Below are positions 1 to 64,000 of a stretch of DNA of 64,000 bases, one piece after another. The DNA is from an uncultured Ignavibacteria bacterium (GTDB lineage: Bacteria; Bacteroidota; Ignavibacteria; Kapaibacteriales; Kapaibacteriaceae): contig CAJAIA010000022.1 in assembly GCA_903939735.1 (NCBI GenBank), positions 62,001-126,000 of the forward strand, in the 5' to 3' direction. The stretch's first letter is position 1, and every line of letters starts with the position of its first letter. The translations under genes were made by a program, and so were the position numbers. Below the pieces are notes generated by a model. The model did not search any database, was not told the DNA's origin, and saw only the letters and a list, made by a program, of their open reading frames with translations.

Positions 1-424
1 TGCCTTCTTCTTGTGAGCCGAAGACGAGTTCGTAATCCTTGCTCATCACGATTGCTTCTTCCGGACAGACCTCTTCGCAGAAGCCGCAGTAGATGCAGCG
101 GAGCATGTTGATTTCAAACTTCTCAGGATAGCGTTCTTTTTCCTTCTCCGTCTCTGCAGCACGTACTTCAATCGCCAGTGCTGGACATACGCGTGAGCAT
201 AGTCCGCATGCCACACAACGTTCGCCTTCATCTTCCTGCACGAGCACGGGACGTCCACGGTACGAACCTTCAGGGATCCAGCGTTCTTCAGGATACTGGC
301 GTGTGAACTTCGGCTTGAACATCTGCTTGAGAGTCAGGCCGAGCCCCTTTGCAATCTCAGGGAGGTAGATGCGCTCCCAAAAGGTCAGTCGTTGAGCTTC
401 TGTATTCGACGTGATGTTTGCCAT
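1..424 (-). CDS. nuoI: NADH-quinone oxidoreductase subunit I (partial, C-terminus beyond the window)
   Basis: This is the ferredoxin-like subunit of respiratory complex I, which carries two [4Fe-4S] clusters linking NuoG to the quinone-reducing arm. The first 141 residues are visible from an ATG at 424. Two cysteine motifs, [12 protein letters not shown] (from about residue 70) and [12 protein letters not shown] (from about 110), each have the CxxCxxCxxxCP spacing of the family. The reading frame runs off the left edge. It lies 35 bases downstream of nuoH, in the order nuoG-nuoH-nuoI usual for complex I operons, so co-transcription from the promoter before nuoG is likely. Identification is firm. 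Confidence 0.96.
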
Positions 425-459
425 AGCTGTCTTGTACCGTTCTCGAATTCAGCGAGTGC

Positions 460-1506
460 TTAGTTGAAGAAATACACGCCAAGGCCGGTGAGAATCACGT
501 TGGCGAGTGCCAACGGGAGGAGGATCTTCCAACCAAGATTCATCAACTGGTCATAGCGGAACCGTGGAAGTGACCAACGGATCCAAATGAAGACGAACAC
601 GAGCGCAAATGCCTTCGAGAGGAACGCTACGTGACCGATGATGACCATTGGAATCGATGTTGCCGGGAATCCAAGGATAGCTGCATCATCCAAGAATGGA
701 ATCGCATCCCATCCGCCGAGATACAGCGCAGCCATAATGCAGCTTGACGCGAGAATGTTTGCGTACTCGGCAAGGTAGAGCAGACCGAACTTCATACCTG
801 AATACTCTGTGTGGTATCCACCAACGAGTTCCGGCTCTGCTTCTGGAAGGTCAAACGGAGCACGGTTCGTTTCAGCGAGCGCCGTGATGAGGAACAGAAT
901 GAATCCAAATGGCTGGAGGAAGATGAGCCACATGTTCTCACTCTGCCACGTGATGAAGTCTACCAAGTTCAACGTGCCGGCAATCAGGACAACACCAACA
1001 ATTGCCAAACCCATCGAAAGCTCGTACGAAATCATCTGCGCTGACGAGCGCAAACCACCCATGAGGGAGTACTTATTGTTCGAGCTCCAACCAGCAAGCG
1101 CAACGCCGTAGACACCAACCGACGTCATCGCGAGCACGGCAAGAACGCCGATGTTCATGTTTGGCGTCATCGTCAGCGTATAGAGCGTGCCTCCAATATC
1201 CACCGGTGGCGTGAATGGAATCACGGCAAACACCGTGACCGACACACCAATAGCGATGATCGGAGCAAGCAAGTGGAACTTGTAATCAGCTGCAGCAGGA
1301 ACAACATCCTCCTTGAGATACAGCTTGATCACGTCGGCAAATGATTGGAACAAGCCCCATGGTCCAACGCGGTTAGGACCAATACGGTTCTGAATCCACG
1401 CTGCCACTTTGCGTTCTGCCAACACCATGTAGGCCGCAGCAACGAGCATGAGGTTGACAAGAATGCCAGCCTGAACGAGTACGATGATGAGATCGGTAGT
1501 TGACAT
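460..1506 (-). CDS. nuoH: NADH-quinone oxidoreductase subunit H
   Basis: This is the membrane subunit of complex I that forms much of the quinone-binding chamber at the junction with the peripheral arm. The protein has 348 residues, normal for the family, with about eight hydrophobic segments. Family signatures are the AERKVAAWIQNRIGPNRVGP stretch near residue 30 and the acidic loop ETNRAPFDLPEAEPELVGGYHTEYSG near residue 212, which in known structures lies near the quinone. It starts five bases after the nuoG stop codon and is followed by nuoI. Nothing looks damaged. Confidence 0.97.
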   Translation of the reverse strand: MSTTDLIIVLVQAGILVNLMLVAAAYMVLAERKVAAWIQNRIGPNRVGPWGLFQSFADVIKLYLKEDVVPAAADYKFHLLAPIIAIGVSVTVFAVIPFTPPVDIGGTLYTLTMTPNMNIGVLAVLAMTSVGVYGVALAGWSSNNKYSLMGGLRSSAQMISYELSMGLAIVGVVLIAGTLNLVDFITWQSENMWLIFLQPFGFILFLITALAETNRAPFDLPEAEPELVGGYHTEYSGMKFGLLYLAEYANILASSCIMAALYLGGWDAIPFLDDAAILGFPATSIPMVIIGHVAFLSKAFALVFVFIWIRWSLPRFRYDQLMNLGWKILLPLALANVILTGLGVYFFN

Positions 1507-1511
1507 GGTCG

Positions 1512-3284
1512 TTACTGTGGTTTCATGACATGTGATTCATACACGACACCAACGGGATCCGGTGTTGATGCCTTCCCAAGCACGAGTCCATGATATGCAT
1601 CAAGGAGTTCGTATGACATTCCGTTGAACTGCTGAACGTGCGAAGCGATATCTGCGAAGACATCAGAGCTTGACGTATAGGTCCATGTTGCACCGAGCTG
1701 CTTCGCAATGCTGCGGAGCACACTCCATGCTGGACGACAGTTACGCTGCTCACCGTTCGACCAACGATCGTTCGGAGCACCGAATTTATCCCAACGGCTC
1801 ATCTTCATGCCCATCGAACGAAGGTTCTCCTTCGTAACAACTGCAGGCTCGAAGCGCTGCACGCGGTGCAGCATGTTGGTGAACGTTCCTTCCGACTCTG
1901 CCCATGTTGACATCGGCAGGAGGATGTTTGCCTGCTTGGCCGTGACGGTGTCGTGTGAGCCAAGGACGATAAGCGTATCAACACCCGCTGACGCGTCGGC
2001 AAGTGATGGATGCGCGCTGAGATCTTCAGCCATCACGATCAAGGCCTTGATTTCGCCACGCTTGATACGATCTGCGACAGCGTCGATGCCGTGTCCGTCG
2101 CCACGTGGCGCGATGCCAACAGTGTGGGCGCCAATGGCATTCGGACTCTTGTCATTCACACGGAGGACGTCGTCGCCGAACGTGTGATCATTGTGCTTGA
2201 TGTAGTCAACGTTACCTGTCTTGAGTACGTCGTGTGCCAGGCGCGAGAGAACGTAGTTGTCTTCGTTCGACGCATGCGCTGATCCGATCACTGCGATCTG
2301 TGATCCCTTGAGATTGCGCAACGCTGCGGCAGCTGCCTCGATTGCCTCATCCCATGTTGTGCTCGCCAACTGTCCGTTCGTGCGGACCATCGGGCCATCC
2401 AAGCGTGCTTCATTGACGCGTGCAGGAGTCGACAGGCGACCTGTGTCACACATCCAGAACGTATTCACATGCATGTTCGTGCGTGGTTCTGTGCGCAGCA
2501 CTTCGTTGTTCATTACACCGATCTTGATGTTACAACCACGAGCGCAGCCCGGGCAGATCGAGTCGGTAAATGACATTTCCCATACACGGGCTTTGAAACG
2601 GAAGTCCATGCTCGTCAGGGCACCTACCGGGCAGATGTCAATGACGTTCATCGAGTACTCGCTGTCGAACGTTGTATCAGGGAACGTGCGAATTGTAACC
2701 TTATCACCTCGCTGCACGAATGACAGCACCGGCTGCTTGGCTACTTCATCAGCAAAACGGATACAGCGGGAGCAGGAAATGCAGCGCTCTCCGTCGAACA
2801 TGACGTTCGGACCGAGCTCGACACGCTTTTCCTTCTGTGTTTTTTCTTCGTTGAATCGGCTCTTGCCCTTGGAGTGCATGAACGCGTATTCCTGGAGCTT
2901 GCACTGACCCGCTTCGTCACAAATCGGACAGTCCAGCGGGTGGTTGATGAGCAAGAACTCCATCACGGCATTCTGCGCACCTTCGGTCTTCTCGCTTGAC
3001 GTGTCGACGATCATGCCATCCGATACCGGCGTGGCACACGCGATCTGCATCTTCGGGAACCAGTTGACCACTGGAGCTCCGTCGTCGCTGAACATCAGCG
3101 AGCCATCGGTGTCCTTCTTGTGAGTGCCGACATTCACAAGGCACATGCGGCAGTTCCCCGCTACAGTGAGTGCAGGGTGCCAACAAAAGTGCGGGATCGT
3201 AATCCCGTTGTCGAGTGCGGCCTCAATAATGGTCTTGCCTGGGGCTGCCTCGATGATGCGACCATCAATGATGATTTGGGGCAT
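1512..3284 (-). CDS. nuoG: NADH-quinone oxidoreductase subunit G
   Basis: This is the largest peripheral subunit of complex I and carries several Fe-S clusters of the electron chain. At 590 residues it is the short form; the E. coli protein is much longer. In order there are an N-terminal [2Fe-2S] ferredoxin domain (HFCWHPALTVAGNCRMCLV near residue 33), a His/Cys cluster region with DCPICDEAGQCKLQEYA, a dicluster-type CISCSRCIRF, a further CPGCARGCN motif, and a molybdopterin-oxidoreductase-like domain in the C-terminal half. It is the first gene of a GHI block. A TATGTTTG -7 element lies 47-54 bases upstream of the ATG at 3284. No nuoE or nuoF is next to it. Confidence 0.95.
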   Translation of the reverse strand: MPQIIIDGRIIEAAPGKTIIEAALDNGITIPHFCWHPALTVAGNCRMCLVNVGTHKKDTDGSLMFSDDGAPVVNWFPKMQIACATPVSDGMIVDTSSEKTEGAQNAVMEFLLINHPLDCPICDEAGQCKLQEYAFMHSKGKSRFNEEKTQKEKRVELGPNVMFDGERCISCSRCIRFADEVAKQPVLSFVQRGDKVTIRTFPDTTFDSEYSMNVIDICPVGALTSMDFRFKARVWEMSFTDSICPGCARGCNIKIGVMNNEVLRTEPRTNMHVNTFWMCDTGRLSTPARVNEARLDGPMVRTNGQLASTTWDEAIEAAAAALRNLKGSQIAVIGSAHASNEDNYVLSRLAHDVLKTGNVDYIKHNDHTFGDDVLRVNDKSPNAIGAHTVGIAPRGDGHGIDAVADRIKRGEIKALIVMAEDLSAHPSLADASAGVDTLIVLGSHDTVTAKQANILLPMSTWAESEGTFTNMLHRVQRFEPAVVTKENLRSMGMKMSRWDKFGAPNDRWSNGEQRNCRPAWSVLRSIAKQLGATWTYTSSSDVFADIASHVQQFNGMSYELLDAYHGLVLGKASTPDPVGVVYESHVMKPQ

Positions 3285-3330
3285 TGCTGTCCTTCTTGTT
3301 TCCTATCGATCGCGTACGTCCTGAATCGAG

Positions 3331-3338
3331 CAAACATA
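3331..3338 (-). promoter_or_regulatory. Bacteroidota-type -7 promoter element (TATGTTTG) for nuoGHI
   Basis: On the minus strand the sequence matches TAnnTTTG exactly, about 47 bases before the nuoG start. The upstream bases GAATTCTCG are shared exactly with the tRNA-Val promoter at 20934-20950. I did not find a convincing -33 TTG at the ideal spacing. Confidence 0.6.
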
Positions 3339-3377
3339 CGAGAATTCAACGTCTTCCCAGCGTGGTCGTGTGTTACC

Positions 3378-3385
3378 TATCTTCG
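3378..3385 (+). promoter_or_regulatory. probable -7 element (TATCTTCG) for the outer-membrane protein gene
   Basis: TATCTTCG differs by one base from the TAnnTTTG consensus. The same 8-mer occurs before three other genes in this window (5847, 49601 and 59477). It lies 30 bases before the ATG at 3416. Confidence 0.4.
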
Positions 3386-3415
3386 AAGAATTGTTTCTCA
3401 TGCAAGGATGGTTCC

Positions 3416-3988
3416 ATGCGTCGGTTTCTGGCTGTGTTGACTCTGTGCGTGCTTGCAAGCGTATCGGCATGGTCCCAATCGGGTCGAACGTTTCTTCCCG
3501 CCTCCCTGAGCTACCTAGCGCCGGTCGGATTGTTGGCCGATAGCTTGGGTGCATCACCAGGCATTGGGTTCGCATTAGGATATGAGGTCCAGCTAGATCG
3601 CCATCACTGGCGCGCTGGTGTCCGCGGTACGTGGATGCAGTCTGCGCTGGGTAAGGGGCTCGGAGGCGACTTCGCCGATTACATGACGACGTATTATCAG
3701 CTTCTGGCAACCATCCGTTACAGCGTGTTCAAGCATGGCTGGACGCCGTATGCGCAAGCCGAGGGTGGCCTGGGGTTCCTGGCGCTGAACAAGCTGGTCA
3801 ACAATATGCCTATCCGACTTGACGAGGTCTCGGCCGTGCGGGGTTCCTTTGGGGCATCACTGGGCGTGCTGATCCCAATCTCCGACGTGATGGATGTGGA
3901 CGTGAGCGGACGTTACAGTTATGCAGCCATCGATGATGGCTATGCGCTTCTGGGCATCCATGCTGGCGTGAGTTACGCCCTTCGCTAA
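3416..3988 (+). CDS. small outer-membrane beta-barrel-like protein
   Basis: A 190-residue exported protein of unknown specific role. I chose the ATG at 3416 because it gives a clean signal peptide (MRRFLAVLTLCVLASVSAWSQ, cleavage near residue 20) and has AAGGA eight bases upstream; the frame stays open further upstream without sensible sequence. The mature part is about 170 residues with alternating aromatic and polar stretches and repeated Gly-rich turns, ending in a strand with terminal VSYALR. This resembles the eight-stranded OmpA/OmpW-type barrels common in Bacteroidota. It stands alone, divergent from nuoG and convergent with the HisA-like gene four bases downstream. The barrel assignment is inferred from residue pattern only. 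Confidence 0.65.
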   Translation: MRRFLAVLTLCVLASVSAWSQSGRTFLPASLSYLAPVGLLADSLGASPGIGFALGYEVQLDRHHWRAGVRGTWMQSALGKGLGGDFADYMTTYYQLLATIRYSVFKHGWTPYAQAEGGLGFLALNKLVNNMPIRLDEVSAVRGSFGASLGVLIPISDVMDVDVSGRYSYAAIDDGYALLGIHAGVSYALR

Positions 3989-3992
3989 CGGG

Positions 3993-4835
3993 TCAGTCGG
4001 CCGTTGGCTTCTGCTCGGGACTGCTTGACCTGTCGAGCAGAGAAATCGACGACTGTACGCCGCTTCGTGACGCATGCGCATGAATTTCTGGTTCGAGTTC
4101 AGCCTCGGCAATGCGCCAGATGTTCTGACACGGAAACCGGTTCTCGTACATCGCACGACCGATCACGACGCTGTCGACATTCCGCGGCACACGCTGCTCA
4201 AGCTCCCAGAGATGTGCAGGCGAAGCAATGCCCCCTGCCATAGTGATGCGGAGCTTTGCAACGTCGGCAATGCGAAGAATGGTGTCGATGTCCTCGCCGC
4301 TGAGATTCCCCTCCCAGTCGACCTCGGTGTAGATGATGCGCTGCGCACCTAGTGATGCGACATGTCGAATGTACACGTCGTCGGCGATGCGCTGTCCGTC
4401 CCCAACATCGATTGCACCGTTGTGTCCGCGTACGCTAAAGATGACGCGACTCGGACCAAAACTCCGAATCAGCGCAGCTGTCTCCTCGGGAGCATTCCAC
4501 GCTTCAACATTGATGGCTACACGATATACGCCTGCTTCGAGTAAGGCACGATACTCGTCGATCGACTGCTGTCGGGAGATGAATTGGATCGGAACATCCA
4601 CCGCACGCTGCATCTCGATTACCGACTCTGTGTTGCGAGGATCATGTACGCCACGCAGCGAATCAATGTCGGTCACGTGAATGCACTTGGCATTTTCGCG
4701 ACGCCATAGTTGTGCCAACTCTACGGGATGCGCACTGATCTCTGAGTACAACTGCTCAGTCCCCTCCACACCACGAATACATCGCAAGGCATGGCCTTGG
4801 GTGAGATCGATCGCGGGAATGATCAGCAATTGCAT
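3993..4835 (-). CDS. divergent HisA-like (beta-alpha)8 barrel protein
   Basis: A 280-residue member of the HisA/HisF phosphate-binding TIM-barrel family. HisA isomerises ProFAR in histidine biosynthesis. Preserved features are the first-strand IIPAIDL with its catalytic Asp (residue 10), the YTEVDWEGNLSG segment with the Thr corresponding to the T. maritima active-site Thr, and the second phosphate loop AGGIAS followed by VVIGRAMYE. The usual third-strand phosphate loop (V.VGGG.R) is replaced by IQFISRQQS, and the second catalytic Asp (usually LD.R) is replaced in FSVRGHNG. About 40 extra polar residues follow the barrel. It is eight bases downstream of ruvA, with no histidine genes nearby. 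Either a diverged HisA or a relative with another substrate. Confidence 0.7.
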   Translation of the reverse strand: MQLLIIPAIDLTQGHALRCIRGVEGTEQLYSEISAHPVELAQLWRRENAKCIHVTDIDSLRGVHDPRNTESVIEMQRAVDVPIQFISRQQSIDEYRALLEAGVYRVAINVEAWNAPEETAALIRSFGPSRVIFSVRGHNGAIDVGDGQRIADDVYIRHVASLGAQRIIYTEVDWEGNLSGEDIDTILRIADVAKLRITMAGGIASPAHLWELEQRVPRNVDSVVIGRAMYENRFPCQNIWRIAEAELEPEIHAHASRSGVQSSISLLDRSSSPEQKPTAD

Positions 4836-4843
4836 GGAGATGA

Positions 4844-5440
4844 TTAGCTGGTGAATTGAAGCGCTAATCGAATCAACCGATCAGCAGAGTCCTGCGCTTC
4901 TGGATGCGATGCGAGCGCGGCCTTAACGGATTTCTCTGCAGCCGCGCGGGTGAACCCAAGTGCTTGCAGTGCCGAGATGGCATCTTCAACATGCTGCGCA
5001 GTACCACCTGTTGCGAGCAGCTGCGCTCCCGGCACGATGTGCAGGAACTTGTCACGTAACTCAATCACCAGACGCTCAGCAGTTTTCTTCCCGATTCCTG
5101 GCAGACGCTGCAAGGCGATCACGTTGCTGCCGATGATAGCGGCTTGGAGTTCGGCAATCGATGTAGCCGAGAGCATACCGAGCGCGATACGTCCGCCGAT
5201 TCCCTGGATGGATGTAAGCAGACGGAAAGCATCGCGTTCTGCGGTGGTTGCGAAGCCGAACAAACTCATGGCATCCTCCCGGACAACCATGATCGTGAAC
5301 AATGTCACGTTTTGTCCGACTGCAGGAACGACATCTGCTGTCGACAACGGCACACTCACCGCATAGCCTACGCCATTGCAGTCAATGACGACGTCCATTC
5401 CTTGTGCGTGGGCAACGCGCCCTGTGAGTTGTGCAATCAT
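4844..5440 (-). CDS. ruvA: Holliday junction branch-migration protein RuvA
   Basis: RuvA binds four-way DNA junctions and loads the RuvB motor. The 198-residue protein begins MIAQLTGRVAHAQG at the ATG at 5440. An earlier in-frame ATG would add 11 residues unlike the family and overlap yraN, so I reject it. Visible domains are the N-terminal OB fold (1-65), the two helix-hairpin-helix motifs around LLTSIQGIGGRIALGML and LQRLPGIGKKTAERLVIELRDK, and the C-terminal three-helix domain (ALQALGFTRAAAEKSV) that contacts RuvB. RuvB and RuvC are not in the window. The gene is divergent from yraN, with only 25 bases between start codons, and probably heads an operon with the HisA-like gene. Confidence 0.97.
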   Translation of the reverse strand: MIAQLTGRVAHAQGMDVVIDCNGVGYAVSVPLSTADVVPAVGQNVTLFTIMVVREDAMSLFGFATTAERDAFRLLTSIQGIGGRIALGMLSATSIAELQAAIIGSNVIALQRLPGIGKKTAERLVIELRDKFLHIVPGAQLLATGGTAQHVEDAISALQALGFTRAAAEKSVKAALASHPEAQDSADRLIRLALQFTS

Positions 5441-5446
5441 CGTGCG

Positions 5447-5454
5447 CAAATATC
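5447..5454 (-). promoter_or_regulatory. probable -7 element (GATATTTG) for ruvA
   Basis: Matches TAnnTTTG at seven of eight positions counting the free ones; the first T is G. It ends six bases before the ruvA ATG, so transcription would start at or next to the start codon. The whole divergent ruvA/yraN intergenic space is only 25 bases. Confidence 0.4.
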
Positions 5455-5465
5455 GGGAGGTTCCG

Positions 5466-5819
5466 ATGAACAAGGTATCCGTCGGACGTGAAGCCGAGCA
5501 AATAGCTGCCGATTATCTGCGTGAGCACGGCTATGATATTCTCGATCAGAACTACACCTTTAAGCACATGGGAGAGCTTGATATCGTTGCTGAGCGCGAC
5601 CGTACGCTCGTCTTCGTCGAAGTGCGCTTTCGCCGTGCACGCGGGTATGGAAGCCCGGAGGAGTCCCTCACAGCGCGGAAGCTTCGCACAATCCGACGGG
5701 TTGCCGAGGCCTGGATCGCGCATCACCGACGCCATGGATGTCCCGTGCGATTCGACATGATAGCCGTCGAGCAAATCCATGGCGCGACAGAAATCCGCCA
5801 TCATCGAAACGCATTCTAA
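5466..5819 (+). CDS. yraN: YraN family (UPF0102) endonuclease-fold protein
   Basis: A 117-residue protein of the UPF0102/YraN family, which has a PD-(D/E)XK nuclease-like fold; its cellular role is not settled. Family motifs are G.EAEQIAADYLREHGYDIL near residues 8-25, GELDIVAERDRTLVFVEVRFR (the E, D and E.K-like core, with the lysine position occupied by Arg) and KLRTIRRVAEAWI. I place the start at the ATG at 5466, which has a strong GGGAGG ribosome-binding site seven bases upstream. Upstream in-frame codons overlap ruvA and do not resemble the family. It lies next to ruvA, fitting a DNA-processing context, but that is only suggestive. Confidence 0.9.
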   Translation: MNKVSVGREAEQIAADYLREHGYDILDQNYTFKHMGELDIVAERDRTLVFVEVRFRRARGYGSPEESLTARKLRTIRRVAEAWIAHHRRHGCPVRFDMIAVEQIHGATEIRHHRNAF

Positions 5820-5846
5820 CGGTGCTGGGGTAATCTCGTCAGGGCG

Positions 5847-5854
5847 TATCTTCG
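5847..5854 (+). promoter_or_regulatory. probable -7 element (TATCTTCG) for the ABC permease pair
   Basis: TATCTTCG ends six bases before the ATG at 5861, which predicts a leaderless or nearly leaderless transcript. The 8-mer is repeated before other genes in the window. Confidence 0.4.
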
Positions 5855-5860
5855 TCACTT

Positions 5861-6943
5861 ATGTGGCAATACCTTCTCAAACGTGTGGTGCTCTTCCTCC
5901 CCACACTGTTCATCATCACGCTGATCTCCTTCGGTGTGAGCCGCCTCGCTCCCGGCGATCCCGCAGCTGCAAAGGTCGGACAGGGATCCGAGGGTGGCAT
6001 GCGCGGCAATAGCACGCTCAACGATAAGAGCGCACAGCTTCTCCGCGAGCAATGGCATCTGGATAAGCCGATCTGGCAACAATATGTGATCTGGACAGGG
6101 GGCTTGCTCTGCTTTGATATGTCAAAGGTCTTCACCAATGGCACAACACAGTGGTCAGCTGCTGCCTGGACTGGACGTCCGGACTTCGGGCGATCATTCC
6201 AGGATAATCGTCCGGTATACGACAAGATGGTTGAGCGCGTTCCGGTTACGCTCACGATGAATCTGATTGCAATCATTATCGCCTACCTGATCGCTGTCCC
6301 TCTGGGCGTTTACAGTGCAACGCATCCCGGTACGCTGGCAGATCGTCTCTCAACGTTTGTGCTCTTCGCGTTGTACTCCCTTCCGGTGTTCTGGATTGGT
6401 ACACTGGCACTGACCTTCTTCGCGAATCCGGAGTTCGTGTCAATCTTCCCATCAAGTGGTTTGCGGTCGCCAAGCTTTTCGACCAACTGGCCATTCTGGA
6501 AGAAGTGGCTCGACTACGGTTGGCACCTTGCACTACCGATGATTGTGTACGTGTACGCCGACTTTGCATTTATCTCGCGCCAGATGCGCTCATCGATGCT
6601 CGAGGTGATTCGTCAAGACTATGTGCGAACGGCACGTGCAAAGGGGCTTTCTGAGCGCTCTGTGATCTATCGTCATGCATTGCGTAACGCCTTGATACCA
6701 TTGATCACACTCGTTGCAGCACTGATCCCAAACCTCATCGGAGGTTCGGTGATTATTGAATCGATCTTCTCGATTCCAGGCATGGGCGAGCTCTCCTTTA
6801 AGGGGCTTGTTGCTCGTGATTATCCGATGATCATGGCCGTGTTTACCGTATCAGCGATTCTTACGCTTGTGGGTATGCTCGTGGCTGACATCCTGTATAG
6901 CATTGCCGACCCTCGTATCTCGTATGGACGAAAGGCATCCTGA
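5861..6943 (+). CDS. peptide/nickel-type ABC transporter permease (DppB/OppB family)
   Basis: Inner-membrane permease subunit of a dipeptide/oligopeptide-class ABC importer, 360 residues. The N-terminus MWQYLLKRVVLFLPTLFIITLISFGVSRLAPGDP is typical of DppB. The permease core has VTLTMNLIAIIIAYLIAVPLG and the cytoplasmic EAA loop region (RQDYVRTARAKGLSERSVIYRHALRNALIPL) that contacts the ATPase. An extra 60-80 residue periplasmic segment (about 40-125, containing SFQDNRPVYD) lies between the first and second membrane segments. It overlaps the DppC-like gene by one base (TGATG). No ATPase or binding protein is adjacent, so the transported substrate cannot be assigned. Confidence 0.9.
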   Translation: MWQYLLKRVVLFLPTLFIITLISFGVSRLAPGDPAAAKVGQGSEGGMRGNSTLNDKSAQLLREQWHLDKPIWQQYVIWTGGLLCFDMSKVFTNGTTQWSAAAWTGRPDFGRSFQDNRPVYDKMVERVPVTLTMNLIAIIIAYLIAVPLGVYSATHPGTLADRLSTFVLFALYSLPVFWIGTLALTFFANPEFVSIFPSSGLRSPSFSTNWPFWKKWLDYGWHLALPMIVYVYADFAFISRQMRSSMLEVIRQDYVRTARAKGLSERSVIYRHALRNALIPLITLVAALIPNLIGGSVIIESIFSIPGMGELSFKGLVARDYPMIMAVFTVSAILTLVGMLVADILYSIADPRISYGRKAS

Positions 6944-7992
6944 TGAGTACGACACCAACATCACCCGTCGTGAATGTGAACGAAGGCGAGAGCTACAGCG
7001 CGTTTGTCCGCCGTCAGTTTCGCAAGAGTGCATTCGGTATGATCAGCGTGTGGGTCGTCGGCGTGATAGCCGTGGTCGCACTCTTGGCCGACGTCCTTGC
7101 GAATGATAAGCCGCTCGTGTGTTCGTTGCGGGGCAACGTCAGCTTCCCTGCCGTCCAAGAGGTCGGTGTGGCTCTCGGTGTGAGTCAATGGAGTGGTGAG
7201 TTTGCCACAGCCGATTGGAGAGCATTGCCGTATGATTGGGCAGTCTTCCCGCCGATTCCCTATGCACCTGGCAGCACAGATAAGCGCCTGGTAACCCTCG
7301 CCGAGCGAGCACCCTCGGGTGCGCATTGGCTTGGCACAGATCACCTCGGACGTGATGTGCTTGCTGGCCTCGTGCATGGCTCGCGCTACGCACTGAGCAT
7401 TGGCTTTGTCGCAATGTCGATCGCGCTTGCCATCGGAATCGTACTTGGCGCTCTTGCCGGATACTTCGGTGGGGGCATCGACATGCTGATATCCCGATTG
7501 ATTGAAGTCGTCATCACGTTCCCACGCTTCTTCCTGATCATCACGATTGTAGCGCTTGTGGAATCTGGCACGCTGTGGTTGATCATGGCGTTGATTGGTC
7601 TAACAGGGTGGACATCAATCGCTCGATTCATGCGTGGCGAGGTTCTGCGTGTGCGCAATCTCGATTATGTGAGTGCGGCAACGGCCCTCGGATACTCAAC
7701 GCCACGCATCATCTTCCGTCACGTAATGCCAAATGCGATCGCACCGGTGTTGATTTATGCAGCGTTCGGTATCGTGAGTGCAATCTTGTTCGAGAGCGCG
7801 TTGTCGTTCTTGGGCTTCGGTGTACCACCAACAGTAGTTACCTGGGGTAGCGTGTTACATCACGCGCGCTCAAGCACGTATTCGTGGTGGCTTGCAATCT
7901 TCCCGGGCGCGATGATCTTCGTCACCGTGAGTGCGTTCAACCTCATCGGCGATGCACTGCGCGATGCGACAGACCCACGACTGCGCTCATAA
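6943..7992 (+). CDS. peptide-type ABC transporter permease (DppC/OppC family)
   Basis: Second permease subunit, 349 residues, partner of the preceding DppB-like protein. After the first membrane segment (about 30-50) there is a long external insert of about 85 residues (CSLRGNVSFPAVQEVG through PSGAHWLGTD), more like YejE-type and Bacteroidota permeases than E. coli DppC. The family segment HWLGTDHLGRDVLAGLVHGSRYAL follows, then the EAA loop (VRNLDYVSAATALGYSTPRIIFRHVMPNAIAPVL) and the C-terminal NLIGDALRDATDPRLRS. The start codon overlaps the upstream stop, so translation is probably coupled. Ends convergently with pdxH, 10 bases away. Confidence 0.9.
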   Translation: MSTTPTSPVVNVNEGESYSAFVRRQFRKSAFGMISVWVVGVIAVVALLADVLANDKPLVCSLRGNVSFPAVQEVGVALGVSQWSGEFATADWRALPYDWAVFPPIPYAPGSTDKRLVTLAERAPSGAHWLGTDHLGRDVLAGLVHGSRYALSIGFVAMSIALAIGIVLGALAGYFGGGIDMLISRLIEVVITFPRFFLIITIVALVESGTLWLIMALIGLTGWTSIARFMRGEVLRVRNLDYVSAATALGYSTPRIIFRHVMPNAIAPVLIYAAFGIVSAILFESALSFLGFGVPPTVVTWGSVLHHARSSTYSWWLAIFPGAMIFVTVSAFNLIGDALRDATDPRLRS

Positions 7993-8002
7993 CACGCGTT
8001 CG

Positions 8003-8644
8003 TTACGGGGCTAGACGTTCGGTAATCCATCCACCGTCGCTTTGACGGTAGCGAATGCGATCATGCATCCGCGATGGACGTCCCTGCCAGAACTCAATGC
8101 GCAGCGGTGATAGCCGGTAGCCTCCCCATGTTGGCGGTAGCGGGATCTCTCCGTCAGCAAACTGTTGCTGCATCGCAGCATAGGACTGCTCAAGATCTTC
8201 GCGTGAGGCAACGACTGTGCTCTGATGTGATGCCCACGCACCAAGCTGACTTTCACGCGGACGTGAATGGAAGTATGCTTCTGATTCGTCGCGAGATACG
8301 CGCTCGACGGTACCAGAAATGCGCACTTGGCGCTCGAGTTCAGGCCAGAAGAATAAGATTGCTGCAACTGGATTCTGCTCCAAGCACTGTCCTTTTTCAC
8401 TGGCGTAATTCGTGTACCACACGAAGCCAGTTTCGTCGACACCCTTGAGGAGCAATGTGCGTGCCGATGGAACGCCCTGTGTATCCGCCGTGGCGAGCGT
8501 CATGGCAGTTGGCTCTGGGAGCTGCGCTGCGAGTGCTTCATCGAACCACGCACGGAACTGATCAAACGGGTTTGCCGCGACTGATTCTTCGGTGAGTTCC
8601 TCACGCTTGTATTCCTTGCGGAGCGATGCGATGTCGTGCTGCAT
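8003..8644 (-). CDS. pdxH: pyridoxamine 5'-phosphate oxidase
   Basis: Cytoplasmic FMN enzyme that oxidises pyridoxamine or pyridoxine 5'-phosphate to pyridoxal 5'-phosphate, the last step of vitamin B6 salvage and DXP-pathway synthesis. The 213-residue protein shows the family order: MTLATADTQGVPSARTLLLKGVDETGFVWYTNY (FMN site), FFWPELERQVRISGTVERVSRDESEAYFHSRPRESQLGAWAS, and the C-terminal WGGYRLSPLRIEFWQGRPSRMHDRIRY with terminal RLAP. Full length with no missing elements. It is the last gene of a minus-strand run, six bases after the aminopeptidase, an association that looks positional only. Confidence 0.96.
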   Translation of the reverse strand: MQHDIASLRKEYKREELTEESVAANPFDQFRAWFDEALAAQLPEPTAMTLATADTQGVPSARTLLLKGVDETGFVWYTNYASEKGQCLEQNPVAAILFFWPELERQVRISGTVERVSRDESEAYFHSRPRESQLGAWASHQSTVVASREDLEQSYAAMQQQFADGEIPLPPTWGGYRLSPLRIEFWQGRPSRMHDRIRYRQSDGGWITERLAP

Positions 8645-8650
8645 AGACGA

Positions 8651-10708
8651 TTACCGACCAGTAACGATGAATGGAAGGTGAATGTCCGATCGACCGTCAG
8701 CGGTTGTGAGGACGTATGTGCCGGGCACGAACTGTGATGTATTCACGTGCGATACTCCCAATGGGAGGTCGAGCGTTGCAACCACTTCTCCCGTTACGGA
8801 GACGACACGCACGTTCACAGCTCCATCAAAGGACGACATCACACGGAGTGGCTGCCCCTGTGTAACGGGGTGAGGACCAAGTACGCGCATCTGTGCGGCA
8901 TCGCTCTCACGACCATCAACGGATACAACCGACGATTGCTTTTCGCAGAGGATGTCGTTCTCCGGATCGAGCACTATCTCACGTGGAACCCAACCAAGAT
9001 CGATATCAATCGTCTGTGTTCGCTGTGTCATCACGATCACGGTATCACGTGTTGTGCCCGGACCGAGAATGCGAACACGCAACGGCGTGTGAAACACATC
9101 AGGAACGTTTGCTGCCGACTGTGTTTGAGAGATCGTCGCACGGTATGCGAACGGTGCGCCCCCTGGAAGCGGACGGAGCGCTGCATCGAAGATCGGGTGA
9201 CCGGCCTTCACGAGCCATTGATTGAAGAAGTCCGACCATGCAACAGGCGGATTCGGGATCTCGTTCTTCAGGAACTCCAAGAACTCAAATGTCTGCGCTG
9301 AACGCTTGGCGTAGTTGGCAATGTATGAGCGCAGCGCTGGGAAGAATGCATCGTCTCCTACCATACGTCGCATCATATGATAGACCCACGACGACTTGTA
9401 GTACGTTGTGTTAACGTTGAAGATGATGCCGATCGGTATGTCGTAAATCGGTGGCTCAAGGAGTCCGACCAACATGTATTGTCCGCGCTTTGCCCACAGA
9501 ACATTCATGTAGCCAGAGTTACCTCCATAGTGCTCTGCCCAGAGAGCTTCGCCCCACGCTGCGCCTCCTTCATTGAGCCAGATGTCGGCCCAGGTTGCAC
9601 ATGTAACTTCATCACCAATCCACTGGTGCGCTACTTCGTGCGCGTATCCAAGTTCTTGATCACCTACCAACCACCGACGATTGACCGTTGTCATTGACTG
9701 GTGTTCCATTCCGCCAAACGGCACCGGGCTTACCGCAACGTGTCCATACGTTGCGTAGGGATAGCGTCCGAAATACTTCTCAAATGCAGTGAACATCTCA
9801 GGCACGTTTTCAACGGCCCGACGAGCGTTGTACCGTGTGCCCTGATCATCTACATCGAAATGATAGTTGCGAATAGGCATCGTTGTGCCGTCGTCGCGCT
9901 TGTACTCCTGCATGTATAACACATACGGGGCTGCGTTGACGGCAAACAGATAGGTGGACATCACTTGATCATGATGCCACGATTGAATCGATGCTGAATC
10001 ACCGTCAACGAGACTATCGGTTGGAACACCGTTCGAGACTGCTGTGAAACCACTAGGCACACGAACATGTGCCGTGAAGTACGCCTTATCGTCTGGTTGA
10101 TCGTTGCACGGGAACCAACGTCGAGCATCCTCCGGCTGAGAGAATGTAAACCCACTAGCATACGGAACATTGATGGCCAGCGCGTCCTCTGGAGCGAACA
10201 GGTAGAGAGCGCGATCATCACTCGTGTTGGCATAGTAGATCGTTAGCTCAACGTCCTGTCCGCGACGCAAGCGAGATGGAAGATCCATCGTTAACGAGCG
10301 CACATTCTTGCGGAAGACAATCTTGGCACCGTTCACAGTAACCGAATCGATGATCAACGTCGTTGCGTCAAACACAACAGACGAGAGGCTATCGACACGT
10401 GCACGTACAACCGTCTTGACGATACCGGTCGCTTTTCGGTCACCTCGTTGTGCTCGACGTGTCTTGAGGGCGCGATACCAGTCGAGCGTGACGTCGTATG
10501 ACTGCACGTCGATGGTGGTGTCGATGACTTTCGTTGGGAACGCCTCGGTCATCATCTGATGGCCATGGAGAGGCTGCAGCGCGGCTTCAAGCTTTTCATC
10601 GGTTACAAGCCACTCGAGAAAACTCGGTTTGTTTTCCTGCGCGACCATCACCGTACATGCAGTGAAGGCCGTGATAACCAGTGCGATCGTTCGTAGTAGT
10701 TGCGTCAT
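8651..10708 (-). CDS. secreted M1-family zinc aminopeptidase with T9SS sorting tail
   Basis: Extracellular metallopeptidase of the M1 (gluzincin) family, 685 residues. I start at the ATG at 10708, which gives a signal peptide (MTQLLRTIALVITAFTACTVMVAQ); an upstream in-frame ATG would add 14 non-signal residues. The N-terminal beta-saddle domain is followed by a GxMEN-like GGMEHQ motif and the zinc site HEVAHQW (His357, Glu358, His361) with the third ligand Glu380 in WLNEGG. The last ~75 residues form a T9SS type A-like domain (VNVRVVSVTGEVVATLDL...FVPGTYVLTT), so the enzyme is likely exported across the outer membrane and anchored or released. It sits in a run with an amidohydrolase-like protein and a serine hydrolase, consistent with use of peptides. 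Confidence 0.93.
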   Translation of the reverse strand: MTQLLRTIALVITAFTACTVMVAQENKPSFLEWLVTDEKLEAALQPLHGHQMMTEAFPTKVIDTTIDVQSYDVTLDWYRALKTRRAQRGDRKATGIVKTVVRARVDSLSSVVFDATTLIIDSVTVNGAKIVFRKNVRSLTMDLPSRLRRGQDVELTIYYANTSDDRALYLFAPEDALAINVPYASGFTFSQPEDARRWFPCNDQPDDKAYFTAHVRVPSGFTAVSNGVPTDSLVDGDSASIQSWHHDQVMSTYLFAVNAAPYVLYMQEYKRDDGTTMPIRNYHFDVDDQGTRYNARRAVENVPEMFTAFEKYFGRYPYATYGHVAVSPVPFGGMEHQSMTTVNRRWLVGDQELGYAHEVAHQWIGDEVTCATWADIWLNEGGAAWGEALWAEHYGGNSGYMNVLWAKRGQYMLVGLLEPPIYDIPIGIIFNVNTTYYKSSWVYHMMRRMVGDDAFFPALRSYIANYAKRSAQTFEFLEFLKNEIPNPPVAWSDFFNQWLVKAGHPIFDAALRPLPGGAPFAYRATISQTQSAANVPDVFHTPLRVRILGPGTTRDTVIVMTQRTQTIDIDLGWVPREIVLDPENDILCEKQSSVVSVDGRESDAAQMRVLGPHPVTQGQPLRVMSSFDGAVNVRVVSVTGEVVATLDLPLGVSHVNTSQFVPGTYVLTTADGRSDIHLPFIVTGR

Positions 10709-10750
10709 GATGATCGTCCAAGAAAAGCGTGGTGTTGCTGAAAACGGCAC

Positions 10751-11653
10751 CTATGCGCCGTGCGGACCCGTCCGTGGAAGTGATGAACGATCACGCACGT
10801 AGTGATCCATCCACCAACGCATGTCGGCATTCGATTCGTTCCGTCGACCAGCCAACACATGGTCTGCATTATCGTACATGATCAACTTGTAGGGATGTTC
10901 ATGCCGTTGCAGTTCGAGTGCGAGGTGCAGGGAATGATCAGCATCAACGCGACGATCCCCAGTACCATGCATCACAAGCAATGGCGTGGTGCGACACAGC
11001 GTATCGGCCCAGAGTACGGCACTTCGACGTTCGGCCTCCTGTTGCACGACTGCATCTGGGGCCAAATGTTTCATCATTGTTTTACGGATATAGGCTGAGC
11101 TCTCAACGGCACTAATTCGCGTTGGTGCACCGAACGTAACGGCTGCACGAAAACGATCTGTCCGGGCAAGCATCATCAGCGCCATCATGCCACCGCGACT
11201 ACCACCGATAAGACCGATGCGATCGGTATCGACGTAGCCCAACCCATCGAGTAACGGGAGAAGATTGAGTGCGTCATCGACATCTCCCGCACCCCACTCT
11301 TCGACGTCGCCTTCCGAGCCCCCTACCCCACGATAATTCGACGCAATTGCGACATACCCCCATGAGGCGTACATGCCGATCAGGGGCATAGCGGTCTCGG
11401 GTGTGAGTGCGCCGCGCGGTCCGCTTCCACCGCGGTTAAAGACGATAGCAGGGTATGTCGAAGGGCCAGCCGCTGGCAGCGCTAAGAAGCCATGAATTTG
11501 TCGACCCTGACTCATGTACCGTATCGCGTACAAGGTAACGGCTTCGAATCGCGCGAGATCCTCACCGCTCAGAGCGCGGCGCGCCATGGAGAGCGCGCTT
11601 GCGGGAATCGCAAGTGGTTCAGCAGCAAGGAGCGTACCATCGATCATACACAC
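10751..11653 (-). CDS. alpha/beta-hydrolase, prolyl-oligopeptidase/dienelactone-hydrolase-like
   Basis: A 300-residue serine hydrolase with no signal peptide, so probably cytoplasmic. The nucleophile elbow is GGSRGG (Ser152), preceded by the oxyanion-region YPAIVFNRGGSGPRG and SNYRGVGGSEG. The likely acid is in MHGTGDRRVDADHSL and the catalytic His in NADHVLAGRRNE, giving a complete triad. The fold and spacing are those of S9-type peptidases lacking the propeller, or of dienelactone-hydrolase-like esterases; I cannot decide the substrate. Its stop abuts the M1 aminopeptidase region (42 bases), and its start follows the upstream amidohydrolase stop directly, so the genes are almost certainly one transcript. 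Confidence 0.88.
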   Translation of the reverse strand: MCMIDGTLLAAEPLAIPASALSMARRALSGEDLARFEAVTLYAIRYMSQGRQIHGFLALPAAGPSTYPAIVFNRGGSGPRGALTPETAMPLIGMYASWGYVAIASNYRGVGGSEGDVEEWGAGDVDDALNLLPLLDGLGYVDTDRIGLIGGSRGGMMALMMLARTDRFRAAVTFGAPTRISAVESSAYIRKTMMKHLAPDAVVQQEAERRSAVLWADTLCRTTPLLVMHGTGDRRVDADHSLHLALELQRHEHPYKLIMYDNADHVLAGRRNESNADMRWWMDHYVRDRSSLPRTGPHGA

Positions 11654-12952
11654 TTAGCGCTTGGTGCGCTCACGATACTTCTTTGCAAGGCGGTTGTGTC
11701 GGTTATTGAGTTCAAGCTCACGACCGTCAATGAACGCATGCAAAACATTGTTTGCCTTACTGTCCATCGCATCACCCGTGCTCACAAACAATGTTGCGCT
11801 CTTACCAACCTCGAGTGAGCCGTACGTGGCACCAACACCAAAGATCTGTGCAGGCCAGAGTGTAAGACCGCGCAGAGCATCAAGTTCAGACAGACCAAAC
11901 GCACGTGCTGTACCGGCGTGGAATGGGAGATTCCGTTGCTGCCATGCACCAACATCAGAGAACGCGAATGGGATGCCGGCCTTGGCCAGGATTGCAGGAA
12001 GTGTAAACGCCGCATCGTAACCATCCTCATCGCGACGAGGCAAGGCATGTACACGCGGAATGATGATGCCAACACCGGCACGCTGGAGTTGTTCCAACAT
12101 CAGCGGTGCATCTGTTGCTCCGTTCAAAATCACGCGAACATTCATCGATGCAGCAAAGTCAAGTACGCTTTCAATCTGACGTCTGGTTGCACATTCGACG
12201 ATAACGGGGACCGTGTCTTCAAACACGCATCGCATTGCCTCGAATCGGATATCGCGGAGTGACGTATCAATTCCTGCACGAGCCTTCTCCGAGTATCCAC
12301 GCGCTGCCGTGAACAGATCATAGATCTGACGGATGTTCTGGTCGATGTCCTTACGCTGCTCATCAGCGCTCTTCCGCATCCACCATGCAGTCGTGACTTC
12401 CATTGCCGGCCAGTTCAGGAGCAATCCAGAAACACGCTTTACGGCGAGGTCTTCACGAGTCCAGCCATCGAGGCGCATCAACGAGCTTTGTCCCGACACG
12501 AGTCCACCCTGCGGCGTAACGTTCGCCAGGAGCACGCCATTGGAGCGCACTGTTGGAATGATCTCACTATCTGGATTGTAGGCAGTCTCTGCGCGAGCAT
12601 TCGGATTGAGCGTTCCAACTTCACCAAAGTCTCGCGTTGCGCGAACAGCATCGATCTCGGTGAGACCCAATGTTGTTGCTGGCGCAAAGAAGCCTGGATA
12701 CACTCGTGCTCCCTTGCAATCAATCACGCGTGCACCTGACGGAATCTGCACTGCTGTGCCAACGCCTATGATGACGCCTTTGTCAAACACGACGGTGCCG
12801 TTGTTCACAGGAGCACCTGTTGCCGTGTAGACCGTTGCGTTTGTGAGTGCGATCGGTTGGCGCTGCGGCGCCCCCGGAATTTCTTCTCCTGCGCGGAGGA
12901 CGCTAGTTGCCGCAAGAACGGCGAGCGTAACGAGAGTCAGAATACGTTGCAT
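11654..12952 (-). CDS. secreted amidohydrolase-like protein without the usual metal ligands
   Basis: A 432-residue exported protein of the imidazolonepropionase/amidohydrolase family. The ATG at 12952 gives a signal peptide (MQRILTLVTLAVLAATSVLRAG), and a TAGATTTG -7 box sits five bases upstream. Family landmarks are ALTNATVYTATGAPVNNGTVVFDKGVIIGVG at the start and LWPAQIFGVGATYGSLEVGKSATLFV at the end. The metal-binding HxH after PG is absent (YPGFFAPATTLGL), and the positions normally holding barrel His ligands read VIVECATRR and VILNGAT. Similar non-canonical members are common in Bacteroidota. It may be non-catalytic or use another chemistry. First gene of the operon leading to the hydrolase, peptidase and pdxH. 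Confidence 0.82.
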   Translation of the reverse strand: MQRILTLVTLAVLAATSVLRAGEEIPGAPQRQPIALTNATVYTATGAPVNNGTVVFDKGVIIGVGTAVQIPSGARVIDCKGARVYPGFFAPATTLGLTEIDAVRATRDFGEVGTLNPNARAETAYNPDSEIIPTVRSNGVLLANVTPQGGLVSGQSSLMRLDGWTREDLAVKRVSGLLLNWPAMEVTTAWWMRKSADEQRKDIDQNIRQIYDLFTAARGYSEKARAGIDTSLRDIRFEAMRCVFEDTVPVIVECATRRQIESVLDFAASMNVRVILNGATDAPLMLEQLQRAGVGIIIPRVHALPRRDEDGYDAAFTLPAILAKAGIPFAFSDVGAWQQRNLPFHAGTARAFGLSELDALRGLTLWPAQIFGVGATYGSLEVGKSATLFVSTGDAMDSKANNVLHAFIDGRELELNNRHNRLAKKYRERTKR

Positions 12953-12957
12953 AGACG

Positions 12958-12965
12958 CAAATCTA
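12958..12965 (-). promoter_or_regulatory. -7 promoter element (TAGATTTG) of the amidohydrolase operon
   Basis: An exact TAnnTTTG match on the minus strand, ending five bases before the ATG at 12952. With the Bacteroidota geometry the transcript would begin at or within a few bases of the start codon. Confidence 0.6.
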
Positions 12966-12987
12966 CTCCAAAAAAAAGGGAACCCCC

Positions 12988-13049
12988 AGACGTCACCACT
13001 CATCTAGGGGCTCGGAGTCCCGGGCACTAAAGCGCCACAGAGACGTCAC
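12988..13049. repeat. two direct copies of AGACGTCAC with a palindromic GACGTC core
   Basis: The 9-mer occurs at 12988-12996 and 13041-13049, 53 bases apart, in the intergenic region between the divergent amidohydrolase operon and tRNA-Pro. The GACGTC core is self-complementary, as expected for a dimeric regulator site. No regulator can be named. Confidence 0.35.
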
Positions 13050-13098
13050 AAATCTATCACAGAAGCGCAATAATGTGCGCAGAATTGTCAGTCATATT

Positions 13099-13128
13099 TT
13101 GTCAGTTCTGAAAAACTCAGCATCTTTG
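13099..13128 (+). promoter_or_regulatory. tRNA-Pro promoter: TTG, 19-base spacer, CATCTTTG
   Basis: TTG at 13099-13101 is separated by exactly 19 bases from CATCTTTG at 13121-13128. This is the Bacteroidota -33/-7 architecture (TTG-N19-TAnnTTTG) with one mismatch. The tRNA begins nine bases later. It is the best complete promoter in the window. Confidence 0.7.
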
Positions 13129-13137
13129 TGACCCATT

Positions 13138-13212
13138 CGGGGTGTAGCGTAGCCCGGTTAGCGCGTCTGCTTTGGGAGCAGAAGGTCGCAGGTTCGAATC
13201 CTGCCACCCCGA
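13138..13212 (+). tRNA. tRNA-Pro (anticodon TGG)
   Basis: The acceptor stem CGGGGTG pairs with CACCCCG. The anticodon arm TCTGC-TTTGGGA-GCAGA exposes TGG, and the T arm contains GGTTCGAATCC. The discriminator base is A and no CCA is encoded. A strong hairpin terminator follows eight bases later. Confidence 0.97.
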
Positions 13213-13219
13213 CACAAGA

Positions 13220-13254
13220 AGAGCCCTCGTCTGCACAGTGCAGACGAGGGCTCT
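13220..13254. terminator. bidirectional Rho-independent terminator after tRNA-Pro
   Basis: A near-perfect inverted repeat (AGAGCCCTCGTCTGCAC and its complement) folds into a long GC-rich stem, followed by TTTCGTT on the plus strand. It lies between tRNA-Pro and the convergent lipoprotein gene, so it may serve both. Confidence 0.88.
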
Positions 13255-13273
13255 TTCGTTATTCGGTCGGGTG

Positions 13274-13930
13274 TTACAGCGCAGCGAGCTTCTTTAGGTC
13301 CACCGAGGCTGCAATTGAGCGCGTGAGTTCCAGCGAAGATTGCTTGGTAGCGGTTACCTCAAGCATAAACCGGCCTCCGAGAGCGTAGATCACGGTAGTA
13401 CTCTTGGTCGACTTCTTAAGGCTCTCAAAGCCATTAATCAGGGGATCATCCGTTTGGAACGTCTTCGAAATCTCGGAGTCGTTTTCCACGGCGATTGGCA
13501 ATGAAAACACCGATGTTGCCGATTCCCATCCACTTGCCGAGGCATTATAGTCGACCAGCGTGATCGTCACCGTAGCACCAGTCGTTGCGGTATAGGTTGC
13601 TGTCGCCCGCGACAGGGATACCCCTGGAGTGTTGACCTGCTCAACTGATGGTACACCCGAGGTGAACCCCGAGATACTAGCTGGCAGGAACTGCTTCAGT
13701 GTGTTTGCGGGCATTGCAACGGTATCGCCCTTCGCACGACGCGCTTCACGTCGCTCGGTGACGATCTTCATTGCCTTGGCGAGATCAGAGTCTTCTTCCG
13801 GCAAACCAAACAAGTCTTCAGAAGCTTGTGCGTCTTGCACGGGTAGCTCAGCAGGTGCATCCCCTTGTCCGGCACAACCTGCGACCAGCATGCCCACAAC
13901 GAGCGCTGCAATAATGAAACGGAACTGCAT
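13274..13930 (-). CDS. lipoprotein of unknown function
   Basis: A 218-residue exported protein with a clear lipobox: MQFRFIIAALVVGMLVAGC, with Cys19 the likely lipidated residue. I use the ATG at 13930; another ATG four codons upstream is possible. A charged low-complexity region (about 20-70, including SDLAKAMKIVTERREARRAKGD) is followed by a globular part with strands such as SLSRATATYTATTGATVTITLVDYNASASGW and a C-terminal segment on residues about 160-215 (GGRFMLEVTATKQSSLELTRSIAASVDLKKLAAL). I do not recognise the family. It is monocistronic, convergent with tRNA-Pro and divergent from the redoxin-propeller gene. Confidence 0.75.
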   Translation of the reverse strand: MQFRFIIAALVVGMLVAGCAGQGDAPAELPVQDAQASEDLFGLPEEDSDLAKAMKIVTERREARRAKGDTVAMPANTLKQFLPASISGFTSGVPSVEQVNTPGVSLSRATATYTATTGATVTITLVDYNASASGWESATSVFSLPIAVENDSEISKTFQTDDPLINGFESLKKSTKSTTVIYALGGRFMLEVTATKQSSLELTRSIAASVDLKKLAAL

Positions 13931-14030
13931 CTCGGTTCTCATTCGATTTGTTGAAGAATGGCGGTAACTTTCACGGATCGCGAGGCGTTAATACCCAACC
14001 CCTCACAACTCACTAAACTACGAGTAATTC

Positions 14031-16916
14031 ATGCTTCACATGAACCCTTTCCGCCTCCTAGGCCAGCGCCTTGTGTCCCTTACGGGCATACTCTGCCTCG
14101 CGCTGGTTCTCGGCGTCGCGCCTGTTCTCGCGGATGATGGAGGGGCGCACACAGTGCGATTCTTTACACCGGTTCTTACAGAGCATTCCGAGATACCAGC
14201 GGCACTTGGCCGGCACACCGAACCAACAATCGTAGTTCGATATCTGGGATACCGATGCACGCATTGTGTCGAACACCTGCTGTACATCAACACACACGCG
14301 GCAAAGCTTCGCGAACGTGGCATTCGCGTGATCGCCACAAGTCCGGATAACGTTGCGCAATGGCAGGAAATGGCAAAGCGGTTCGATCTTGACACCGCTC
14401 TGATGTCGTATATCAGCGATCCAGAGAACACTCTGGCTGCAGCGCTTGGCGCTCTGCCCCGCTCCAACGACACTGTGTACGATGCCCACGCTGTGTTGGT
14501 CCTTCGGGATGGACGCGTTGCGCTGAGTGTGGTCTCCGATCAGCCGTACATGGATGTAGAACGACTTGTCGGACACGCGATTCCTCCGGCGGCGATGGTT
14601 CCTGAAGACGCCCATAGCATTGATCAATATTTGACATCGCCTATTGCCATCACAACAATTGCCACAGCTAATGACGGCATCGCATCCCCGATCGATCTCG
14701 ATTTTTCACGCAGCCCGCTCCATGGAAACGATCTCTGGGTTGTCACGGCAGAGCCAAAGGGGCATGCCATATCGATCATTCACGATGCTGGAACACCACA
14801 GCAGGTGATCCGCAAGAAGAAGGATTCGCGCGCATATCACTTTATGTGGCGCACCATGGGTATTGCCATGGGTACGAATGGCGCATTCGCAACGGCACAG
14901 AATGGTGAGCCTGGAAACAACGACCTTAACTACATGTTCATGGGTCCAACGCTCTGGTCGGCAGACACCGCGGTGTTTGCTTCACGGTATCAAGAAGACG
15001 ACACGAAGTTGGCCTCGCACCTCGACATGCTGCATCAAAGCCCGTGGGGTCTCGGTATCGCGCACGACACCGCAAACGTCTACTGGGTGCTGGATGCGAA
15101 ATACAAAGACATCTGTCGATATGACTTTCGTGATCCACATGAAGTTGGTGGTACGGACCACCGTGATGGCATCATTCGTCGGTACAGCGACGTGACCATC
15201 ACACCAGCCGAACGCGGACGTCCGTCGCACATCGATCTCGATCCGTCAACTGGCTTCCTCTACTATATCGATCCAGGTAAGGGATCTGTTCACGTCCTTG
15301 ATACGCGAACAGGCCGGGTTGACCAGCCATTGACGCCTCCCAAAGAGAGCTCGGAAAATCTTGCGGAGTTTGTCAGTATGACGAACGCCGTTACACGAAT
15401 GGTGGTCAAGCCCGGTGTCATTTCCGAACCCGTTGGAATTGACGTGTATGGCAATCGCCTTCTCGTTGGAGATCGTGCAACTGGCAAGATCCATGTGTTT
15501 GCTCTCAGCGACACGTCGGCGACACTCAAGGGAGCCATCACTACTGGTGCTACCGCCCTGCACGGGATCACGGTTGGTCCAGACGGACGAATCTGGTTCG
15601 TTGACAACGCCCTCGGTACAGTGCGTCGCCTCGACGTGAGTTCTGCTTTGATGATTTCCACGCCGGAACGCGTTCGCACAATTAACCGCCGCGACACACT
15701 CAGCGTCACCGTCACAAATGGCATTTGGGTGCGCGACAATCTCCGCCTTCGGTATCGGTTCACCCGTCTGGCCGATGGTACGCAGACCACGTGGTCGTTC
15801 GTGCCGATTGTGCCCGGCATTCTTGCAGGCGAAGCACGGAACGTTCAGATTCCGATTGCGATCAACGACAGCCTTAGTCTGTGGAAATGTGATGTGTCGA
15901 TCGTCAACGCTGATGGTACCATTGAGCGGTCGACGTCGATCACACTTGTACCGCGCAACATTCGCAAAGCAATCGTCAACGACGAGCTCAATGGCACATT
16001 CGACATTGAAGGTGCTGTTCGTCAGACCGAGCGACGCAACTACGTGGCGTTCACGTCTGACGTCTTCACAATTGTTGCCAACAACCTACCAGTGCTAAAG
16101 ACAGTCCTCTGGAACGCGGGTAGCGTTGGAGAACTTGGAGAAGTTGACGACGCCGTTGTGCGTTCGCTCCTGACACGACAAATCGAAGTGTTTTTGATCG
16201 GCGACGATCCCCTTTTGCTCCGCACCGATCTGCCAGGCTCTACTGCATTTTTCCGCTCATTTGGTAGCTCTCTGCGAGGCGCTGACGCGGTTGAGAACGA
16301 CAACGGACAACGCGTGCTTCGCGGTGTACTCGCCGATCCCGTGACGGCAGGTATGTCGCAGATCGATGTCCAACTCCCGCGTCTCGATCACCATCGCGGT
16401 GGCAAGTACGTTCCTAACGTCAAGTTTCTCATCGTCGCACCAGCCCGCGGCATGATAACCCGTGCCGATACCGTTGTGTGTGCCGTTCGCAACGAAACCT
16501 CTACCTACCGCTCTATCATTCTTGGCGTGAATGCATCTCGCTTCCTCGATGGACAGCAGCGCACGCAGATCCTAGATAAGGGGCTGGCATGGCTCGAAGA
16601 GTTTGCCAATGCCGACACCATCGATAATCCGACAAGCGTTGCAAACGATGCTCCCGCTGTCGAGCAACATCTCCGACTGCACGTGGGCGCAAACCCAGTT
16701 ATCACAGGCACCACATGGTATGTGACGTCAGCGTCGGATGTGACGATCGACGTGATGTTGTACACTGCAGCAGGACAGCGTGTTCAGACGCTGTTCGAAG
16801 GTCCAGCACATCAGGCTCGCGGAAGCATGAACGTCGAGCATCTCCCGGCCGGAGCGTATTTTCTTGTCACACGATCAGACGATCATGTTGATCACTGCAC
16901 GATCATCGTACGGTAA
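14031..16916 (+). CDS. secreted redoxin-beta-propeller fusion with T9SS sorting tail
   Basis: A 961-residue exported protein. After a signal peptide (MNPFRLLGQRLVSLTGILCLALVLGVAPVLA from the second ATG at 14040) comes an AhpC/TSA-like thioredoxin-fold domain (about 40-190) with a CTHC motif (Cys76/Cys79 counted from 14031) in YLGYRCTHCVEHLL and VIATSPDNVAQW. A long NHL/SMP-30-like propeller (about 220-560) includes PIGIDVYGNRLLVGDRATGKIHVFAL and HGITVGPDGRIWFVDNALGTVRRL. A beta-rich region of unknown type follows. The final ~80 residues are a T9SS type A tail (VMLYTAAGQRVQTLFEGP...LPAGAYFLVTRSDD...IIVR). It ends five bases before the rel gene. Function is unknown; an extracellular thiol-dependent role is inferred from the CxxC. 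Confidence 0.82.
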   Translation: MLHMNPFRLLGQRLVSLTGILCLALVLGVAPVLADDGGAHTVRFFTPVLTEHSEIPAALGRHTEPTIVVRYLGYRCTHCVEHLLYINTHAAKLRERGIRVIATSPDNVAQWQEMAKRFDLDTALMSYISDPENTLAAALGALPRSNDTVYDAHAVLVLRDGRVALSVVSDQPYMDVERLVGHAIPPAAMVPEDAHSIDQYLTSPIAITTIATANDGIASPIDLDFSRSPLHGNDLWVVTAEPKGHAISIIHDAGTPQQVIRKKKDSRAYHFMWRTMGIAMGTNGAFATAQNGEPGNNDLNYMFMGPTLWSADTAVFASRYQEDDTKLASHLDMLHQSPWGLGIAHDTANVYWVLDAKYKDICRYDFRDPHEVGGTDHRDGIIRRYSDVTITPAERGRPSHIDLDPSTGFLYYIDPGKGSVHVLDTRTGRVDQPLTPPKESSENLAEFVSMTNAVTRMVVKPGVISEPVGIDVYGNRLLVGDRATGKIHVFALSDTSATLKGAITTGATALHGITVGPDGRIWFVDNALGTVRRLDVSSALMISTPERVRTINRRDTLSVTVTNGIWVRDNLRLRYRFTRLADGTQTTWSFVPIVPGILAGEARNVQIPIAINDSLSLWKCDVSIVNADGTIERSTSITLVPRNIRKAIVNDELNGTFDIEGAVRQTERRNYVAFTSDVFTIVANNLPVLKTVLWNAGSVGELGEVDDAVVRSLLTRQIEVFLIGDDPLLLRTDLPGSTAFFRSFGSSLRGADAVENDNGQRVLRGVLADPVTAGMSQIDVQLPRLDHHRGGKYVPNVKFLIVAPARGMITRADTVVCAVRNETSTYRSIILGVNASRFLDGQQRTQILDKGLAWLEEFANADTIDNPTSVANDAPAVEQHLRLHVGANPVITGTTWYVTSASDVTIDVMLYTAAGQRVQTLFEGPAHQARGSMNVEHLPAGAYFLVTRSDDHVDHCTIIVR

Positions 16917-16921
16917 CACAC

Positions 16922-19177
16922 GTGTCCCTAAACCGAGTCACTCAACGCAGAGCAGCGACGGACGATACCCCCTACATCTTTGGCAGCGATGTCGAGGCTG
17001 ATCTCGCGTTTCTGATAGCCGAGGGGAAGAAGCATCTCCAACGATTCAACGTCGACCTCGTTTCGCGGGCATTTCGTTTCTGTGTTCAGGCCCATAAACT
17101 CGATGTACGCGTAAGCGGTGAACCCTACTATACGCATCCTGCGAACGTTGCGCTGATCGTCATACGCGAAATTCCACTTGATGACGTAAGCGTCGTTGCG
17201 GCACTGCTTCATGACGTTGTCGAGGATACGACGTTCTCTCTCAAGGATCTGCGTGCGGAATTCGGTGCAGAGGTCGCAGACATTGTCGATGGTGCAACTA
17301 AGATCTCAGACGTCTTTAAGAGTCGCGAGATCACACAGGCAGAAACGTATCGCAAGCTTCTTCTATCGCTCGTCAACGACGTCCGCGTCATCTTGGTCAA
17401 GTTCGCTGACCGCCTGCACAACATGCGAACCATTGATTCGCTCTCACGCGAACGCCAGGAACGCATGGCACGGGAGACCATGGAGATCTATGCCCCATTT
17501 GCCCACAGGTTCGGACTCGGCAACATCAAGTGGGAACTTGAAGATCTCTCGTTTAAAGTGCTTCATCGGGATGCGTACGACGACATCAAACGCCAACTCA
17601 ATACGACACGGGAAGAACGCGAGCAGTTCATCGAACGGTTTAGTAAGCCAATAGCGGAGAAGCTCGCCGAGCATAACGTGGTCTATGAGATCAATGGTCG
17701 TCCAAAACATCTCTACTCGATCTACAAGAAGATGATCTCGCAAGGCAAGGCGATCGATGAGTTATTCGATCTCTTTGCGGTACGCATCATCCTCGACACC
17801 GAAGAGAACAACGATTGTTTCCTTGCCTACGGCATCGTCAGTGAGATCTATCGTCCAGTACCTGAGCGGTTCAAGAACTACATCAGCGTTCCCAAGAAAA
17901 ACGGATACCAGTCACTCCACACCACGGTGATCAGCAACGACGGCAAGCGCGTGGAAATTCAGATTCGCACGCGGGCGATGCACGACTTTGCTGAGCGCGG
18001 GGTTGCAGCTCATTTCCGCTACAAGGCATCAACGGGCGGCACGGCCTCCTGGGTTGATTCGACCGACTTGGAGGAATGGGCTAACTGGGTGCGTGATGTG
18101 TTCGAGAACGCAGGTGAAGAGGCTGCTCAAGAGCTACTCGAGAGCTTTAAGCTCAATCTCTATCAAGATGAGATCTATGTGTTCACCCCGAAGGGTGATC
18201 TGCGAATTCTTCCCAAGGGTGCTACGCCAATCGACTTTGCGTTCGACATTCACTCGCAGGTCGGGGCACGGTGTATCGGTGCAAAGGTCAACGGGAAGAT
18301 TGTTCCGCTCGACCACACGCTCAACACCGGCGATCAGATCGTTATCCTCACCTCAAAGAACCAGACGCCCCATCGAGACTGGGAACGCATTGCTGTAACG
18401 CACAAAGCAAAGGCCGATATCCGGCGCATTCTCAACGATGAACGTCGCGTCCTTATCCAAGAAGGTCGCGAGGCGTGGGAGAAGCGTGCCAAGAAGCTCG
18501 ATCTGCATTTGAATGATGATACGCTCGAGAAGCTAGTGATTGGGCTGAAGTATGACAGCCGAACAGACTTCTTTGCAGCACTTGGGACGGGCGTACTCAG
18601 TCCGGAAGCCGCGGGAGATTTGATCCTCGAAGCGCTTCATCCAGCCACTCCTGCAGACCAACAACAGCATCAGGCGCGCACCGGTGCATCCTTTAGCGAC
18701 TCGGTCCGTGATCGATCAAAGGGCATCCACATCGTCGGCGACACCAGTCCGGGCTCGAGGGTCATGTTCTCCTATGCTCGCTGTTGCAACCCTGTCCCTG
18801 GCGATGCGATCGTTGGCATCGTCACCATTGGCAGTGGCATCAAGGTGCACCGTGCTGGTTGTCGTAATGTGACCGATTTGCAAGAGAAGTTGCAGCCCCG
18901 ATTAGTGGAACTGGCGTGGCCATCATCGCAGGACGGACAGTTTCTCGCGGCGGTTAAGATCACAGGCGATGATCGTCCAGGCATGCTGAATGACATCACA
19001 AGCGCTGTCATTGGGGTGCAGAAAACAAACATCCGTGGTGTCAACATTGACGCGTATGATGCCAACTTCGAGGGCATCCTCACCGTGTACGTCGCCGATA
19101 CTGACCATCTCCAGAAGATTTTTGATAAGCTCAAGAAGATCAAGGGTGTACGAACTGTTGATCGGTTTGAGGGCTGA
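16922..19177 (+). CDS. bifunctional (p)ppGpp synthetase/hydrolase (Rel/SpoT type)
   Basis: A long RSH enzyme of 751 residues controlling the stringent-response alarmone. It begins with GTG at 16922. In order there are the HD hydrolase domain with HDVVEDT and intact metal motifs (YYTHPANVALIV, DRLHNMRTI), the synthetase domain (GRPKHLYSIYKKM, FAVRIILDTEENNDC, PKKNGYQSLHTTVI), a TGS domain (IYVFTPKGDLRILPKGATPIDFAFDIHSQVG), a zinc-finger-like region (YARCCNPVPGD...GIKVHRAGCRN) and a C-terminal ACT domain (ITGDDRPGMLNDITSAV). Both catalytic halves look intact, so it is probably bifunctional. It follows the redoxin-propeller gene by five bases and precedes the nuoJ promoter. Confidence 0.95.
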   Translation: MSLNRVTQRRAATDDTPYIFGSDVEADLAFLIAEGKKHLQRFNVDLVSRAFRFCVQAHKLDVRVSGEPYYTHPANVALIVIREIPLDDVSVVAALLHDVVEDTTFSLKDLRAEFGAEVADIVDGATKISDVFKSREITQAETYRKLLLSLVNDVRVILVKFADRLHNMRTIDSLSRERQERMARETMEIYAPFAHRFGLGNIKWELEDLSFKVLHRDAYDDIKRQLNTTREEREQFIERFSKPIAEKLAEHNVVYEINGRPKHLYSIYKKMISQGKAIDELFDLFAVRIILDTEENNDCFLAYGIVSEIYRPVPERFKNYISVPKKNGYQSLHTTVISNDGKRVEIQIRTRAMHDFAERGVAAHFRYKASTGGTASWVDSTDLEEWANWVRDVFENAGEEAAQELLESFKLNLYQDEIYVFTPKGDLRILPKGATPIDFAFDIHSQVGARCIGAKVNGKIVPLDHTLNTGDQIVILTSKNQTPHRDWERIAVTHKAKADIRRILNDERRVLIQEGREAWEKRAKKLDLHLNDDTLEKLVIGLKYDSRTDFFAALGTGVLSPEAAGDLILEALHPATPADQQQHQARTGASFSDSVRDRSKGIHIVGDTSPGSRVMFSYARCCNPVPGDAIVGIVTIGSGIKVHRAGCRNVTDLQEKLQPRLVELAWPSSQDGQFLAAVKITGDDRPGMLNDITSAVIGVQKTNIRGVNIDAYDANFEGILTVYVADTDHLQKIFDKLKKIKGVRTVDRFEG

Positions 19178-19203
19178 CCCCCTCGCTACGCCCTTCCAAT
19201 TCG

Positions 19204-19211
19204 TATATTTG
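19204..19211 (+). promoter_or_regulatory. -7 promoter element (TATATTTG) for nuoJK
   Basis: An exact TAnnTTTG match between the rel stop codon and nuoJ. It leaves a leader of roughly 35-40 bases before the GTG at 19251. Confidence 0.58.
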
Positions 19212-19250
19212 GCAGCATTCATTTCACTCCCACTTCACGGATCACCTGCA

Positions 19251-19766
19251 GTGAGTTTACAGTCGCTTCTGTTTGCCGTGTTTGCAATCGGGGCCATTGC
19301 TTCGGCAATTGCAACGATTACACGCAAGAACCCAGTGGCCTCTGCCATGACACTCGTGGCGCACTTTTTCATGCTTACGGGTCTGTACCTGACGCTTGAT
19401 GCGCAATTTGTTGCCGCTGTTCAGGTCCTGGTATACGCCGGAGCAATCATGGTGTTGGTGGTCTTCGTGATCATGTTGTTGAACGTTGGACGCGAATCGC
19501 AGGCTACTGGCGGGCGGCCCATACGCACAACGCTTGGCACCCTGTTGGCCGTCCTCCTCGTTGGCATGATCAGCGTTACACTTGCTGCACGCCCAACGGG
19601 TCTGAACCAGCTTGCAGCCAACGCAACAACGATTGGAACAACCGAAGCTATCGGCCAATCACTCTTCACGACATACCTCTTCCCCTTCGAGGCTGTGTCG
19701 CTCCTGCTGCTTGCCGCATTGATCGGAGCAGTGATTCTTGCTAAGCGCCACGTTCAGGAAGGATAA
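19251..19766 (+). CDS. nuoJ: NADH-quinone oxidoreductase subunit J
   Basis: Membrane subunit of complex I, 171 residues with about five hydrophobic segments. I chose the GTG at 19251 because the open frame upstream overlaps the rel gene and runs through the promoter, whereas this start gives the family-like N-terminus SLQSLLFAVFAIGAIASAIATI. The diagnostic segment AAVQVLVYAGAIMVLVVFVIMLLN matches NuoJ, and the end is LLAALIGAVILAKRHVQEG. It is six bases before nuoK, the universal JK pair, but nuoL/M/N do not follow as they would in a standard operon. It has its own promoter rather than reading through from nuoGHI, which lies 16 kb away on the other strand. Confidence 0.92.
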   Translation: MSLQSLLFAVFAIGAIASAIATITRKNPVASAMTLVAHFFMLTGLYLTLDAQFVAAVQVLVYAGAIMVLVVFVIMLLNVGRESQATGGRPIRTTLGTLLAVLLVGMISVTLAARPTGLNQLAANATTIGTTEAIGQSLFTTYLFPFEAVSLLLLAALIGAVILAKRHVQEG

Positions 19767-19772
19767 GCAACC

Positions 19773-20087
19773 ATGCTCCCAACATCGATTCCTCTCGACT
19801 ACTACCTCATCCTCTCGGCGCTCCTCTTCGTAACGGGTGTCATTGGTGTTGTCACACGTCGTAACGCGATTGTCATCTTCATGTCGCTCGAGCTCATGCT
19901 GAACGCCGTGAACCTTTCGCTTGTTGCGTTCTCGTCGTTCCTCGGTGATACCGCGGGCCAGATGTTTGTGTTTTTCATTATGGCAGTTGCAGCGGCAGAA
20001 GCTGCCGTTGGTCTGGCCATCGTGCTCTCGCTCTTCCGTAACAAACAAACTGTCTACGTTGACGAAGTCAACATCATGAAGTGGTGA
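19773..20087 (+). CDS. nuoK: NADH-quinone oxidoreductase subunit K
   Basis: Small antiporter-like membrane subunit of complex I, 104 residues with three transmembrane helices, normal length. It keeps the membrane-buried acidic residues used in proton pumping, in [19 protein letters not shown] (first Glu) and [23 protein letters not shown] (second Glu). It follows nuoJ by six bases and precedes a thioredoxin-like lipoprotein gene by four, so all three are likely one transcript ending at the hairpin at 20620. Confidence 0.97.
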
Positions 20088-20091
20088 TCCT

Positions 20092-20589
20092 ATGAAGCTC
20101 TTCCTTGCCCTCGCTTCGGTACTTGTGCTGGCAACAGCCTGCACGACCACAGAGCCTACTGATCCGGTGGCCGAGCAACTGACCATGCAACAGCTAACGA
20201 TGTCACCAGGATATTCGTGGTTCATGGCAGAAATGGATTCGTATCTGCCGAAGCAAACGGTACTTGATGATATCTCAACGAGCATGACGCAGAACACGAA
20301 TCGTCGCGTCTGCATCTTCGTCAAGCCATCATGTTCGTGCCGTGGTACGCAGCGACTCTTCCCGCAAATCGTCAAAGCGCTTGTAGCGGCGAAGGTTGAC
20401 ATGAACCGTGTTGAAATCTGGTCGATGCGCGGAACAACCGATAAGCACCCATACCAGTCAATCATCACGATCGGCGAACTTCCTGCCATCTATGTTATCG
20501 AGAATAACGCTGTGCGATCGATGGTGAGTGACAAGCAGTATGCCGACTCGAATGCTGCGGAACTCATTGCCAACGCTGTTCGCAACTAA
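20092..20589 (+). CDS. thioredoxin-fold lipoprotein with a CSC motif
   Basis: A 165-residue exported lipoprotein: MKLFLALASVLVLATAC with Cys17 as lipidation site. The mature domain looks thioredoxin-like: a strand CIFVKPSCSCRGTQRLFPQIVKAL with Cys81-Ser82-Cys83 at the start of a helix, and GELPAIYVIEN with a Pro in the cis-Pro position. The redox motif is CxC, not the standard CxxC; a further Cys (74) lies upstream. It is four bases behind nuoK, an unusual partner, and ends before a terminator. A role in envelope thiol chemistry or metal handling is possible; no family name can be assigned with confidence. Confidence 0.72.
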   Translation: MKLFLALASVLVLATACTTTEPTDPVAEQLTMQQLTMSPGYSWFMAEMDSYLPKQTVLDDISTSMTQNTNRRVCIFVKPSCSCRGTQRLFPQIVKALVAAKVDMNRVEIWSMRGTTDKHPYQSIITIGELPAIYVIENNAVRSMVSDKQYADSNAAELIANAVRN

Positions 20590-20619
20590 GCATACGTCTG
20601 CAACGGAATCGAAAACACC

Positions 20620-20656
20620 AAGCCCCGTAATCTGCAGAGGTTGCGGGGCTTCTTCG
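20620..20656 (+). terminator. hairpin terminator of the nuoJK-lipoprotein transcript
   Basis: AAGCCCCG and CGGGGCTT form the stem, with partial pairing inside the loop, followed by the T-rich TCTTCGTTT on the plus strand. Confidence 0.75.
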
Positions 20657-20678
20657 TTTCACACCAACATTTTTTGAA

Positions 20679-20686
20679 TATCTTTG
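20679..20686 (+). promoter_or_regulatory. tRNA-Leu -7 promoter element (TATCTTTG)
   Basis: An exact TAnnTTTG match ending ten bases before the tRNA. The following TGGCCC resembles the TGACCC after the tRNA-Pro -7 box. Confidence 0.62.
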
Positions 20687-20696
20687 TGGCCCGTGA

Positions 20697-20780
20697 GCAA
20701 GCGTGGCGGAACTGGCAGACGCACTGGACTCAAAATCCAGCGGGCTCAAACCCGTGCGGGTTCGACTCCCGCCGCTTGTA
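20697..20780 (+). tRNA. tRNA-Leu (anticodon CAA)
   Basis: A class II tRNA of 84 bases. GCAAGCG pairs with CGCTTGT (one G-T pair), the anticodon arm CTGGA-CTCAAAA-TCCAG gives CAA, the long variable arm is CGGGCTCAAACCCGT, and the T arm is GCGGGTTCGACTCCCGC. No CCA is encoded. Confidence 0.96.
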
Positions 20781-20791
20781 CACACTCATGA

Positions 20792-20826
20792 AAAAAGCCC
20801 CTGATACAGTGTATCAGGGGCTTTTT
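20792..20826. terminator. bidirectional terminator between tRNA-Leu and tRNA-Val
   Basis: A perfect inverted repeat (AAAAAGCCCCTGATAC, 3-base loop) has an A tract on one side and a T tract on the other, so it can stop both the plus-strand tRNA-Leu and the minus-strand tRNA-Val transcripts. Confidence 0.9.
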
Positions 20827-20838
20827 CGTTTAACCGGG

Positions 20839-20913
20839 TGGGCAGTGAGGGATTTGAACCCCCGACCCTCTGCTTGTAAGGCAGATGCTCTGAACCAACT
20901 GAGCTAACTGCCC
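20839..20913 (-). tRNA. tRNA-Val (anticodon TAC)
   Basis: Minus-strand GGGCAGT pairs with ACTGCCC, the D arm is GCTCAGTTGGT, the anticodon arm TCTGC-CTTACAA-GCAGA gives TAC, and the T arm is GGGGGTTCAAATCCCTC. The discriminator is A and no CCA is encoded. Confidence 0.96.
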
Positions 20914-20933
20914 GGATGCTGATCGACAGCGTA

Positions 20934-20941
20934 CAAACATA
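20934..20941 (-). promoter_or_regulatory. tRNA-Val -7 promoter element (TATGTTTG)
   Basis: An exact TAnnTTTG match on the minus strand, about 20 bases before the tRNA. Together with the adjacent upstream bases it is identical over 17 bases to the nuoG promoter at 3331-3347. Confidence 0.58.
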
Positions 20942-20968
20942 CGAGAATTCTTGAAATCTCGAACACCT

Positions 20969-21208
20969 TCATGCTACGGCCTCGACTCGACGCACACTCT
21001 GGACTTTCAGACGAATCGCACGTTCGATGCCAGCACGAAGTGTCATCGCCGACATTGAGCAGGTTTTACACGCACCGAGGAAGCGCACTTCAAGTACGCC
21101 CGTAGACTCTTCAAAGCGAACAATCTCTACGTCACCGTTGTCTACGGCAAGGTAGGGGCGCACATCGACGAGTGCTTGTTCGATTTCGTGCCGAAGTTCG
21201 TCGGTCAT
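20969..21208 (-). CDS. NifU-like C-terminal domain Fe-S scaffold/carrier
   Basis: A 79-residue stand-alone Nfu domain. These proteins receive or deliver [4Fe-4S] clusters to apoproteins. The pattern LRHEIEQALVDVRPYLAVDNGDVEIVRF and the ligand motif GACKTCSMSAMTLRAGIE (CxxC, Cys near residues 47 and 50) are typical. The start overlaps the stop of the Mrp gene by four bases (ATGA-type overlap), so the two are translated together. This supports a joint job in Fe-S cluster supply, fitting the many Fe-S proteins encoded nearby (complex I, the membrane Fe-S oxidoreductase). Confidence 0.92.
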   Translation of the reverse strand: MTDELRHEIEQALVDVRPYLAVDNGDVEIVRFEESTGVLEVRFLGACKTCSMSAMTLRAGIERAIRLKVQSVRRVEAVA

Positions 21209-22284
21209 AGCGAGATGTCTGGTGTGACCGACGCACTGTTGTTGTGAATCCGGACCTGACGTACAACATGTTCTGCTAGCGAACGGAACGCATCACCCAA
21301 GGATCCCGACTCAGGATCGAGGACAAACGGGAAGCCCTCATCTGCACCCTTACGCACACGAACATCAATCGGGAGCTCTCCGAGAAACGGCACGTCGAAC
21401 TCTTGTGCAACCGACCGTCCGCCCCCTTCACCGAAGATGTGATATCGCTTCTCCGGCATATCCGGCGGAACGAAGTAGCTCATGTTTTCGATCACACCAA
21501 GGCAGTCGACATTCACCTTGTTGAACATTTGGATTGAGCGACGTACGTCGGCCAGTGCGATCTCTTGTGGTGTGGTCACAACGATAGCTCCCGTGAGAGG
21601 AATGCGCTGTGTAAGCGTTAGCTGAATGTCCCCCGTTCCCGGCGGTAAGTCGAAAATGAGGAAGTCCAAGTCGCCCCATACAATTTGCTCGACCAGCATC
21701 GTGAAGTAACCAGCGAGCATCGGACCCCGCAGGATCGCAGCCTGATCGCGCTGCATCACAAAACCAATGGATGCGACCTTAACACCGTATGCTTCGTTCG
21801 GATAGCCAGTGACCTTCCCATCGGCCGATTTCTCGGCTCGCATGGATTGGTCAGACAACCCGTACATCGTCGGTTGGGATGGACCGTAGATGTCGGCATC
21901 GAGCAAACCAACGGATGCTCCTCGCTGGGCAAGTGCCGCTGCAAGGTTTGCCGCTACCGTCGACTTACCCACGCCTCCCTTTCCTGACGAGACCGCAATC
22001 AGATTCTTGACGCCGGCCAAGGCTGGTGTCCGTTGCAGCTGCATCCCCCGCTCGCGCACAAGCACGTCGACCGAAGCGTTTGGGAAGTGTGCCGCTATCG
22101 TTGCCTTGCAGTCGTGGTCGAGGCGCCGGGCAATCCAGTGAAGGGGCTGAACAGCCTCAAGGAAGACCCGAACTCGGTCGCCAGCGACCTCCACTCCGTG
22201 GATAGCGCCGAGGGCCCCAAGAGTAATGTTGAGGTCCGGATCGATGATCGGCTCGAGAAGCTGCTGAATCTGCTCTGAAGTCAT
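21205..22284 (-). CDS. Mrp/ApbC-type P-loop ATPase, Fe-S cluster carrier
   Basis: A 359-residue cytoplasmic protein of the Mrp/NBP35 family. An N-terminal MIP18-like (DUF59) domain spans about 1-80 (QLLEPIIDPDLNITLGALG). The P-loop domain has the deviant Walker A SGKGGVGKST (101-109), the DADIYGPSQPTMYGL switch and LDFLIFDLPPGTGDIQLT. The usual CxxC that binds the bridging cluster in E. coli Mrp is missing: the position reads ENMSYFVPPDMPEKRYHIFG, as I recall for Bacteroidota homologues. I choose the ATG at 22284; earlier ATGs add no recognisable sequence and would lie nearer the -7 element at 22321. Co-translated with the Nfu-like protein. Confidence 0.93.
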   Translation of the reverse strand: MTSEQIQQLLEPIIDPDLNITLGALGAIHGVEVAGDRVRVFLEAVQPLHWIARRLDHDCKATIAAHFPNASVDVLVRERGMQLQRTPALAGVKNLIAVSSGKGGVGKSTVAANLAAALAQRGASVGLLDADIYGPSQPTMYGLSDQSMRAEKSADGKVTGYPNEAYGVKVASIGFVMQRDQAAILRGPMLAGYFTMLVEQIVWGDLDFLIFDLPPGTGDIQLTLTQRIPLTGAIVVTTPQEIALADVRRSIQMFNKVNVDCLGVIENMSYFVPPDMPEKRYHIFGEGGGRSVAQEFDVPFLGELPIDVRVRKGADEGFPFVLDPESGSLGDAFRSLAEHVVRQVRIHNNSASVTPDISL

Positions 22285-22320
22285 GGTAGGTAACATTCCT
22301 GATGGTGACAACTCAAACCA

Positions 22321-22328
22321 CAAAAATA
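22321..22328 (-). promoter_or_regulatory. -7 promoter element (TATTTTTG) of the mrp-nfu pair
   Basis: An exact TAnnTTTG match on the minus strand, 36 bases upstream of the Mrp ATG. It is back to back with the plus-strand element at 22341. Confidence 0.58.
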
Positions 22329-22340
22329 CCCCTAACTGCG

Positions 22341-22348
22341 TATCTTTA
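22341..22348 (+). promoter_or_regulatory. probable -7 element (TATCTTTA) of the secreted propeller gene
   Basis: One mismatch from TAnnTTTG, 30 bases before the ATG at 22379. Confidence 0.42.
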
Positions 22349-22378
22349 AGCTTTCACGTTTCATTCTTGGAGTACACA

Positions 22379-24388
22379 ATGAAGCATGCTCTCCTCGTTG
22401 CGACGTTTGCTGCCTCGGCAGTAATCAGTGTCGCGCAGAAGCCTGCCACGACTTCGGTCAATCCAGCTGGTAGCGTCCCAATGACGCTGACTCCGGCAGA
22501 CATCATGCCACAAGGGTCTGTAAAGGCCGAAGAAGCGACGCAAGGCGTCATCTTCAAGCGCATTTTCACAACAGACGTCCGTTCACAGTTCCATTACTGG
22601 CCATTCGGAACGATCTCGAACGACATCTTTAAGTACGATGCGAAGTCGGGTACGCTCAACCTCGCACGTAACAAGGCTACGTTTAACCTCCAGAACCAGA
22701 TTGCTGGTGTCGAGCTCGGCGTCGTTCGCTCGGCTGATAATGGAGCATCTTGGAACTTCGATGTCGTAGTTAACTCAACGGACATCTTCTTCGGTATGCC
22801 TGTTCTTGGCTGGGTTAATCCAGACGATCTCTCGGATCCAGCTCAGTATCCAGTGATGATCTACGGTATCCGCTACCCGATGCCGAACCTGAATTACGGC
22901 GGTACAAGCATGTGGAACCGTACGTCGGCCGGTGCCTATGAACTCCCGCTGAACGATCAGACAGCTCCAGGCGCTGGTTATGAGTTCCAATTCGGCGATG
23001 TTCATGGCGATAACACAAGCGGCGCTGTGCACCTTGCTGGTACGCTCAATCCAGATGATGGTGTCCAGTACGGCGCCTATGGATACTTCAACTTCAACCT
23101 TGTTGTTGAAGACTTCGGCCAAGTCCCAACCATCCCAGCTGCATGGGGCCTCGACAAGTGGCGTCCAAGCACGGTCGTGAACTCATCGTTCAACGCACCT
23201 ATGGCACTTGGTGGTGACAAGGACGGTACACTTTACGCAGTCTTCAACAACTTCCCTGCTGAAGCACAAGATCTTCGTTCGGTTGAAGTATCGATGTCAA
23301 CAGATCAAGGCAAGACATGGTCGAACCCAGTCGCAATGCCAACGAACCTGCTTGATCAGTACGCTCAGGCAACTGGTGGCGACATCGCATTCCAGCCAAG
23401 CGTCACTGACTTCAACACACCATACGATGGTGGTTCGCTGATCGTGACAGGATCAGAGCAGTTTTCCTACTTCCTCCGCCTTGCAACTGGTCAGAAGAAC
23501 GTTGCAGATCCGTCGCAAATCGACACAGTTCTCTCGTTCAACATCGCAGAAGCGAAGTACGATAAGGGAACATGGTCGCTCACAAAGGTTGCTGAGCTCA
23601 ATGCGTACGGTCACTACATGGTCAGCGTGCAGGACTCGATCTCGCAAGCAATCGGCGCAGCGGCAATCCAGCTCACTGGTAACGGTCGCGGTCATGAACT
23701 GCAATCTGCTGTTACGGCAGACGGCAAGAACATTGTTGTGAAGTGGGTAGATATCAACCCGAGCCGTGTTAAGGAATTCAGCGGTGTCCGCGTATTCGAT
23801 GGCCCAACGAATGGTCTTTACTCAGAAGTTGAACCACTCACACAGATCTTCGACACAGACATCTTCGTTACGTCACGCGCTACAAGCAGCAACAGCTGGG
23901 CAGCGGTCAAGAACGTCACGGACGATGACGACATGGCGTTCCGCACATACATGCCAGACGTGGTCAAGAGCGTCGATGATATTGCACTCCTCCGCATGCT
24001 CGGCACAGGTCTTGGCACAGTAACAAGCCTTCTTCCAAAGCCAGTTGCGCAGCTGATTTACAACAGCCAATCAAGCATCGACTTTGGCACAACGGCAGTG
24101 GTTGGTGTCGAAGAAGAGCAGAACTACGCATTCGCAATGAGCTCGATCTCGCCAAATCCAGTCTCTGGTTCGGCACAAGTCAGCTTCACACTCGATAACG
24201 CATCGACAGTAGCTATCGAAGTGTACAACATGCTTGGCGCAAATGTTGGAACAGTTGCTCCTCAGCAGCTTCCAGCCGGCGCGCACGGTATGAACGTAGA
24301 TGCGTCAACACTTCCAGCAGGCACATATAACGTGGCACTGGTTGTCAATGGCACACGCATGATGAAGCCGTTTGTCATCGTGCGCTAA
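22379..24388 (+). CDS. secreted BNR/sialidase-like repeat protein with T9SS sorting tail
   Basis: A 669-residue exported protein. The ATG at 22379 (GGAG nine bases upstream) gives the signal peptide MKHALLVATFAASAVISVAQ. The body contains at least two Asp-box-like motifs (SADNGASWNF, STDQGKTWSN), pointing to a BNR-type beta-propeller, but no sialidase catalytic set that I can recognise. The last ~75 residues are a T9SS type A tail (SSISPNPVSGSAQVSFTLDNAS...YNMLGANVGTV...LPAGTYNVALV...FVIVR). Codons such as GGT, GTT and ACA are favoured, hinting at high expression. It has its own promoter and terminator, so it is monocistronic. It heads a cluster of three such proteins. Confidence 0.82.
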   Translation: MKHALLVATFAASAVISVAQKPATTSVNPAGSVPMTLTPADIMPQGSVKAEEATQGVIFKRIFTTDVRSQFHYWPFGTISNDIFKYDAKSGTLNLARNKATFNLQNQIAGVELGVVRSADNGASWNFDVVVNSTDIFFGMPVLGWVNPDDLSDPAQYPVMIYGIRYPMPNLNYGGTSMWNRTSAGAYELPLNDQTAPGAGYEFQFGDVHGDNTSGAVHLAGTLNPDDGVQYGAYGYFNFNLVVEDFGQVPTIPAAWGLDKWRPSTVVNSSFNAPMALGGDKDGTLYAVFNNFPAEAQDLRSVEVSMSTDQGKTWSNPVAMPTNLLDQYAQATGGDIAFQPSVTDFNTPYDGGSLIVTGSEQFSYFLRLATGQKNVADPSQIDTVLSFNIAEAKYDKGTWSLTKVAELNAYGHYMVSVQDSISQAIGAAAIQLTGNGRGHELQSAVTADGKNIVVKWVDINPSRVKEFSGVRVFDGPTNGLYSEVEPLTQIFDTDIFVTSRATSSNSWAAVKNVTDDDDMAFRTYMPDVVKSVDDIALLRMLGTGLGTVTSLLPKPVAQLIYNSQSSIDFGTTAVVGVEEEQNYAFAMSSISPNPVSGSAQVSFTLDNASTVAIEVYNMLGANVGTVAPQQLPAGAHGMNVDASTLPAGTYNVALVVNGTRMMKPFVIVR

Positions 24389-24420
24389 GCACGCTTGACA
24401 GATCACGAAATCGTTATCTT

Positions 24421-24455
24421 GGGGCGGTGGACGAAATGTCCACCGCCCCTTCTTC
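24421..24455 (+). terminator. Rho-independent terminator after the first secreted propeller gene
   Basis: GGGGCGGTGGAC and GTCCACCGCCCC form a 12-bp stem with a 5-base loop, followed by TTCTTCGTTTT. Confidence 0.9.
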
Positions 24456-24471
24456 GTTTTACCCAGGGTTT

Positions 24472-25830
24472 ATGCTGATGATACTCCGTCTTTGCTTCTT
24501 CATCGCACTACTTGGACATGCCAGCTGGCTTACTGCTCAGGAGTGGCAAATGGCACTCCCTCAGCGCGCGACGTATTCAATCGCGGTCAATCCGAAGAAT
24601 CCATCATCGCTGCTCGCCGGCAACATGGCTCGCACGATCTTCTCCTCGCTCGACGGTGGTCAGACATGGCAGGAGCTATTTGTAGGTGATCCAGGAGGTG
24701 TTTCGTTAATCACAACGGTGATGTTTCACCCCGTCGACACGACGATCATGTATGCGGGTGGCCTCGGATTTACCGGACTTGATCGGTCAACAAATAGTGG
24801 TGAGACATGGAAGAACGTCTTCGCAGATCCCGTTGGACGCCGGTGTGAGATCCCGAGTGCAAGCGCACTTGCAGTGAACCCTTCCAATCCAGATGTGATG
24901 TACCTGTTGCGAAGTAACCCGGGCATCGTCTATCAAAGCAACGATCGCGGCGAAACGTGGGATTCACTTAGCGCAATTCCTGGCTTGAGTGCAACGGATA
25001 AGATGTTTGCTATCGCCGTAGATCCAAAGGATCCCTCGGTAATGCTCGCAACCGGCGTACGGGCCATAATGTTCCGATCAACAAACGCAGGGCAATCGTG
25101 GACGGCAGTTGATTCACTCCGCACGTGGCCTGATGCAGAGGGTGTACACATCCGCTTTAGCCCGACGAAACCTGGTCGAGTCTATGCTGCGGTACGGTTC
25201 AATCAAGTTTTCTTGACACCGAATGGTGGACTTCACGTTAGCGACGACAATGGCATCACGTGGGCACCAATGAAGTTCACCGACACTGCTGTTAACGCTC
25301 TCGAGATCTACCCTACCAAGAGCGGCGATGAGATCTTTGTTGGTGGTGCATCGACATCAATAAGCCTTCCAGCGCTCAAGGGTGATTCGATTGTCTACCG
25401 CTCACCCGACGGAGGCACAACCTGGCAGGACCTCAGCACAGTCGAGTGGGTTCCCAATGAATTAGACGTCCTCTCGGCTAACGTATGGGGATTTGCACGC
25501 ACAGAGATCGACGGAAGGCCGGAAATCTTGATGGCTACCGAATGCGGCGTGTATCGCTCAACGGCAGTGACATCCGTGAACGAACCAACCGTACAGCAGT
25601 CAGGAGCACTGTCCATCGACTTACATGGAGACGCACTCCGTGTCATGCTCGCAGACCCCTCTGTCGGTGCAACTATTGTGATTGCCGACATGCTTGGTCG
25701 TGTTGTTACGCAGCTTCAGTGTGAGGCCAGCAGTGAGCAGCGGATAGCGTTCCCCGCTGTACCACGTGGCACATACGTTGCATCGGTTGTGTCTGGCACA
25801 CAGCGTGCCGCGATCGTGATTCAACGGTAA
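24472..25830 (+). CDS. secreted BNR-repeat protein with T9SS sorting tail (paralogue 1)
   Basis: A 452-residue exported protein. An in-frame ATG at 24427 lies inside the preceding terminator hairpin, so I use 24472 (MLMILRLCFFIALLGHASWLTAQ, a good signal peptide). Asp-box repeats recur: SLDGGQTWQE, STNSGETWKN, SNDRGETWDS, STNAGQSWTA, SPDGGTTWQD, as in VPS10/BNR propellers. VNPKNPSSLLAGN at the start closely parallels VNPQNPRSLTVGN in the next gene, so the two are tandem paralogues. The C-terminal ~70 residues form a T9SS tail (GATIVIADMLGRVVTQLQ...VPRGTYVASVV...AAIVIQR). No catalytic role is evident; adhesion or binding at the cell surface is inferred. Confidence 0.82.
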   Translation: MLMILRLCFFIALLGHASWLTAQEWQMALPQRATYSIAVNPKNPSSLLAGNMARTIFSSLDGGQTWQELFVGDPGGVSLITTVMFHPVDTTIMYAGGLGFTGLDRSTNSGETWKNVFADPVGRRCEIPSASALAVNPSNPDVMYLLRSNPGIVYQSNDRGETWDSLSAIPGLSATDKMFAIAVDPKDPSVMLATGVRAIMFRSTNAGQSWTAVDSLRTWPDAEGVHIRFSPTKPGRVYAAVRFNQVFLTPNGGLHVSDDNGITWAPMKFTDTAVNALEIYPTKSGDEIFVGGASTSISLPALKGDSIVYRSPDGGTTWQDLSTVEWVPNELDVLSANVWGFARTEIDGRPEILMATECGVYRSTAVTSVNEPTVQQSGALSIDLHGDALRVMLADPSVGATIVIADMLGRVVTQLQCEASSEQRIAFPAVPRGTYVASVVSGTQRAAIVIQR

Positions 25831-25853
25831 TCCCCTCTCTGGAGTATCCTCGC

Positions 25854-27227
25854 ATGCGATTTCATCACCACCTGTGTGTTCTTGCCGTCTTTCTTGCTCT
25901 TGGCATGAGCACAGTCCATGCGCAGCAGTGGAAACTGCTCAATCCAGTTCTATCGCATACGATCGTGGTCAATCCGCAGAATCCGCGCAGTCTCACAGTT
26001 GGGAATTGGGCGAATCAGATCTATCGGTCATGGGATGCAGGCTGGTCTTGGTATCGTTTCGAGATTGGCAGCACAGACGTTTTGAACTTTATCACGTCAC
26101 TCGCAATCTCACATGCTGATACGAACGTCATGCTGGCAGGGGGCTTCTCCTTCGATGGCATTAGGCGTTCAACTGATGGTGGAGCTACGTGGAACCGCGC
26201 GCTCAATGACACAACTGGAAATGGGCGCATGTGGTTTGTCTCCGAGGCCATCCTTGAATCGCATGATACTCCCGGTACATTCTACGCGGCTCGCGGCACA
26301 ACCAATAACGGAATCTGGCGGAGTACGAACAACGGCGCAACATGGGATAGCATTAGCGTTATCTCGCGCGGCATCACACAACAGCTGTGCACCATCGCGC
26401 AACGGCCGGACAGTGGCAATGTGTTCTTTCTCGGCGTAAAGGGTGGACGTATCCTTCGCTCTGAAGATCGGTGCATTACCTGGCGGCCTGTTCCTGTGCT
26501 CAACGGAGCAACAGCAATCCGTGGAGATGCAGAAGTTCCGAAGATTGTATTCTCTCGTGAGAACCCACGGATGGGATATGCCGTTGTCTCTGTGACGTCA
26601 CCTGACTCGCTCGGCAACAACGGTGGTGTGTTGGCTACGGTCGATGGCGGAGCTACCTGGAACCGCATCGGATTTCCAGATACCAGTTTCTGGTCGGTCG
26701 AGGTTACAGATGTACCTACGAACGTCGTTGTTGGTGGATTTCGGATCTCCAATCGTCCAACAATCTTGGTCGGTGATGGTCTGATCTTCGCATCGACCAC
26801 AGGGGGTACCAAGTGGGACCGGTTCGATGACATCGTTTGGGGACAGAACGAGCTGGACGATACCCTACGCAATGCATGGGTGCTGCGCTTCGAGCCAGTC
26901 CTGCGCAAACTCTACCTTGCTGCAGGCACAGGGACGTTCGTCAGCGATGTGCCTGTAAGCGTGGATGAAACGACAGTCACGGACGCGCACAGCGATCTAC
27001 AATGTTCGATCGATGGAACGATGCTGGTCGTACGCGATCAACAGACACGTTCGTCGGCATCCACATGGGCGCTGTATTCGATGCAAGGCACACGTGTTGT
27101 TGGTGGACCAATCACATCGCCCCAGGGTGAACGCATCTCGATTGGGAACCTCCCCCAGGGTCAGTACTTGTTGACGTGGGGTGACGACCAATACTTCCGC
27201 ACAGCGCACATAACGATCGTACGCTAA
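25854..27227 (+). CDS. secreted BNR-repeat protein with T9SS sorting tail (paralogue 2)
   Basis: A 457-residue exported protein with signal peptide MRFHHHLCVLAVFLALGMSTVHAQ and a plausible TGGAG 14 bases before the ATG. It has the same architecture as its upstream neighbour: Asp-box motifs STDGGATWNR, STNNGATWDS, TVDGGATWNR and a C-terminal T9SS-like segment (TWALYSMQGTRVVGGPI...LPQGQYLLTW...AHITIVR). It begins 23 bases after the neighbour's stop codon, so they are probably co-transcribed products of a tandem duplication. The C-terminal tail is more diverged than in the other cargo proteins of the window. Confidence 0.82.
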   Translation: MRFHHHLCVLAVFLALGMSTVHAQQWKLLNPVLSHTIVVNPQNPRSLTVGNWANQIYRSWDAGWSWYRFEIGSTDVLNFITSLAISHADTNVMLAGGFSFDGIRRSTDGGATWNRALNDTTGNGRMWFVSEAILESHDTPGTFYAARGTTNNGIWRSTNNGATWDSISVISRGITQQLCTIAQRPDSGNVFFLGVKGGRILRSEDRCITWRPVPVLNGATAIRGDAEVPKIVFSRENPRMGYAVVSVTSPDSLGNNGGVLATVDGGATWNRIGFPDTSFWSVEVTDVPTNVVVGGFRISNRPTILVGDGLIFASTTGGTKWDRFDDIVWGQNELDDTLRNAWVLRFEPVLRKLYLAAGTGTFVSDVPVSVDETTVTDAHSDLQCSIDGTMLVVRDQQTRSSASTWALYSMQGTRVVGGPITSPQGERISIGNLPQGQYLLTWGDDQYFRTAHITIVR

Positions 27228-27233
27228 ACCAGC

Positions 27234-28253
27234 TTACATCGTAAGATTGGTATCGACCGTATCGAGCACGACCGTATTCTCAAGTGCGCCAAGTCGGTCA
27301 ATTGTGCAGGTAACCACATCTCCGGGCTTAAGCCACCAGGCTGGATCGTATACCTTTGATCCGTTGAGCTCGAGGAAACATCCGGTGCCGCACGTTCCAC
27401 TGCCGATCACATCGCCAGGATAGAGCGTCACACCATACGACGCGCGCTCAATGATCTGCGCGAATGTCCACGTCATATCCTTGACGTTGCCACGCGAGAC
27501 CTTGTTCCCGTTGATCACCGTTGTCATCTCGAGGTCATACTGATTACCGGTAGGCGTCGTTGTTGTGACGTCGGCAAGGTCATCGAGCGTTACAAGCCAC
27601 GGACCGAGTGTTGTGGCAAAATCCTTGCCCTTGGCCGGACCCAGGTTGAGCTTCATCTCAAGCATCTGAAGATCCCGCGCACTCCAGTCATTCATCACCA
27701 TCAATCCAGCAACGTATGCATCTGCATCGGCCGCCTTGATGTTACGTCCCTGCTTACCGATCACAATCGCGCACTCGAGCTCGAAGTCGAGCTTTCCGAG
27801 GTGGAGATCCTGCACATGCACGTCACCAGGACCAGATACGGCTTGGTGATTGGTGAAGTAGAAGATCGGAATCATATCAAACTCAGGGATCATCTCAACA
27901 CCACGGTTTCGGCGTGCAGCTTCCACGTGCTGTCGAAATGCATAGCCATCACGCATTGATGTTGGATGCGGAACTGGCGAGCACAGAGTTGCACCCTCTT
28001 GCTGCATCGACACACTATGTTGCGTTGACGTATCGGCCACAAGGAACCACGACATCACCGTACGTGCATCCTGCATCGCTGCATCTCCCATTCGGAGGAA
28101 CGTCAGCATATCCGATGGAAGTGCATCGCACGTAAGGCGTGTATTGCCTAACTCGCGAGCCTTTTCGTGTGCCCGTGCACAATCAATAATGCGGTCTGCT
28201 GCAAGAATGCCAAGTCGCTCTGCTGCATTGTCGAGATAGGTCACAAGCTTCAT
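27234..28253 (-). CDS. fumarylacetoacetate hydrolase (FAH) family protein
   Basis: A 339-residue cytoplasmic enzyme of the FAH superfamily, which cleaves or decarboxylates beta-keto acids, often in aromatic-compound or amino-acid breakdown. The core shows the metal-site acidic motif region DFELECAIVIGKQGRNI, then MVMNDWSARDLQ and, near the end, GDVIGSGTCGTGCFLEL. The N-terminal ~100 residues form the smaller domain seen in two-domain FAH proteins. No homogentisate pathway genes are present, so the exact substrate is open. It is the last gene of a minus-strand run starting with the metallo-hydrolase at 31010, 56 bases after the glycosyltransferase. Confidence 0.88.
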   Translation of the reverse strand: MKLVTYLDNAAERLGILAADRIIDCARAHEKARELGNTRLTCDALPSDMLTFLRMGDAAMQDARTVMSWFLVADTSTQHSVSMQQEGATLCSPVPHPTSMRDGYAFRQHVEAARRNRGVEMIPEFDMIPIFYFTNHQAVSGPGDVHVQDLHLGKLDFELECAIVIGKQGRNIKAADADAYVAGLMVMNDWSARDLQMLEMKLNLGPAKGKDFATTLGPWLVTLDDLADVTTTTPTGNQYDLEMTTVINGNKVSRGNVKDMTWTFAQIIERASYGVTLYPGDVIGSGTCGTGCFLELNGSKVYDPAWWLKPGDVVTCTIDRLGALENTVVLDTVDTNLTM

Positions 28254-28309
28254 ACGGGTGCGTAAAGTTCAGATGTGTTAGAGCTGCAAACGTCCTGCGG
28301 GGCGTCGGA

Positions 28310-29764
28310 TTAGCGTCCGAGTGCGTGGCGCAGCGACAGTGTTCCCACTGTGCCGAAACCGATGAGGAACATCAGCTGAAACGGAATAGCTGCGATCTCG
28401 AGGTACGAGATCGACGTAAAGATGCCGAAGACAAAGTAGGCTGCTAGTGCGAGCTCGACGAACACGATCCAACTGATATTCTTCTGCACATAGCGCTTCT
28501 TACGCCAGTCATCGCCATTGGCTTCGATCTTGTACTTCGGTGTGCGCTTGAACTCCGTCTTGCGACCAATAAGTGCCTCGAACACAGCGCGTGTGTTGTT
28601 GACAGCCAGACCCATGGAACCCGCCATAAAGACTGGGAACAACAGCAAACGACGTTGCCAATCAAGGTGAATGGCGCGCTGAGCATAGGTGTAGAAGAGG
28701 AAGGTCGAGATACTAGCCAGCACGAAGATGGACATCATGCTGAAGAACGCATCATAGCCCCCAACTTCATTCTTGATAATCACGATTGGAACATTCAAGA
28801 ATGCAACCATCATGATGAAGGGGAACACAATGTTGCTCGTCAAGTGCACGGTGCATTCAAGCTTGTGCTTGAGTGACAGCTTGCTGCGCCATACTGTTGG
28901 GAGAAGCTTCTTGGCCGTTTCGACAGCGCCCTTCGTCCAGCGGAATTGCTGCGTCTTGAGCGAGTTGATATCTGCAGGCAGTTCGGCCGGCGATGTCACG
29001 TCGTTAAGAAACACGAAACGCCATCCGTTGAGCTGCGCGCGGTACGACAGATCCAGGTCTTCAGCGAGTGTGTCGCTGTGCCAATTGCCTGCATCGACGA
29101 TTGTCGCCTTGCGCCAAACGCCGCCCGTGCCATTGAAGTTGATAAAGAAGCCAGCCTTATGACGAATCTGTTGTTCGATGACGAAGTGTCCGTCGAGAGC
29201 AAGTGCTTGTGCACGCGTCAGGAATGAATACTCTTCGTTGAGGTGCTCCCAGCGCGTCTGAACCATGCCGACTTCCGGGTCTGCGAAATACGGCACCGTT
29301 TTCATCAAGAAGTCCGGGTGCGGCACGAAGTCAGCATCAAAGATTGCAATGTACTCGCCCCGTGCAACTGCAAGACCTTCCTTGAGTGCACCGGCCTTGT
29401 ACCCTTGACGATTCGTGCGATGAATATGCTTGATATCAAATCCCTCGAGCTGGAATCGTTCTGCCAGCTTCTTTGAGAGTTCGACCGTCTCGTCTGTTGA
29501 ATCGTCGAGCAGTTGAATCTCGAGACGATCCTTTGGGTACTCGATCGCGCACACTGCTTCGACCAAACGATCGACAACATACAGTTCGTTGTAGAACGGC
29601 AGTTGAATCGTGACCAGTGGCAACTCTTCAGTTGAGACCGGCGGGTCCTTATGGACAATCTTCTGCGTCTTGTGATAGTAGTAGATCATCACAAGGCCGT
29701 GCAAACCAAATGCGAATAGCACGCACAGCGATACGAAGTAGGCGCCGAGGAGGAAATCTTCCAT
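28310..29764 (-). CDS. membrane glycosyltransferase family 2 (cellulose-synthase-like)
   Basis: A processive-type inverting glycosyltransferase of 484 residues in the inner membrane. I take the ATG at 29764 (MEDFLLGAYFV). One N-terminal membrane segment is followed by the catalytic domain with LPLVTIQLPFYNE, LLDDSTDETVE (UDP-binding Asp), FDADFVPHPDF (DxD), TLAEDLDLSYRAQLNGW (catalytic base region) and QQFRWTKG (Q..RW). Four or more C-terminal membrane helices follow. This is the CESA-like layout used for beta-glucans and related polymers, but no BcsB or PilZ partner is present. It follows an LptE-like lipoprotein gene, suggesting an envelope polysaccharide. Confidence 0.9.
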   Translation of the reverse strand: MEDFLLGAYFVSLCVLFAFGLHGLVMIYYYHKTQKIVHKDPPVSTEELPLVTIQLPFYNELYVVDRLVEAVCAIEYPKDRLEIQLLDDSTDETVELSKKLAERFQLEGFDIKHIHRTNRQGYKAGALKEGLAVARGEYIAIFDADFVPHPDFLMKTVPYFADPEVGMVQTRWEHLNEEYSFLTRAQALALDGHFVIEQQIRHKAGFFINFNGTGGVWRKATIVDAGNWHSDTLAEDLDLSYRAQLNGWRFVFLNDVTSPAELPADINSLKTQQFRWTKGAVETAKKLLPTVWRSKLSLKHKLECTVHLTSNIVFPFIMMVAFLNVPIVIIKNEVGGYDAFFSMMSIFVLASISTFLFYTYAQRAIHLDWQRRLLLFPVFMAGSMGLAVNNTRAVFEALIGRKTEFKRTPKYKIEANGDDWRKKRYVQKNISWIVFVELALAAYFVFGIFTSISYLEIAAIPFQLMFLIGFGTVGTLSLRHALGR

Positions 29765-29823
29765 GGACGGAGTTGAACCCTGGTGATACAAGAGCAGTCA
29801 AAAAGTCTTCGGGAGAAGACCGC

Positions 29824-30360
29824 TCACCAGTCGGAGACCACCGCAAGGAGAATGTCGTCGGCGATGCGTCGGATCGCACGGTCGGCAGCAAGTCGCCTGC
29901 CCTCCGTCGCGTCAACCACATCATAGACGTCGAAATTTTCGAACGTCTTCTTCCACACTACCTTGTTCTTCACAGCATCGAAGTACTCAACTTCGACTGC
30001 CACGACGATGCGACGTTGATTCTCGAGATCACCTGTTTGAATCGTAACAATCTGGTCTTGTACACGAGTCAGAATGGGAGAGATCCGAGCATCACCGTTG
30101 TCTTCAACTACCTGAACGGTGTTGTCGCTTCGGAATCGTCGCACGAGCGTCTCCGTGCAGAACTCGCGAAATGTAGGGTCGCCAAATCCACTGCGGTCGA
30201 TAACCGAGTTTATGGAGATGGTTGAGATATGTTCAGGAACACTTCCCCCACGGAACGAGTAGCACGATGTCAGCGCACATGCGATGAGCACCAAAGCACC
30301 ATGCGAAAGTAGATGCTTTATGGTGTGAGCTTCATGAAGGAAGGATGAAAGGTTTTTCAT
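29824..30360 (-). CDS. LptE-like outer-membrane lipoprotein
   Basis: A 178-residue lipoprotein. The N-terminus carries a long charged leader before the hydrophobic stretch and lipobox (LVLIACALTSC, Cys33). The mature part, CYSFRGGSVPEHISTISINSV..., then RRFRSDNTVQVVEDNGDARISPILTRVQDQ and VEVEYFDAVKNKVVWKKTFENFDVYD, matches the pattern of the Bacteroidota LptE family (plug of the LptD lipopolysaccharide translocon). The start codon overlaps the stop of the upstream metallo-hydrolase gene (ATGA), so a shorter start is less likely. LptD is not in the window. Assignment is by pattern and moderately secure. Confidence 0.8.
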   Translation of the reverse strand: MKNLSSFLHEAHTIKHLLSHGALVLIACALTSCYSFRGGSVPEHISTISINSVIDRSGFGDPTFREFCTETLVRRFRSDNTVQVVEDNGDARISPILTRVQDQIVTIQTGDLENQRRIVVAVEVEYFDAVKNKVVWKKTFENFDVYDVVDATEGRRLAADRAIRRIADDILLAVVSDW

Positions 30361-31010
30361 CGTGCGGCCTCACCCACAAAAGGGTTCGTGATACGCTCAT
30401 GTCCGATGGTTGTCGTTGGGCCATGTCCAGGGAAAACCTGGAAGTCATCGTCGAGGAGAAACAGGACTTCGCGAATGGAGCGAAGGAGTGTTTCTTCGTC
30501 GCCCCCTGGCAAATCTACCCTACCAACACTTCCGGCGAAGAGCGTATCGCCAGCAAACACGCGTTGCGTGGAATCGTCGACGAAGCACACACCGCCCTCG
30601 GTATGCCCAGGAGTATGCAGAACGCGCAGGGGCGGCATGCCGCCGACCGGCGTGATGATGGTTGTATCGTTGGTCATGCAGTCGACCGTCTCAACCGGTT
30701 CGATGGTAAACGGTAGGGGCCAGATGGTATGCTTCATCGGGTCGGTCAGCCGATAGAGATCGGCGTGATGTACAACGACCCGAGCGCCTGTTGCTTGCTG
30801 GAGCGCTTGGCAGTCGGCCGTATGATCCCAGTGCGTATGGGTTAGCAAGATGTCCGTGATCCGCACGCCCAAGCGTTCGGCCTCGGCCAGGACCTGCTGC
30901 GCAGATTGGTATGGGGCGTCGATCACATACGCCGTGCCTGTGTCGGGTGAACTTACCATGTAGCACCAGGTGGCAACGGGCGGACATTCAAGGGCGAAGA
31001 CTGAAGTCAT
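30357..31010 (-). CDS. MBL-fold metallo-hydrolase, glyoxalase II-like
   Basis: A 217-residue cytoplasmic binuclear zinc hydrolase of the metallo-beta-lactamase fold. The metal motif THTHWDHTAD is complete, followed by the His in HTPGHTEGGVCF, the bridging Asp in FAGDTLFAGSVGRVDLPGG and the final His in FPGHGPTT. The AGDTLF..G.GR.D motif is that of glyoxalase II-like and persulfide-dioxygenase-like enzymes; with no rhodanese partner I leave the substrate open. A TAACTTCG box sits three bases before the ATG. It heads a transcript with the LptE-like, glycosyltransferase and FAH-family genes. Confidence 0.9.
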   Translation of the reverse strand: MTSVFALECPPVATWCYMVSSPDTGTAYVIDAPYQSAQQVLAEAERLGVRITDILLTHTHWDHTADCQALQQATGARVVVHHADLYRLTDPMKHTIWPLPFTIEPVETVDCMTNDTTIITPVGGMPPLRVLHTPGHTEGGVCFVDDSTQRVFAGDTLFAGSVGRVDLPGGDEETLLRSIREVLFLLDDDFQVFPGHGPTTTIGHERITNPFVGEAAR

Positions 31011-31013
31011 GAA

Positions 31014-31021
31014 CGAAGTTA
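31014..31021 (-). promoter_or_regulatory. probable -7 element (TAACTTCG) abutting the metallo-hydrolase start
   Basis: One mismatch from TAnnTTTG. Only three bases (TTC) separate it from the ATG at 31010, so the mRNA would be leaderless. Confidence 0.45.
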
Positions 31022-31053
31022 CGGACCACGCTGGATGGAACCCTTGCGGATTG

Positions 31054-31061
31054 TATCTTTG
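31054..31061 (+). promoter_or_regulatory. -7 promoter element (TATCTTTG) for nuoAB-anmK
   Basis: An exact TAnnTTTG match, 28 bases before the nuoA ATG and back to back with the minus-strand element at 31014. Confidence 0.62.
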
Positions 31062-31089
31062 TTATCGTCATCAATCAATTACACGCGCT

Positions 31090-31461
31090 ATGGAACAAGC
31101 TCCAACAGTTGTCAACTACGTGCCACTGATGGTCATGATCATCATTGGTGTCATCTTCGGTCTGACGAACATCTTCGCAGCTGAATTTCTTGGCCCACGC
31201 AAGAGCACACGTGCGAAGCTCTCTACCTACGAGTCGGGCATGGAGCCAGTGAAGACAGCCCGCGAGCGCTTCACGGTGAAGTTCTATCTCGTAGCTATGA
31301 TGTTCATCTTGTTCGACATCGAAATCGTGTTCATGTATCCTTGGGCTGTGCAGATGCGCGAGCTCGGCGGATACGGACTTGCAGCCATGGTTCTTTTCAT
31401 GGTACTTCTGTTCAGTGGCTACCTCTACGTCATTAAGAAAGGTGCTCTCCGATGGGATTGA
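31090..31461 (+). CDS. nuoA: NADH-quinone oxidoreductase subunit A
   Basis: Small membrane subunit of complex I at the junction with the peripheral arm, 123 residues with three helices. I use the ATG at 31090, downstream of the promoter; the frame is open further upstream but that sequence is not NuoA-like. Signatures are [44 protein letters not shown] (including the conserved acidic residues and FDIE). Its last ten bases overlap nuoB, which is unusual and implies translational coupling. It is separated from the other nuo genes. Confidence 0.96.
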
Positions 31462-31985
31462 ACGAGCAAATCGCACGCGACGGCTTCGTCACAACGACAG
31501 TCGAATCCCTCGTCACGTGGGCTCAAAAGAATTCGCTCTGGCCGATGCCGATGGGCATTTCCTGCTGTGCTATCGAGATGATGGCGTTCGGTGGACCCCG
31601 CGCTGACTCGTCACGCTTTGGTTCGGAACGCTTTTCGTTTTCACCACGCCAAGCTGACTTGATGATTGTTGCCGGTACGGTAACCTACAAGATGGCATGG
31701 GTTGTGAAGAAGGTGTGGGACCAAATGCCGGATCCAAAGTGGTGCATCGCTATGGGCGTGTGCACATCAACGGGTGGCATGTTCCGTTCGTACCCTGTCG
31801 TCCAGGGTATCGATCAGTTCCTTCCCGTCGATGCCTACGTCTCTGGTTGCCCACCGCGTCCAGAAGCACTGATGAAGGCCCTGATGTACATTCAGGAAAA
31901 GGTCGACCGCTCAAAGCCACAATTGGCCAATTTCGGCAAGGACTCAGGCGATATTCGTCGTTCTGATCTGATCGTTACACCGTAA
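31452..31985 (+). CDS. nuoB: NADH-quinone oxidoreductase subunit B
   Basis: Peripheral subunit of complex I holding the terminal [4Fe-4S] cluster N2 that reduces quinone. The 177-residue protein has the tandem cysteines in [10 protein letters not shown], the third ligand in GVCTSTGG and the fourth in [11 protein letters not shown]. Full length. The start overlaps nuoA and the stop (TAA) overlaps the anmK ATG by one base. nuoC and nuoD, which normally follow, are replaced here by anmK. Confidence 0.97.
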
Positions 31986-33079
31986 TGCTCATTGCCGGAA
32001 TCATGACGGGCACGTCGCTCGATGCGATCGACGTAGCAGTCTGTGACATTCAACACAAGGGAGATCGCCACGCGATTTCCCTTGTTGCATTTTCGACCTA
32101 CCCGTACGCAGACGACACCATAGCGAAGATTCGTGCAGCAGTGTCTGAGCAGGCCTCAATGCAGGATCTATGTGATATCCCGTTTGCACTTGCGCATGAT
32201 TACGCATCGGCAATCCGAGATCTGCTCGTCACGCACGCCATCGAAGCAGTTGCGATCCATGGTCAAACCTTGTGGCACCACCCACCGGTATCAACGTGGC
32301 AAGCCGCCTCGGGCTCAGCACTCTCCGCACTGCTCAGTCTTCCTGTAGTATCGGGCTTCCGCGATGCCGATGTCGCACTTGGTGGACAAGGGGCTCCCCT
32401 GGTTCCGGTGTTCGATGCGGCAACACTGGCAAGCGATCACGATGTTGTAGCGCTTAACATCGGCGGGATGGCAAACATCACGATCCTGCCGTCGGGCGCT
32501 GACTCGACGGCTATACGCGCGTTCGATACAGGACCGGGCAATGTGTGGATTGATGCCGCTGCTCGCATCACCTTCGGGATGTCGTACGACGCCAACGGTG
32601 CGACTGCGCGCGCAGGTGTGGTGATACGATCATTCTTCGACGAGTTGCAGCGCCTGCCCTACTTCGCGGCCGTCCCCCCGAAGTCCACCGGACGTGAGGT
32701 GTTCTCAGAGGCAGAGGCACGCCGATTGATCACTCGCTACGCACATCCGTCTGCCCCTCTTGAAGATGTACTAAGCACCATGACCGAACTCACCGCATGG
32801 TCGATTGCTGATCATGTTAGTCGGTATGCCCCCTCAACAACAACAATCATTGCCTCTGGTGGTGGTGTGAAGAACTCGTTCCTCATGGAACGCTTGCAGG
32901 CGCACTGCGCCGAGCGTGGACTGAGCGCGGTCGTACAGATCCACCCACATGCAGATGCGAAGGAGGCAATGGCCTTCGCCTATCTGGGCTGGTGCACGCT
33001 GCAGGGTCTTCCTGGAAATATCCCATCAGTAACCGGTGCACGCGCAGCGGTTGTGCTCGGCACGGTCGCACGTGCATAA
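31985..33079 (+). CDS. anmK: anhydro-N-acetylmuramic acid kinase
   Basis: Cytoplasmic enzyme that phosphorylates and opens 1,6-anhydro-MurNAc released during peptidoglycan turnover, feeding it back as MurNAc-6-phosphate. The 364-residue protein has the ATPase-fold motifs IAGIMTGTSLDAIDVAV, IHGQTLWHHP, FRDADVALGGQGAPLVPVFD, LNIGGMANIT, FDTGPGNVWID and ASGGGVKNSFLMERL. The start codon overlaps the nuoB stop (TAATG), so it is translated from the nuoAB transcript although the pathways are unrelated. A MurQ etherase partner is not visible. Confidence 0.95.
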   Translation: MLIAGIMTGTSLDAIDVAVCDIQHKGDRHAISLVAFSTYPYADDTIAKIRAAVSEQASMQDLCDIPFALAHDYASAIRDLLVTHAIEAVAIHGQTLWHHPPVSTWQAASGSALSALLSLPVVSGFRDADVALGGQGAPLVPVFDAATLASDHDVVALNIGGMANITILPSGADSTAIRAFDTGPGNVWIDAAARITFGMSYDANGATARAGVVIRSFFDELQRLPYFAAVPPKSTGREVFSEAEARRLITRYAHPSAPLEDVLSTMTELTAWSIADHVSRYAPSTTTIIASGGGVKNSFLMERLQAHCAERGLSAVVQIHPHADAKEAMAFAYLGWCTLQGLPGNIPSVTGARAAVVLGTVARA

Positions 33080-33164
33080 CTCGTCAGGAGTGAACTCCAC
33101 AAAGCACTCCGGTGTTTCGTAGTTTTGCGTCCTCTTTATTAACGTTTTTCGACAGGCCCGCGTC

Positions 33165-34316
33165 ATGTTCACGCTCCAGCTTTCCGAGACTCATGAAATG
33201 ATTCGCGACACCGCACGCCAATTCGCGCGTGAGGAAGTTGCACCAACGTCGATCGAACGCGATAAGGCGGGTACGTTCCCGACGGACATCGTGAAGAAGA
33301 TGGGCGAGCTCGGCTTCATGGGTATGATGATCGACCCGCAATGGGGCGGTTCTGGTCTTGATGCGATGAGCTATGTCCTGGCGATGGAGGAAATCTCTGC
33401 CGTTGATGCATCGGTTGGCGTTGTTATGTCGGTCAACAACTCTCTCGTCTGCTGGGGTATCGATACGTACGGCACTGATGAGCAGAAGGAACGCTGGCTC
33501 CGTCCGTTGGCAACCGGCCTCGTGCACGGCGCGTTCTGTCTGTCAGAACCTGAGGCGGGATCCGATGCAACATCGCAGCACACAACCGCCGAAAAGGTTG
33601 ATGGCGGATGGATTCTCAACGGCACAAAGAATTGGATCACCAACGGTACTACGGCGAGCACGTACCTTGTGATGGCGCAAACCAATCGTGAGTTGCGTCA
33701 CAAGGGTATTTCGTGCTTCATTATTGAGCGTGACACGCCAGGGTTCGAACCAGGACTGAAGGAAGACAAGTTGGGCATTCGCTCGAGCGACACCTGCTCG
33801 ATCGGCCTGACGAATGTGTTCGTTCCAGACGATCAGGTACTTGGTGGCGTTGGTACGGGCTTTAAAATTGCCATGGAGTCGCTCAACGGTGGACGTATCG
33901 GGATTGCTGCGCAAGCTCTCGGTATCGCAAAGGGTGCATTCGACGCATCACTCGTGTACTCAACACAGCGCAAGGCATTCGGTAAGCCGATTTCTGACCT
34001 GCAAGCAATCCAGTTGAAGATTGCTGACATGTCGACACGTCTCGAAGCTGCTCGCATGCTGGTGTACAAGGCTGCGTTCCTCAAGGACCAGCACAAGAAT
34101 TACATCAAGGCTGCCGCGCAAGCGAAGCTGCTTGCTTCGCAGACAGCTGTGCATTGCGCACTCGAAGCCATCCAAGTTCATGGCGGCTACGGCTACGTTC
34201 GTGAGTATCTGGTTGAGCGGTATCTGCGTGACGCAAAGATCACTGAGATCTACGAAGGCACGAGCGAGATTCAGCACATCGTGATTGCGCGTGAGCTGCT
34301 CAAAGAACTTGCCTAA
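33165..34316 (+). CDS. acyl-CoA dehydrogenase (short-chain/butyryl-CoA type)
   Basis: FAD enzyme that introduces the alpha-beta double bond in acyl-CoA during beta-oxidation, passing electrons to ETF. The 383-residue protein shows the family signatures AFCLSEPEAGSDATSQHTTA and, near the end, QVHGGYGYVREYLVERYLRDAKITEIYEGTSEIQ. Glu364 in IYEGTSE is at the catalytic-base position of short/medium-chain enzymes, and the length suits the BCAD/SCAD group. It is monocistronic, and its stop codon overlaps the end of the convergent TamB gene by four bases. Thiolase, CoA-transferase and a possible ETF:quinone reductase lie within 16 kb. Confidence 0.94.
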   Translation: MFTLQLSETHEMIRDTARQFAREEVAPTSIERDKAGTFPTDIVKKMGELGFMGMMIDPQWGGSGLDAMSYVLAMEEISAVDASVGVVMSVNNSLVCWGIDTYGTDEQKERWLRPLATGLVHGAFCLSEPEAGSDATSQHTTAEKVDGGWILNGTKNWITNGTTASTYLVMAQTNRELRHKGISCFIIERDTPGFEPGLKEDKLGIRSSDTCSIGLTNVFVPDDQVLGGVGTGFKIAMESLNGGRIGIAAQALGIAKGAFDASLVYSTQRKAFGKPISDLQAIQLKIADMSTRLEAARMLVYKAAFLKDQHKNYIKAAAQAKLLASQTAVHCALEAIQVHGGYGYVREYLVERYLRDAKITEIYEGTSEIQHIVIARELLKELA

Positions 34317-37300
34317 GGCAAGCGAGCACCGAGCTTAATCTCCCACAATCGCTGGAAGCGTGTGATGTTCCCGTTGTTATTGACACTACGGGACACATCA
34401 AGCATGAAGTAGCGCATGGCCTCGGCGTCGGATAACACCGTGAATGGTACGGTGATGGTGATTGTGCTGTTACCAGCGAAATCACTGATCTGCCCTGTCA
34501 AACGGTAAGTGACGTCGCTCCAGAGCTGACCAGACACGGTGAGGCGGGACTGGTTGAGGTCAGACCCCAGGTCGATCTGCGTCGACTGCACAATGCCTCC
34601 AATACCGGAGAGAATGTCGCCCAGGGCGCTTGTTGCCATGGCCGACATAGCACCGTTAACTTCACCGACAAGATTACCCTGTCCGCTCGATACAAGTTCG
34701 TCCTGCGTCTTGTTCAGAAGGATGAGCATCAAGGCATCGCCGGTGATCTTCGCAGAATCACCCTCTTGCTTCCGATCACGTCGATACACCGACCAACGAG
34801 TGACCGGCTTCTGCTTTGTTCCACTGATTGCAACTTCCACACGGAAGTCTTCCTGGTCGCCGTTGGCGAGAGTACGTCGGTCACGATAGACTGCCTTCAG
34901 ATCCAACGATGGATTCGAGATACCTCCGGCTGTAAAGTCGAGTGTTCCACTGGCCAAGAATGGCTTGTAGAACTTATACGTCGACGTCCCCTCTTTCACA
35001 CGCACACGTCCGCGGAGATTCGTGCTATTGTCAAGGAAGCGACCCGTAAACACAAGAGGAACCTTCTGATCGACAGGCTCGAGGTCGGCAATCAGGATCT
35101 CCATCATCCCGAACACCATCGTCATGATCGTACGGCCCTTGAGATAGACGTTGAGGTCATAGCGAAGAAGATCAACGAACGCTGCGGTCGTGGTTTTGAC
35201 CACTTGCTCGATAGCAGCCTGCGCAGTCGACGTCACCGAGGTTCCGCTATCGGACACAATACGCATGCGTGGTGCAGCTGCGTCGAGCACACTAGAGAAA
35301 CGACGAGCTGTGTCTTTTGAACGTTGATAGTCAAACGCGGTGTACCGGGACTTTGTCGTCGATCGCTCCTGTGGAAACACGATATCAGCATACAGCACCT
35401 GTATATCACCCTCAAGCATCGGCGCATCAAGTTTCCCATGGAAGCGAATCGGTGCAAGTCCGTTGACGCCAGCAGCGATGATCACATCTCCGAAGATTTT
35501 TGGGCTTCGTGCCTGCGACCCCTTGTTCATCACGAGGATTCCCGGCGAGCGAAGTGTGAAGTCCATACTCGATACACTCAGACCATCAAACACGACTACA
35601 CCATTGGCGTATGCTATCCCTCGCTTACGGTCGCGGTCCATATTGCGCACGACGATTGTATCAAGATGGAGCTCTGATCCATCGAGGTGCATCACACCAT
35701 CGGCCGAGTACACAATGTTGGTCGCCGACGATAAGAACGTTGCTTTCGCAAAGCGTGCGTTTCCACCCAGATCGATCTTATCAGGAGTCGTGCCTTTCAC
35801 GGTGATCACACCGTCGGCAACTCCCTGCAAACGTTCAATTGCAGGAAGGAATGGTTCTACGGCAGCCAACGCCAACTTCGTAGCGCGCATATCAATGTCG
35901 ATTACTCGATCATCTACAAACCGCTGCCGAACACCGCGGAGACCGAGATCAACAGGAAGATGATTGATCGCAAGATCGAGTGTGCGCGACTGTGTGCCGA
36001 GAGCCGGATTTGCAATTCTGAGCCATCCCACAATGTCACGGTCACGATGGCGAAGCTGCGTTGTTAGCGTACCGATGAGCTCGTTGTTATAACTCACACC
36101 GGTAGCCTGCATATCGAGCCCAAACTCCGGCTGCTCCCAGGTTCCATTGATGGTGAGCGTGAGCTGTTCCATCAGTCCGTCGAGGTACGTTACCGGATGT
36201 CCCTTGGCGAGCTGTACAAAGCGAGGCACATCAGCGAGATTGAAGGTGTTGACAATCACACGCACATTTGAGAACGATGTCGCGGATACAGACCCTGTGG
36301 CTGTGATCACTTCGGCTGCGCGTCGCTGCACGGCAAGATCATCTACTGTGTACATCGCATCCCGTATACGCAAACGTACTGGACGTAACGAGCGCCATTC
36401 GAGTCCGCGGGATGAATCGACAACAACATGGAGCGAATCAAAGACAGCATAGGTTGAATCGTCGGCCCACTCGAGCGCCCCACCGATTCCCGCATACATA
36501 TCATTGACAACCGCGCGTCCTCGTATGGTCGACTTCGTATCTACCGTCGAGATACTCATCTGTGAACTCGCAATGCGCGTGTCATTCACACGAATCACAT
36601 TGTCACATTCAGCGAGAAGATCAAGTTTCTCAACGCGCGGTGTTGTGGTCAAATCCGACACAACACAATCGAAGGACGCGCGCATAGGATCAACAGTGAT
36701 GCGAAGATCGGGCGCTACGAGAACGAACTCTCGAACATCAATTGTATCGACATCAACACGGATGCGATCAACCGTCGATTGCACCCTTCCGTCGATGCTC
36801 AGGCTCGCAATCATCGACATCGAGTCGAGGAAGAGATTCACAGGAGTCGCATCACGCAGCGCAACACGAAACGTCGCGTCCAATTCGTGCGCGCGCACAC
36901 CTCTTGCTTGTGCCTGACCGATATCATCTGTGATGTGTCGGAATTGGTGATCGACAGCATGAAACGCATTGACAACGCTTGCGCCAATCACATCGATAAA
37001 CGCTGATGGCACGAAGGTGCCTTCGACGGACGCTTGCAGGAACTGCGACGTTGCTGTCCACGAACGGCGGCGTCCCTCACGCTCACTTGTTACGCGCAAC
37101 TGGAACGGTCGCAGAGCACGATCAGCGAGTGAGAACTCGTCGACACGTGCCGTAACGGAACCCACAATACTATCAAGGTCAATTCCCTCTGCATCTACAT
37201 CTATGCCGGTAGTGAGTCGCGTAGGGAACGATGGGTTGCGAAGAAGAGTCGCAAGATTGATCGCATTCATGCCCAGACGCAAGGAGTATCGAGGCTTTGC

Positions 37301-38839
37301 TGCATCGACCACATTCCACCGTCCACGGATGTCAACCGTTTGATCATCGTACGCCGTTACGTCCTCGATGATGGTATCTGTACGGAATGGCGTGACATCC
37401 ACATATGACGAATCAATGTCAATGACACCCGCACCATCTGCCGTGATGTTCAGCGACAGTGATCGAATCGGACGACCGAGCGCATGGCTTCGGTGGAGGT
37501 CCACGTGATACAATCCGTTGAGCGTCTGAAGATCTGTTCCACGTCCTCGCAACACAACACGTCCGTGTAAGTCAGTTGCGACGGATGAATCTGAGAAAAC
37601 CGAAAGATCGCCGCGCGACACGAGCATATCGACGTCATAGCCAAACGCTGGATCATCGAGTCGGAGTGTCATTCGTCCATCAACCCTGCCGGGAGCATCG
37701 GAGCCGTGTACAACAAAGAACAGTGAATCTGCCGGATACCCGGTAAGTGTCACGGTATCGATGCGTGTCGTCGTGAGGAATGGAAGCTCGGGCAGAGGTA
37801 CAAAGACAAGTCGTCTGCGAACGTCGGCATACTGTGCTTCTGAGTTTACAACTCGAATGTCAAGGCGTGGTCCTCGATCTCCGGACATCTCACGCAGATA
37901 CACGCTGCCGCGGACAATTCCGGAACCCGCACGCAGGACGATGTCGTCGATATCGAGTCCCTCGCCGCGGAACGCAACACGTGCGTCGAGAGCGTATTCA
38001 TCAACAACTTCTATCTCCGGAACGACATACGACACTTCGGAGCCAGACACGCGTTCGGCCTGCACGGTCGCAAGGATGGGGTGTGCCGCAAGAACGTCTG
38101 ATGACAGACCATTCTTGAGGATGTCAACTCCCTCGAGAGAAGCAGAGAGATCGATTACGGATCCTGCTGTACGCAGCTGAAGGAACTGCAGATCGAGGCC
38201 TGTCGGCTTCACATGCGCAGCCAGACGAAGCTCCCGTACATCAAGTCCGTTAGCGCGACGCTCTTGAAAAGAGCACGCATCAATCGATGCGCTGTAGGTG
38301 TTGGCTCGGAGACCAAGCCACACAGAGGCATCAAGATTGAGTTTGTCGATGTTCGTATGCAGTAGATCGAGGTGGACTGTGTCGCTGCTGACCGTCGACG
38401 AATCATGGATGGCAAGCGAACCATCATCAATGGTAATCTGACGCACGCGAACAACGAGATCGGGCGGTGGTGTTGACGTCGTATCGACTGATGGACGAGT
38501 AATCTTGTTGATGTTCCACACACCAGTGCGAGAGCGCAACATCGCGATCCGTGGACGTCGAAGTGCAAGCTCATTCACGGATATCGTCTTTGTGAACAGT
38601 GCCGCAATGTCGTACGTCAGCGACAGTTCATCGGCCTCGAGCACGGTAGTCCCGTTGGCGACCAACACAGGATGATGCAACACGATGCCGCGGAAGATAT
38701 CGACGTGCAAATCGTCACAGCTAATCGTACCCTCGAGTTGCTCGTTCACAATCCGAAGCACCTGTCGACGCATGATGTCACGTGCCCAGTCGGTTTGTGC
38801 AAACGCGACGATGAGCGCAGCAAGGATCACCGCACTCAC
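34313..38839 (-). CDS. TamB/DUF490-like inner-membrane-anchored transport protein
   Basis: A very large protein (at least 1508 residues) of the TamB/AsmA-like group: one N-terminal membrane segment (SAVILAALIVAFAQT) and a long beta-rich periplasmic body, ending in the conserved TamB domain (about the last 400 residues; for example GRTIMTMVFGMMEILIADLEP and VKEGTSTYKFYKPFLASGTLDFTAGG). Such proteins are thought to carry lipids or assist outer-membrane assembly. The first ordinary start codon is GTG at 38839, but the frame is open for 33 more codons up to 38939 with a basic, Trp-rich stretch (SSWWLRAAVFCVTWVYRLS) that looks like the missing membrane-anchor start. No ATG, GTG or TTG opens it. 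It follows icd closely on the same strand. Confidence 0.85.
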   Translation of the reverse strand: MSAVILAALIVAFAQTDWARDIMRRQVLRIVNEQLEGTISCDDLHVDIFRGIVLHHPVLVANGTTVLEADELSLTYDIAALFTKTISVNELALRRPRIAMLRSRTGVWNINKITRPSVDTTSTPPPDLVVRVRQITIDDGSLAIHDSSTVSSDTVHLDLLHTNIDKLNLDASVWLGLRANTYSASIDACSFQERRANGLDVRELRLAAHVKPTGLDLQFLQLRTAGSVIDLSASLEGVDILKNGLSSDVLAAHPILATVQAERVSGSEVSYVVPEIEVVDEYALDARVAFRGEGLDIDDIVLRAGSGIVRGSVYLREMSGDRGPRLDIRVVNSEAQYADVRRRLVFVPLPELPFLTTTRIDTVTLTGYPADSLFFVVHGSDAPGRVDGRMTLRLDDPAFGYDVDMLVSRGDLSVFSDSSVATDLHGRVVLRGRGTDLQTLNGLYHVDLHRSHALGRPIRSLSLNITADGAGVIDIDSSYVDVTPFRTDTIIEDVTAYDDQTVDIRGRWNVVDAAKPRYSLRLGMNAINLATLLRNPSFPTRLTTGIDVDAEGIDLDSIVGSVTARVDEFSLADRALRPFQLRVTSEREGRRRSWTATSQFLQASVEGTFVPSAFIDVIGASVVNAFHAVDHQFRHITDDIGQAQARGVRAHELDATFRVALRDATPVNLFLDSMSMIASLSIDGRVQSTVDRIRVDVDTIDVREFVLVAPDLRITVDPMRASFDCVVSDLTTTPRVEKLDLLAECDNVIRVNDTRIASSQMSISTVDTKSTIRGRAVVNDMYAGIGGALEWADDSTYAVFDSLHVVVDSSRGLEWRSLRPVRLRIRDAMYTVDDLAVQRRAAEVITATGSVSATSFSNVRVIVNTFNLADVPRFVQLAKGHPVTYLDGLMEQLTLTINGTWEQPEFGLDMQATGVSYNNELIGTLTTQLRHRDRDIVGWLRIANPALGTQSRTLDLAINHLPVDLGLRGVRQRFVDDRVIDIDMRATKLALAAVEPFLPAIERLQGVADGVITVKGTTPDKIDLGGNARFAKATFLSSATNIVYSADGVMHLDGSELHLDTIVVRNMDRDRKRGIAYANGVVVFDGLSVSSMDFTLRSPGILVMNKGSQARSPKIFGDVIIAAGVNGLAPIRFHGKLDAPMLEGDIQVLYADIVFPQERSTTKSRYTAFDYQRSKDTARRFSSVLDAAAPRMRIVSDSGTSVTSTAQAAIEQVVKTTTAAFVDLLRYDLNVYLKGRTIMTMVFGMMEILIADLEPVDQKVPLVFTGRFLDNSTNLRGRVRVKEGTSTYKFYKPFLASGTLDFTAGGISNPSLDLKAVYRDRRTLANGDQEDFRVEVAISGTKQKPVTRWSVYRRDRKQEGDSAKITGDALMLILLNKTQDELVSSGQGNLVGEVNGAMSAMATSALGDILSGIGGIVQSTQIDLGSDLNQSRLTVSGQLWSDVTYRLTGQISDFAGNSTITITVPFTVLSDAEAMRYFMLDVSRSVNNNGNITRFQRLWEIKLGARLP

Positions 38840-38934
38840 GGAGAGACGGTAGACCCATGTAACGCAGAAAACCGCTGCTCTCAGCCACCACGAGCTGCGA
38901 GCAACGGTTTCATGCGATGATTGCTGCTGTTCGA

Positions 38935-40317
38935 TTATTCACCCTGTGCTTTTGAGTAGCGAGCTTCGCCCGCAGCCTGATGAAGAAGTTCAACGTGAAC
39001 CCACTTCATTCCCGTAGCCGTTACCGTTGAGAGCAACTGCAGGACGTCTTCGCGTGATATTTCCCCGTCGGCAATGTAGCGACAGCGGAAATGATCAACG
39101 AGAAGAATGTCTGGCAGCTCGCCTGGCCACACTTTCGTACCACGATTCGACATGAGCTTCAGTGTAAACCGACCGACCTGAAGGGGCATTGTTGGGAGGC
39201 CATCGTGTTCCACGAACACATCAGCACCCACCAGTGTCCATACTTCTGAGATCGCTTCTTTTGCCTTGGTTTGCGGCGCTTGTTGTTGCGCGACAACCTT
39301 GAGGTCTGACGACGGTGTGCCTAGGTTGGCAACGATGGCATCGGTGAACTCCGATGTCGACGCAGAGCCACCGAGATCACGTGTTTTGATTCCCGAAGCA
39401 AGTGTTGTTGTCAGTGCATTCTGGATCAGCTCGGCGTGTCCGACAAGCCCCATGTACTGAAGCATCTGGATACCTGAGAGCAAGATCGCTGTTGGATTTG
39501 CAAGGCCCTTACCTGCGATATCAGGCGCTGAACCGTGTACGGCTTCGAACACAGCTGAGTTCTTACCGATGTTGCCACCAGGGGCAACACCAAGTCCGCC
39601 CACGATACCAGCACACAAGTCGCTCACGATATCGCCATAAAGGTTTGGCAGGACGAGCACGTCGAACTGCTCAGGGCGCGACACCAGCTGCATGCAGCAG
39701 TTGTCGACGATGATGTCGTTTGATTCAATATCTGGATACTCAGCTGCCACTTCACGGAAGACGTCAAGGAAGAGTCCATCTGTGATCTTGTGGATGTTTG
39801 CCTTGTGCACACATGTCACCTTCTTGCGGCCGAGCTTACGCGCTTCTTCGAACGCGTAGCGGATCACGGCCATTGATCCGGGACGTGTGATCAGCTTCAA
39901 GCATTGCGCAACGTTTGGTGTCTGGAAGTGCTCGATACCAGCGTATGTATCCTCAACGTTCTCGCGAACAATCAGAATATCTACACCAGAGAATCGCGTC
40001 TCGACGGCAGGCATGCTCTTAGCCAAACGTACATTCGCGTAGAGCTCAAGGCCCTTACGGATTGTCACGTTTACGCTCTTGTGTCCACCACCGACAGGCG
40101 TTGTCGTCGGACCCTTCAGAGCAATGCGATTACGCTTGATGCTCTCCATTGTCTCCTGCGGCACCCCGTTGCCTGATTGCTCAATTGCAACGAGACCGGC
40201 TACAGCCTTCTCCCACTGCACTGGCACTCGAGCAGCCTCGAATACGCGAATGACGCTTTCACAAATTTCTGGACCAATTCCATCGCCTTCGATCAACGTT
40301 ACTGTCGTGTTTGCCAT
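38935..40317 (-). CDS. icd: isocitrate dehydrogenase (long, Thermus/Rickettsia-like form)
   Basis: TCA-cycle enzyme converting isocitrate to 2-oxoglutarate. At 460 residues it has the IDH/IMDH core (about 1-335: IEGDGIGPEI, KGPTTTPVGGGHKSVNVTIRK, the substrate loop IVRENVEDTYAGIEH, NLYGDIVSDLCAGIVGGLGVAPGGNIG, FEAVHGSAPDIAGKG) plus a ~120-residue C-terminal extension (DVFVEHDGLPTMPLQVGRFTLKLMSNRGTKVWPG). That extension is known in Thermus and some alphaproteobacterial enzymes, usually NADP-linked. Cofactor preference is not certain from sequence. The TamB-like gene follows immediately, and the thiolase gene lies upstream on the same strand. Confidence 0.92.
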   Translation of the reverse strand: MANTTVTLIEGDGIGPEICESVIRVFEAARVPVQWEKAVAGLVAIEQSGNGVPQETMESIKRNRIALKGPTTTPVGGGHKSVNVTIRKGLELYANVRLAKSMPAVETRFSGVDILIVRENVEDTYAGIEHFQTPNVAQCLKLITRPGSMAVIRYAFEEARKLGRKKVTCVHKANIHKITDGLFLDVFREVAAEYPDIESNDIIVDNCCMQLVSRPEQFDVLVLPNLYGDIVSDLCAGIVGGLGVAPGGNIGKNSAVFEAVHGSAPDIAGKGLANPTAILLSGIQMLQYMGLVGHAELIQNALTTTLASGIKTRDLGGSASTSEFTDAIVANLGTPSSDLKVVAQQQAPQTKAKEAISEVWTLVGADVFVEHDGLPTMPLQVGRFTLKLMSNRGTKVWPGELPDILLVDHFRCRYIADGEISREDVLQLLSTVTATGMKWVHVELLHQAAGEARYSKAQGE

Positions 40318-40359
40318 AGCGGTTTGCAGGTATGTTCTACTTGTGAAACAATGTTGTGA

Positions 40360-41529
40360 TTAGAGCATTTCAACGATGACAGCACTTGCTTCGCCACCGC
40401 CGATGCAGAGTGTTGCAAGACCGTACTTCTTACCCTCGCGACGAAGGCCATGCAGAAGCGTGGTCAGCACACGTGCACCGCTTGCTCCAATCGGGTGACC
40501 GAGGGCAACAGCTCCACCGAAGGCATTGATCTTTTCGCGCGGAATGCCTAGCTCGTTCTTCGCAGCAAGTGCGACAACTGCAAACGCCTCGTTGATTTCA
40601 AACAGATCGATGTCGTCGAGCTTCAGGCCAGCCTTGGCAACAACATTCTTGATTGCTGTAATTGGGGATGTTGTGAACCACAACGGTTCTTGCGCGAAGG
40701 ATGCCTGCGCGACAATGCGTGCCATAGGCTTACAGTCATACATCTTCACTGCGCTCTCGCTCGCAAGCACCAGAGCTGCCGCGCCATCATTAATCGATGA
40801 AGAGCTCGCAGCCGTGACAGTGCCGTCCTTCTTAAACGCAGGCTTGAGCGTTGACACCTTTTCGAAGATCACCTTCGTTGGCTCTTCGTCGGTATCAACG
40901 ATCACGTCTCCCTTACGCCCCTTCACCGTAACAGGCACGATTTCCTCGACGAACCAGCCGTTCTTCTGTGCTTCTTGAGCGCGCTGATATGACTGAATCG
41001 TGTATTCGTCTTGCATTTCACGTGTGATGTTGCACTCCGACGCGCAGAGTTCAGCTGCATCACCCATTCCCGTCTGATTATACACGTCCCACAGTCCGTC
41101 CCACTGCATCAGGTCGACCATGCGTGCATTGCCAAACTTCACACCCTTGCGCGAGTCGAGCATCGCATGCGGGGCATTTGTCATCGACTCTTGACCACCA
41201 GCAACAACGATCGAGGCGTCACCACAACGAATCGCCTGATCGGCCAGCATCACAGCCTTGAGGCCCGAACCACACACCTTATTGATGGTCATGGCAGGAA
41301 CACTCTTCGGCAAGCCGGCATAGATCGTCGCCTGGCGCGCCGGGGCTTGACCGACGCCACCGGTAAGAACGTTGCCCATGATGACCTCGCTCACCACGTC
41401 CGGAGCAATATGTGCGCGCTCAACGGCAGCCTGAATGGCGATAGCGCCAAGTTGTGGCGCACTGAGGTCCTGGAGGGAACCCAAGAGTGAACCGATCGGT
41501 GTGCGAGCAGCTGATACGATGTATGTCAT
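40360..41529 (-). CDS. acetyl-CoA acetyltransferase (thiolase)
   Basis: Thiolase joining two acetyl-CoA or cleaving 3-ketoacyl-CoA, 389 residues. The ATG at 41529 (MTYIVSAARTPIGS) is the family start, with GGAG upstream; an earlier in-frame start would place the promoter inside the gene. The acylated Cys86 lies in NKVCGSGLKA, GGQESMTNAPH is typical, and the His and second Cys are in NAFGGAVALGHPIGASGARVL and LCIGGGEASAVI. Nothing is missing. A TATTTTTG box 44 bases upstream, divergent from atpD, probably drives thiolase, icd and the TamB-like gene. Confidence 0.95.
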   Translation of the reverse strand: MTYIVSAARTPIGSLLGSLQDLSAPQLGAIAIQAAVERAHIAPDVVSEVIMGNVLTGGVGQAPARQATIYAGLPKSVPAMTINKVCGSGLKAVMLADQAIRCGDASIVVAGGQESMTNAPHAMLDSRKGVKFGNARMVDLMQWDGLWDVYNQTGMGDAAELCASECNITREMQDEYTIQSYQRAQEAQKNGWFVEEIVPVTVKGRKGDVIVDTDEEPTKVIFEKVSTLKPAFKKDGTVTAASSSSINDGAAALVLASESAVKMYDCKPMARIVAQASFAQEPLWFTTSPITAIKNVVAKAGLKLDDIDLFEINEAFAVVALAAKNELGIPREKINAFGGAVALGHPIGASGARVLTTLLHGLRREGKKYGLATLCIGGGEASAVIVEML

Positions 41530-41572
41530 GGAGAGGAGGCTCCTGATTTGAGATGCAAACAGTCTAGATTGG

Positions 41573-41580
41573 CAAAAATA
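41573..41580 (-). promoter_or_regulatory. -7 promoter element (TATTTTTG) of the thiolase-icd-tamB run
   Basis: An exact TAnnTTTG match on the minus strand, 44 bases before the thiolase ATG. It sits in the largest gap of the window (41530-41743, about 214 bases), which otherwise holds only the atpD promoter. Confidence 0.58.
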
Positions 41581-41596
41581 CCATTTGTTTGGGTAA

Positions 41597-43153
<1,557 letters not shown>

Positions 43154-43155
43154 TC

Positions 43156-45146
<1,991 letters not shown>

Positions 45147-45149
45147 GCT

Positions 45150-46250
45150 ATGGCCTCGTCCTCCCTCACTGCTGCGGCAACGCGGCTGGCAGCCTTGCGC
45201 ACGCAGATTGCAGCCAACGGTTGCTCTGCATATGTGCTTGCCCACGTCCCAAGCTTGCGATACTTCTTTGGATTCTCTGGATCCATGGGTATGGCGCTCG
45301 TTACCAAGAAGAAGGTCTATTTCATCACGAACGATCTCTACGAAGTTCAGGTCCGCAAAGAGTTGTACAAGCTCGACGGAGTTGAAGTTATCATCGATCG
45401 CGATCCATGGAATGCTGTGCGTACACATGGACTGGCATCGACGTGGAAGACCGTGGGCTACGATCCAACAAGGCATACGGTGTCGGGCTTCAAGGCTATG
45501 AAGAAGGGGCTCGGTAGCGCCAAGCTCATCGAACTCAGCGGTATCGCTGAGATGATTACGCGCGTTAAGACGAAGGCCGAGATCAAGAACATTGCCGAAG
45601 CCGCTCGAATTGCAAGTGTCGCCTACGAGAAGCTCCTTGGCTACGTTGCTCCCGGTATGACAGAACATCAGGTTGCGACGTTCCTCGCGTCGACAACGCG
45701 CGAACTCGGCTCAGAGAAGGATGCCTTTGATATCATCTGCGTTGCAGGCGCTCGAAGCGCTATGCCGCATGGTCGGGCGAGTTCTGCCGTTCTGAAGTCG
45801 GGTGATGTCGTTACTGTAGACTTTGGCTGCTGCGTGAATGGTCTGTACAGCGATATGACCCGCGCGTTCTGCCTCGGTACACCGTCGGCTAAGGTCGTTG
45901 ATGTGTTCGCTGTTCTCTATCACGCTCACATGACAGCCCTCGATGCTGCCGTAAGTGGTGTTACAGCAGGCGCACTGGATGCAGCAGCGCGCAATGTGAT
46001 TACGAAGGCAGGGTACGGTGAGTACTTCCGCCACTCTCTCGGACATGGCCTTGGGTATGAAGTGCACGAGCATCCGCGTGTTGCGGCTATGAATACCAAG
46101 GAAATCATTCCAACAGGAACGGTCATCACGATCGAACCTGGCATCTACATCCCTGGCAAGTTTGGAATGCGCATCGAAGACGACGTTGTTGTGACACCTA
46201 CGGGTCCAACAATTCTCACTACAGCACCTCGTGAACTCGTGATCGTGTAA
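45150..46250 (+). CDS. M24-family Xaa-Pro aminopeptidase-like metallopeptidase
   Basis: A 366-residue cytoplasmic pita-bread-fold peptidase. The N-terminal creatinase-like domain (1-135) is followed by the catalytic domain with the five metal ligands visible: Asp in VVTVDFGCCVNGLYSDMTRAF (two Asp), His in FRHSLGHGLGYEVHEHP, Glu in ITIEPGIYIPGKFGMRIEDDVVV (two Glu). The layout fits prolidase or Xaa-Pro aminopeptidase; substrate cannot be narrowed. It starts four bases after guaB and ends six before the glycosyltransferase. Confidence 0.93.
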   Translation: MASSSLTAAATRLAALRTQIAANGCSAYVLAHVPSLRYFFGFSGSMGMALVTKKKVYFITNDLYEVQVRKELYKLDGVEVIIDRDPWNAVRTHGLASTWKTVGYDPTRHTVSGFKAMKKGLGSAKLIELSGIAEMITRVKTKAEIKNIAEAARIASVAYEKLLGYVAPGMTEHQVATFLASTTRELGSEKDAFDIICVAGARSAMPHGRASSAVLKSGDVVTVDFGCCVNGLYSDMTRAFCLGTPSAKVVDVFAVLYHAHMTALDAAVSGVTAGALDAAARNVITKAGYGEYFRHSLGHGLGYEVHEHPRVAAMNTKEIIPTGTVITIEPGIYIPGKFGMRIEDDVVVTPTGPTILTTAPRELVIV

Positions 46251-46256
46251 GGAGTA

Positions 46257-47537
46257 ATGGAAACTCGTTCTGTTCTTGTGTTCGCCTACTACTTCCCTCC
46301 TATGGGACTGAGTGGTGTTCAGCGTGTGACGAAGTTCATGAAGTACCTCCCGGAAAACGGGTGGCACCCACATATCATCACAACTGGCCCAACTGCCTAC
46401 TATGCGCATGACCCTTCTCTCCTTCAGGATATTGAAGGTCGGGACATAGCTGTGTATCGGACAAGTGGCACCGACCCTAACAGCATTGCAAGCGATCAAG
46501 GCACAGTGAAGATGCCTCGTGAATGGGTGCGGAAACTCTATCGAAAACTGAGCGATACGTTCTTCATCCCTGACAACAAAAAGGGTTGGGCGAAGCAGGC
46601 GCTTGAGCTTGCACGAGAGCTTGTCACACAACACGAGTTCGACGCGATCTTCGTGAGTGGTCCGCCGTTCTCTGCAATGATGGCGGCAGCTACATTGTCG
46701 GAAGAGACAGGGATCCCTCTCGTGGTTGACTACCGTGATCTATGGTACGGTAATCAGTTCCACTTCTACCCTACGCCGTGGCATGCACACCAGCATAAGA
46801 AGCTCGAGCATGACGTCCTCACGCATGCATCACGTGTGACGGTCACCAACCGTCGCATGAAAGAGTTCCTGCTGGCCAACTACAGTCATCTCAATCATGA
46901 AGAAGTGATGATCATTCCTCATGGGTTCGATCCCGAGGACATCCCAACGGAGCAGATCACACCCCGTCGTGATGGGACATTCCGTCTGACATACACTGGC
47001 ATCTTCTATGATGTCGTTACACCTGTTCCCTTCTTCAAGGCTGTGCGCAAGGCGCTACAGGCACGACCTGACCTATCGCTCGAGCTGCACTTCGCGGGCA
47101 TCCTCCGCGATGAATACAAGAAGGTCGCAAAGAAGATGGGTCTCGAGTCGATCATTCACGACCATGGATACTGCGCACACGCCGAGTCAGTACAACTGCT
47201 GCTCGAAAGCGACGCACTCTGGATGATGGTCGGTGCGACGCGAAACGCAGATACGATCTCGAGCGCAAAGCTCTATGAGTACTTCGGTACACGAAAGCCA
47301 CTTCTCGTAAGCGTTCCTAACGGAGCACTTCGCAAGGATGCAGAACGCTATGGAGCAGCATGGATCACGGATCCATCTGATATCGACGCGATTGCTCAAT
47401 GCATCATCGAGATGGCCGACGCGCACAAGCGTGGCACACTGCCACGTCCTGCAGAAGATATCGTGCAGCAATACGACCGTCGCGCGCTTACAGCGACACT
47501 TGCACGGCAGCTGGCGCTGAGCACCCGCGTGCTCTAA
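46257..47537 (+). CDS. glycosyltransferase family 4-like protein
   Basis: A 426-residue GT-B fold enzyme. The N-terminal Rossmann half begins VLVFAYYFPPMGLSGVQRVTKFMKYLPENGWHPHIIT, typical of GT4 enzymes that act on envelope polysaccharides. The C-terminal half contains IPHGFDPED, the Gly/Tyr strand FRLTYTGIFYD and the donor-site region SSAKLYEYFGTRKPLLVSV (the E of the EX7E-like motif in KLYEYFG). No membrane segment or signal peptide. It is last in the guaB transcript and ends directly against the convergent Fe-S oxidoreductase gene (no spacer). Confidence 0.88.
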   Translation: METRSVLVFAYYFPPMGLSGVQRVTKFMKYLPENGWHPHIITTGPTAYYAHDPSLLQDIEGRDIAVYRTSGTDPNSIASDQGTVKMPREWVRKLYRKLSDTFFIPDNKKGWAKQALELARELVTQHEFDAIFVSGPPFSAMMAAATLSEETGIPLVVDYRDLWYGNQFHFYPTPWHAHQHKKLEHDVLTHASRVTVTNRRMKEFLLANYSHLNHEEVMIIPHGFDPEDIPTEQITPRRDGTFRLTYTGIFYDVVTPVPFFKAVRKALQARPDLSLELHFAGILRDEYKKVAKKMGLESIIHDHGYCAHAESVQLLLESDALWMMVGATRNADTISSAKLYEYFGTRKPLLVSVPNGALRKDAERYGAAWITDPSDIDAIAQCIIEMADAHKRGTLPRPAEDIVQQYDRRALTATLARQLALSTRVL

Positions 47538-49571
47538 TCACGACGGCACGACAACGCGATCACGCAGAACCTCGGCGATGTCCTTAATCTGGACATCGTC
47601 AGTGCGTTCTGCTGCCTTTACACCGTCGGTGATCATGGTTGTACAGAACGGACAGTTTACAGCGATCGTTGTGGCACCGGTAGCAAGAAGCTCATTCGTG
47701 CGCACAATGTTTACGCGGTCGCCAACATGCTCTTCCATGAACATGCGTCCGCCCCCTGCACCACAACACAGACCGCGATCTTCCGAGCGAGCTGGTTCGA
47801 GAATCGTCAGACCAGGTACGTTCTCGAGCGCTGCACGTGGCGCCTCATACTCTGCGTTGTACCGTCCGAGATAGCACGAGTCGTGATATGTCACGGCTTC
47901 TGTCGATGCTGTTGTACGATCGATCACCAGTCGACCCGAAGTGATGAGCTCCTGAATGAACTGGGTGTGGTGGAGGATCTCTGCAGAGAACCCGAACTGC
48001 GGGTATTCATTCTTGAGCGAATTGAAACAGTGCGGACATGTCGCTACGATCTTTTGCACGTTGTAGCGTTGGAATGTCTCAACATTCGTCTTCGTGAGCA
48101 TGTCGGCGAGGTACTCATTACCCGTACGGCGCGCAACATCGCCTGTGCAATTCTCTTCTGTACCAAGAATGCGGAAGTCAACACCAGCGATCTGCATCAG
48201 TTCAGCAAATGCTCTTGTTGTCTTCTTTGCACGTTCATCATACGAACCTGCACATCCAACCCAGAACAACACTTCCATGGACGCATCTTCTGCGGCCGTC
48301 TTGATGCCCATGCCATCAGCCCAGTTTGCGCGATCGGCCTGACCGAACCCGCCCCATGGCACGGAGTTGGTTTCCATGTTGCCGTAGATGTCTGGGAGCA
48401 ACGCCGACTCGTCGTTGAACTGCGACTCCATCATGACCATCGAGCGACGCATACCAACGATAGCCGGCACGTGTTCGATGTTCACAGGACACTCCTGCAT
48501 ACATGCGCCGCAGGTTGTGCAGGCCCAGAGAGCATCCGGCGACACGTAGTCACCAATAAGCTTCTTATCCCAGACAGCTTGTTCCTCCGTCGTGAGCTCC
48601 TCACCATTGGCTTGCTTCAGGATCAGCGGTGCCTTGTCGAGCGTGCGATCATGAATAGCGATGATAATGCCGCGTGGATCGAGAACCTTCCCTGTTTGGT
48701 TCGCAGGGCATACGCTCGTGCAACGTCCGCAGTGCGTACATGTATAGCCATCGAGCAGCGACTTCCACGACAGATCTTCGATATCTACGACACCGAACTT
48801 CTCGACACCTTCGGCTTCGAAATCAATCTTCTCAAGGCTGTTTGTTGGCTCGAGTGGTCCGAGGAAGACGTTCGGGATCGACGTGAGAACGTGGAGATGC
48901 TTGGAGTATGGGAGGTAGTTCATGAAGGCAAGGATTAGCACTGCGTGCATCCAGAACGCAAGCTCAAACACGAACGGGGCGGCACCGCCAAGTCCTGCAG
49001 CAAGTACAGAACCGAGTGGCTGTGCGATCGGACGGACGGCCCATGAGAAGTCGCCGTTATGCACAGGACCTCGAAGTGCATTCTGCACCAGCAGCGACGT
49101 AACAATCGTAAAGATTGTGAGCAGGATCATACCTGCCTCAACCTTTTCGTGTTCTACCTGGAGGCGTCGAACCTTTGTTACATAGCGGCGCCAGAGTGAC
49201 ATCATCGTGCCCACGATGATGAGCAGACAGAACAGGTCTGTCAGGACGGTGATCACGGAATAGACCGGACCGAGGAAGTTAAACGACCACGAATCGTTGA
49301 GTCCTTCCAACACCATCTCGATTGCCGAGAACAGCAGCACGAGGAAGCCCCAGAAAATACCTGCGTGGATCGGACCCGCAACCTTATCGCGAAGGATCTT
49401 GCTTTGTCCGAAGCCAACCACCAGCGTTGTGCGTAGCCGCTCGCCGATGCGATCGAACCGGTTCTCGGGACGACCGACACGAAGCCATGCTATGAGACGT
49501 CGGGCACTCCTCGAAAAAAGTGCTGCCGCAAGGCCCAGTACGATGATGAAGATGATGTTCTTGAGTTCCAT
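47538..49571 (-). CDS. membrane Fe-S oxidoreductase with cytochrome-b-like and CCG domains
   Basis: A 677-residue redox protein. The N-terminal ~265 residues have about six membrane segments with candidate heme ligands (HAGIFWGFLVLLF; FWMHAVLILAFMNYLPYSKHLHVL), resembling a NarI-like domain. Two [4Fe-4S] motifs follow (CTHCGRCTSVCP and CTTCGACMQECP), then two cysteine-rich CCG-type domains (ATCPHCFNSLKNEYPQF; GLCCGAGGGRMFMEEH) as in HdrD/GlpC. This is the architecture of membrane-bound EtfAB:menaquinone oxidoreductases (EMO/DUF224 proteins), so a role in moving electrons from acyl-CoA dehydrogenase via ETF to quinone is plausible. Start at the ATG at 49571, with GGGGA about eight bases upstream. 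Confidence 0.85.
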   Translation of the reverse strand: MELKNIIFIIVLGLAAALFSRSARRLIAWLRVGRPENRFDRIGERLRTTLVVGFGQSKILRDKVAGPIHAGIFWGFLVLLFSAIEMVLEGLNDSWSFNFLGPVYSVITVLTDLFCLLIIVGTMMSLWRRYVTKVRRLQVEHEKVEAGMILLTIFTIVTSLLVQNALRGPVHNGDFSWAVRPIAQPLGSVLAAGLGGAAPFVFELAFWMHAVLILAFMNYLPYSKHLHVLTSIPNVFLGPLEPTNSLEKIDFEAEGVEKFGVVDIEDLSWKSLLDGYTCTHCGRCTSVCPANQTGKVLDPRGIIIAIHDRTLDKAPLILKQANGEELTTEEQAVWDKKLIGDYVSPDALWACTTCGACMQECPVNIEHVPAIVGMRRSMVMMESQFNDESALLPDIYGNMETNSVPWGGFGQADRANWADGMGIKTAAEDASMEVLFWVGCAGSYDERAKKTTRAFAELMQIAGVDFRILGTEENCTGDVARRTGNEYLADMLTKTNVETFQRYNVQKIVATCPHCFNSLKNEYPQFGFSAEILHHTQFIQELITSGRLVIDRTTASTEAVTYHDSCYLGRYNAEYEAPRAALENVPGLTILEPARSEDRGLCCGAGGGRMFMEEHVGDRVNIVRTNELLATGATTIAVNCPFCTTMITDGVKAAERTDDVQIKDIAEVLRDRVVVPS

Positions 49572-49600
49572 GACGATATTCCCCATTCCATTACGACGTG

Positions 49601-49608
49601 CGAAGATA
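49601..49608 (-). promoter_or_regulatory. probable -7 element (TATCTTCG) of the Fe-S oxidoreductase gene
   Basis: Same 8-mer as at 3378, 5847 and 59477. It lies 30 bases before the ATG at 49571. Confidence 0.42.
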
Positions 49609-49616
49609 CCAAACAG

Positions 49617-49624
49617 TAACTTTG
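49617..49624 (+). promoter_or_regulatory. -7 promoter element (TAACTTTG) of the CoA-transferase gene
   Basis: An exact TAnnTTTG match, 26 bases before the ATG at 49651. It overlaps the region of the divergent promoter at 49601. Confidence 0.6.
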
Positions 49625-49650
49625 TACTCTCCGTTCATCAAGGTGTATGT

Positions 49651-50928
49651 ATGTCAAATGTCGTTCCTGTTGACCTCGCCATACGCGCTATTCAGTCGGG
49701 CAATCGGCTTTATCTGCATAGTGTAGCGGCCGCACCTCAGACGTTGATTGCCGAATTGGTGCGGCAAGCGCCGCGCCTACGCGACGTTGAAATCGTCCAC
49801 CTCCACACCGAGGGCCCAGCCCCCTACGCAGCGCCCGAGTATGCTGAGAACTTTCGCGTTAACTGCCTCTTCATTGGGGGTAACATGCGGAAGGCCGTAC
49901 AAGAGGGTCGGGCCGACTACACACCGGTGTTTCTCTCAGAAATCCCGCATCTCTTCCGTGACCGGATTCTCGACATTGATGTAGCACTGATTCATGTGTC
50001 GCCGCCAGATCATCATGGATTTTGCTCCCTGGGTGTAACCGTTGAAGCAGCGCACGAGGCACTTCATTCAGCGCGTGTCGTTATCGCACAGGTCAATCCG
50101 CGCATGCCACGCACGCATGGCGATGCACTGATCCACAAGGACAAGCTCACGTATATGGTCGAGGTCGACGAACCGATCTTCACTGTCGAGCCTCCCGTCT
50201 TGGGTGAGGTCGAAACAGCCATCGGACGTCACGTGGCGGAACTTGTTGATAATGGCGCTACACTCCAGATGGGTATCGGGGCGATTCCCGACGCCGTCTT
50301 GCATCAGTTGTACGGACACAAGGATCTTGGAATCCATACGGAAATGTTCAGCGACGGACTCATTGATTTGGTTGAACGCGGCGTTGTAACTGGCGCGTGT
50401 AAAACAATCCACCCGCATAAAGTTGTCGCCACATTTGTGATGGGAACGCAACGGGTCTACGATTTCGTCCACGACAATCCAATGGTTGCGATGCTGGACG
50501 TGGCGTACGTCAACAATCCGACGGTGATTCAGCGTAATCCCAAAATGACAGCCATCAATAGCGCGCTCGAAGTCGATCTCAGTGGCCAGGTCTGTGCTGA
50601 CTCCCTCGGCACTGCTCCCTACTCAGGCGTTGGTGGCCAAGTTGACTTTATGCGAGGATCTGCACTATCGCCGGGCGGTAAGCCGATCATTGCATTGCCA
50701 TCACGGACATCAAAGGGGCTTGCACGCATCGCGCCGACATTGAAACCTGGTGCCGGTGTCGTGACATCGCGCGCACATGTGCACTACATCGTCACGGAAT
50801 ACGGCGTCGCCTATCTCCACGGCGCATCACTCCGTGAACGCGCACGCCGACTCATAGCAATTGCACATCCCGACGATCGCGAGATGCTCGAGCGGAGCGC
50901 TCGAGATCTTTGGAAGCTCACAGTGTAG
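49651..50928 (+). CDS. acetyl-CoA hydrolase/4-hydroxybutyrate CoA-transferase family protein
   Basis: A 425-residue class I-type CoA-transferase. The ATG at 49651 follows the promoter; the open frame upstream overlaps the divergent gene. The catalytic Glu231 lies in LGIHTEMFSDGLIDLVERG, preceded by LQMGIGAIPDAVL. GVGGQVDFMRGSALSPGGKPIIALPS and VVTSRAHVHYIVTEYGVAYLHGASLRERA are the family's C-terminal landmarks. It probably moves CoA between acetyl-CoA and another acid (acetate, butyrate or 4-hydroxybutyrate); which one cannot be read off. The GWxTD gene follows nine bases later. Confidence 0.92.
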   Translation: MSNVVPVDLAIRAIQSGNRLYLHSVAAAPQTLIAELVRQAPRLRDVEIVHLHTEGPAPYAAPEYAENFRVNCLFIGGNMRKAVQEGRADYTPVFLSEIPHLFRDRILDIDVALIHVSPPDHHGFCSLGVTVEAAHEALHSARVVIAQVNPRMPRTHGDALIHKDKLTYMVEVDEPIFTVEPPVLGEVETAIGRHVAELVDNGATLQMGIGAIPDAVLHQLYGHKDLGIHTEMFSDGLIDLVERGVVTGACKTIHPHKVVATFVMGTQRVYDFVHDNPMVAMLDVAYVNNPTVIQRNPKMTAINSALEVDLSGQVCADSLGTAPYSGVGGQVDFMRGSALSPGGKPIIALPSRTSKGLARIAPTLKPGAGVVTSRAHVHYIVTEYGVAYLHGASLRERARRLIAIAHPDDREMLERSARDLWKLTV

Positions 50929-50937
50929 GATGCAATC

Positions 50938-52236
50938 ATGAACCAGACCTTCGTTGCAATTGGCATGCTGGGCGCTGTTGTGGCTCCCAGCGCGCTCCTG
51001 GCGCAAGCGCCCGTAGCATCGCCATTCGTGATCGATGTCATCCATTCGCGCGCACCAGAACTACTGGAACGCCCACGGTGTGACGTCTACGCCGCCGTAC
51101 CCTATAGCCTCCTGAACTTCGTCGAGCTCGACACAGGGAACGTTGCAGAGTACACGCTGTCGACGATCATTCGCGACTCAACTGGTCGCAAACTTGTCGA
51201 CTCGTTGTATCGGCGGACAATCATCGAAGATGAGATTGCTGTGACACGGGGCAGCACAGGAGCAGCAGATAACTCGGTACGACGCTATCGTTTGCCATCA
51301 GGCACGTATCGTATGGAACTGGTGCTTCGCGACGTCTTCGGTAAACGCGATTTTTCGATATCGCAGAAGATCGTCGTCCCTGTGTTTCCTGAACAGGAAG
51401 CATCCATGAGTTCGGTCATGCTCGTTCGCGAGGTCGAGCAACGTGGATCACGTTATGCCATCACACCGTTTATCGGAGATGTGATCTGGTCGAAGGACAT
51501 GCAACTCTTTGCCTTTGTGGACTGCTACGTCCCACGAGGGATACCACGTGTTGGGCTCCAGTGGTCGATTACCGCTCCTGATAATCGTGAGGTTGCATCA
51601 GGCCTTGGCGAACCCGTTGATTTAAGCGGTAGCTCGACGCAGGCATTCGTTCCGTTAAGTCTACCGCAGCGTATGTTGCCGGGCACGTTTCAACTCCGCC
51701 TCCGTCTGCACACATTGGATGCCAGCGGGTCGATCGATACTACATCGACGCTCGCGGAACGAAGTCGCACCATCATCATTCCCCGCTCGTCATCGGGCGC
51801 TGTGCTCAGCGACCTCGCGAAAGCCATCCGACAACTCATCTATGTTGCCGACCAGGCTGATATCGACATGATCAACGCTGGTGCGACCGAGGCGGAAAAG
51901 CTTGTGCAGTTTGATGACTTCTGGAAGCGTCTTGATCCAACACCATCCACTGTTCGCAATGAGGCCTTTGAAGCCTTCTACGATCGCATCGAACAAGCGA
52001 ATCAGCGCTTCAAATCATACACAGAAGGATGGCTTACTGATATGGGGCGCGTCTTTGTGATCTATGGCGAACCCCTGCAAGTCGATCGTTTCTCAACGCA
52101 AAGCGGTATGTCTGTCGCGATTCGCTGGACCTATCCGAATAATCTCATGTTCACCTTCGAAGATGCCAGCGGGTTTGGCGACTTCCGCCTACGTACTCCA
52201 CTGCCAGCCGGTGCGAAGTATCGCTATCGGCGATAA
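50938..52236 (+). CDS. GWxTD domain-containing exported protein
   Basis: A 432-residue exported protein with signal peptide MNQTFVAIGMLGAVVAPSALLAQA. The C-terminal ~130 residues hold the GWxTD domain: the motif GWLTD begins at residue 364, followed by MGRVFVIYGEPLQVDRF and RWTYPNNLMFTFED. The domain is frequent in Bacteroidota/Chlorobi/Ignavibacteria-type genomes and has no assigned function. The middle (about 50-320) is beta-rich. It is probably co-transcribed with the CoA-transferase and ends at a strong terminator. Confidence 0.88.
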   Translation: MNQTFVAIGMLGAVVAPSALLAQAPVASPFVIDVIHSRAPELLERPRCDVYAAVPYSLLNFVELDTGNVAEYTLSTIIRDSTGRKLVDSLYRRTIIEDEIAVTRGSTGAADNSVRRYRLPSGTYRMELVLRDVFGKRDFSISQKIVVPVFPEQEASMSSVMLVREVEQRGSRYAITPFIGDVIWSKDMQLFAFVDCYVPRGIPRVGLQWSITAPDNREVASGLGEPVDLSGSSTQAFVPLSLPQRMLPGTFQLRLRLHTLDASGSIDTTSTLAERSRTIIIPRSSSGAVLSDLAKAIRQLIYVADQADIDMINAGATEAEKLVQFDDFWKRLDPTPSTVRNEAFEAFYDRIEQANQRFKSYTEGWLTDMGRVFVIYGEPLQVDRFSTQSGMSVAIRWTYPNNLMFTFEDASGFGDFRLRTPLPAGAKYRYRR

Positions 52237-52267
52237 CTGAACAACGAACATCGCTCTAATAACGAAA

Positions 52268-52299
52268 ACGGGCCGCCTCGCAGAAGCGAGGCGGCCCGT
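52268..52299. terminator. terminator hairpin between convergent GWxTD and Omp28-like genes
   Basis: ACGGGCCGCCTCGC and GCGAGGCGGCCCGT form a perfect 14-bp stem with an AGAA loop. On the minus strand it is followed by TTTTCGTT, so it is best suited to the leftward Omp28-like gene and may also stop rightward transcripts. Confidence 0.88.
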
Positions 52300-52318
52300 T
52301 GTAGTAAACGATGACGAC

Positions 52319-54781
52319 TTAGCGAGCCACAACAACCGTGAGGACTGCGCGATCTGTGCCGTTCGATGCGACGATCGAGTACGTGCCAGATGCAAGTGTA
52401 CCTGCTCCGATTGAAAGTGTTTCTTGGCCATTCACAGCGCCGTTGAAGATCGTTGCGACCGTGCGGCCAGCAGCGTCAACAACAGTCACGTTCATTGTGC
52501 CAAGACCAGCAAGACGAACCGATGAAGCGTCTGATACAGGGTTTGCACCAACGAGTGTGAGGCGGATTGCGCCTGTTTCGCTGACAACATCTGTTTCAAC
52601 ACTTGTTGTTGTGCTTGCACCACGAAGTTGGATCGTAGCCGACTCTGTTGCGTTTGATTCGAAATCAAGCGTTGCACCAAAGTTGTTCTTCGACTCAGTT
52701 GGAGCGAACATCACAATAACTTGGTGTGTCGCGCCAGCAGCAACCTTGATTGGGTTACCGTTAACTGGACGACCACCTGTAACGTCGAATGCTGTCGCAT
52801 CGACACCAGCAATGTTCACACCTGTGATCGCAAGTTCAGCGTTACCTGTGTTTGTAAGCGTGACGCTGAGTTCCTTCGTGTTGTTGACTGTGATCGTGCC
52901 GAAGTTGAGCGTGCTGACGCTTGCTGCGATCTTTGCGCCTTGTGCTTCTGCACCGAGGAGCCAATCCATAACCTTCTCTGTGAGGTTAACACGGACTGCC
53001 TCTGTCGCGATCATCTCTGGTCCGACTGAACCATACACAAGCTTACCACCGTACGTTGGCTCAACGCGAACCATCGCAATGTTTGCAGCTGCATTGTCGT
53101 AGTACAGAACCGACTTCGCCTTCGAGCCCGCAGTGAGCTTGAAGATGTCTGTGCCAAGCGCGTAGTACGGGTATGCCTGCGATGCTTGGTTACCTGTGTA
53201 CGTGATGCCATTACCAATCGGATCGCCAGCAGTACCCTTTACTGGGAACGTGATGATCGATGTCAGATTGCCGTTTGCATCGAAGTTGCCACGGAACTCA
53301 AACTTGTTGTACGCAAGGCCAACAACGTTTGCATAGAATGTGCGTGTTGCATCAAACGCAGTGTTTGTTGCATAGCGCTCATAGGCAGCATACATCGCTG
53401 CTTGTGATTGGATCCAGACACCCTTCTTTGCACGAAGCATGTTCTCGATGCTCGAGAGCGTACCTGCACGAAGATTCGTCCATGCACCCTCGAACGCGAA
53501 TACCGCAGCTTGGAAGCTGTTCATTGGGTAGTTCGTGAGGATTTCTGTAGCGTATGGCATGTAGACAACGTCAGGGCTGTACTTTGTCGAAGCTTGCGCT
53601 GCGAGCTGTGTGAGAGCGCCTGCGGCATCGCCACCAATACCATAATAGTTCACAACCTTCGCACCGTTCACGAGGTAGTAGATCGATGGAACCACGCCAC
53701 CGAGACCGTCTGTAGCAGCGATTGCAGCATTGACGTTCACGAAGATCGAGCGGTTAGGACCTGTTACCTTGAGTGTCGCAGAAGCTGTGCCGTTGCCAGG
53801 AACTGTGACCTTTGCAGGTGTAAGCTCAGCAGACATGCCTGCTTGCGTAAGTGCGTCAGCATTCGAAACGCTGAGGTCAACTGTTACTGGTGTTGAGCCG
53901 TTGTTCGTGAGGGTGACAGTCTTTTCGGCTGTGCCATTACGATCAATACGCTCATAGATGCCAGAGATCGAAGCTGTTGCCTTCGAAGCTTCGAAGTAGT
54001 CAAACGCTGCTGGTGTGTCATTCGTGATGCTTGCACCAGCTTGAATGATTTCAAGTGTTGCATTGTCTTGAATGAACGCGATACCATACAGGTTTGCTGG
54101 GTTCCATTCCTTGCCTGAGCCGAAGCCAGGGACGAATGTGTATGTCTTTGTCTCGCCGGCACCCTGTGTGATCTCTGTACCGTTCGCATCTGGGTACATG
54201 TACATCATTACATCACCAAACTTCGACTCACCGTTGCTGTTTGCAAGGGTTTGTGGAAGGTTTGCGATCGTAACTGTACGCTGCACTGTTGCGAAGAACA
54301 GCTTTGCACCTGAAAGTGCGCGGTCAGTTGTTACTGTTACGTCAACCTTGCCACCGTTCTGCTTCACTTCAATCTTCGCCATCGATGTTGGCGGGATCTG
54401 TGAAACAAGGTTGTTGATAGCGGCAACACCAGACGCTGGGTTGATGTTGAGCGTACCACCAACACGGAGATACGGAATACCGTTGATACCGTAAAGATCA
54501 TGACGGACACCTGGGTCGCGACCGTTCATTACGTTCCATGGATCGCCCGGTGCAGGGTAATTCATGTGGTAGCGAAGTGAAATGATGTCATTCTCGAGCT
54601 TTACGACAGTCTCGATGAATGGCGCTGCTGTTGCACATGGCGGGCATGTAGCACTTGTGAATTGTTCGAGCATCTTATAGCGCTTGTACTTACCCGTGAA
54701 TTGCGCGCTAGTTGAACCAGCTGCAATCACGAGCACGAGTGCTACGAGTGCGATCGAACGAAAGATTGAACCAGTTGACAT
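52319..54781 (-). CDS. Omp28-like thioredoxin-fold protein with T9SS sorting tail
   Basis: An 820-residue exported protein. Signal peptide MSTGSIFRSIALVALVLVIAAGSTSAQ, then an Omp28-related domain (about 30-240) starting KMLEQFTSATCPPCATAAPF, with a thioredoxin-type CPPC (46-49) and a GIPYLRVGG segment suggesting a cis-Pro loop. A middle beta-rich region resembles CARDB-type or choice-of-anchor domains (LNFGTITVNNTKELSVTLTNTGNAELAITGVNI near 630). The C-terminus is a T9SS type A tail (MNVTVVDAAGRTVATIFNGAVNGQ...LASGTYSIVASN...VLTVVVAR). GGT, GCT and ACA codons dominate, as in atpD, hinting at high expression. Single gene, terminated by the hairpin at 52268. Confidence 0.86.
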   Translation of the reverse strand: MSTGSIFRSIALVALVLVIAAGSTSAQFTGKYKRYKMLEQFTSATCPPCATAAPFIETVVKLENDIISLRYHMNYPAPGDPWNVMNGRDPGVRHDLYGINGIPYLRVGGTLNINPASGVAAINNLVSQIPPTSMAKIEVKQNGGKVDVTVTTDRALSGAKLFFATVQRTVTIANLPQTLANSNGESKFGDVMMYMYPDANGTEITQGAGETKTYTFVPGFGSGKEWNPANLYGIAFIQDNATLEIIQAGASITNDTPAAFDYFEASKATASISGIYERIDRNGTAEKTVTLTNNGSTPVTVDLSVSNADALTQAGMSAELTPAKVTVPGNGTASATLKVTGPNRSIFVNVNAAIAATDGLGGVVPSIYYLVNGAKVVNYYGIGGDAAGALTQLAAQASTKYSPDVVYMPYATEILTNYPMNSFQAAVFAFEGAWTNLRAGTLSSIENMLRAKKGVWIQSQAAMYAAYERYATNTAFDATRTFYANVVGLAYNKFEFRGNFDANGNLTSIITFPVKGTAGDPIGNGITYTGNQASQAYPYYALGTDIFKLTAGSKAKSVLYYDNAAANIAMVRVEPTYGGKLVYGSVGPEMIATEAVRVNLTEKVMDWLLGAEAQGAKIAASVSTLNFGTITVNNTKELSVTLTNTGNAELAITGVNIAGVDATAFDVTGGRPVNGNPIKVAAGATHQVIVMFAPTESKNNFGATLDFESNATESATIQLRGASTTTSVETDVVSETGAIRLTLVGANPVSDASSVRLAGLGTMNVTVVDAAGRTVATIFNGAVNGQETLSIGAGTLASGTYSIVASNGTDRAVLTVVVAR

Positions 54782-54865
54782 GCAGGCTCCCTTCGTGGAA
54801 CGAAAAAAATGATTGTGTTGATACAGTCGAAATCGTCTCAGAACGCCTTTTGACGGGCCGTAATA

Positions 54866-54884
54866 TAGGTTGTTCCAACCTATC
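54866..54884. repeat. perfect inverted repeat ATAGGTTG-TTC-CAACCTAT
   Basis: Eight-base arms with a 3-base spacer lie about 85-103 bases upstream of the Omp28-like start, in a 149-base gap after yidC. There is no T tract, so an operator or mRNA hairpin is likelier than a terminator. I see no TAnnTTTG box in this gap. Confidence 0.45.
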
Positions 54885-54930
54885 TACGGACGCCAAGTTA
54901 TCCCGAAATGACGCCATTGCGGCCGGGATG

Positions 54931-56772
54931 TTACCGACGCTTGGATTTGCCGTTATTCGAGCCCTTGGAGCGCTGTGAACGCGGTGCCTGGCCCGGGATG
55001 CCCTTGCCCTGTGCTTCGGCAACTTGCTGGGCTTCGCGCATCTTCCGCTGCAACCAAGACTCCTTAGCCGGTTCCTTTCGCAGGTCGGCGAGGGTGAGCT
55101 GGTTCTTCGAGAACTTGGTCTGCCAAATTGTCTGTCCGATGGCGACAATATTGAAGACAAAGTAGTAGAGATTGAGGCCTGCCGGGAGGGACGAGAACAT
55201 GAGCGTCATCATGACAGGCATCATGTAGACGAGAGCCTTCTGGCGCGGGTCCGATACTGCCTGCTTTTGTTGGATGAACAGCGTTGCACCCATCAGGAGG
55301 GCCAGACCCGAGAACTTGTCAATGTTGACGAGCGGTAGCTTGAACGGCAGGCTCAGAATCACGTCCGGTACGCTCAGATCGTACAGCCATGTCGAGAGGA
55401 ACTCGGCCTGACGAAGCTCGATATTCAGGTTCAGAACCGAATACAAGGCATACAGGAATGGCATCTGAAGCAAAAGGGGCAGGCAGCCCCCTGCCGGATT
55501 AATGCCATACTGTGAGTACAGCTTCATCATCTCCTGCTGCTGGGTCTGATTGTCGTCTTTATACTTCTCGCGTATCTCATTCATGAGTGGAGCAACGAGC
55601 TGCATCTTGCGAGCCGACTTCATTTGTGTGATGCCGAGAGGATAGAGCAGCGCCTTCATGAGCAAGGCGAACAGGATGATCGCGATACCGTAGTTCGGGA
55701 TGCCCGAGTGAATAAGGCGGAGTGTCGGGAGCATGAAGTACTCCCCAATTGGCTTGATGATCCACTTCCAGCCGAAGTTGATGATGTCAGTAAGACCCAT
55801 GGTGGCCAGGGTATCATAGAGCATCGGACCGGCGAAGAGCGTCAGGGAGTGGGTCTGCGAGCCCCCTCGATATGGGAGCTTGAGGGCGAGCTTATAGGAC
55901 TCATAGAATCCATCGTTTGGCAATCCAAACTTATCGCCTGTGAGCATTGCCGAGCCATCGAATCCCTTTGCTGGGAGCAGTGCTACAGCGAAATACTTGT
56001 TCCGGGTTGCCAGGTAATCAATTGAACCATTAACCGGCAACTCTACTTGCGTGTTGAAGTCGGGAGCATCGAGTTCCGTGAGTTCGCCGTTTGTCGAGAC
56101 AATCGCAATGGCGTTGTTTGATTCGTCGACGGAGTTTTCTTCTTGATAGTTCAGACCATTGCGCCACTCGAGGGTGACGAACCGGCTGGTTTGTGGAATC
56201 ACGGACTCCATGCCATCGAGCGTGAGATCTGTTTGTACCTGATAGCGATCGCCCGAGAATGTATACGTGCGAGTAATCGTGCCACCCGTGGCAACCTTTG
56301 CGGTTGCACGGACAGTCACGGTTGAACCCGGAGCTACATCAATGCGATCACTCTGCACGTCGAATGTGAACGGAATCGTTTCCGACGAAACCTTCTTGCC
56401 ATTCATCGCACGGAATGAGAATCCATACTCGAGTTTCCCTGGACGAACAAGGTCGACGCGCTTTGCACTGTCCTGCTTATGATACCACGGACGGTAATCG
56501 AGCAACTGCCACGAGCGCACCATCGCTCCGCGCGAGCTGAGTTCGATGCGGTAGAGCTTCGACGTAATCGTTACTGCACGTGGTTGCGCTGCCACAAATG
56601 CCACAGGTGGCGTTTCCGGCGCCACGGCAGTCTTCGCTACCTCCTGCTGTTCCTTGATTGCTGCCGTCTGCTGAGGCGTTACATCACGCGTGGTTGGTCC
56701 ACTCTGGAAGTAGAACCACGCACCGATGATGAGCGAAATCAGAATAATGCCGAAGAGTGACTGTCTGTCCAT
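54931..56772 (-). CDS. yidC: membrane protein insertase YidC
   Basis: Inner-membrane insertase that inserts and folds membrane proteins, alone or with Sec. The 613-residue protein has the Gram-negative long form: an N-terminal anchor (SLFGIILISLIIGAWFYFQS), a large periplasmic beta-sandwich (about 60-345) and the conserved five-helix core beginning FGWKWIIKPIGEYFMLPTLRLIHSGIPNYGIAIILFALLMKALLYPLGITQMKSARKMQLVAPLMNEIREKY, which holds the key positively charged groove Arg. A basic C-terminal tail (RSQRSKGSNNGKSKRR) could contact ribosomes. It ends the classic rpmH-rnpA-yidD-yidC block. Confidence 0.97.
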   Translation of the reverse strand: MDRQSLFGIILISLIIGAWFYFQSGPTTRDVTPQQTAAIKEQQEVAKTAVAPETPPVAFVAAQPRAVTITSKLYRIELSSRGAMVRSWQLLDYRPWYHKQDSAKRVDLVRPGKLEYGFSFRAMNGKKVSSETIPFTFDVQSDRIDVAPGSTVTVRATAKVATGGTITRTYTFSGDRYQVQTDLTLDGMESVIPQTSRFVTLEWRNGLNYQEENSVDESNNAIAIVSTNGELTELDAPDFNTQVELPVNGSIDYLATRNKYFAVALLPAKGFDGSAMLTGDKFGLPNDGFYESYKLALKLPYRGGSQTHSLTLFAGPMLYDTLATMGLTDIINFGWKWIIKPIGEYFMLPTLRLIHSGIPNYGIAIILFALLMKALLYPLGITQMKSARKMQLVAPLMNEIREKYKDDNQTQQQEMMKLYSQYGINPAGGCLPLLLQMPFLYALYSVLNLNIELRQAEFLSTWLYDLSVPDVILSLPFKLPLVNIDKFSGLALLMGATLFIQQKQAVSDPRQKALVYMMPVMMTLMFSSLPAGLNLYYFVFNIVAIGQTIWQTKFSKNQLTLADLRKEPAKESWLQRKMREAQQVAEAQGKGIPGQAPRSQRSKGSNNGKSKRR

Positions 56773-56787
56773 GCGAACTGCGTTTCG

Positions 56788-57039
56788 TTAGTCGTGATGG
56801 TGCTGTGATTGTGGGTCAGTACCCGGAACAGGGTCGTACCCGCCGGGATGAAGAGGATGACAACGTGAAATCCTGCGAATCGCAAGCCATGACCCTTTTA
56901 ATGCACCATGCTTGGTCAGCGCATCGAGAGCATACTGCGAACACGTAGGAGTAAATCGGCATGACGGCGGGAACATCGGTGAGATGAACGTGCGATAGGC
57001 ACGAACCAGGGTTGTCAATATCGCAACAACGGGGTTCAC
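56788..57039 (-). CDS. yidD: membrane protein insertion efficiency factor YidD
   Basis: Small membrane-associated protein that assists YidC-dependent insertion. The 83-residue protein has the full family motif: [58 protein letters not shown], with the three conserved cysteines. The start overlaps the rnpA stop by four bases, and yidC follows 15 bases after its stop codon. Confidence 0.96.
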
Positions 57040-57419
57040 GACGGCACCTGAAAGGAACGGGCAATCTTCAACAGTGCGAGATCGACGTGGTGCTGAACCT
57101 CTGCCAAACCAACGAGTCCAGGAGCTTCCGGACGCTGGCGCCAGATGAGGACGACGGCATCTAGGTGAACGAGGAAGTCGGCATCGGAGCGTGCTGCGAA
57201 GGTGCGAACAGCTTGTCGGAGGAGTCGCTTCACGCGATTTCGGACCACAGCACGGGGCGCTACGCGTTTCCCTATCGTGACTCCTATTCGGAGGAGCTCC
57301 TGCTGCCCCCCGTCTGCGTGAGGTACAGCCGACAACAGAAGCGGTCCGGACGTCACTCGACGTCCAGACCGCATTACGTAGTCAAATGCATGGGCTCCCT
57401 TCAGTGGTCTGCAGACCAT
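57036..57419 (-). CDS. rnpA: ribonuclease P protein component
   Basis: Protein cofactor of RNase P, which trims the 5' ends of tRNA precursors. The 127-residue basic protein has the RNR signature [22 protein letters not shown] (about residues 52-73) and the start [22 protein letters not shown]. The C-terminal ~25 residues ([23 protein letters not shown]) are the usual helix. It is nine bases downstream of rpmH and overlaps yidD. The catalytic RNA gene was not seen in the window. Confidence 0.94.
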
Positions 57420-57428
57420 GAGAGAGGC

Positions 57429-57575
57429 TTAACGCGCGAAGCTGACCGCGATACGAGCGCGACCCTTCGCACGACGACGTGCAAGGACCTTACGACCGTT
57501 CTTAGTTGCCATACGAGCACGGAATCCGTGCACATTGACACGACGGCGACGACTTGGTTGATACGTACGCTTCAT
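57429..57575 (-). CDS. rpmH: 50S ribosomal protein L34
   Basis: A 48-residue, very basic ribosomal protein. The sequence begins [20 protein letters not shown], continues [20 protein letters not shown] and ends RIAVSFAR, a textbook L34. It heads the rpmH-rnpA-yidD-yidC block, with a TATGTTTG promoter element 45 bases upstream. In many bacteria dnaA and the origin sit just upstream; here the neighbour is a DUF3467 gene instead. Confidence 0.97.
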
Positions 57576-57619
57576 AGCTTCACACCGGAAATTCTGGTTG
57601 ACCGTTCGTTAGAGAACGA

Positions 57620-57627
57620 CAAACATA
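57620..57627 (-). promoter_or_regulatory. -7 promoter element (TATGTTTG) of the rpmH block
   Basis: An exact TAnnTTTG match on the minus strand, 44 bases before the rpmH ATG and eight bases after the DUF3467 stop codon. Confidence 0.6.
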
Positions 57628-57635
57628 GGAAAAAA

Positions 57636-57950
57636 TCAGTTGATATTCGTCACGCCGGGAGGAAATGGCTGATGCTGGCCGTCAACCTGGATCTCACCGT
57701 ACTGGTTCTCAAACTTGCCAATATTGTCTGCCAGGGCATGGAGGAGCAGCTTGGCATGCTGAGGGGTCATGACGATACGGGCATGAACCCGTGCCTTAGG
57801 CACCCCTGGAAGGATTCGGGTGAAGTCCACCACGAATTCAGCTGGTGAGTGCGAAATGATGGCCAGGTTTGAATAGATGCCTTCGGCTTCTTTTTCGCCG
57901 AGCTCGATGGTCATCTGTTGTTCTGGCTGGTTGTTCGTTGGATTCGACAT
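57636..57950 (-). CDS. DUF3467 family protein
   Basis: A 104-residue soluble protein. The central pattern ANLAIISHSPAEFVVDFTRILPG-like segment (here YSNLAIISHSPAEFVVDFTRILPG), then ARVHARIVMTPQHAKLLLHALADNIGKFENQYGEI, matches DUF3467, a small widespread family of unknown function. The start codon overlaps the TPR gene stop (TAATG), so the two are translated together. N- and C-terminal tails are polar and probably flexible. Confidence 0.88.
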   Translation of the reverse strand: MSNPTNNQPEQQMTIELGEKEAEGIYSNLAIISHSPAEFVVDFTRILPGVPKARVHARIVMTPQHAKLLLHALADNIGKFENQYGEIQVDGQHQPFPPGVTNIN

Positions 57951-59446
57951 TAGAGTTTTGCTCCCTTTTCTTGTGCTTGTTTCATTTTGTCCATCATTTT
58001 GTTGCGGCCGTAGAGGCCTTCCATCACGCGGTAGTACTCACGATTCGTACGATAGCGATCCTCAAGCGCTTCAAGTTCTAGGATAATTGCCTTGACCTTC
58101 GCTGTGTCCTTCCGTACCTCATACGTGTTTGCCAATTGCTCCATCACGACGAGATCGTCGCGATACTTGAACGAGGCACCACGAAGTTGTTCGAAATACT
58201 GCGCTGCTGTCTGCAGGTCGCCGAGGTACGACGTATCGGGAACGTACTTCTTGTTCTTATCCATCTTGAGCAACTCATTGCGTTGCTTATCGCTTGCGAT
58301 GTTCTTGTAGTTCGCTGCAAGATTGTAGAGCGCTGTTTCATTCTTGGCATCGAGTGCGAGCACCTTGATGTATTGCTGATTTGCCTCAGCATACTTTTCA
58401 TTGCTCGACAGCATAGCACCATACTGCAAGCGGGTTGGCACGGACGATGGATCACGGTCGATCTGCGCCTTGAGCTCTGCGAGAGCTTCATCGCCCTTGC
58501 CTAGATTCTGAAGCACTTGCGTACGAAGCGGAACGAGTTCCTGATCCTTCGGCTTGACCGCCATAACGACGTTGGCCCAATCAAGTGCCTGCTGATTCTC
58601 GCCTCGGGAGTAGGACAGAAATGCGAGTGATTTCAGGGGGCTCACCGAGATCGTACGAACGCGCCACTTTTCAAGCTCGGTGACGGTGGCAGGAGGATTG
58701 TACGACCAGCCTTCGATGTCAGCATCGGCATTGCCTTGGGAGAACGAGAACGTGATCATATCACGTCCGCCGATATCAAAGCGATCCTTGTAAATAATGC
58801 CATTATCGATCGAGTCCATACGCGTTGTAACGGGCGTGCCGAGGGACTTCAGCATTGCACCGCGCGTTCCACCGATGGTGACGCCCTTGCTGCGCATGAT
58901 GTCCATGCCGGGCTTTTCGAGGTTCCAGTAGGTTGTGTAGTGCTGAACAGCAGCCGTGGTGTCGCCCGACATTTCAGCGATCTGCCCCATCAATGGAAGT
59001 GGATCTGTAAACTCTGGCTTGACATCACGCGCAAGCTTGAACGAGGCCATCGCCGCGTTGAGCTTGGCTTTGTCGGAAGTTTCAACATACGCATTATACG
59101 AGCCGATGCCCTCGTTGTAGGACACGACCCATTGGTTGTACAGTGTGACCGAAATGGCCTCCTTCTGCACAGGCTTGATGCCTTCACATGATCGAGCTTT
59201 CTGATACGCAGCAACCATCCCGTTTACGTCGCGCAAACGGTCGTTGACCTCACCAAGCAGCATCAATGCATCACAGTCATTCGGATTGGCTACGAGAGCT
59301 TTCTCGAGCGACGACTTCGCCTTCGTGAAGTCCTGCTGTTGGAGTGCCTTCTTTGCTACGGCCACATCCGACGATGCGCACTGGAAGCCCTGGGCAAACA
59401 CAGCACATGCGGCCAGACCGATGTAGAGTCCAAGAGTACGTTTCAT
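57950..59446 (-). CDS. exported TPR-repeat protein
   Basis: A 498-residue protein with signal peptide MKRTLGLYIGLAACAVFAQG; the nearby Cys in GFQCASSD lacks a proper lipobox, so type I cleavage is more likely. Tetratricopeptide repeats are visible at about residues 30-100 (AKKALQQQDFTKAKSSLEKALVANPNDCDALMLLGEVNDRL), 140-175 and 275-400 (LAFLSYSRGENQQALDWANVVMAVKPKDQELV; LQYGAMLSSNEKYAEANQQYIKVLALDAKNETALYNLAANY). A segment at about 180-260 (MDIMRSKGVTIGGTRGAMLKSLGTPVTTRMD) interrupts them. Probably a periplasmic scaffold. A TATCTTCG promoter element lies 31 bases upstream. Confidence 0.86.
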   Translation of the reverse strand: MKRTLGLYIGLAACAVFAQGFQCASSDVAVAKKALQQQDFTKAKSSLEKALVANPNDCDALMLLGEVNDRLRDVNGMVAAYQKARSCEGIKPVQKEAISVTLYNQWVVSYNEGIGSYNAYVETSDKAKLNAAMASFKLARDVKPEFTDPLPLMGQIAEMSGDTTAAVQHYTTYWNLEKPGMDIMRSKGVTIGGTRGAMLKSLGTPVTTRMDSIDNGIIYKDRFDIGGRDMITFSFSQGNADADIEGWSYNPPATVTELEKWRVRTISVSPLKSLAFLSYSRGENQQALDWANVVMAVKPKDQELVPLRTQVLQNLGKGDEALAELKAQIDRDPSSVPTRLQYGAMLSSNEKYAEANQQYIKVLALDAKNETALYNLAANYKNIASDKQRNELLKMDKNKKYVPDTSYLGDLQTAAQYFEQLRGASFKYRDDLVVMEQLANTYEVRKDTAKVKAIILELEALEDRYRTNREYYRVMEGLYGRNKMMDKMKQAQEKGAKL

Positions 59447-59476
59447 TGCATCACCAAATCCAAGTGAAGAGGATCG

Positions 59477-59484
59477 CGAAGATA
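59477..59484 (-). promoter_or_regulatory. probable -7 element (TATCTTCG) of the TPR-DUF3467 pair
   Basis: Same 8-mer as at 3378, 5847 and 49601, with one mismatch to TAnnTTTG. It lies between the BNR gene stop and the TPR gene start. Confidence 0.4.
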
Positions 59485-59519
59485 CGGTGTTCCGTTATCA
59501 CAGACGACGTCAACGAAGG

Positions 59520-62500
59520 TTACTTCGACGTGCTTCGTAGCCCAGCCTCAACCTCTGCCCGTGTCGGCATGCCGAGTCCGCCCAGGAGCTCCTGTGTTCG
59601 ACGCGTTGCGTCGGAAACCCGACGTCGCAGAGTTACGGCAAGTTGCTGGTGGGAGTTTGATGGCCGACCGAGATAGGAGATGATTTCGCTGTAAAGTGAT
59701 GAGAGGCGTTCGCGGACTTGTTCCTCGCCGGTAATCATCCCCTCCTTGGTGTTGACGAGCTCGGCATTGAGGGCAATGATTGACTGCAGAAGTTCCGTGC
59801 GCCCACCGCGTGCTTGGAGTGTGTCACGAGCTTGCTGGAGTTGCGCAACCGTAACGGCTAACTCTTCGGTCATGGCATAGAGATCCTGCATGAGCACCTG
59901 CTGAGCTGCACGGTCGGCAGCTGAGTGTCCCAAGGTTGTGTCGGCGATGACGTTCAGCGTACCGGTGGTGGTTGTGCCCTGACGCGTGAACTCGAGTGTG
60001 TACGTTCCTTCAGAAAGCAGCGGACCAAACAGCGATCCGAATGCACCACCGACGGTAGATGTAGCGGTAAGCGGCGCTTGCTGACGGATTGCAATTTCAA
60101 CACTGTTCAGCCCCTTACGTCCAGATGCAGGAATAGTGCGAATCACCTTGCCTGCACTATCCTTCACCGTGATGGTAAAGGGGCCTTTTGAATGTCGTTC
60201 CCGCAACACATACCACACCTTCGTGTCACGTCCTATCGACTCACCACGGAACTCCGCATCACTTTCGAACCAGGATGCTTCGCCCGATTCGAGCGATCGC
60301 ATTGCCACTGGTGTTCGAAGAATTGTGAGGTCGCGCGTAAATATCTCTGGCGTGATCTCGCGAAGGATGTCGAGGTTGTCGATCACATACAGACCACGTC
60401 CGTGCGTTGCGATAACGGCAGCATTTGTCGAAGGCTGAAGATCGATATCTCGCACGGCTACGGGTGGGAAACCGTTCTTCAGAGTGATCCATGATGCCCC
60501 GGTATCAAAACTCATGTATAGACCATGCTCTGTTCCGCAGAAGAGCAAGCCTGCACGAACGGGATCTTGCTTGATTACGTGAGCGTAGCCACGCATGTCC
60601 GACCCAGTGATCGATCGTGAGGTGGCACCGAATGCGGAGACTTCCACAACGTATGTCTTCATGTCACCGCGCATGTGCCCATCGAACGTCACATAGCATG
60701 TTCCTTCGTTGTGCGGCGAAGGTGCGACATGCGACACCCATGTACCAGCAGGAACAACAGAGTCGGGCACAACGATGCGTTGCCACGTGGTGCCGCCATC
60801 ACGCGTGAGTTGAAGCATGCCATCGTCAGTACCCACCCAGATGATGTTTCGATTGGTTGGATGCTCGCCGATGGTGTAGATCGTACAGTGATTTTCGGCA
60901 GACGAGTTGTCGAGCGTGAGTCCGCCGGTTGCATCTTGACGAAGCTTCAATGAATCATTCGTGGTCAAATCGGGCGAGATTCGCATCCATGTCTCGCCAC
61001 GATCGGTTGTGCGATGAAGGTACTGCGATCCAACATAGATCGTTCCCGGCGCTGTGCCTGGGATAATGGGCGTGTTCCAGTTGTAGCGGAGCTTCAATGA
61101 GCCATCATCTGGCGTGGGAGCAACAGATTTGGACTCCATTGTCCTGAGGTTGGTGCGCACAACGTTTCCACCTTGCGACTCCCAGAAGACGATGTGTGGC
61201 TCTGCTTGATCCGGGACAACATAGAATCCATCACCACCGCCAACAACCGTCCAGTCCTTGTTGCGAATACCGCCGCTCTTGCGCGACGGACCCCGCCATG
61301 AGCCGTTGTCTTGGAGTCCGCCATACACCATGAACGGATCTTGATTGTCAGCACGAACGTGATAGAACTGCGAGATCGGGAGGTTGCCGAAGAATCGCAC
61401 CGTCGTACCGCGATCATCAGAAGCATACAATCCCCCATCAGTTCCGATCAGCAGATGACGCGGATTCGCTGGATTGATCCACACAGCGTGGTGATCCGAA
61501 TGTGCGCTCTGGGCAATTGTTGTGAAGGTGTTTCCTCCGTCGTCGGAACGGAAGAGCTGAATACCATGCTTGTACAATACATCCTTCTTGACAGGATCAC
61601 AGACGATGCGTGAAAAGTAGAACGGACGAATGTCGACGACGCTGCCGACATATCGACGTTCCCATGTCAGACCACCATCGGTGCTTCGATACAGAGCGGA
61701 CTCCGATGCTTCAACAGCAGCGTAAATCAGCTGGGGATCAACAGGTGATGCAGCGAGCGCGATTCGTCCGAGCTCACCAGTTGGCAGTCCCGTCGCCATG
61801 CGCTTCCACGTTGCACCACCATCTGTCGAACGGAAGATTCCCGATCCTGAACCGCCGGATGAGAACGACCATCCGGTTCGCCTGAACGACCACATCGAAG
61901 CAAGGAGGATGTTCGGGTTCTTCTTGTTGACAATGATATCCGTGCAGCCGGTGCGAGCGTCACCAGGCAGGATGTTCTGCCATGTGGCTCCCGCGTCGGT
62001 CGTTCTATACAGCCCGCGATGTGGACTGTCGTGAAAGAGTGGACCCGGTGCTGCGACGTACACGGTTGACGGATTCTTCGGATGAAGAACGATCTGCGCG
62101 ATGCGTTCGGTAGAATCAAGGCCTAAGCGCTTCCATGATCGGCCGGCATCTGTCGTGCGGTAGATACCATCACCAACCGATACGCTATTACGCGTCCATG
62201 ATTCACCAGTTCCAACCCACACGGTGTCGGGATGTGCTTGATCGATCGTGATCGCACCAATAGACTGTGTGTGGTCGTCGAACACAGGGGTAAACGACGC
62301 ACCACCAGTGGTAGTTTTCCAGACGCCACCTCCCGCCGCACCGACGTAAAAGCGTCGTGGTGCAGTATCAACCACTGCGACGTCTGAGATCCGTCCACTC
62401 ATCACAGCCGGACCAATGCTTCGCGGACGTAGTGGTCCGAGCATGCCCGACGTAATTGTTTGTGTCGAAGCGGGCACAGCGATGCCCGTGATCATCATAG

Positions 62501-62528
62501 CGATGATCAGAATGTTTCGTGTTGTCAT
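59520..62528 (-). CDS. large exported BNR/VPS10-type beta-propeller protein
   Basis: A 1002-residue exported protein with signal peptide MTTRNILIIAMMITGIAVPASTQ. It begins LGPLRPRSIGPAVMSGRISDVAVVD, the start typical of the Bacteroidota 'glycosyl hydrolase'/VPS10-like family, and carries many Asp-box repeats (TTDAGRSWKR, TTDAGATWQN, STDGGATWKR, STDGGLTWER, SDDGGNTFTT, TTDRGETWMR, TRDGGTTWQR, SFDTGASWIT) over about residues 60-690. A C-terminal region (about 750-1000) includes a beta domain and a helical stretch (ALTATSTVGGAFGSL; VLMQDLYAMTEELAVTVAQLQQARDTLQ). There is no T9SS tail, unlike the propellers at 22-27 kb. Enzymatic activity is not shown by the sequence. Confidence 0.87.
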   Translation of the reverse strand: MTTRNILIIAMMITGIAVPASTQTITSGMLGPLRPRSIGPAVMSGRISDVAVVDTAPRRFYVGAAGGGVWKTTTGGASFTPVFDDHTQSIGAITIDQAHPDTVWVGTGESWTRNSVSVGDGIYRTTDAGRSWKRLGLDSTERIAQIVLHPKNPSTVYVAAPGPLFHDSPHRGLYRTTDAGATWQNILPGDARTGCTDIIVNKKNPNILLASMWSFRRTGWSFSSGGSGSGIFRSTDGGATWKRMATGLPTGELGRIALAASPVDPQLIYAAVEASESALYRSTDGGLTWERRYVGSVVDIRPFYFSRIVCDPVKKDVLYKHGIQLFRSDDGGNTFTTIAQSAHSDHHAVWINPANPRHLLIGTDGGLYASDDRGTTVRFFGNLPISQFYHVRADNQDPFMVYGGLQDNGSWRGPSRKSGGIRNKDWTVVGGGDGFYVVPDQAEPHIVFWESQGGNVVRTNLRTMESKSVAPTPDDGSLKLRYNWNTPIIPGTAPGTIYVGSQYLHRTTDRGETWMRISPDLTTNDSLKLRQDATGGLTLDNSSAENHCTIYTIGEHPTNRNIIWVGTDDGMLQLTRDGGTTWQRIVVPDSVVPAGTWVSHVAPSPHNEGTCYVTFDGHMRGDMKTYVVEVSAFGATSRSITGSDMRGYAHVIKQDPVRAGLLFCGTEHGLYMSFDTGASWITLKNGFPPVAVRDIDLQPSTNAAVIATHGRGLYVIDNLDILREITPEIFTRDLTILRTPVAMRSLESGEASWFESDAEFRGESIGRDTKVWYVLRERHSKGPFTITVKDSAGKVIRTIPASGRKGLNSVEIAIRQQAPLTATSTVGGAFGSLFGPLLSEGTYTLEFTRQGTTTTGTLNVIADTTLGHSAADRAAQQVLMQDLYAMTEELAVTVAQLQQARDTLQARGGRTELLQSIIALNAELVNTKEGMITGEEQVRERLSSLYSEIISYLGRPSNSHQQLAVTLRRRVSDATRRTQELLGGLGMPTRAEVEAGLRSTSK

Positions 62529-62551
62529 GTATGGTGTCTCCTCAACGACGA

Positions 62552-62571
62552 ACCCCCGCAGGAGCGGGGGT
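62552..62571 (-). terminator. hairpin between the LolA-like and BNR genes
   Basis: ACCCCCGC and GCGGGGGT form an 8-bp stem with a 4-base loop just after the LolA-like stop codon. The T tract is weak, so it may be a partial terminator. Confidence 0.55.
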
Positions 62572-62578
62572 GTCGGTG

Positions 62579-63331
62579 TTACTTCTTCTTCGGTGTTTCT
62601 TTCGCGTCCGGTTGCTCGCCTGGATATGCGAAGCGCTCATCTGGAATTGGGAGGTTGACCTTTGGATTGCTGTAGCTCATCGACATAACGGTCTGACCCT
62701 CTGAGCGGATCTCCATGAGCATGGCCATCTGAACGCCACCAACTTCTTGGTAGTTCGACATCATGATCTCGACATCGGCTTCTTGACCCATCATCGAGAG
62801 GCTCTTCGACCACATAACTTCAAGCCAGGTGACAGCATCGATAAAGATGTGGCTTACCTCATTATCCTTGTCCGTTACCTTGATCTTATATGCAGTCGAT
62901 CCGTCGATGTCTTCTGGACCGACGAGTTCGAGCTTATAGCCCTTGTCCTTCGAGTTCACAAGAACACCATCAAGGTCTGCCTGCTCAGCCATGCGCTTTA
63001 CTTCCGACTCAGGAGCCTTTTCAACCTTGTTCCCCGCCATCGGATTCTTGCTCCACGCAACGCTGCCATCAAACGCCGTGATCATCGACATGCCCTGGAA
63101 GGACATATCCATGCGGAACTTGAGTGGACGCTTCATGGCCTGTGTGAAGGAGAGATCCATGCCTTGCGCCATGGTCATGGTGCCGTCAACGGTATAGGTC
63201 TTGATTGCCTCAAGCTTGGCTTTGCCACCACGGGCTTGGAGGTTTTTTGCGAGAATCTCTTCCAGCGTAACTGCCGAAAGATTGCCAACGGCGACGAACG
63301 CCAGTGTGATGAAGAGCAGGAAACGCTGCAT
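62579..63331 (-). CDS. LolA-like outer-membrane lipoprotein-sorting-type protein
   Basis: A 250-residue exported protein with signal peptide MQRFLLFITLAFVAVGNLSA. The mature part starts VTLEEILAKNLQARGGKAKLEAIKTYTVDGTMTM, then repeated antiparallel strands (FRMDMSFQGMSMITAFDGSVAWSKNPM; YKLELVGPEDIDGSTAYKIKVTDKDNEVSHIFIDAVTWLEVMWSKS), the half-barrel pattern of the LolA/LolB-like superfamily common in Bacteroidota. These proteins bind lipids or lipoproteins in the periplasm; whether this one serves Lol transport is unknown. A charged C-terminal tail (PDAKETPKKK) follows. The BNR gene starts 50 bases after its stop. Confidence 0.82.
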   Translation of the reverse strand: MQRFLLFITLAFVAVGNLSAVTLEEILAKNLQARGGKAKLEAIKTYTVDGTMTMAQGMDLSFTQAMKRPLKFRMDMSFQGMSMITAFDGSVAWSKNPMAGNKVEKAPESEVKRMAEQADLDGVLVNSKDKGYKLELVGPEDIDGSTAYKIKVTDKDNEVSHIFIDAVTWLEVMWSKSLSMMGQEADVEIMMSNYQEVGGVQMAMLMEIRSEGQTVMSMSYSNPKVNLPIPDERFAYPGEQPDAKETPKKK

Positions 63332-63431
63332 AGAAGTACTCCAAATGATCGAAATTGCACGTCGAGTTGTCTGTGGTACGGGGCCACTTACGCAAATTAG
63401 GCCACGAGAGTTTCATCGTCCGAAAAAAAAC

Positions 63432-64000
63432 ATGCACATGCGGATGCACTACCTGATCATTGGTTGCCTGTTCTCCATGCTCGTTCTTGGATCGTCGACA
63501 CCGGCATGGACACAGTCGATCGTCGTGCCCTTTGAGCAGCAGTTAGACTCAAATCTATCTGGGTCGTATTCGGGCGACATCTTCATGGCATCCGGTGCGC
63601 GCAGTCGCGTAATCGTCCATATCGTAGCCTACGTCAACGGACCTTGCGATGCAACGTGGGATGCACCAAACTTTGGATGGATTGGCAACCGCTTCTCTAC
63701 CGTGTCCTGCGTCGATGGGAAGATTCTACTTCAAAGTGATTCTGCAGATGTTGCCGTAGAGGCTACACATGACCCTATAAAGCAACAGCTTACGGGCACA
63801 TGGGTGCAACGCCGAACAAACTCACCAGTCGTCCTCAAGAAGCTATACGAGGCACCTCGAGTTCAGGAACCTGGAGATACACCACCCTACATTGCTGAGA
63901 GCTTTCGCGTCCCGAATCGTCCAGCAGGTATCCTTGTGGGTGGTGAGTTAACCTTCCCGGATACGCTCGGACGCTATCCACTGGTCATCCTCGCAGGCGA
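63432..64000 (+). CDS. exported protein, probable alpha/beta-hydrolase N-terminus (partial)
   Basis: An open frame beginning at ATG 63432 and running off the right edge (189 residues visible). Signal peptide MHMRMHYLIIGCLFSMLVLGSSTPAWTQ. Residues about 30-130 form a beta-rich domain (LSGSYSGDIFMASGARSRVIVHIV; LTGTWVQRRTNSPVVLKKL). They lead into AESFRVPNRPAGILVGGELTFPDTLGRYPLVILAGE, the strand arrangement that precedes the nucleophile in secreted S9/dienelactone-type hydrolases. The catalytic residues lie beyond the window, so the enzyme assignment is an inference. It is divergent from the LolA-like gene. Confidence 0.7.
   Translation, partial: MHMRMHYLIIGCLFSMLVLGSSTPAWTQSIVVPFEQQLDSNLSGSYSGDIFMASGARSRVIVHIVAYVNGPCDATWDAPNFGWIGNRFSTVSCVDGKILLQSDSADVAVEATHDPIKQQLTGTWVQRRTNSPVVLKKLYEAPRVQEPGDTPPYIAESFRVPNRPAGILVGGELTFPDTLGRYPLVILAG

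What the first reader, a model, noticed from the sequence alone, without database searches (positions are those of the whole stretch)
3993..4835. HisA-like barrel lacking one phosphate loop and a catalytic Asp
The strand-3 phosphate loop V.VGGG.R reads IQFISRQQS, and the aspartate of the LD.R motif is gone (FSVRGHNG), while the first Asp, the active-site Thr and the second phosphate loop AGGIAS remain. HisA needs two phosphate sites for its two-phosphate substrate, so loss of one site suggests a substrate with a single phosphate. The gene is next to ruvA, not in a his operon. It could be a new isomerase or a non-catalytic family member.
Basis: partly seen in the sequence, partly recalled or inferred. 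Interest (0 to 1): 0.5.

Follow-up and report, generated by a model that had tools for sequence, protein, structure and literature searches.

The report
Repurposed HisA left after pathway loss
This bacterium appears to have lost the pathways for making histidine and tryptophan but keeps one altered histidine-pathway enzyme gene, next to a DNA-repair gene, and many relatives do likewise, which suggests that the old enzyme was given a second, still unknown job.

Summary
In detail: ORF 3993-4835 (-) is a HisA-fold barrel without the strand-3 phosphate loop or strand-5 Asp, and with Glu for the strand-6 catalytic Asp. It is the only HisA/HisF-like gene in the genome apart from a Dus. HisB, HisD, HisG, TrpF and TrpC were searched for and not found, so it is neither a paralogue beside a canonical hisA nor a TrpF stand-in. 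It belongs to a HisA lineage marked by FxCQxxW in helix 8. Of sampled copies, 27 of 27 beside hisH/hisF keep all eight canonical residues, 0 of 40 from the window's order do, and 3 of 51 other orphans do; nine structural residues are kept in 118 of 118. In the class 241 of 294 genomes carry the gene; 147 of those have no HisB. It follows ruvA in 31 of 38 loci of the order. There the active-site face is released while helix 8 stays conserved, the pocket has conserved new Arg, Trp and Glu, and the window's family has a conserved tail motif. Best reading: a stranded HisA exapted to a non-histidine role, more likely binding than catalysis; a new single-phosphate isomerase is a close rival.

The parts
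3993..4835 (-). HisA-lineage orphan barrel (H), 280 aa
4844..5440 (-). ruvA, upstream neighbour in the same direction, 8-base gap
   Evidence: Pfam RuvA_N, HHH_5, RuvA_C; adjacency in 31 of 38 loci of the order
4806..4808 (-). Asp10, strand-1 catalytic Asp, retained (D 27, E 12, K 1 of 40 in the order)
4686..4703 (-). RRENAK (R45-K50), part of the invariant signature
   Evidence: R45 and N48 in 118 of 118
4563..4589 (-). former strand-3 phosphate loop, IQFISRQQS
   Evidence: GGG and Arg 27/27 operonic; GGG 0/40 in the order
4416..4439 (-). strand-5 motif FSVRGHNG; Asp replaced by Arg136
   Evidence: D 27/27 operonic, R 33/40 in the order
4308..4331 (-). strand-6 motif YTEVDWEG; Thr170 kept, Asp replaced by Glu175, Trp174 gained
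4221..4238 (-). strand-7 phosphate loop AGGIAS, retained
4113..4136 (-). helix-8 signature FPCQNIWR
   Evidence: F234, C236, W240 in 118 of 118
4041..4055 (-). conserved QSSIS in the low-confidence C-terminal tail
   Evidence: 21 of 21 of the window's family; 0 of 27 other sequences, of which 20 are orphans of other families and 7 are HisA/HisF homologues

Best explanation
The gene descends from the native hisA of its wider group. It was stranded when the rest of the histidine pathway was lost, and was kept for another job; in the window's order it is no longer a ProFAR isomerase. Shown by sequence: common descent with operonic HisA, loss of the catalytic set, absence of marker genes of the His and Trp pathways, intact ORFs and fold, frequent coupling to ruvA, release of the active-site face while helix 8 stays conserved, and a new tail motif. 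Inferred: it now acts mainly by binding. The barrel may still hold a one-phosphate ligand at the strand-7/8 site, with Arg136, Trp174 and Glu175 at its mouth, while the helix-8 side and the tail meet a partner protein. Co-expression points to the RuvA side of recombination or to a housekeeping role, but no partner is shown.
For: PF00977 genes of the genome: this ORF and a Dus. No HisB, HisD, HisG, no TrpF or TrpC. Tree (quick method): this lineage, operonic and orphan, is one clade with SH-aLRT 100, apart from 11 other HisA of class genomes, 10 of them with hisF beside them. Eight canonical residues all kept: 27/27 operonic, 0/40 window order, 3/51 other orphans; nine-residue signature 118/118. 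In several class families the orphan keeps downstream neighbours of the his-operon copies. Entropy of the active-site face relative to helices 1-7 rises from 0.46 (9 operonic copies of the class) to 0.83 (36 of the order) while helix 8 stays at 0.58 and 0.55. dN/dS 0.118. Models: pLDDT 91.6, and 92.5 for a far more degenerate member. Tail motif 21/21. ruvA adjacency 31/38, six families.
Against: The acid/base pair survives as carboxylates in most of the order (Asp/Glu10 39/40, Glu175 36/40) and the pocket has conserved new residues, which also fits an enzyme. Helix-8 conservation is not new in orphans: the class's own operonic copies show it too, and against those 9 alone the contrast of active-site face with helix 8 has p=0.054; the p=0.001 rests on phylum-level copies. 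So helix 8 may be conserved for structure. ruvA linkage is absent in 7 of 38 loci of the order, five of them one whole family, and in 37 of 37 loci outside the order. The gene was not found in several lineages of the order. It evolves faster than its neighbours (dN/dS 0.118 against 0.034-0.077).
Confidence: 0.48

Rival explanations
1. It is an active enzyme with a new, smaller substrate: an Amadori-type isomerase for a one-phosphate sugar amine, using Asp10 and Glu175, with Arg136 and Trp174 in place of the second phosphate site.
For: Asp/Glu10 39/40, Glu175 36/40, Trp174 34/40, Arg136 33/40 and the strand-7 Gly pair (37/40, 39/40) conserved in the order; replacements that are conserved, not random decay.
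Against: The active-site face is less conserved, relative to other helices, than in any operonic set examined (0.83 against 0.41-0.53). Four members of one family of the order lost most of the pocket yet keep the signature. Other orphan clades lose different catalytic residues. No pathway neighbour suggests a substrate.
Confidence: 0.36
2. It stands in for TrpF (PRA isomerase), like SubTrpF of Actinomycetaceae, kept after loss of his genes.
For: Same kind of event, and the same Arg is missing in SubTrpF (passages of PMC5404923).
Against: TrpF and TrpC give no match in the genome; among 60 relatives TrpF matches in 9 and TrpC in 5.
Confidence: 0.03
3. It is still HisA in a divergent histidine pathway.
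For: PF00977 membership and fold.
Against: No HisF, HisB, HisD, HisG match; catalytic residues lost; relatives G017 and G031 carry a separate HisA and HisF beside HisB.
Confidence: 0.03
4. It is a slowly decaying relic without function.
For: Not found in several lineages; faster change than its neighbours.
Against: Open reading frames in all 40 copies of the order examined, dN/dS 0.118, nine residues kept 118/118, conserved replacements and tail motif.
Confidence: 0.05

Closest known systems
HisA (TIGR00007), most likely the Chlorobi-Rhodothermota type with a C-terminal extension (Del Duca et al. 2021, PMC8305728, passages read)
   Same: Fold, length, helix-8 FxCQxxW signature, common clade with operonic copies of the phylum
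   Different: No other his genes found, catalytic set lost, next to ruvA. The passages I saw describe the extension and horizontal acquisition of the I. album and M. roseus his operons; they mention no stranded copy.
PriA / SubTrpF / SubHisA (PMC5404923, passages read; PMC13055916, abstract and outline read)
   Same: A HisA-lineage enzyme retained after loss of his genes, with active-site changes including the second-phosphate Arg
   Different: SubTrpF kept a Trp-pathway activity; here TrpF and TrpC are not found either
HisF and HisF-like proteins (WbuZ, AglZ/HisF2)
   Same: Same barrel superfamily
   Different: Far below their cut-offs; no hisH ORF within 2.5 kb

Membership tests
His_biosynth superfamily (PF00977) | Score over curated cut-off 23.6 | tested here: met
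   128.4 bits
HisA (TIGR00007) | Equivalog cut-off 228.95 bits | tested here: not met
   126.7 bits
HisA | Two phosphate loops, strand-5 Asp, strand-6 Thr and Asp | tested here: not met
   Strand-3 loop lost, Asp to Arg136, Asp to Glu175; Thr170 and strand-7 loop kept
HisA | Rest of the histidine pathway in the genome | tested here: not met
   No match for HisF, HisB, HisD, HisG; HisC, HisE, HisH and HisI not searched genome-wide
HisA | ProFAR isomerase activity | not testable with these tools
   needs complementation or assay
HisA fold | TIM barrel superposing on HisA/PriA | tested here: met
   Z 26.3, rmsd 2.5, 224 aligned with 2y85_B; HisF structures score within about 1 Z of it
PriA/SubTrpF | Trp pathway present and lacking only TrpF | tested here: not met
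   TrpF and TrpC both without match
HisF (TIGR00735) | Equivalog cut-off 294.55 bits | tested here: not met
   57.1 bits
Native HisA lineage of this phylum (FxCQxxW type) | Common clade and nine-residue signature | tested here: met
   SH-aLRT 100, quick tree; 118 of 118

The most novel reading that the evidence does not exclude
HisA of this group has carried an ancient second function, unrelated to histidine and located on the helix-8 side of the barrel, which is already under extra constraint in the class's working HisA. That function kept the gene alive after both the histidine and tryptophan pathways were lost, and in the window's order it became tied to RuvA-linked recombination or replication.
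Probability: 0.25. Interest if true: 0.8.

Novelty: new variant of a known kind. Interest (0 to 1): 0.6.

Why it matters
HisA is a textbook one-step biosynthetic enzyme. Here a large set of genomes seems to have thrown away the pathway yet kept this single enzyme, then let its active site erode in different ways while a structural signature stayed constant. That points to an unrecognised function of the HisA barrel and offers a natural series, from intact operonic HisA through partly eroded to fully altered copies, on which exaptation can be tested. It also shows that annotation as HisA would mislead in these genomes.

Tried and rejected
TrpF replacement: unlikely, TrpC is not found either. 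Canonical hisA elsewhere in the genome: none; the second PF00977 match is a Dus. Link to loss of RuvC: RuvC matches in 59 of 60 relatives, with or without the gene, so no correlation. Domain fusions: two long open frames (L184, L130) show PF00977 (L130 also a weak overlapping Dus match) and no second domain. A common neighbour across the class: none seen; neighbours differ by clade. rarA follows the gene in two genomes of one genus (L126, L129) but was not found beside it in L184 of the same family, where only 5.5 kb was fetched. Literature: the listings of 8 paper searches (open-licence PMC only) showed no report of an orphan HisA in these bacteria.

Mended on re-checking: I first wrote that constraint moved to helix 8 in the orphans. 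One search shows that the class's own operonic copies (n=9) already have a conserved helix 8; what changed is the active-site face. I lowered the main reading from 0.52 to 0.48 and raised the isomerase rival from 0.33 to 0.36 for this reason. dS was not computable (printed -1) in several pairs, so the dN/dS of this gene rests on one close pair.

Limits of the counts. The 118 sequences are a sample: 41 from the order search and (one of them, L039, from outside the order), 37. 'Orphan' means that no hisH or hisF ORF was found within 2.5 kb in the fetched stretch. Two of the three complete 'orphans' (L150, L155) are phylum-level relatives whose his genes may simply be scattered; the third (L169) is in the class and its genome has HisB and a separate HisA. 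For the class, one search found 269 of 294 at E <= 1e-8; 28 matches weaker than 1e-45 (read from the listing) were set aside, some of which may be divergent copies; of the remaining 241, 94 have HisB and 147 do not (set arithmetic). In the tree one row labelled foreign (L214) is the native copy of G266 fetched twice, leaving 11. The tree is a quick one with flagged long branches; three rows of another family and L039 fall inside the window-order clade, so that order's copies are not strictly one clade. The entropy tests used 36 of 40 order copies and 45 of 51 other orphans; region borders were set by hand from the model.

Full report
What is there. ORF 3993-4835 (-) is a complete 280-residue barrel of the HisA superfamily. 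Its model has mean pLDDT 91.6 and superposes on HisA/PriA and HisF structures (2y85_B: Z 26.3, rmsd 2.5, 224 aligned). The strand-5 Asp aligns to Arg136. Which residues are catalytic is recalled knowledge of HisA/PriA, in part confirmed by passages of PMC5404923.

The genome around it. The genome (2.47 Mb, listed 100% complete) has two PF00977 matches, this ORF and a Dus. HisB, HisD and HisG give no match, while 13 of 14 control genomes ring. TrpF and TrpC give no match, while 14 of 14 controls ring. By these markers it makes neither histidine nor tryptophan. HisB matches in 9 of 60 relatives. Named records that match best are Candidatus Kapaibacterium and Ignavibacteria MAGs.

Where it comes from. 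A profile of 41 sequences (A1) matches 269 of 294 genomes of the class at E <= 1e-8. Setting aside 28 weak matches leaves 241, of which 94 have HisB and 147 do not. In the phylum many families carry the lineage while others show only weak matches, as expected of ordinary HisA of another type. Of 20 phylum-level copies extracted, 18 lie beside hisH or hisF and all 20 keep the eight canonical residues. In a quick tree of 130 rows, orphan and operonic copies form one clade (SH-aLRT 100), apart from 11 other HisA of class genomes, 10 of which have hisF beside them. The label orphan needs at least three changes on the starred branches of that tree. Del Duca et al. (PMC8305728, passages read) describe a C-terminal HisA extension shared by Chlorobi and Rhodothermota and infer horizontal acquisition of the his operons of Ignavibacterium album and Melioribacter roseus. 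My reading is that the native hisA stayed behind. In several class families the orphan still has downstream neighbours of the operonic copies: purE, a PfkB kinase and others, and genes that I read, without a family search, as serS and an NAD-dependent sugar epimerase or reductase.

What changed and what did not. In 27 operonic copies the eight canonical residues (Asp10, three Gly, Arg90, Asp136, Thr170, Asp175) are all present. In the window's order 0 of 40 are complete and each keeps 0 to 3 of them. Among other orphans 3 of 51 are complete. Different orphan clades lose different residues: strand-1 Asp to Glu, strand-6 Thr to Gln, strand-6 Asp to Asn or Val. Yet R45, N48, R105, R166, D221, S222, F234, C236 and W240 are kept in 118 of 118.

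Conservation by region. Relative to helices 1-7, the entropy of the active-site face is 0.46 in the 9 operonic copies of the class, 0.53 in 18 of the phylum, and 0.83 in 36 of the window's order: this face was released. For helix 8 the figures are 0.58, 0.99 and 0.55: it is conserved in the class whether or not the gene is in a his operon, and not in the phylum-level copies. The order against all 27 operonic copies gives p = 0.001 for the contrast of the two regions, against the 9 class copies alone p = 0.054. Residues conserved in the order but not in operonic copies include Arg136, Trp174, Glu175, Ala200 and Trp210. In the window's family the low-confidence C-terminal tail carries QS(S/T)(I/L)(S/T) in 21 of 21 members, in 0 of 27 other sequences and in 0.12% of shuffled tails. 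A far more degenerate member, with most pocket residues gone, is still predicted as a full barrel (pLDDT 92.5). dN/dS to the nearest relative is 0.118, against 0.072 for ruvA, 0.034 for the NuoG-like and 0.077 for the PdxH-like gene (the last two names are mine).

Neighbourhood. ruvA lies directly upstream on the same strand in 31 of 38 loci of the order, over six families whose other flanks differ (NADH dehydrogenase genes in some; in one family genes that I read, without a family search, as ftsQ-ftsA-ftsZ), and is absent in the five loci of a seventh family. Outside the order 0 of 37 loci with context have it. RuvC is present with or without the gene.

Interpretation. The loss of marker genes of both pathways, the dispersed erosion of catalytic residues and the steady retention of fold, signature and ORF make continued HisA or TrpF activity unlikely. 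Between a binding protein and a new one-phosphate isomerase the data lean modestly to binding, because the active-site face was released while helix 8 and a tail motif are held. The conserved carboxylates and new pocket residues keep the enzyme reading open. That helix 8 was already constrained in the class's working HisA fits a second function older than the loss of the pathway, but structure alone could explain it. The precedent is PriA, kept after gene loss and turned into SubTrpF (PMC5404923, passages read); here the protein outlived both pathways.

Noticed in passing
L126:6475-8073, L129:8721-10112: In one genus of another family rarA/mgsA (RuvB-like AAA+ ATPase) directly follows the orphan gene; not found beside it in L184 of the same family.
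   Followed up: partly
window 3993-4835 against L032: The gene has dS 0.50 to its nearest relative while ruvA and the NuoG-like gene have 0.12 and 0.16, as if this gene alone had been exchanged or evolves faster.
   Followed up: no
L032: The MAG is titled Melioribacter roseus but its copy groups with Kapaibacterium-type sequences; the record name looks wrong.
   Followed up: no
L122, L132, L133; L124, L125, L134: Other orphan clades have their own steady neighbours: a cNMP-binding protein and a universal stress protein in one, a PorZ-like protein in another.
   Followed up: partly
G029, G032, G037, G044: Four relatives have a TrpF match but no TrpC match.
   Followed up: no
window 3284-3988: An outer-membrane beta-barrel protein gene converges on the orphan gene and is kept next to it in much of the window's family.
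   Followed up: no
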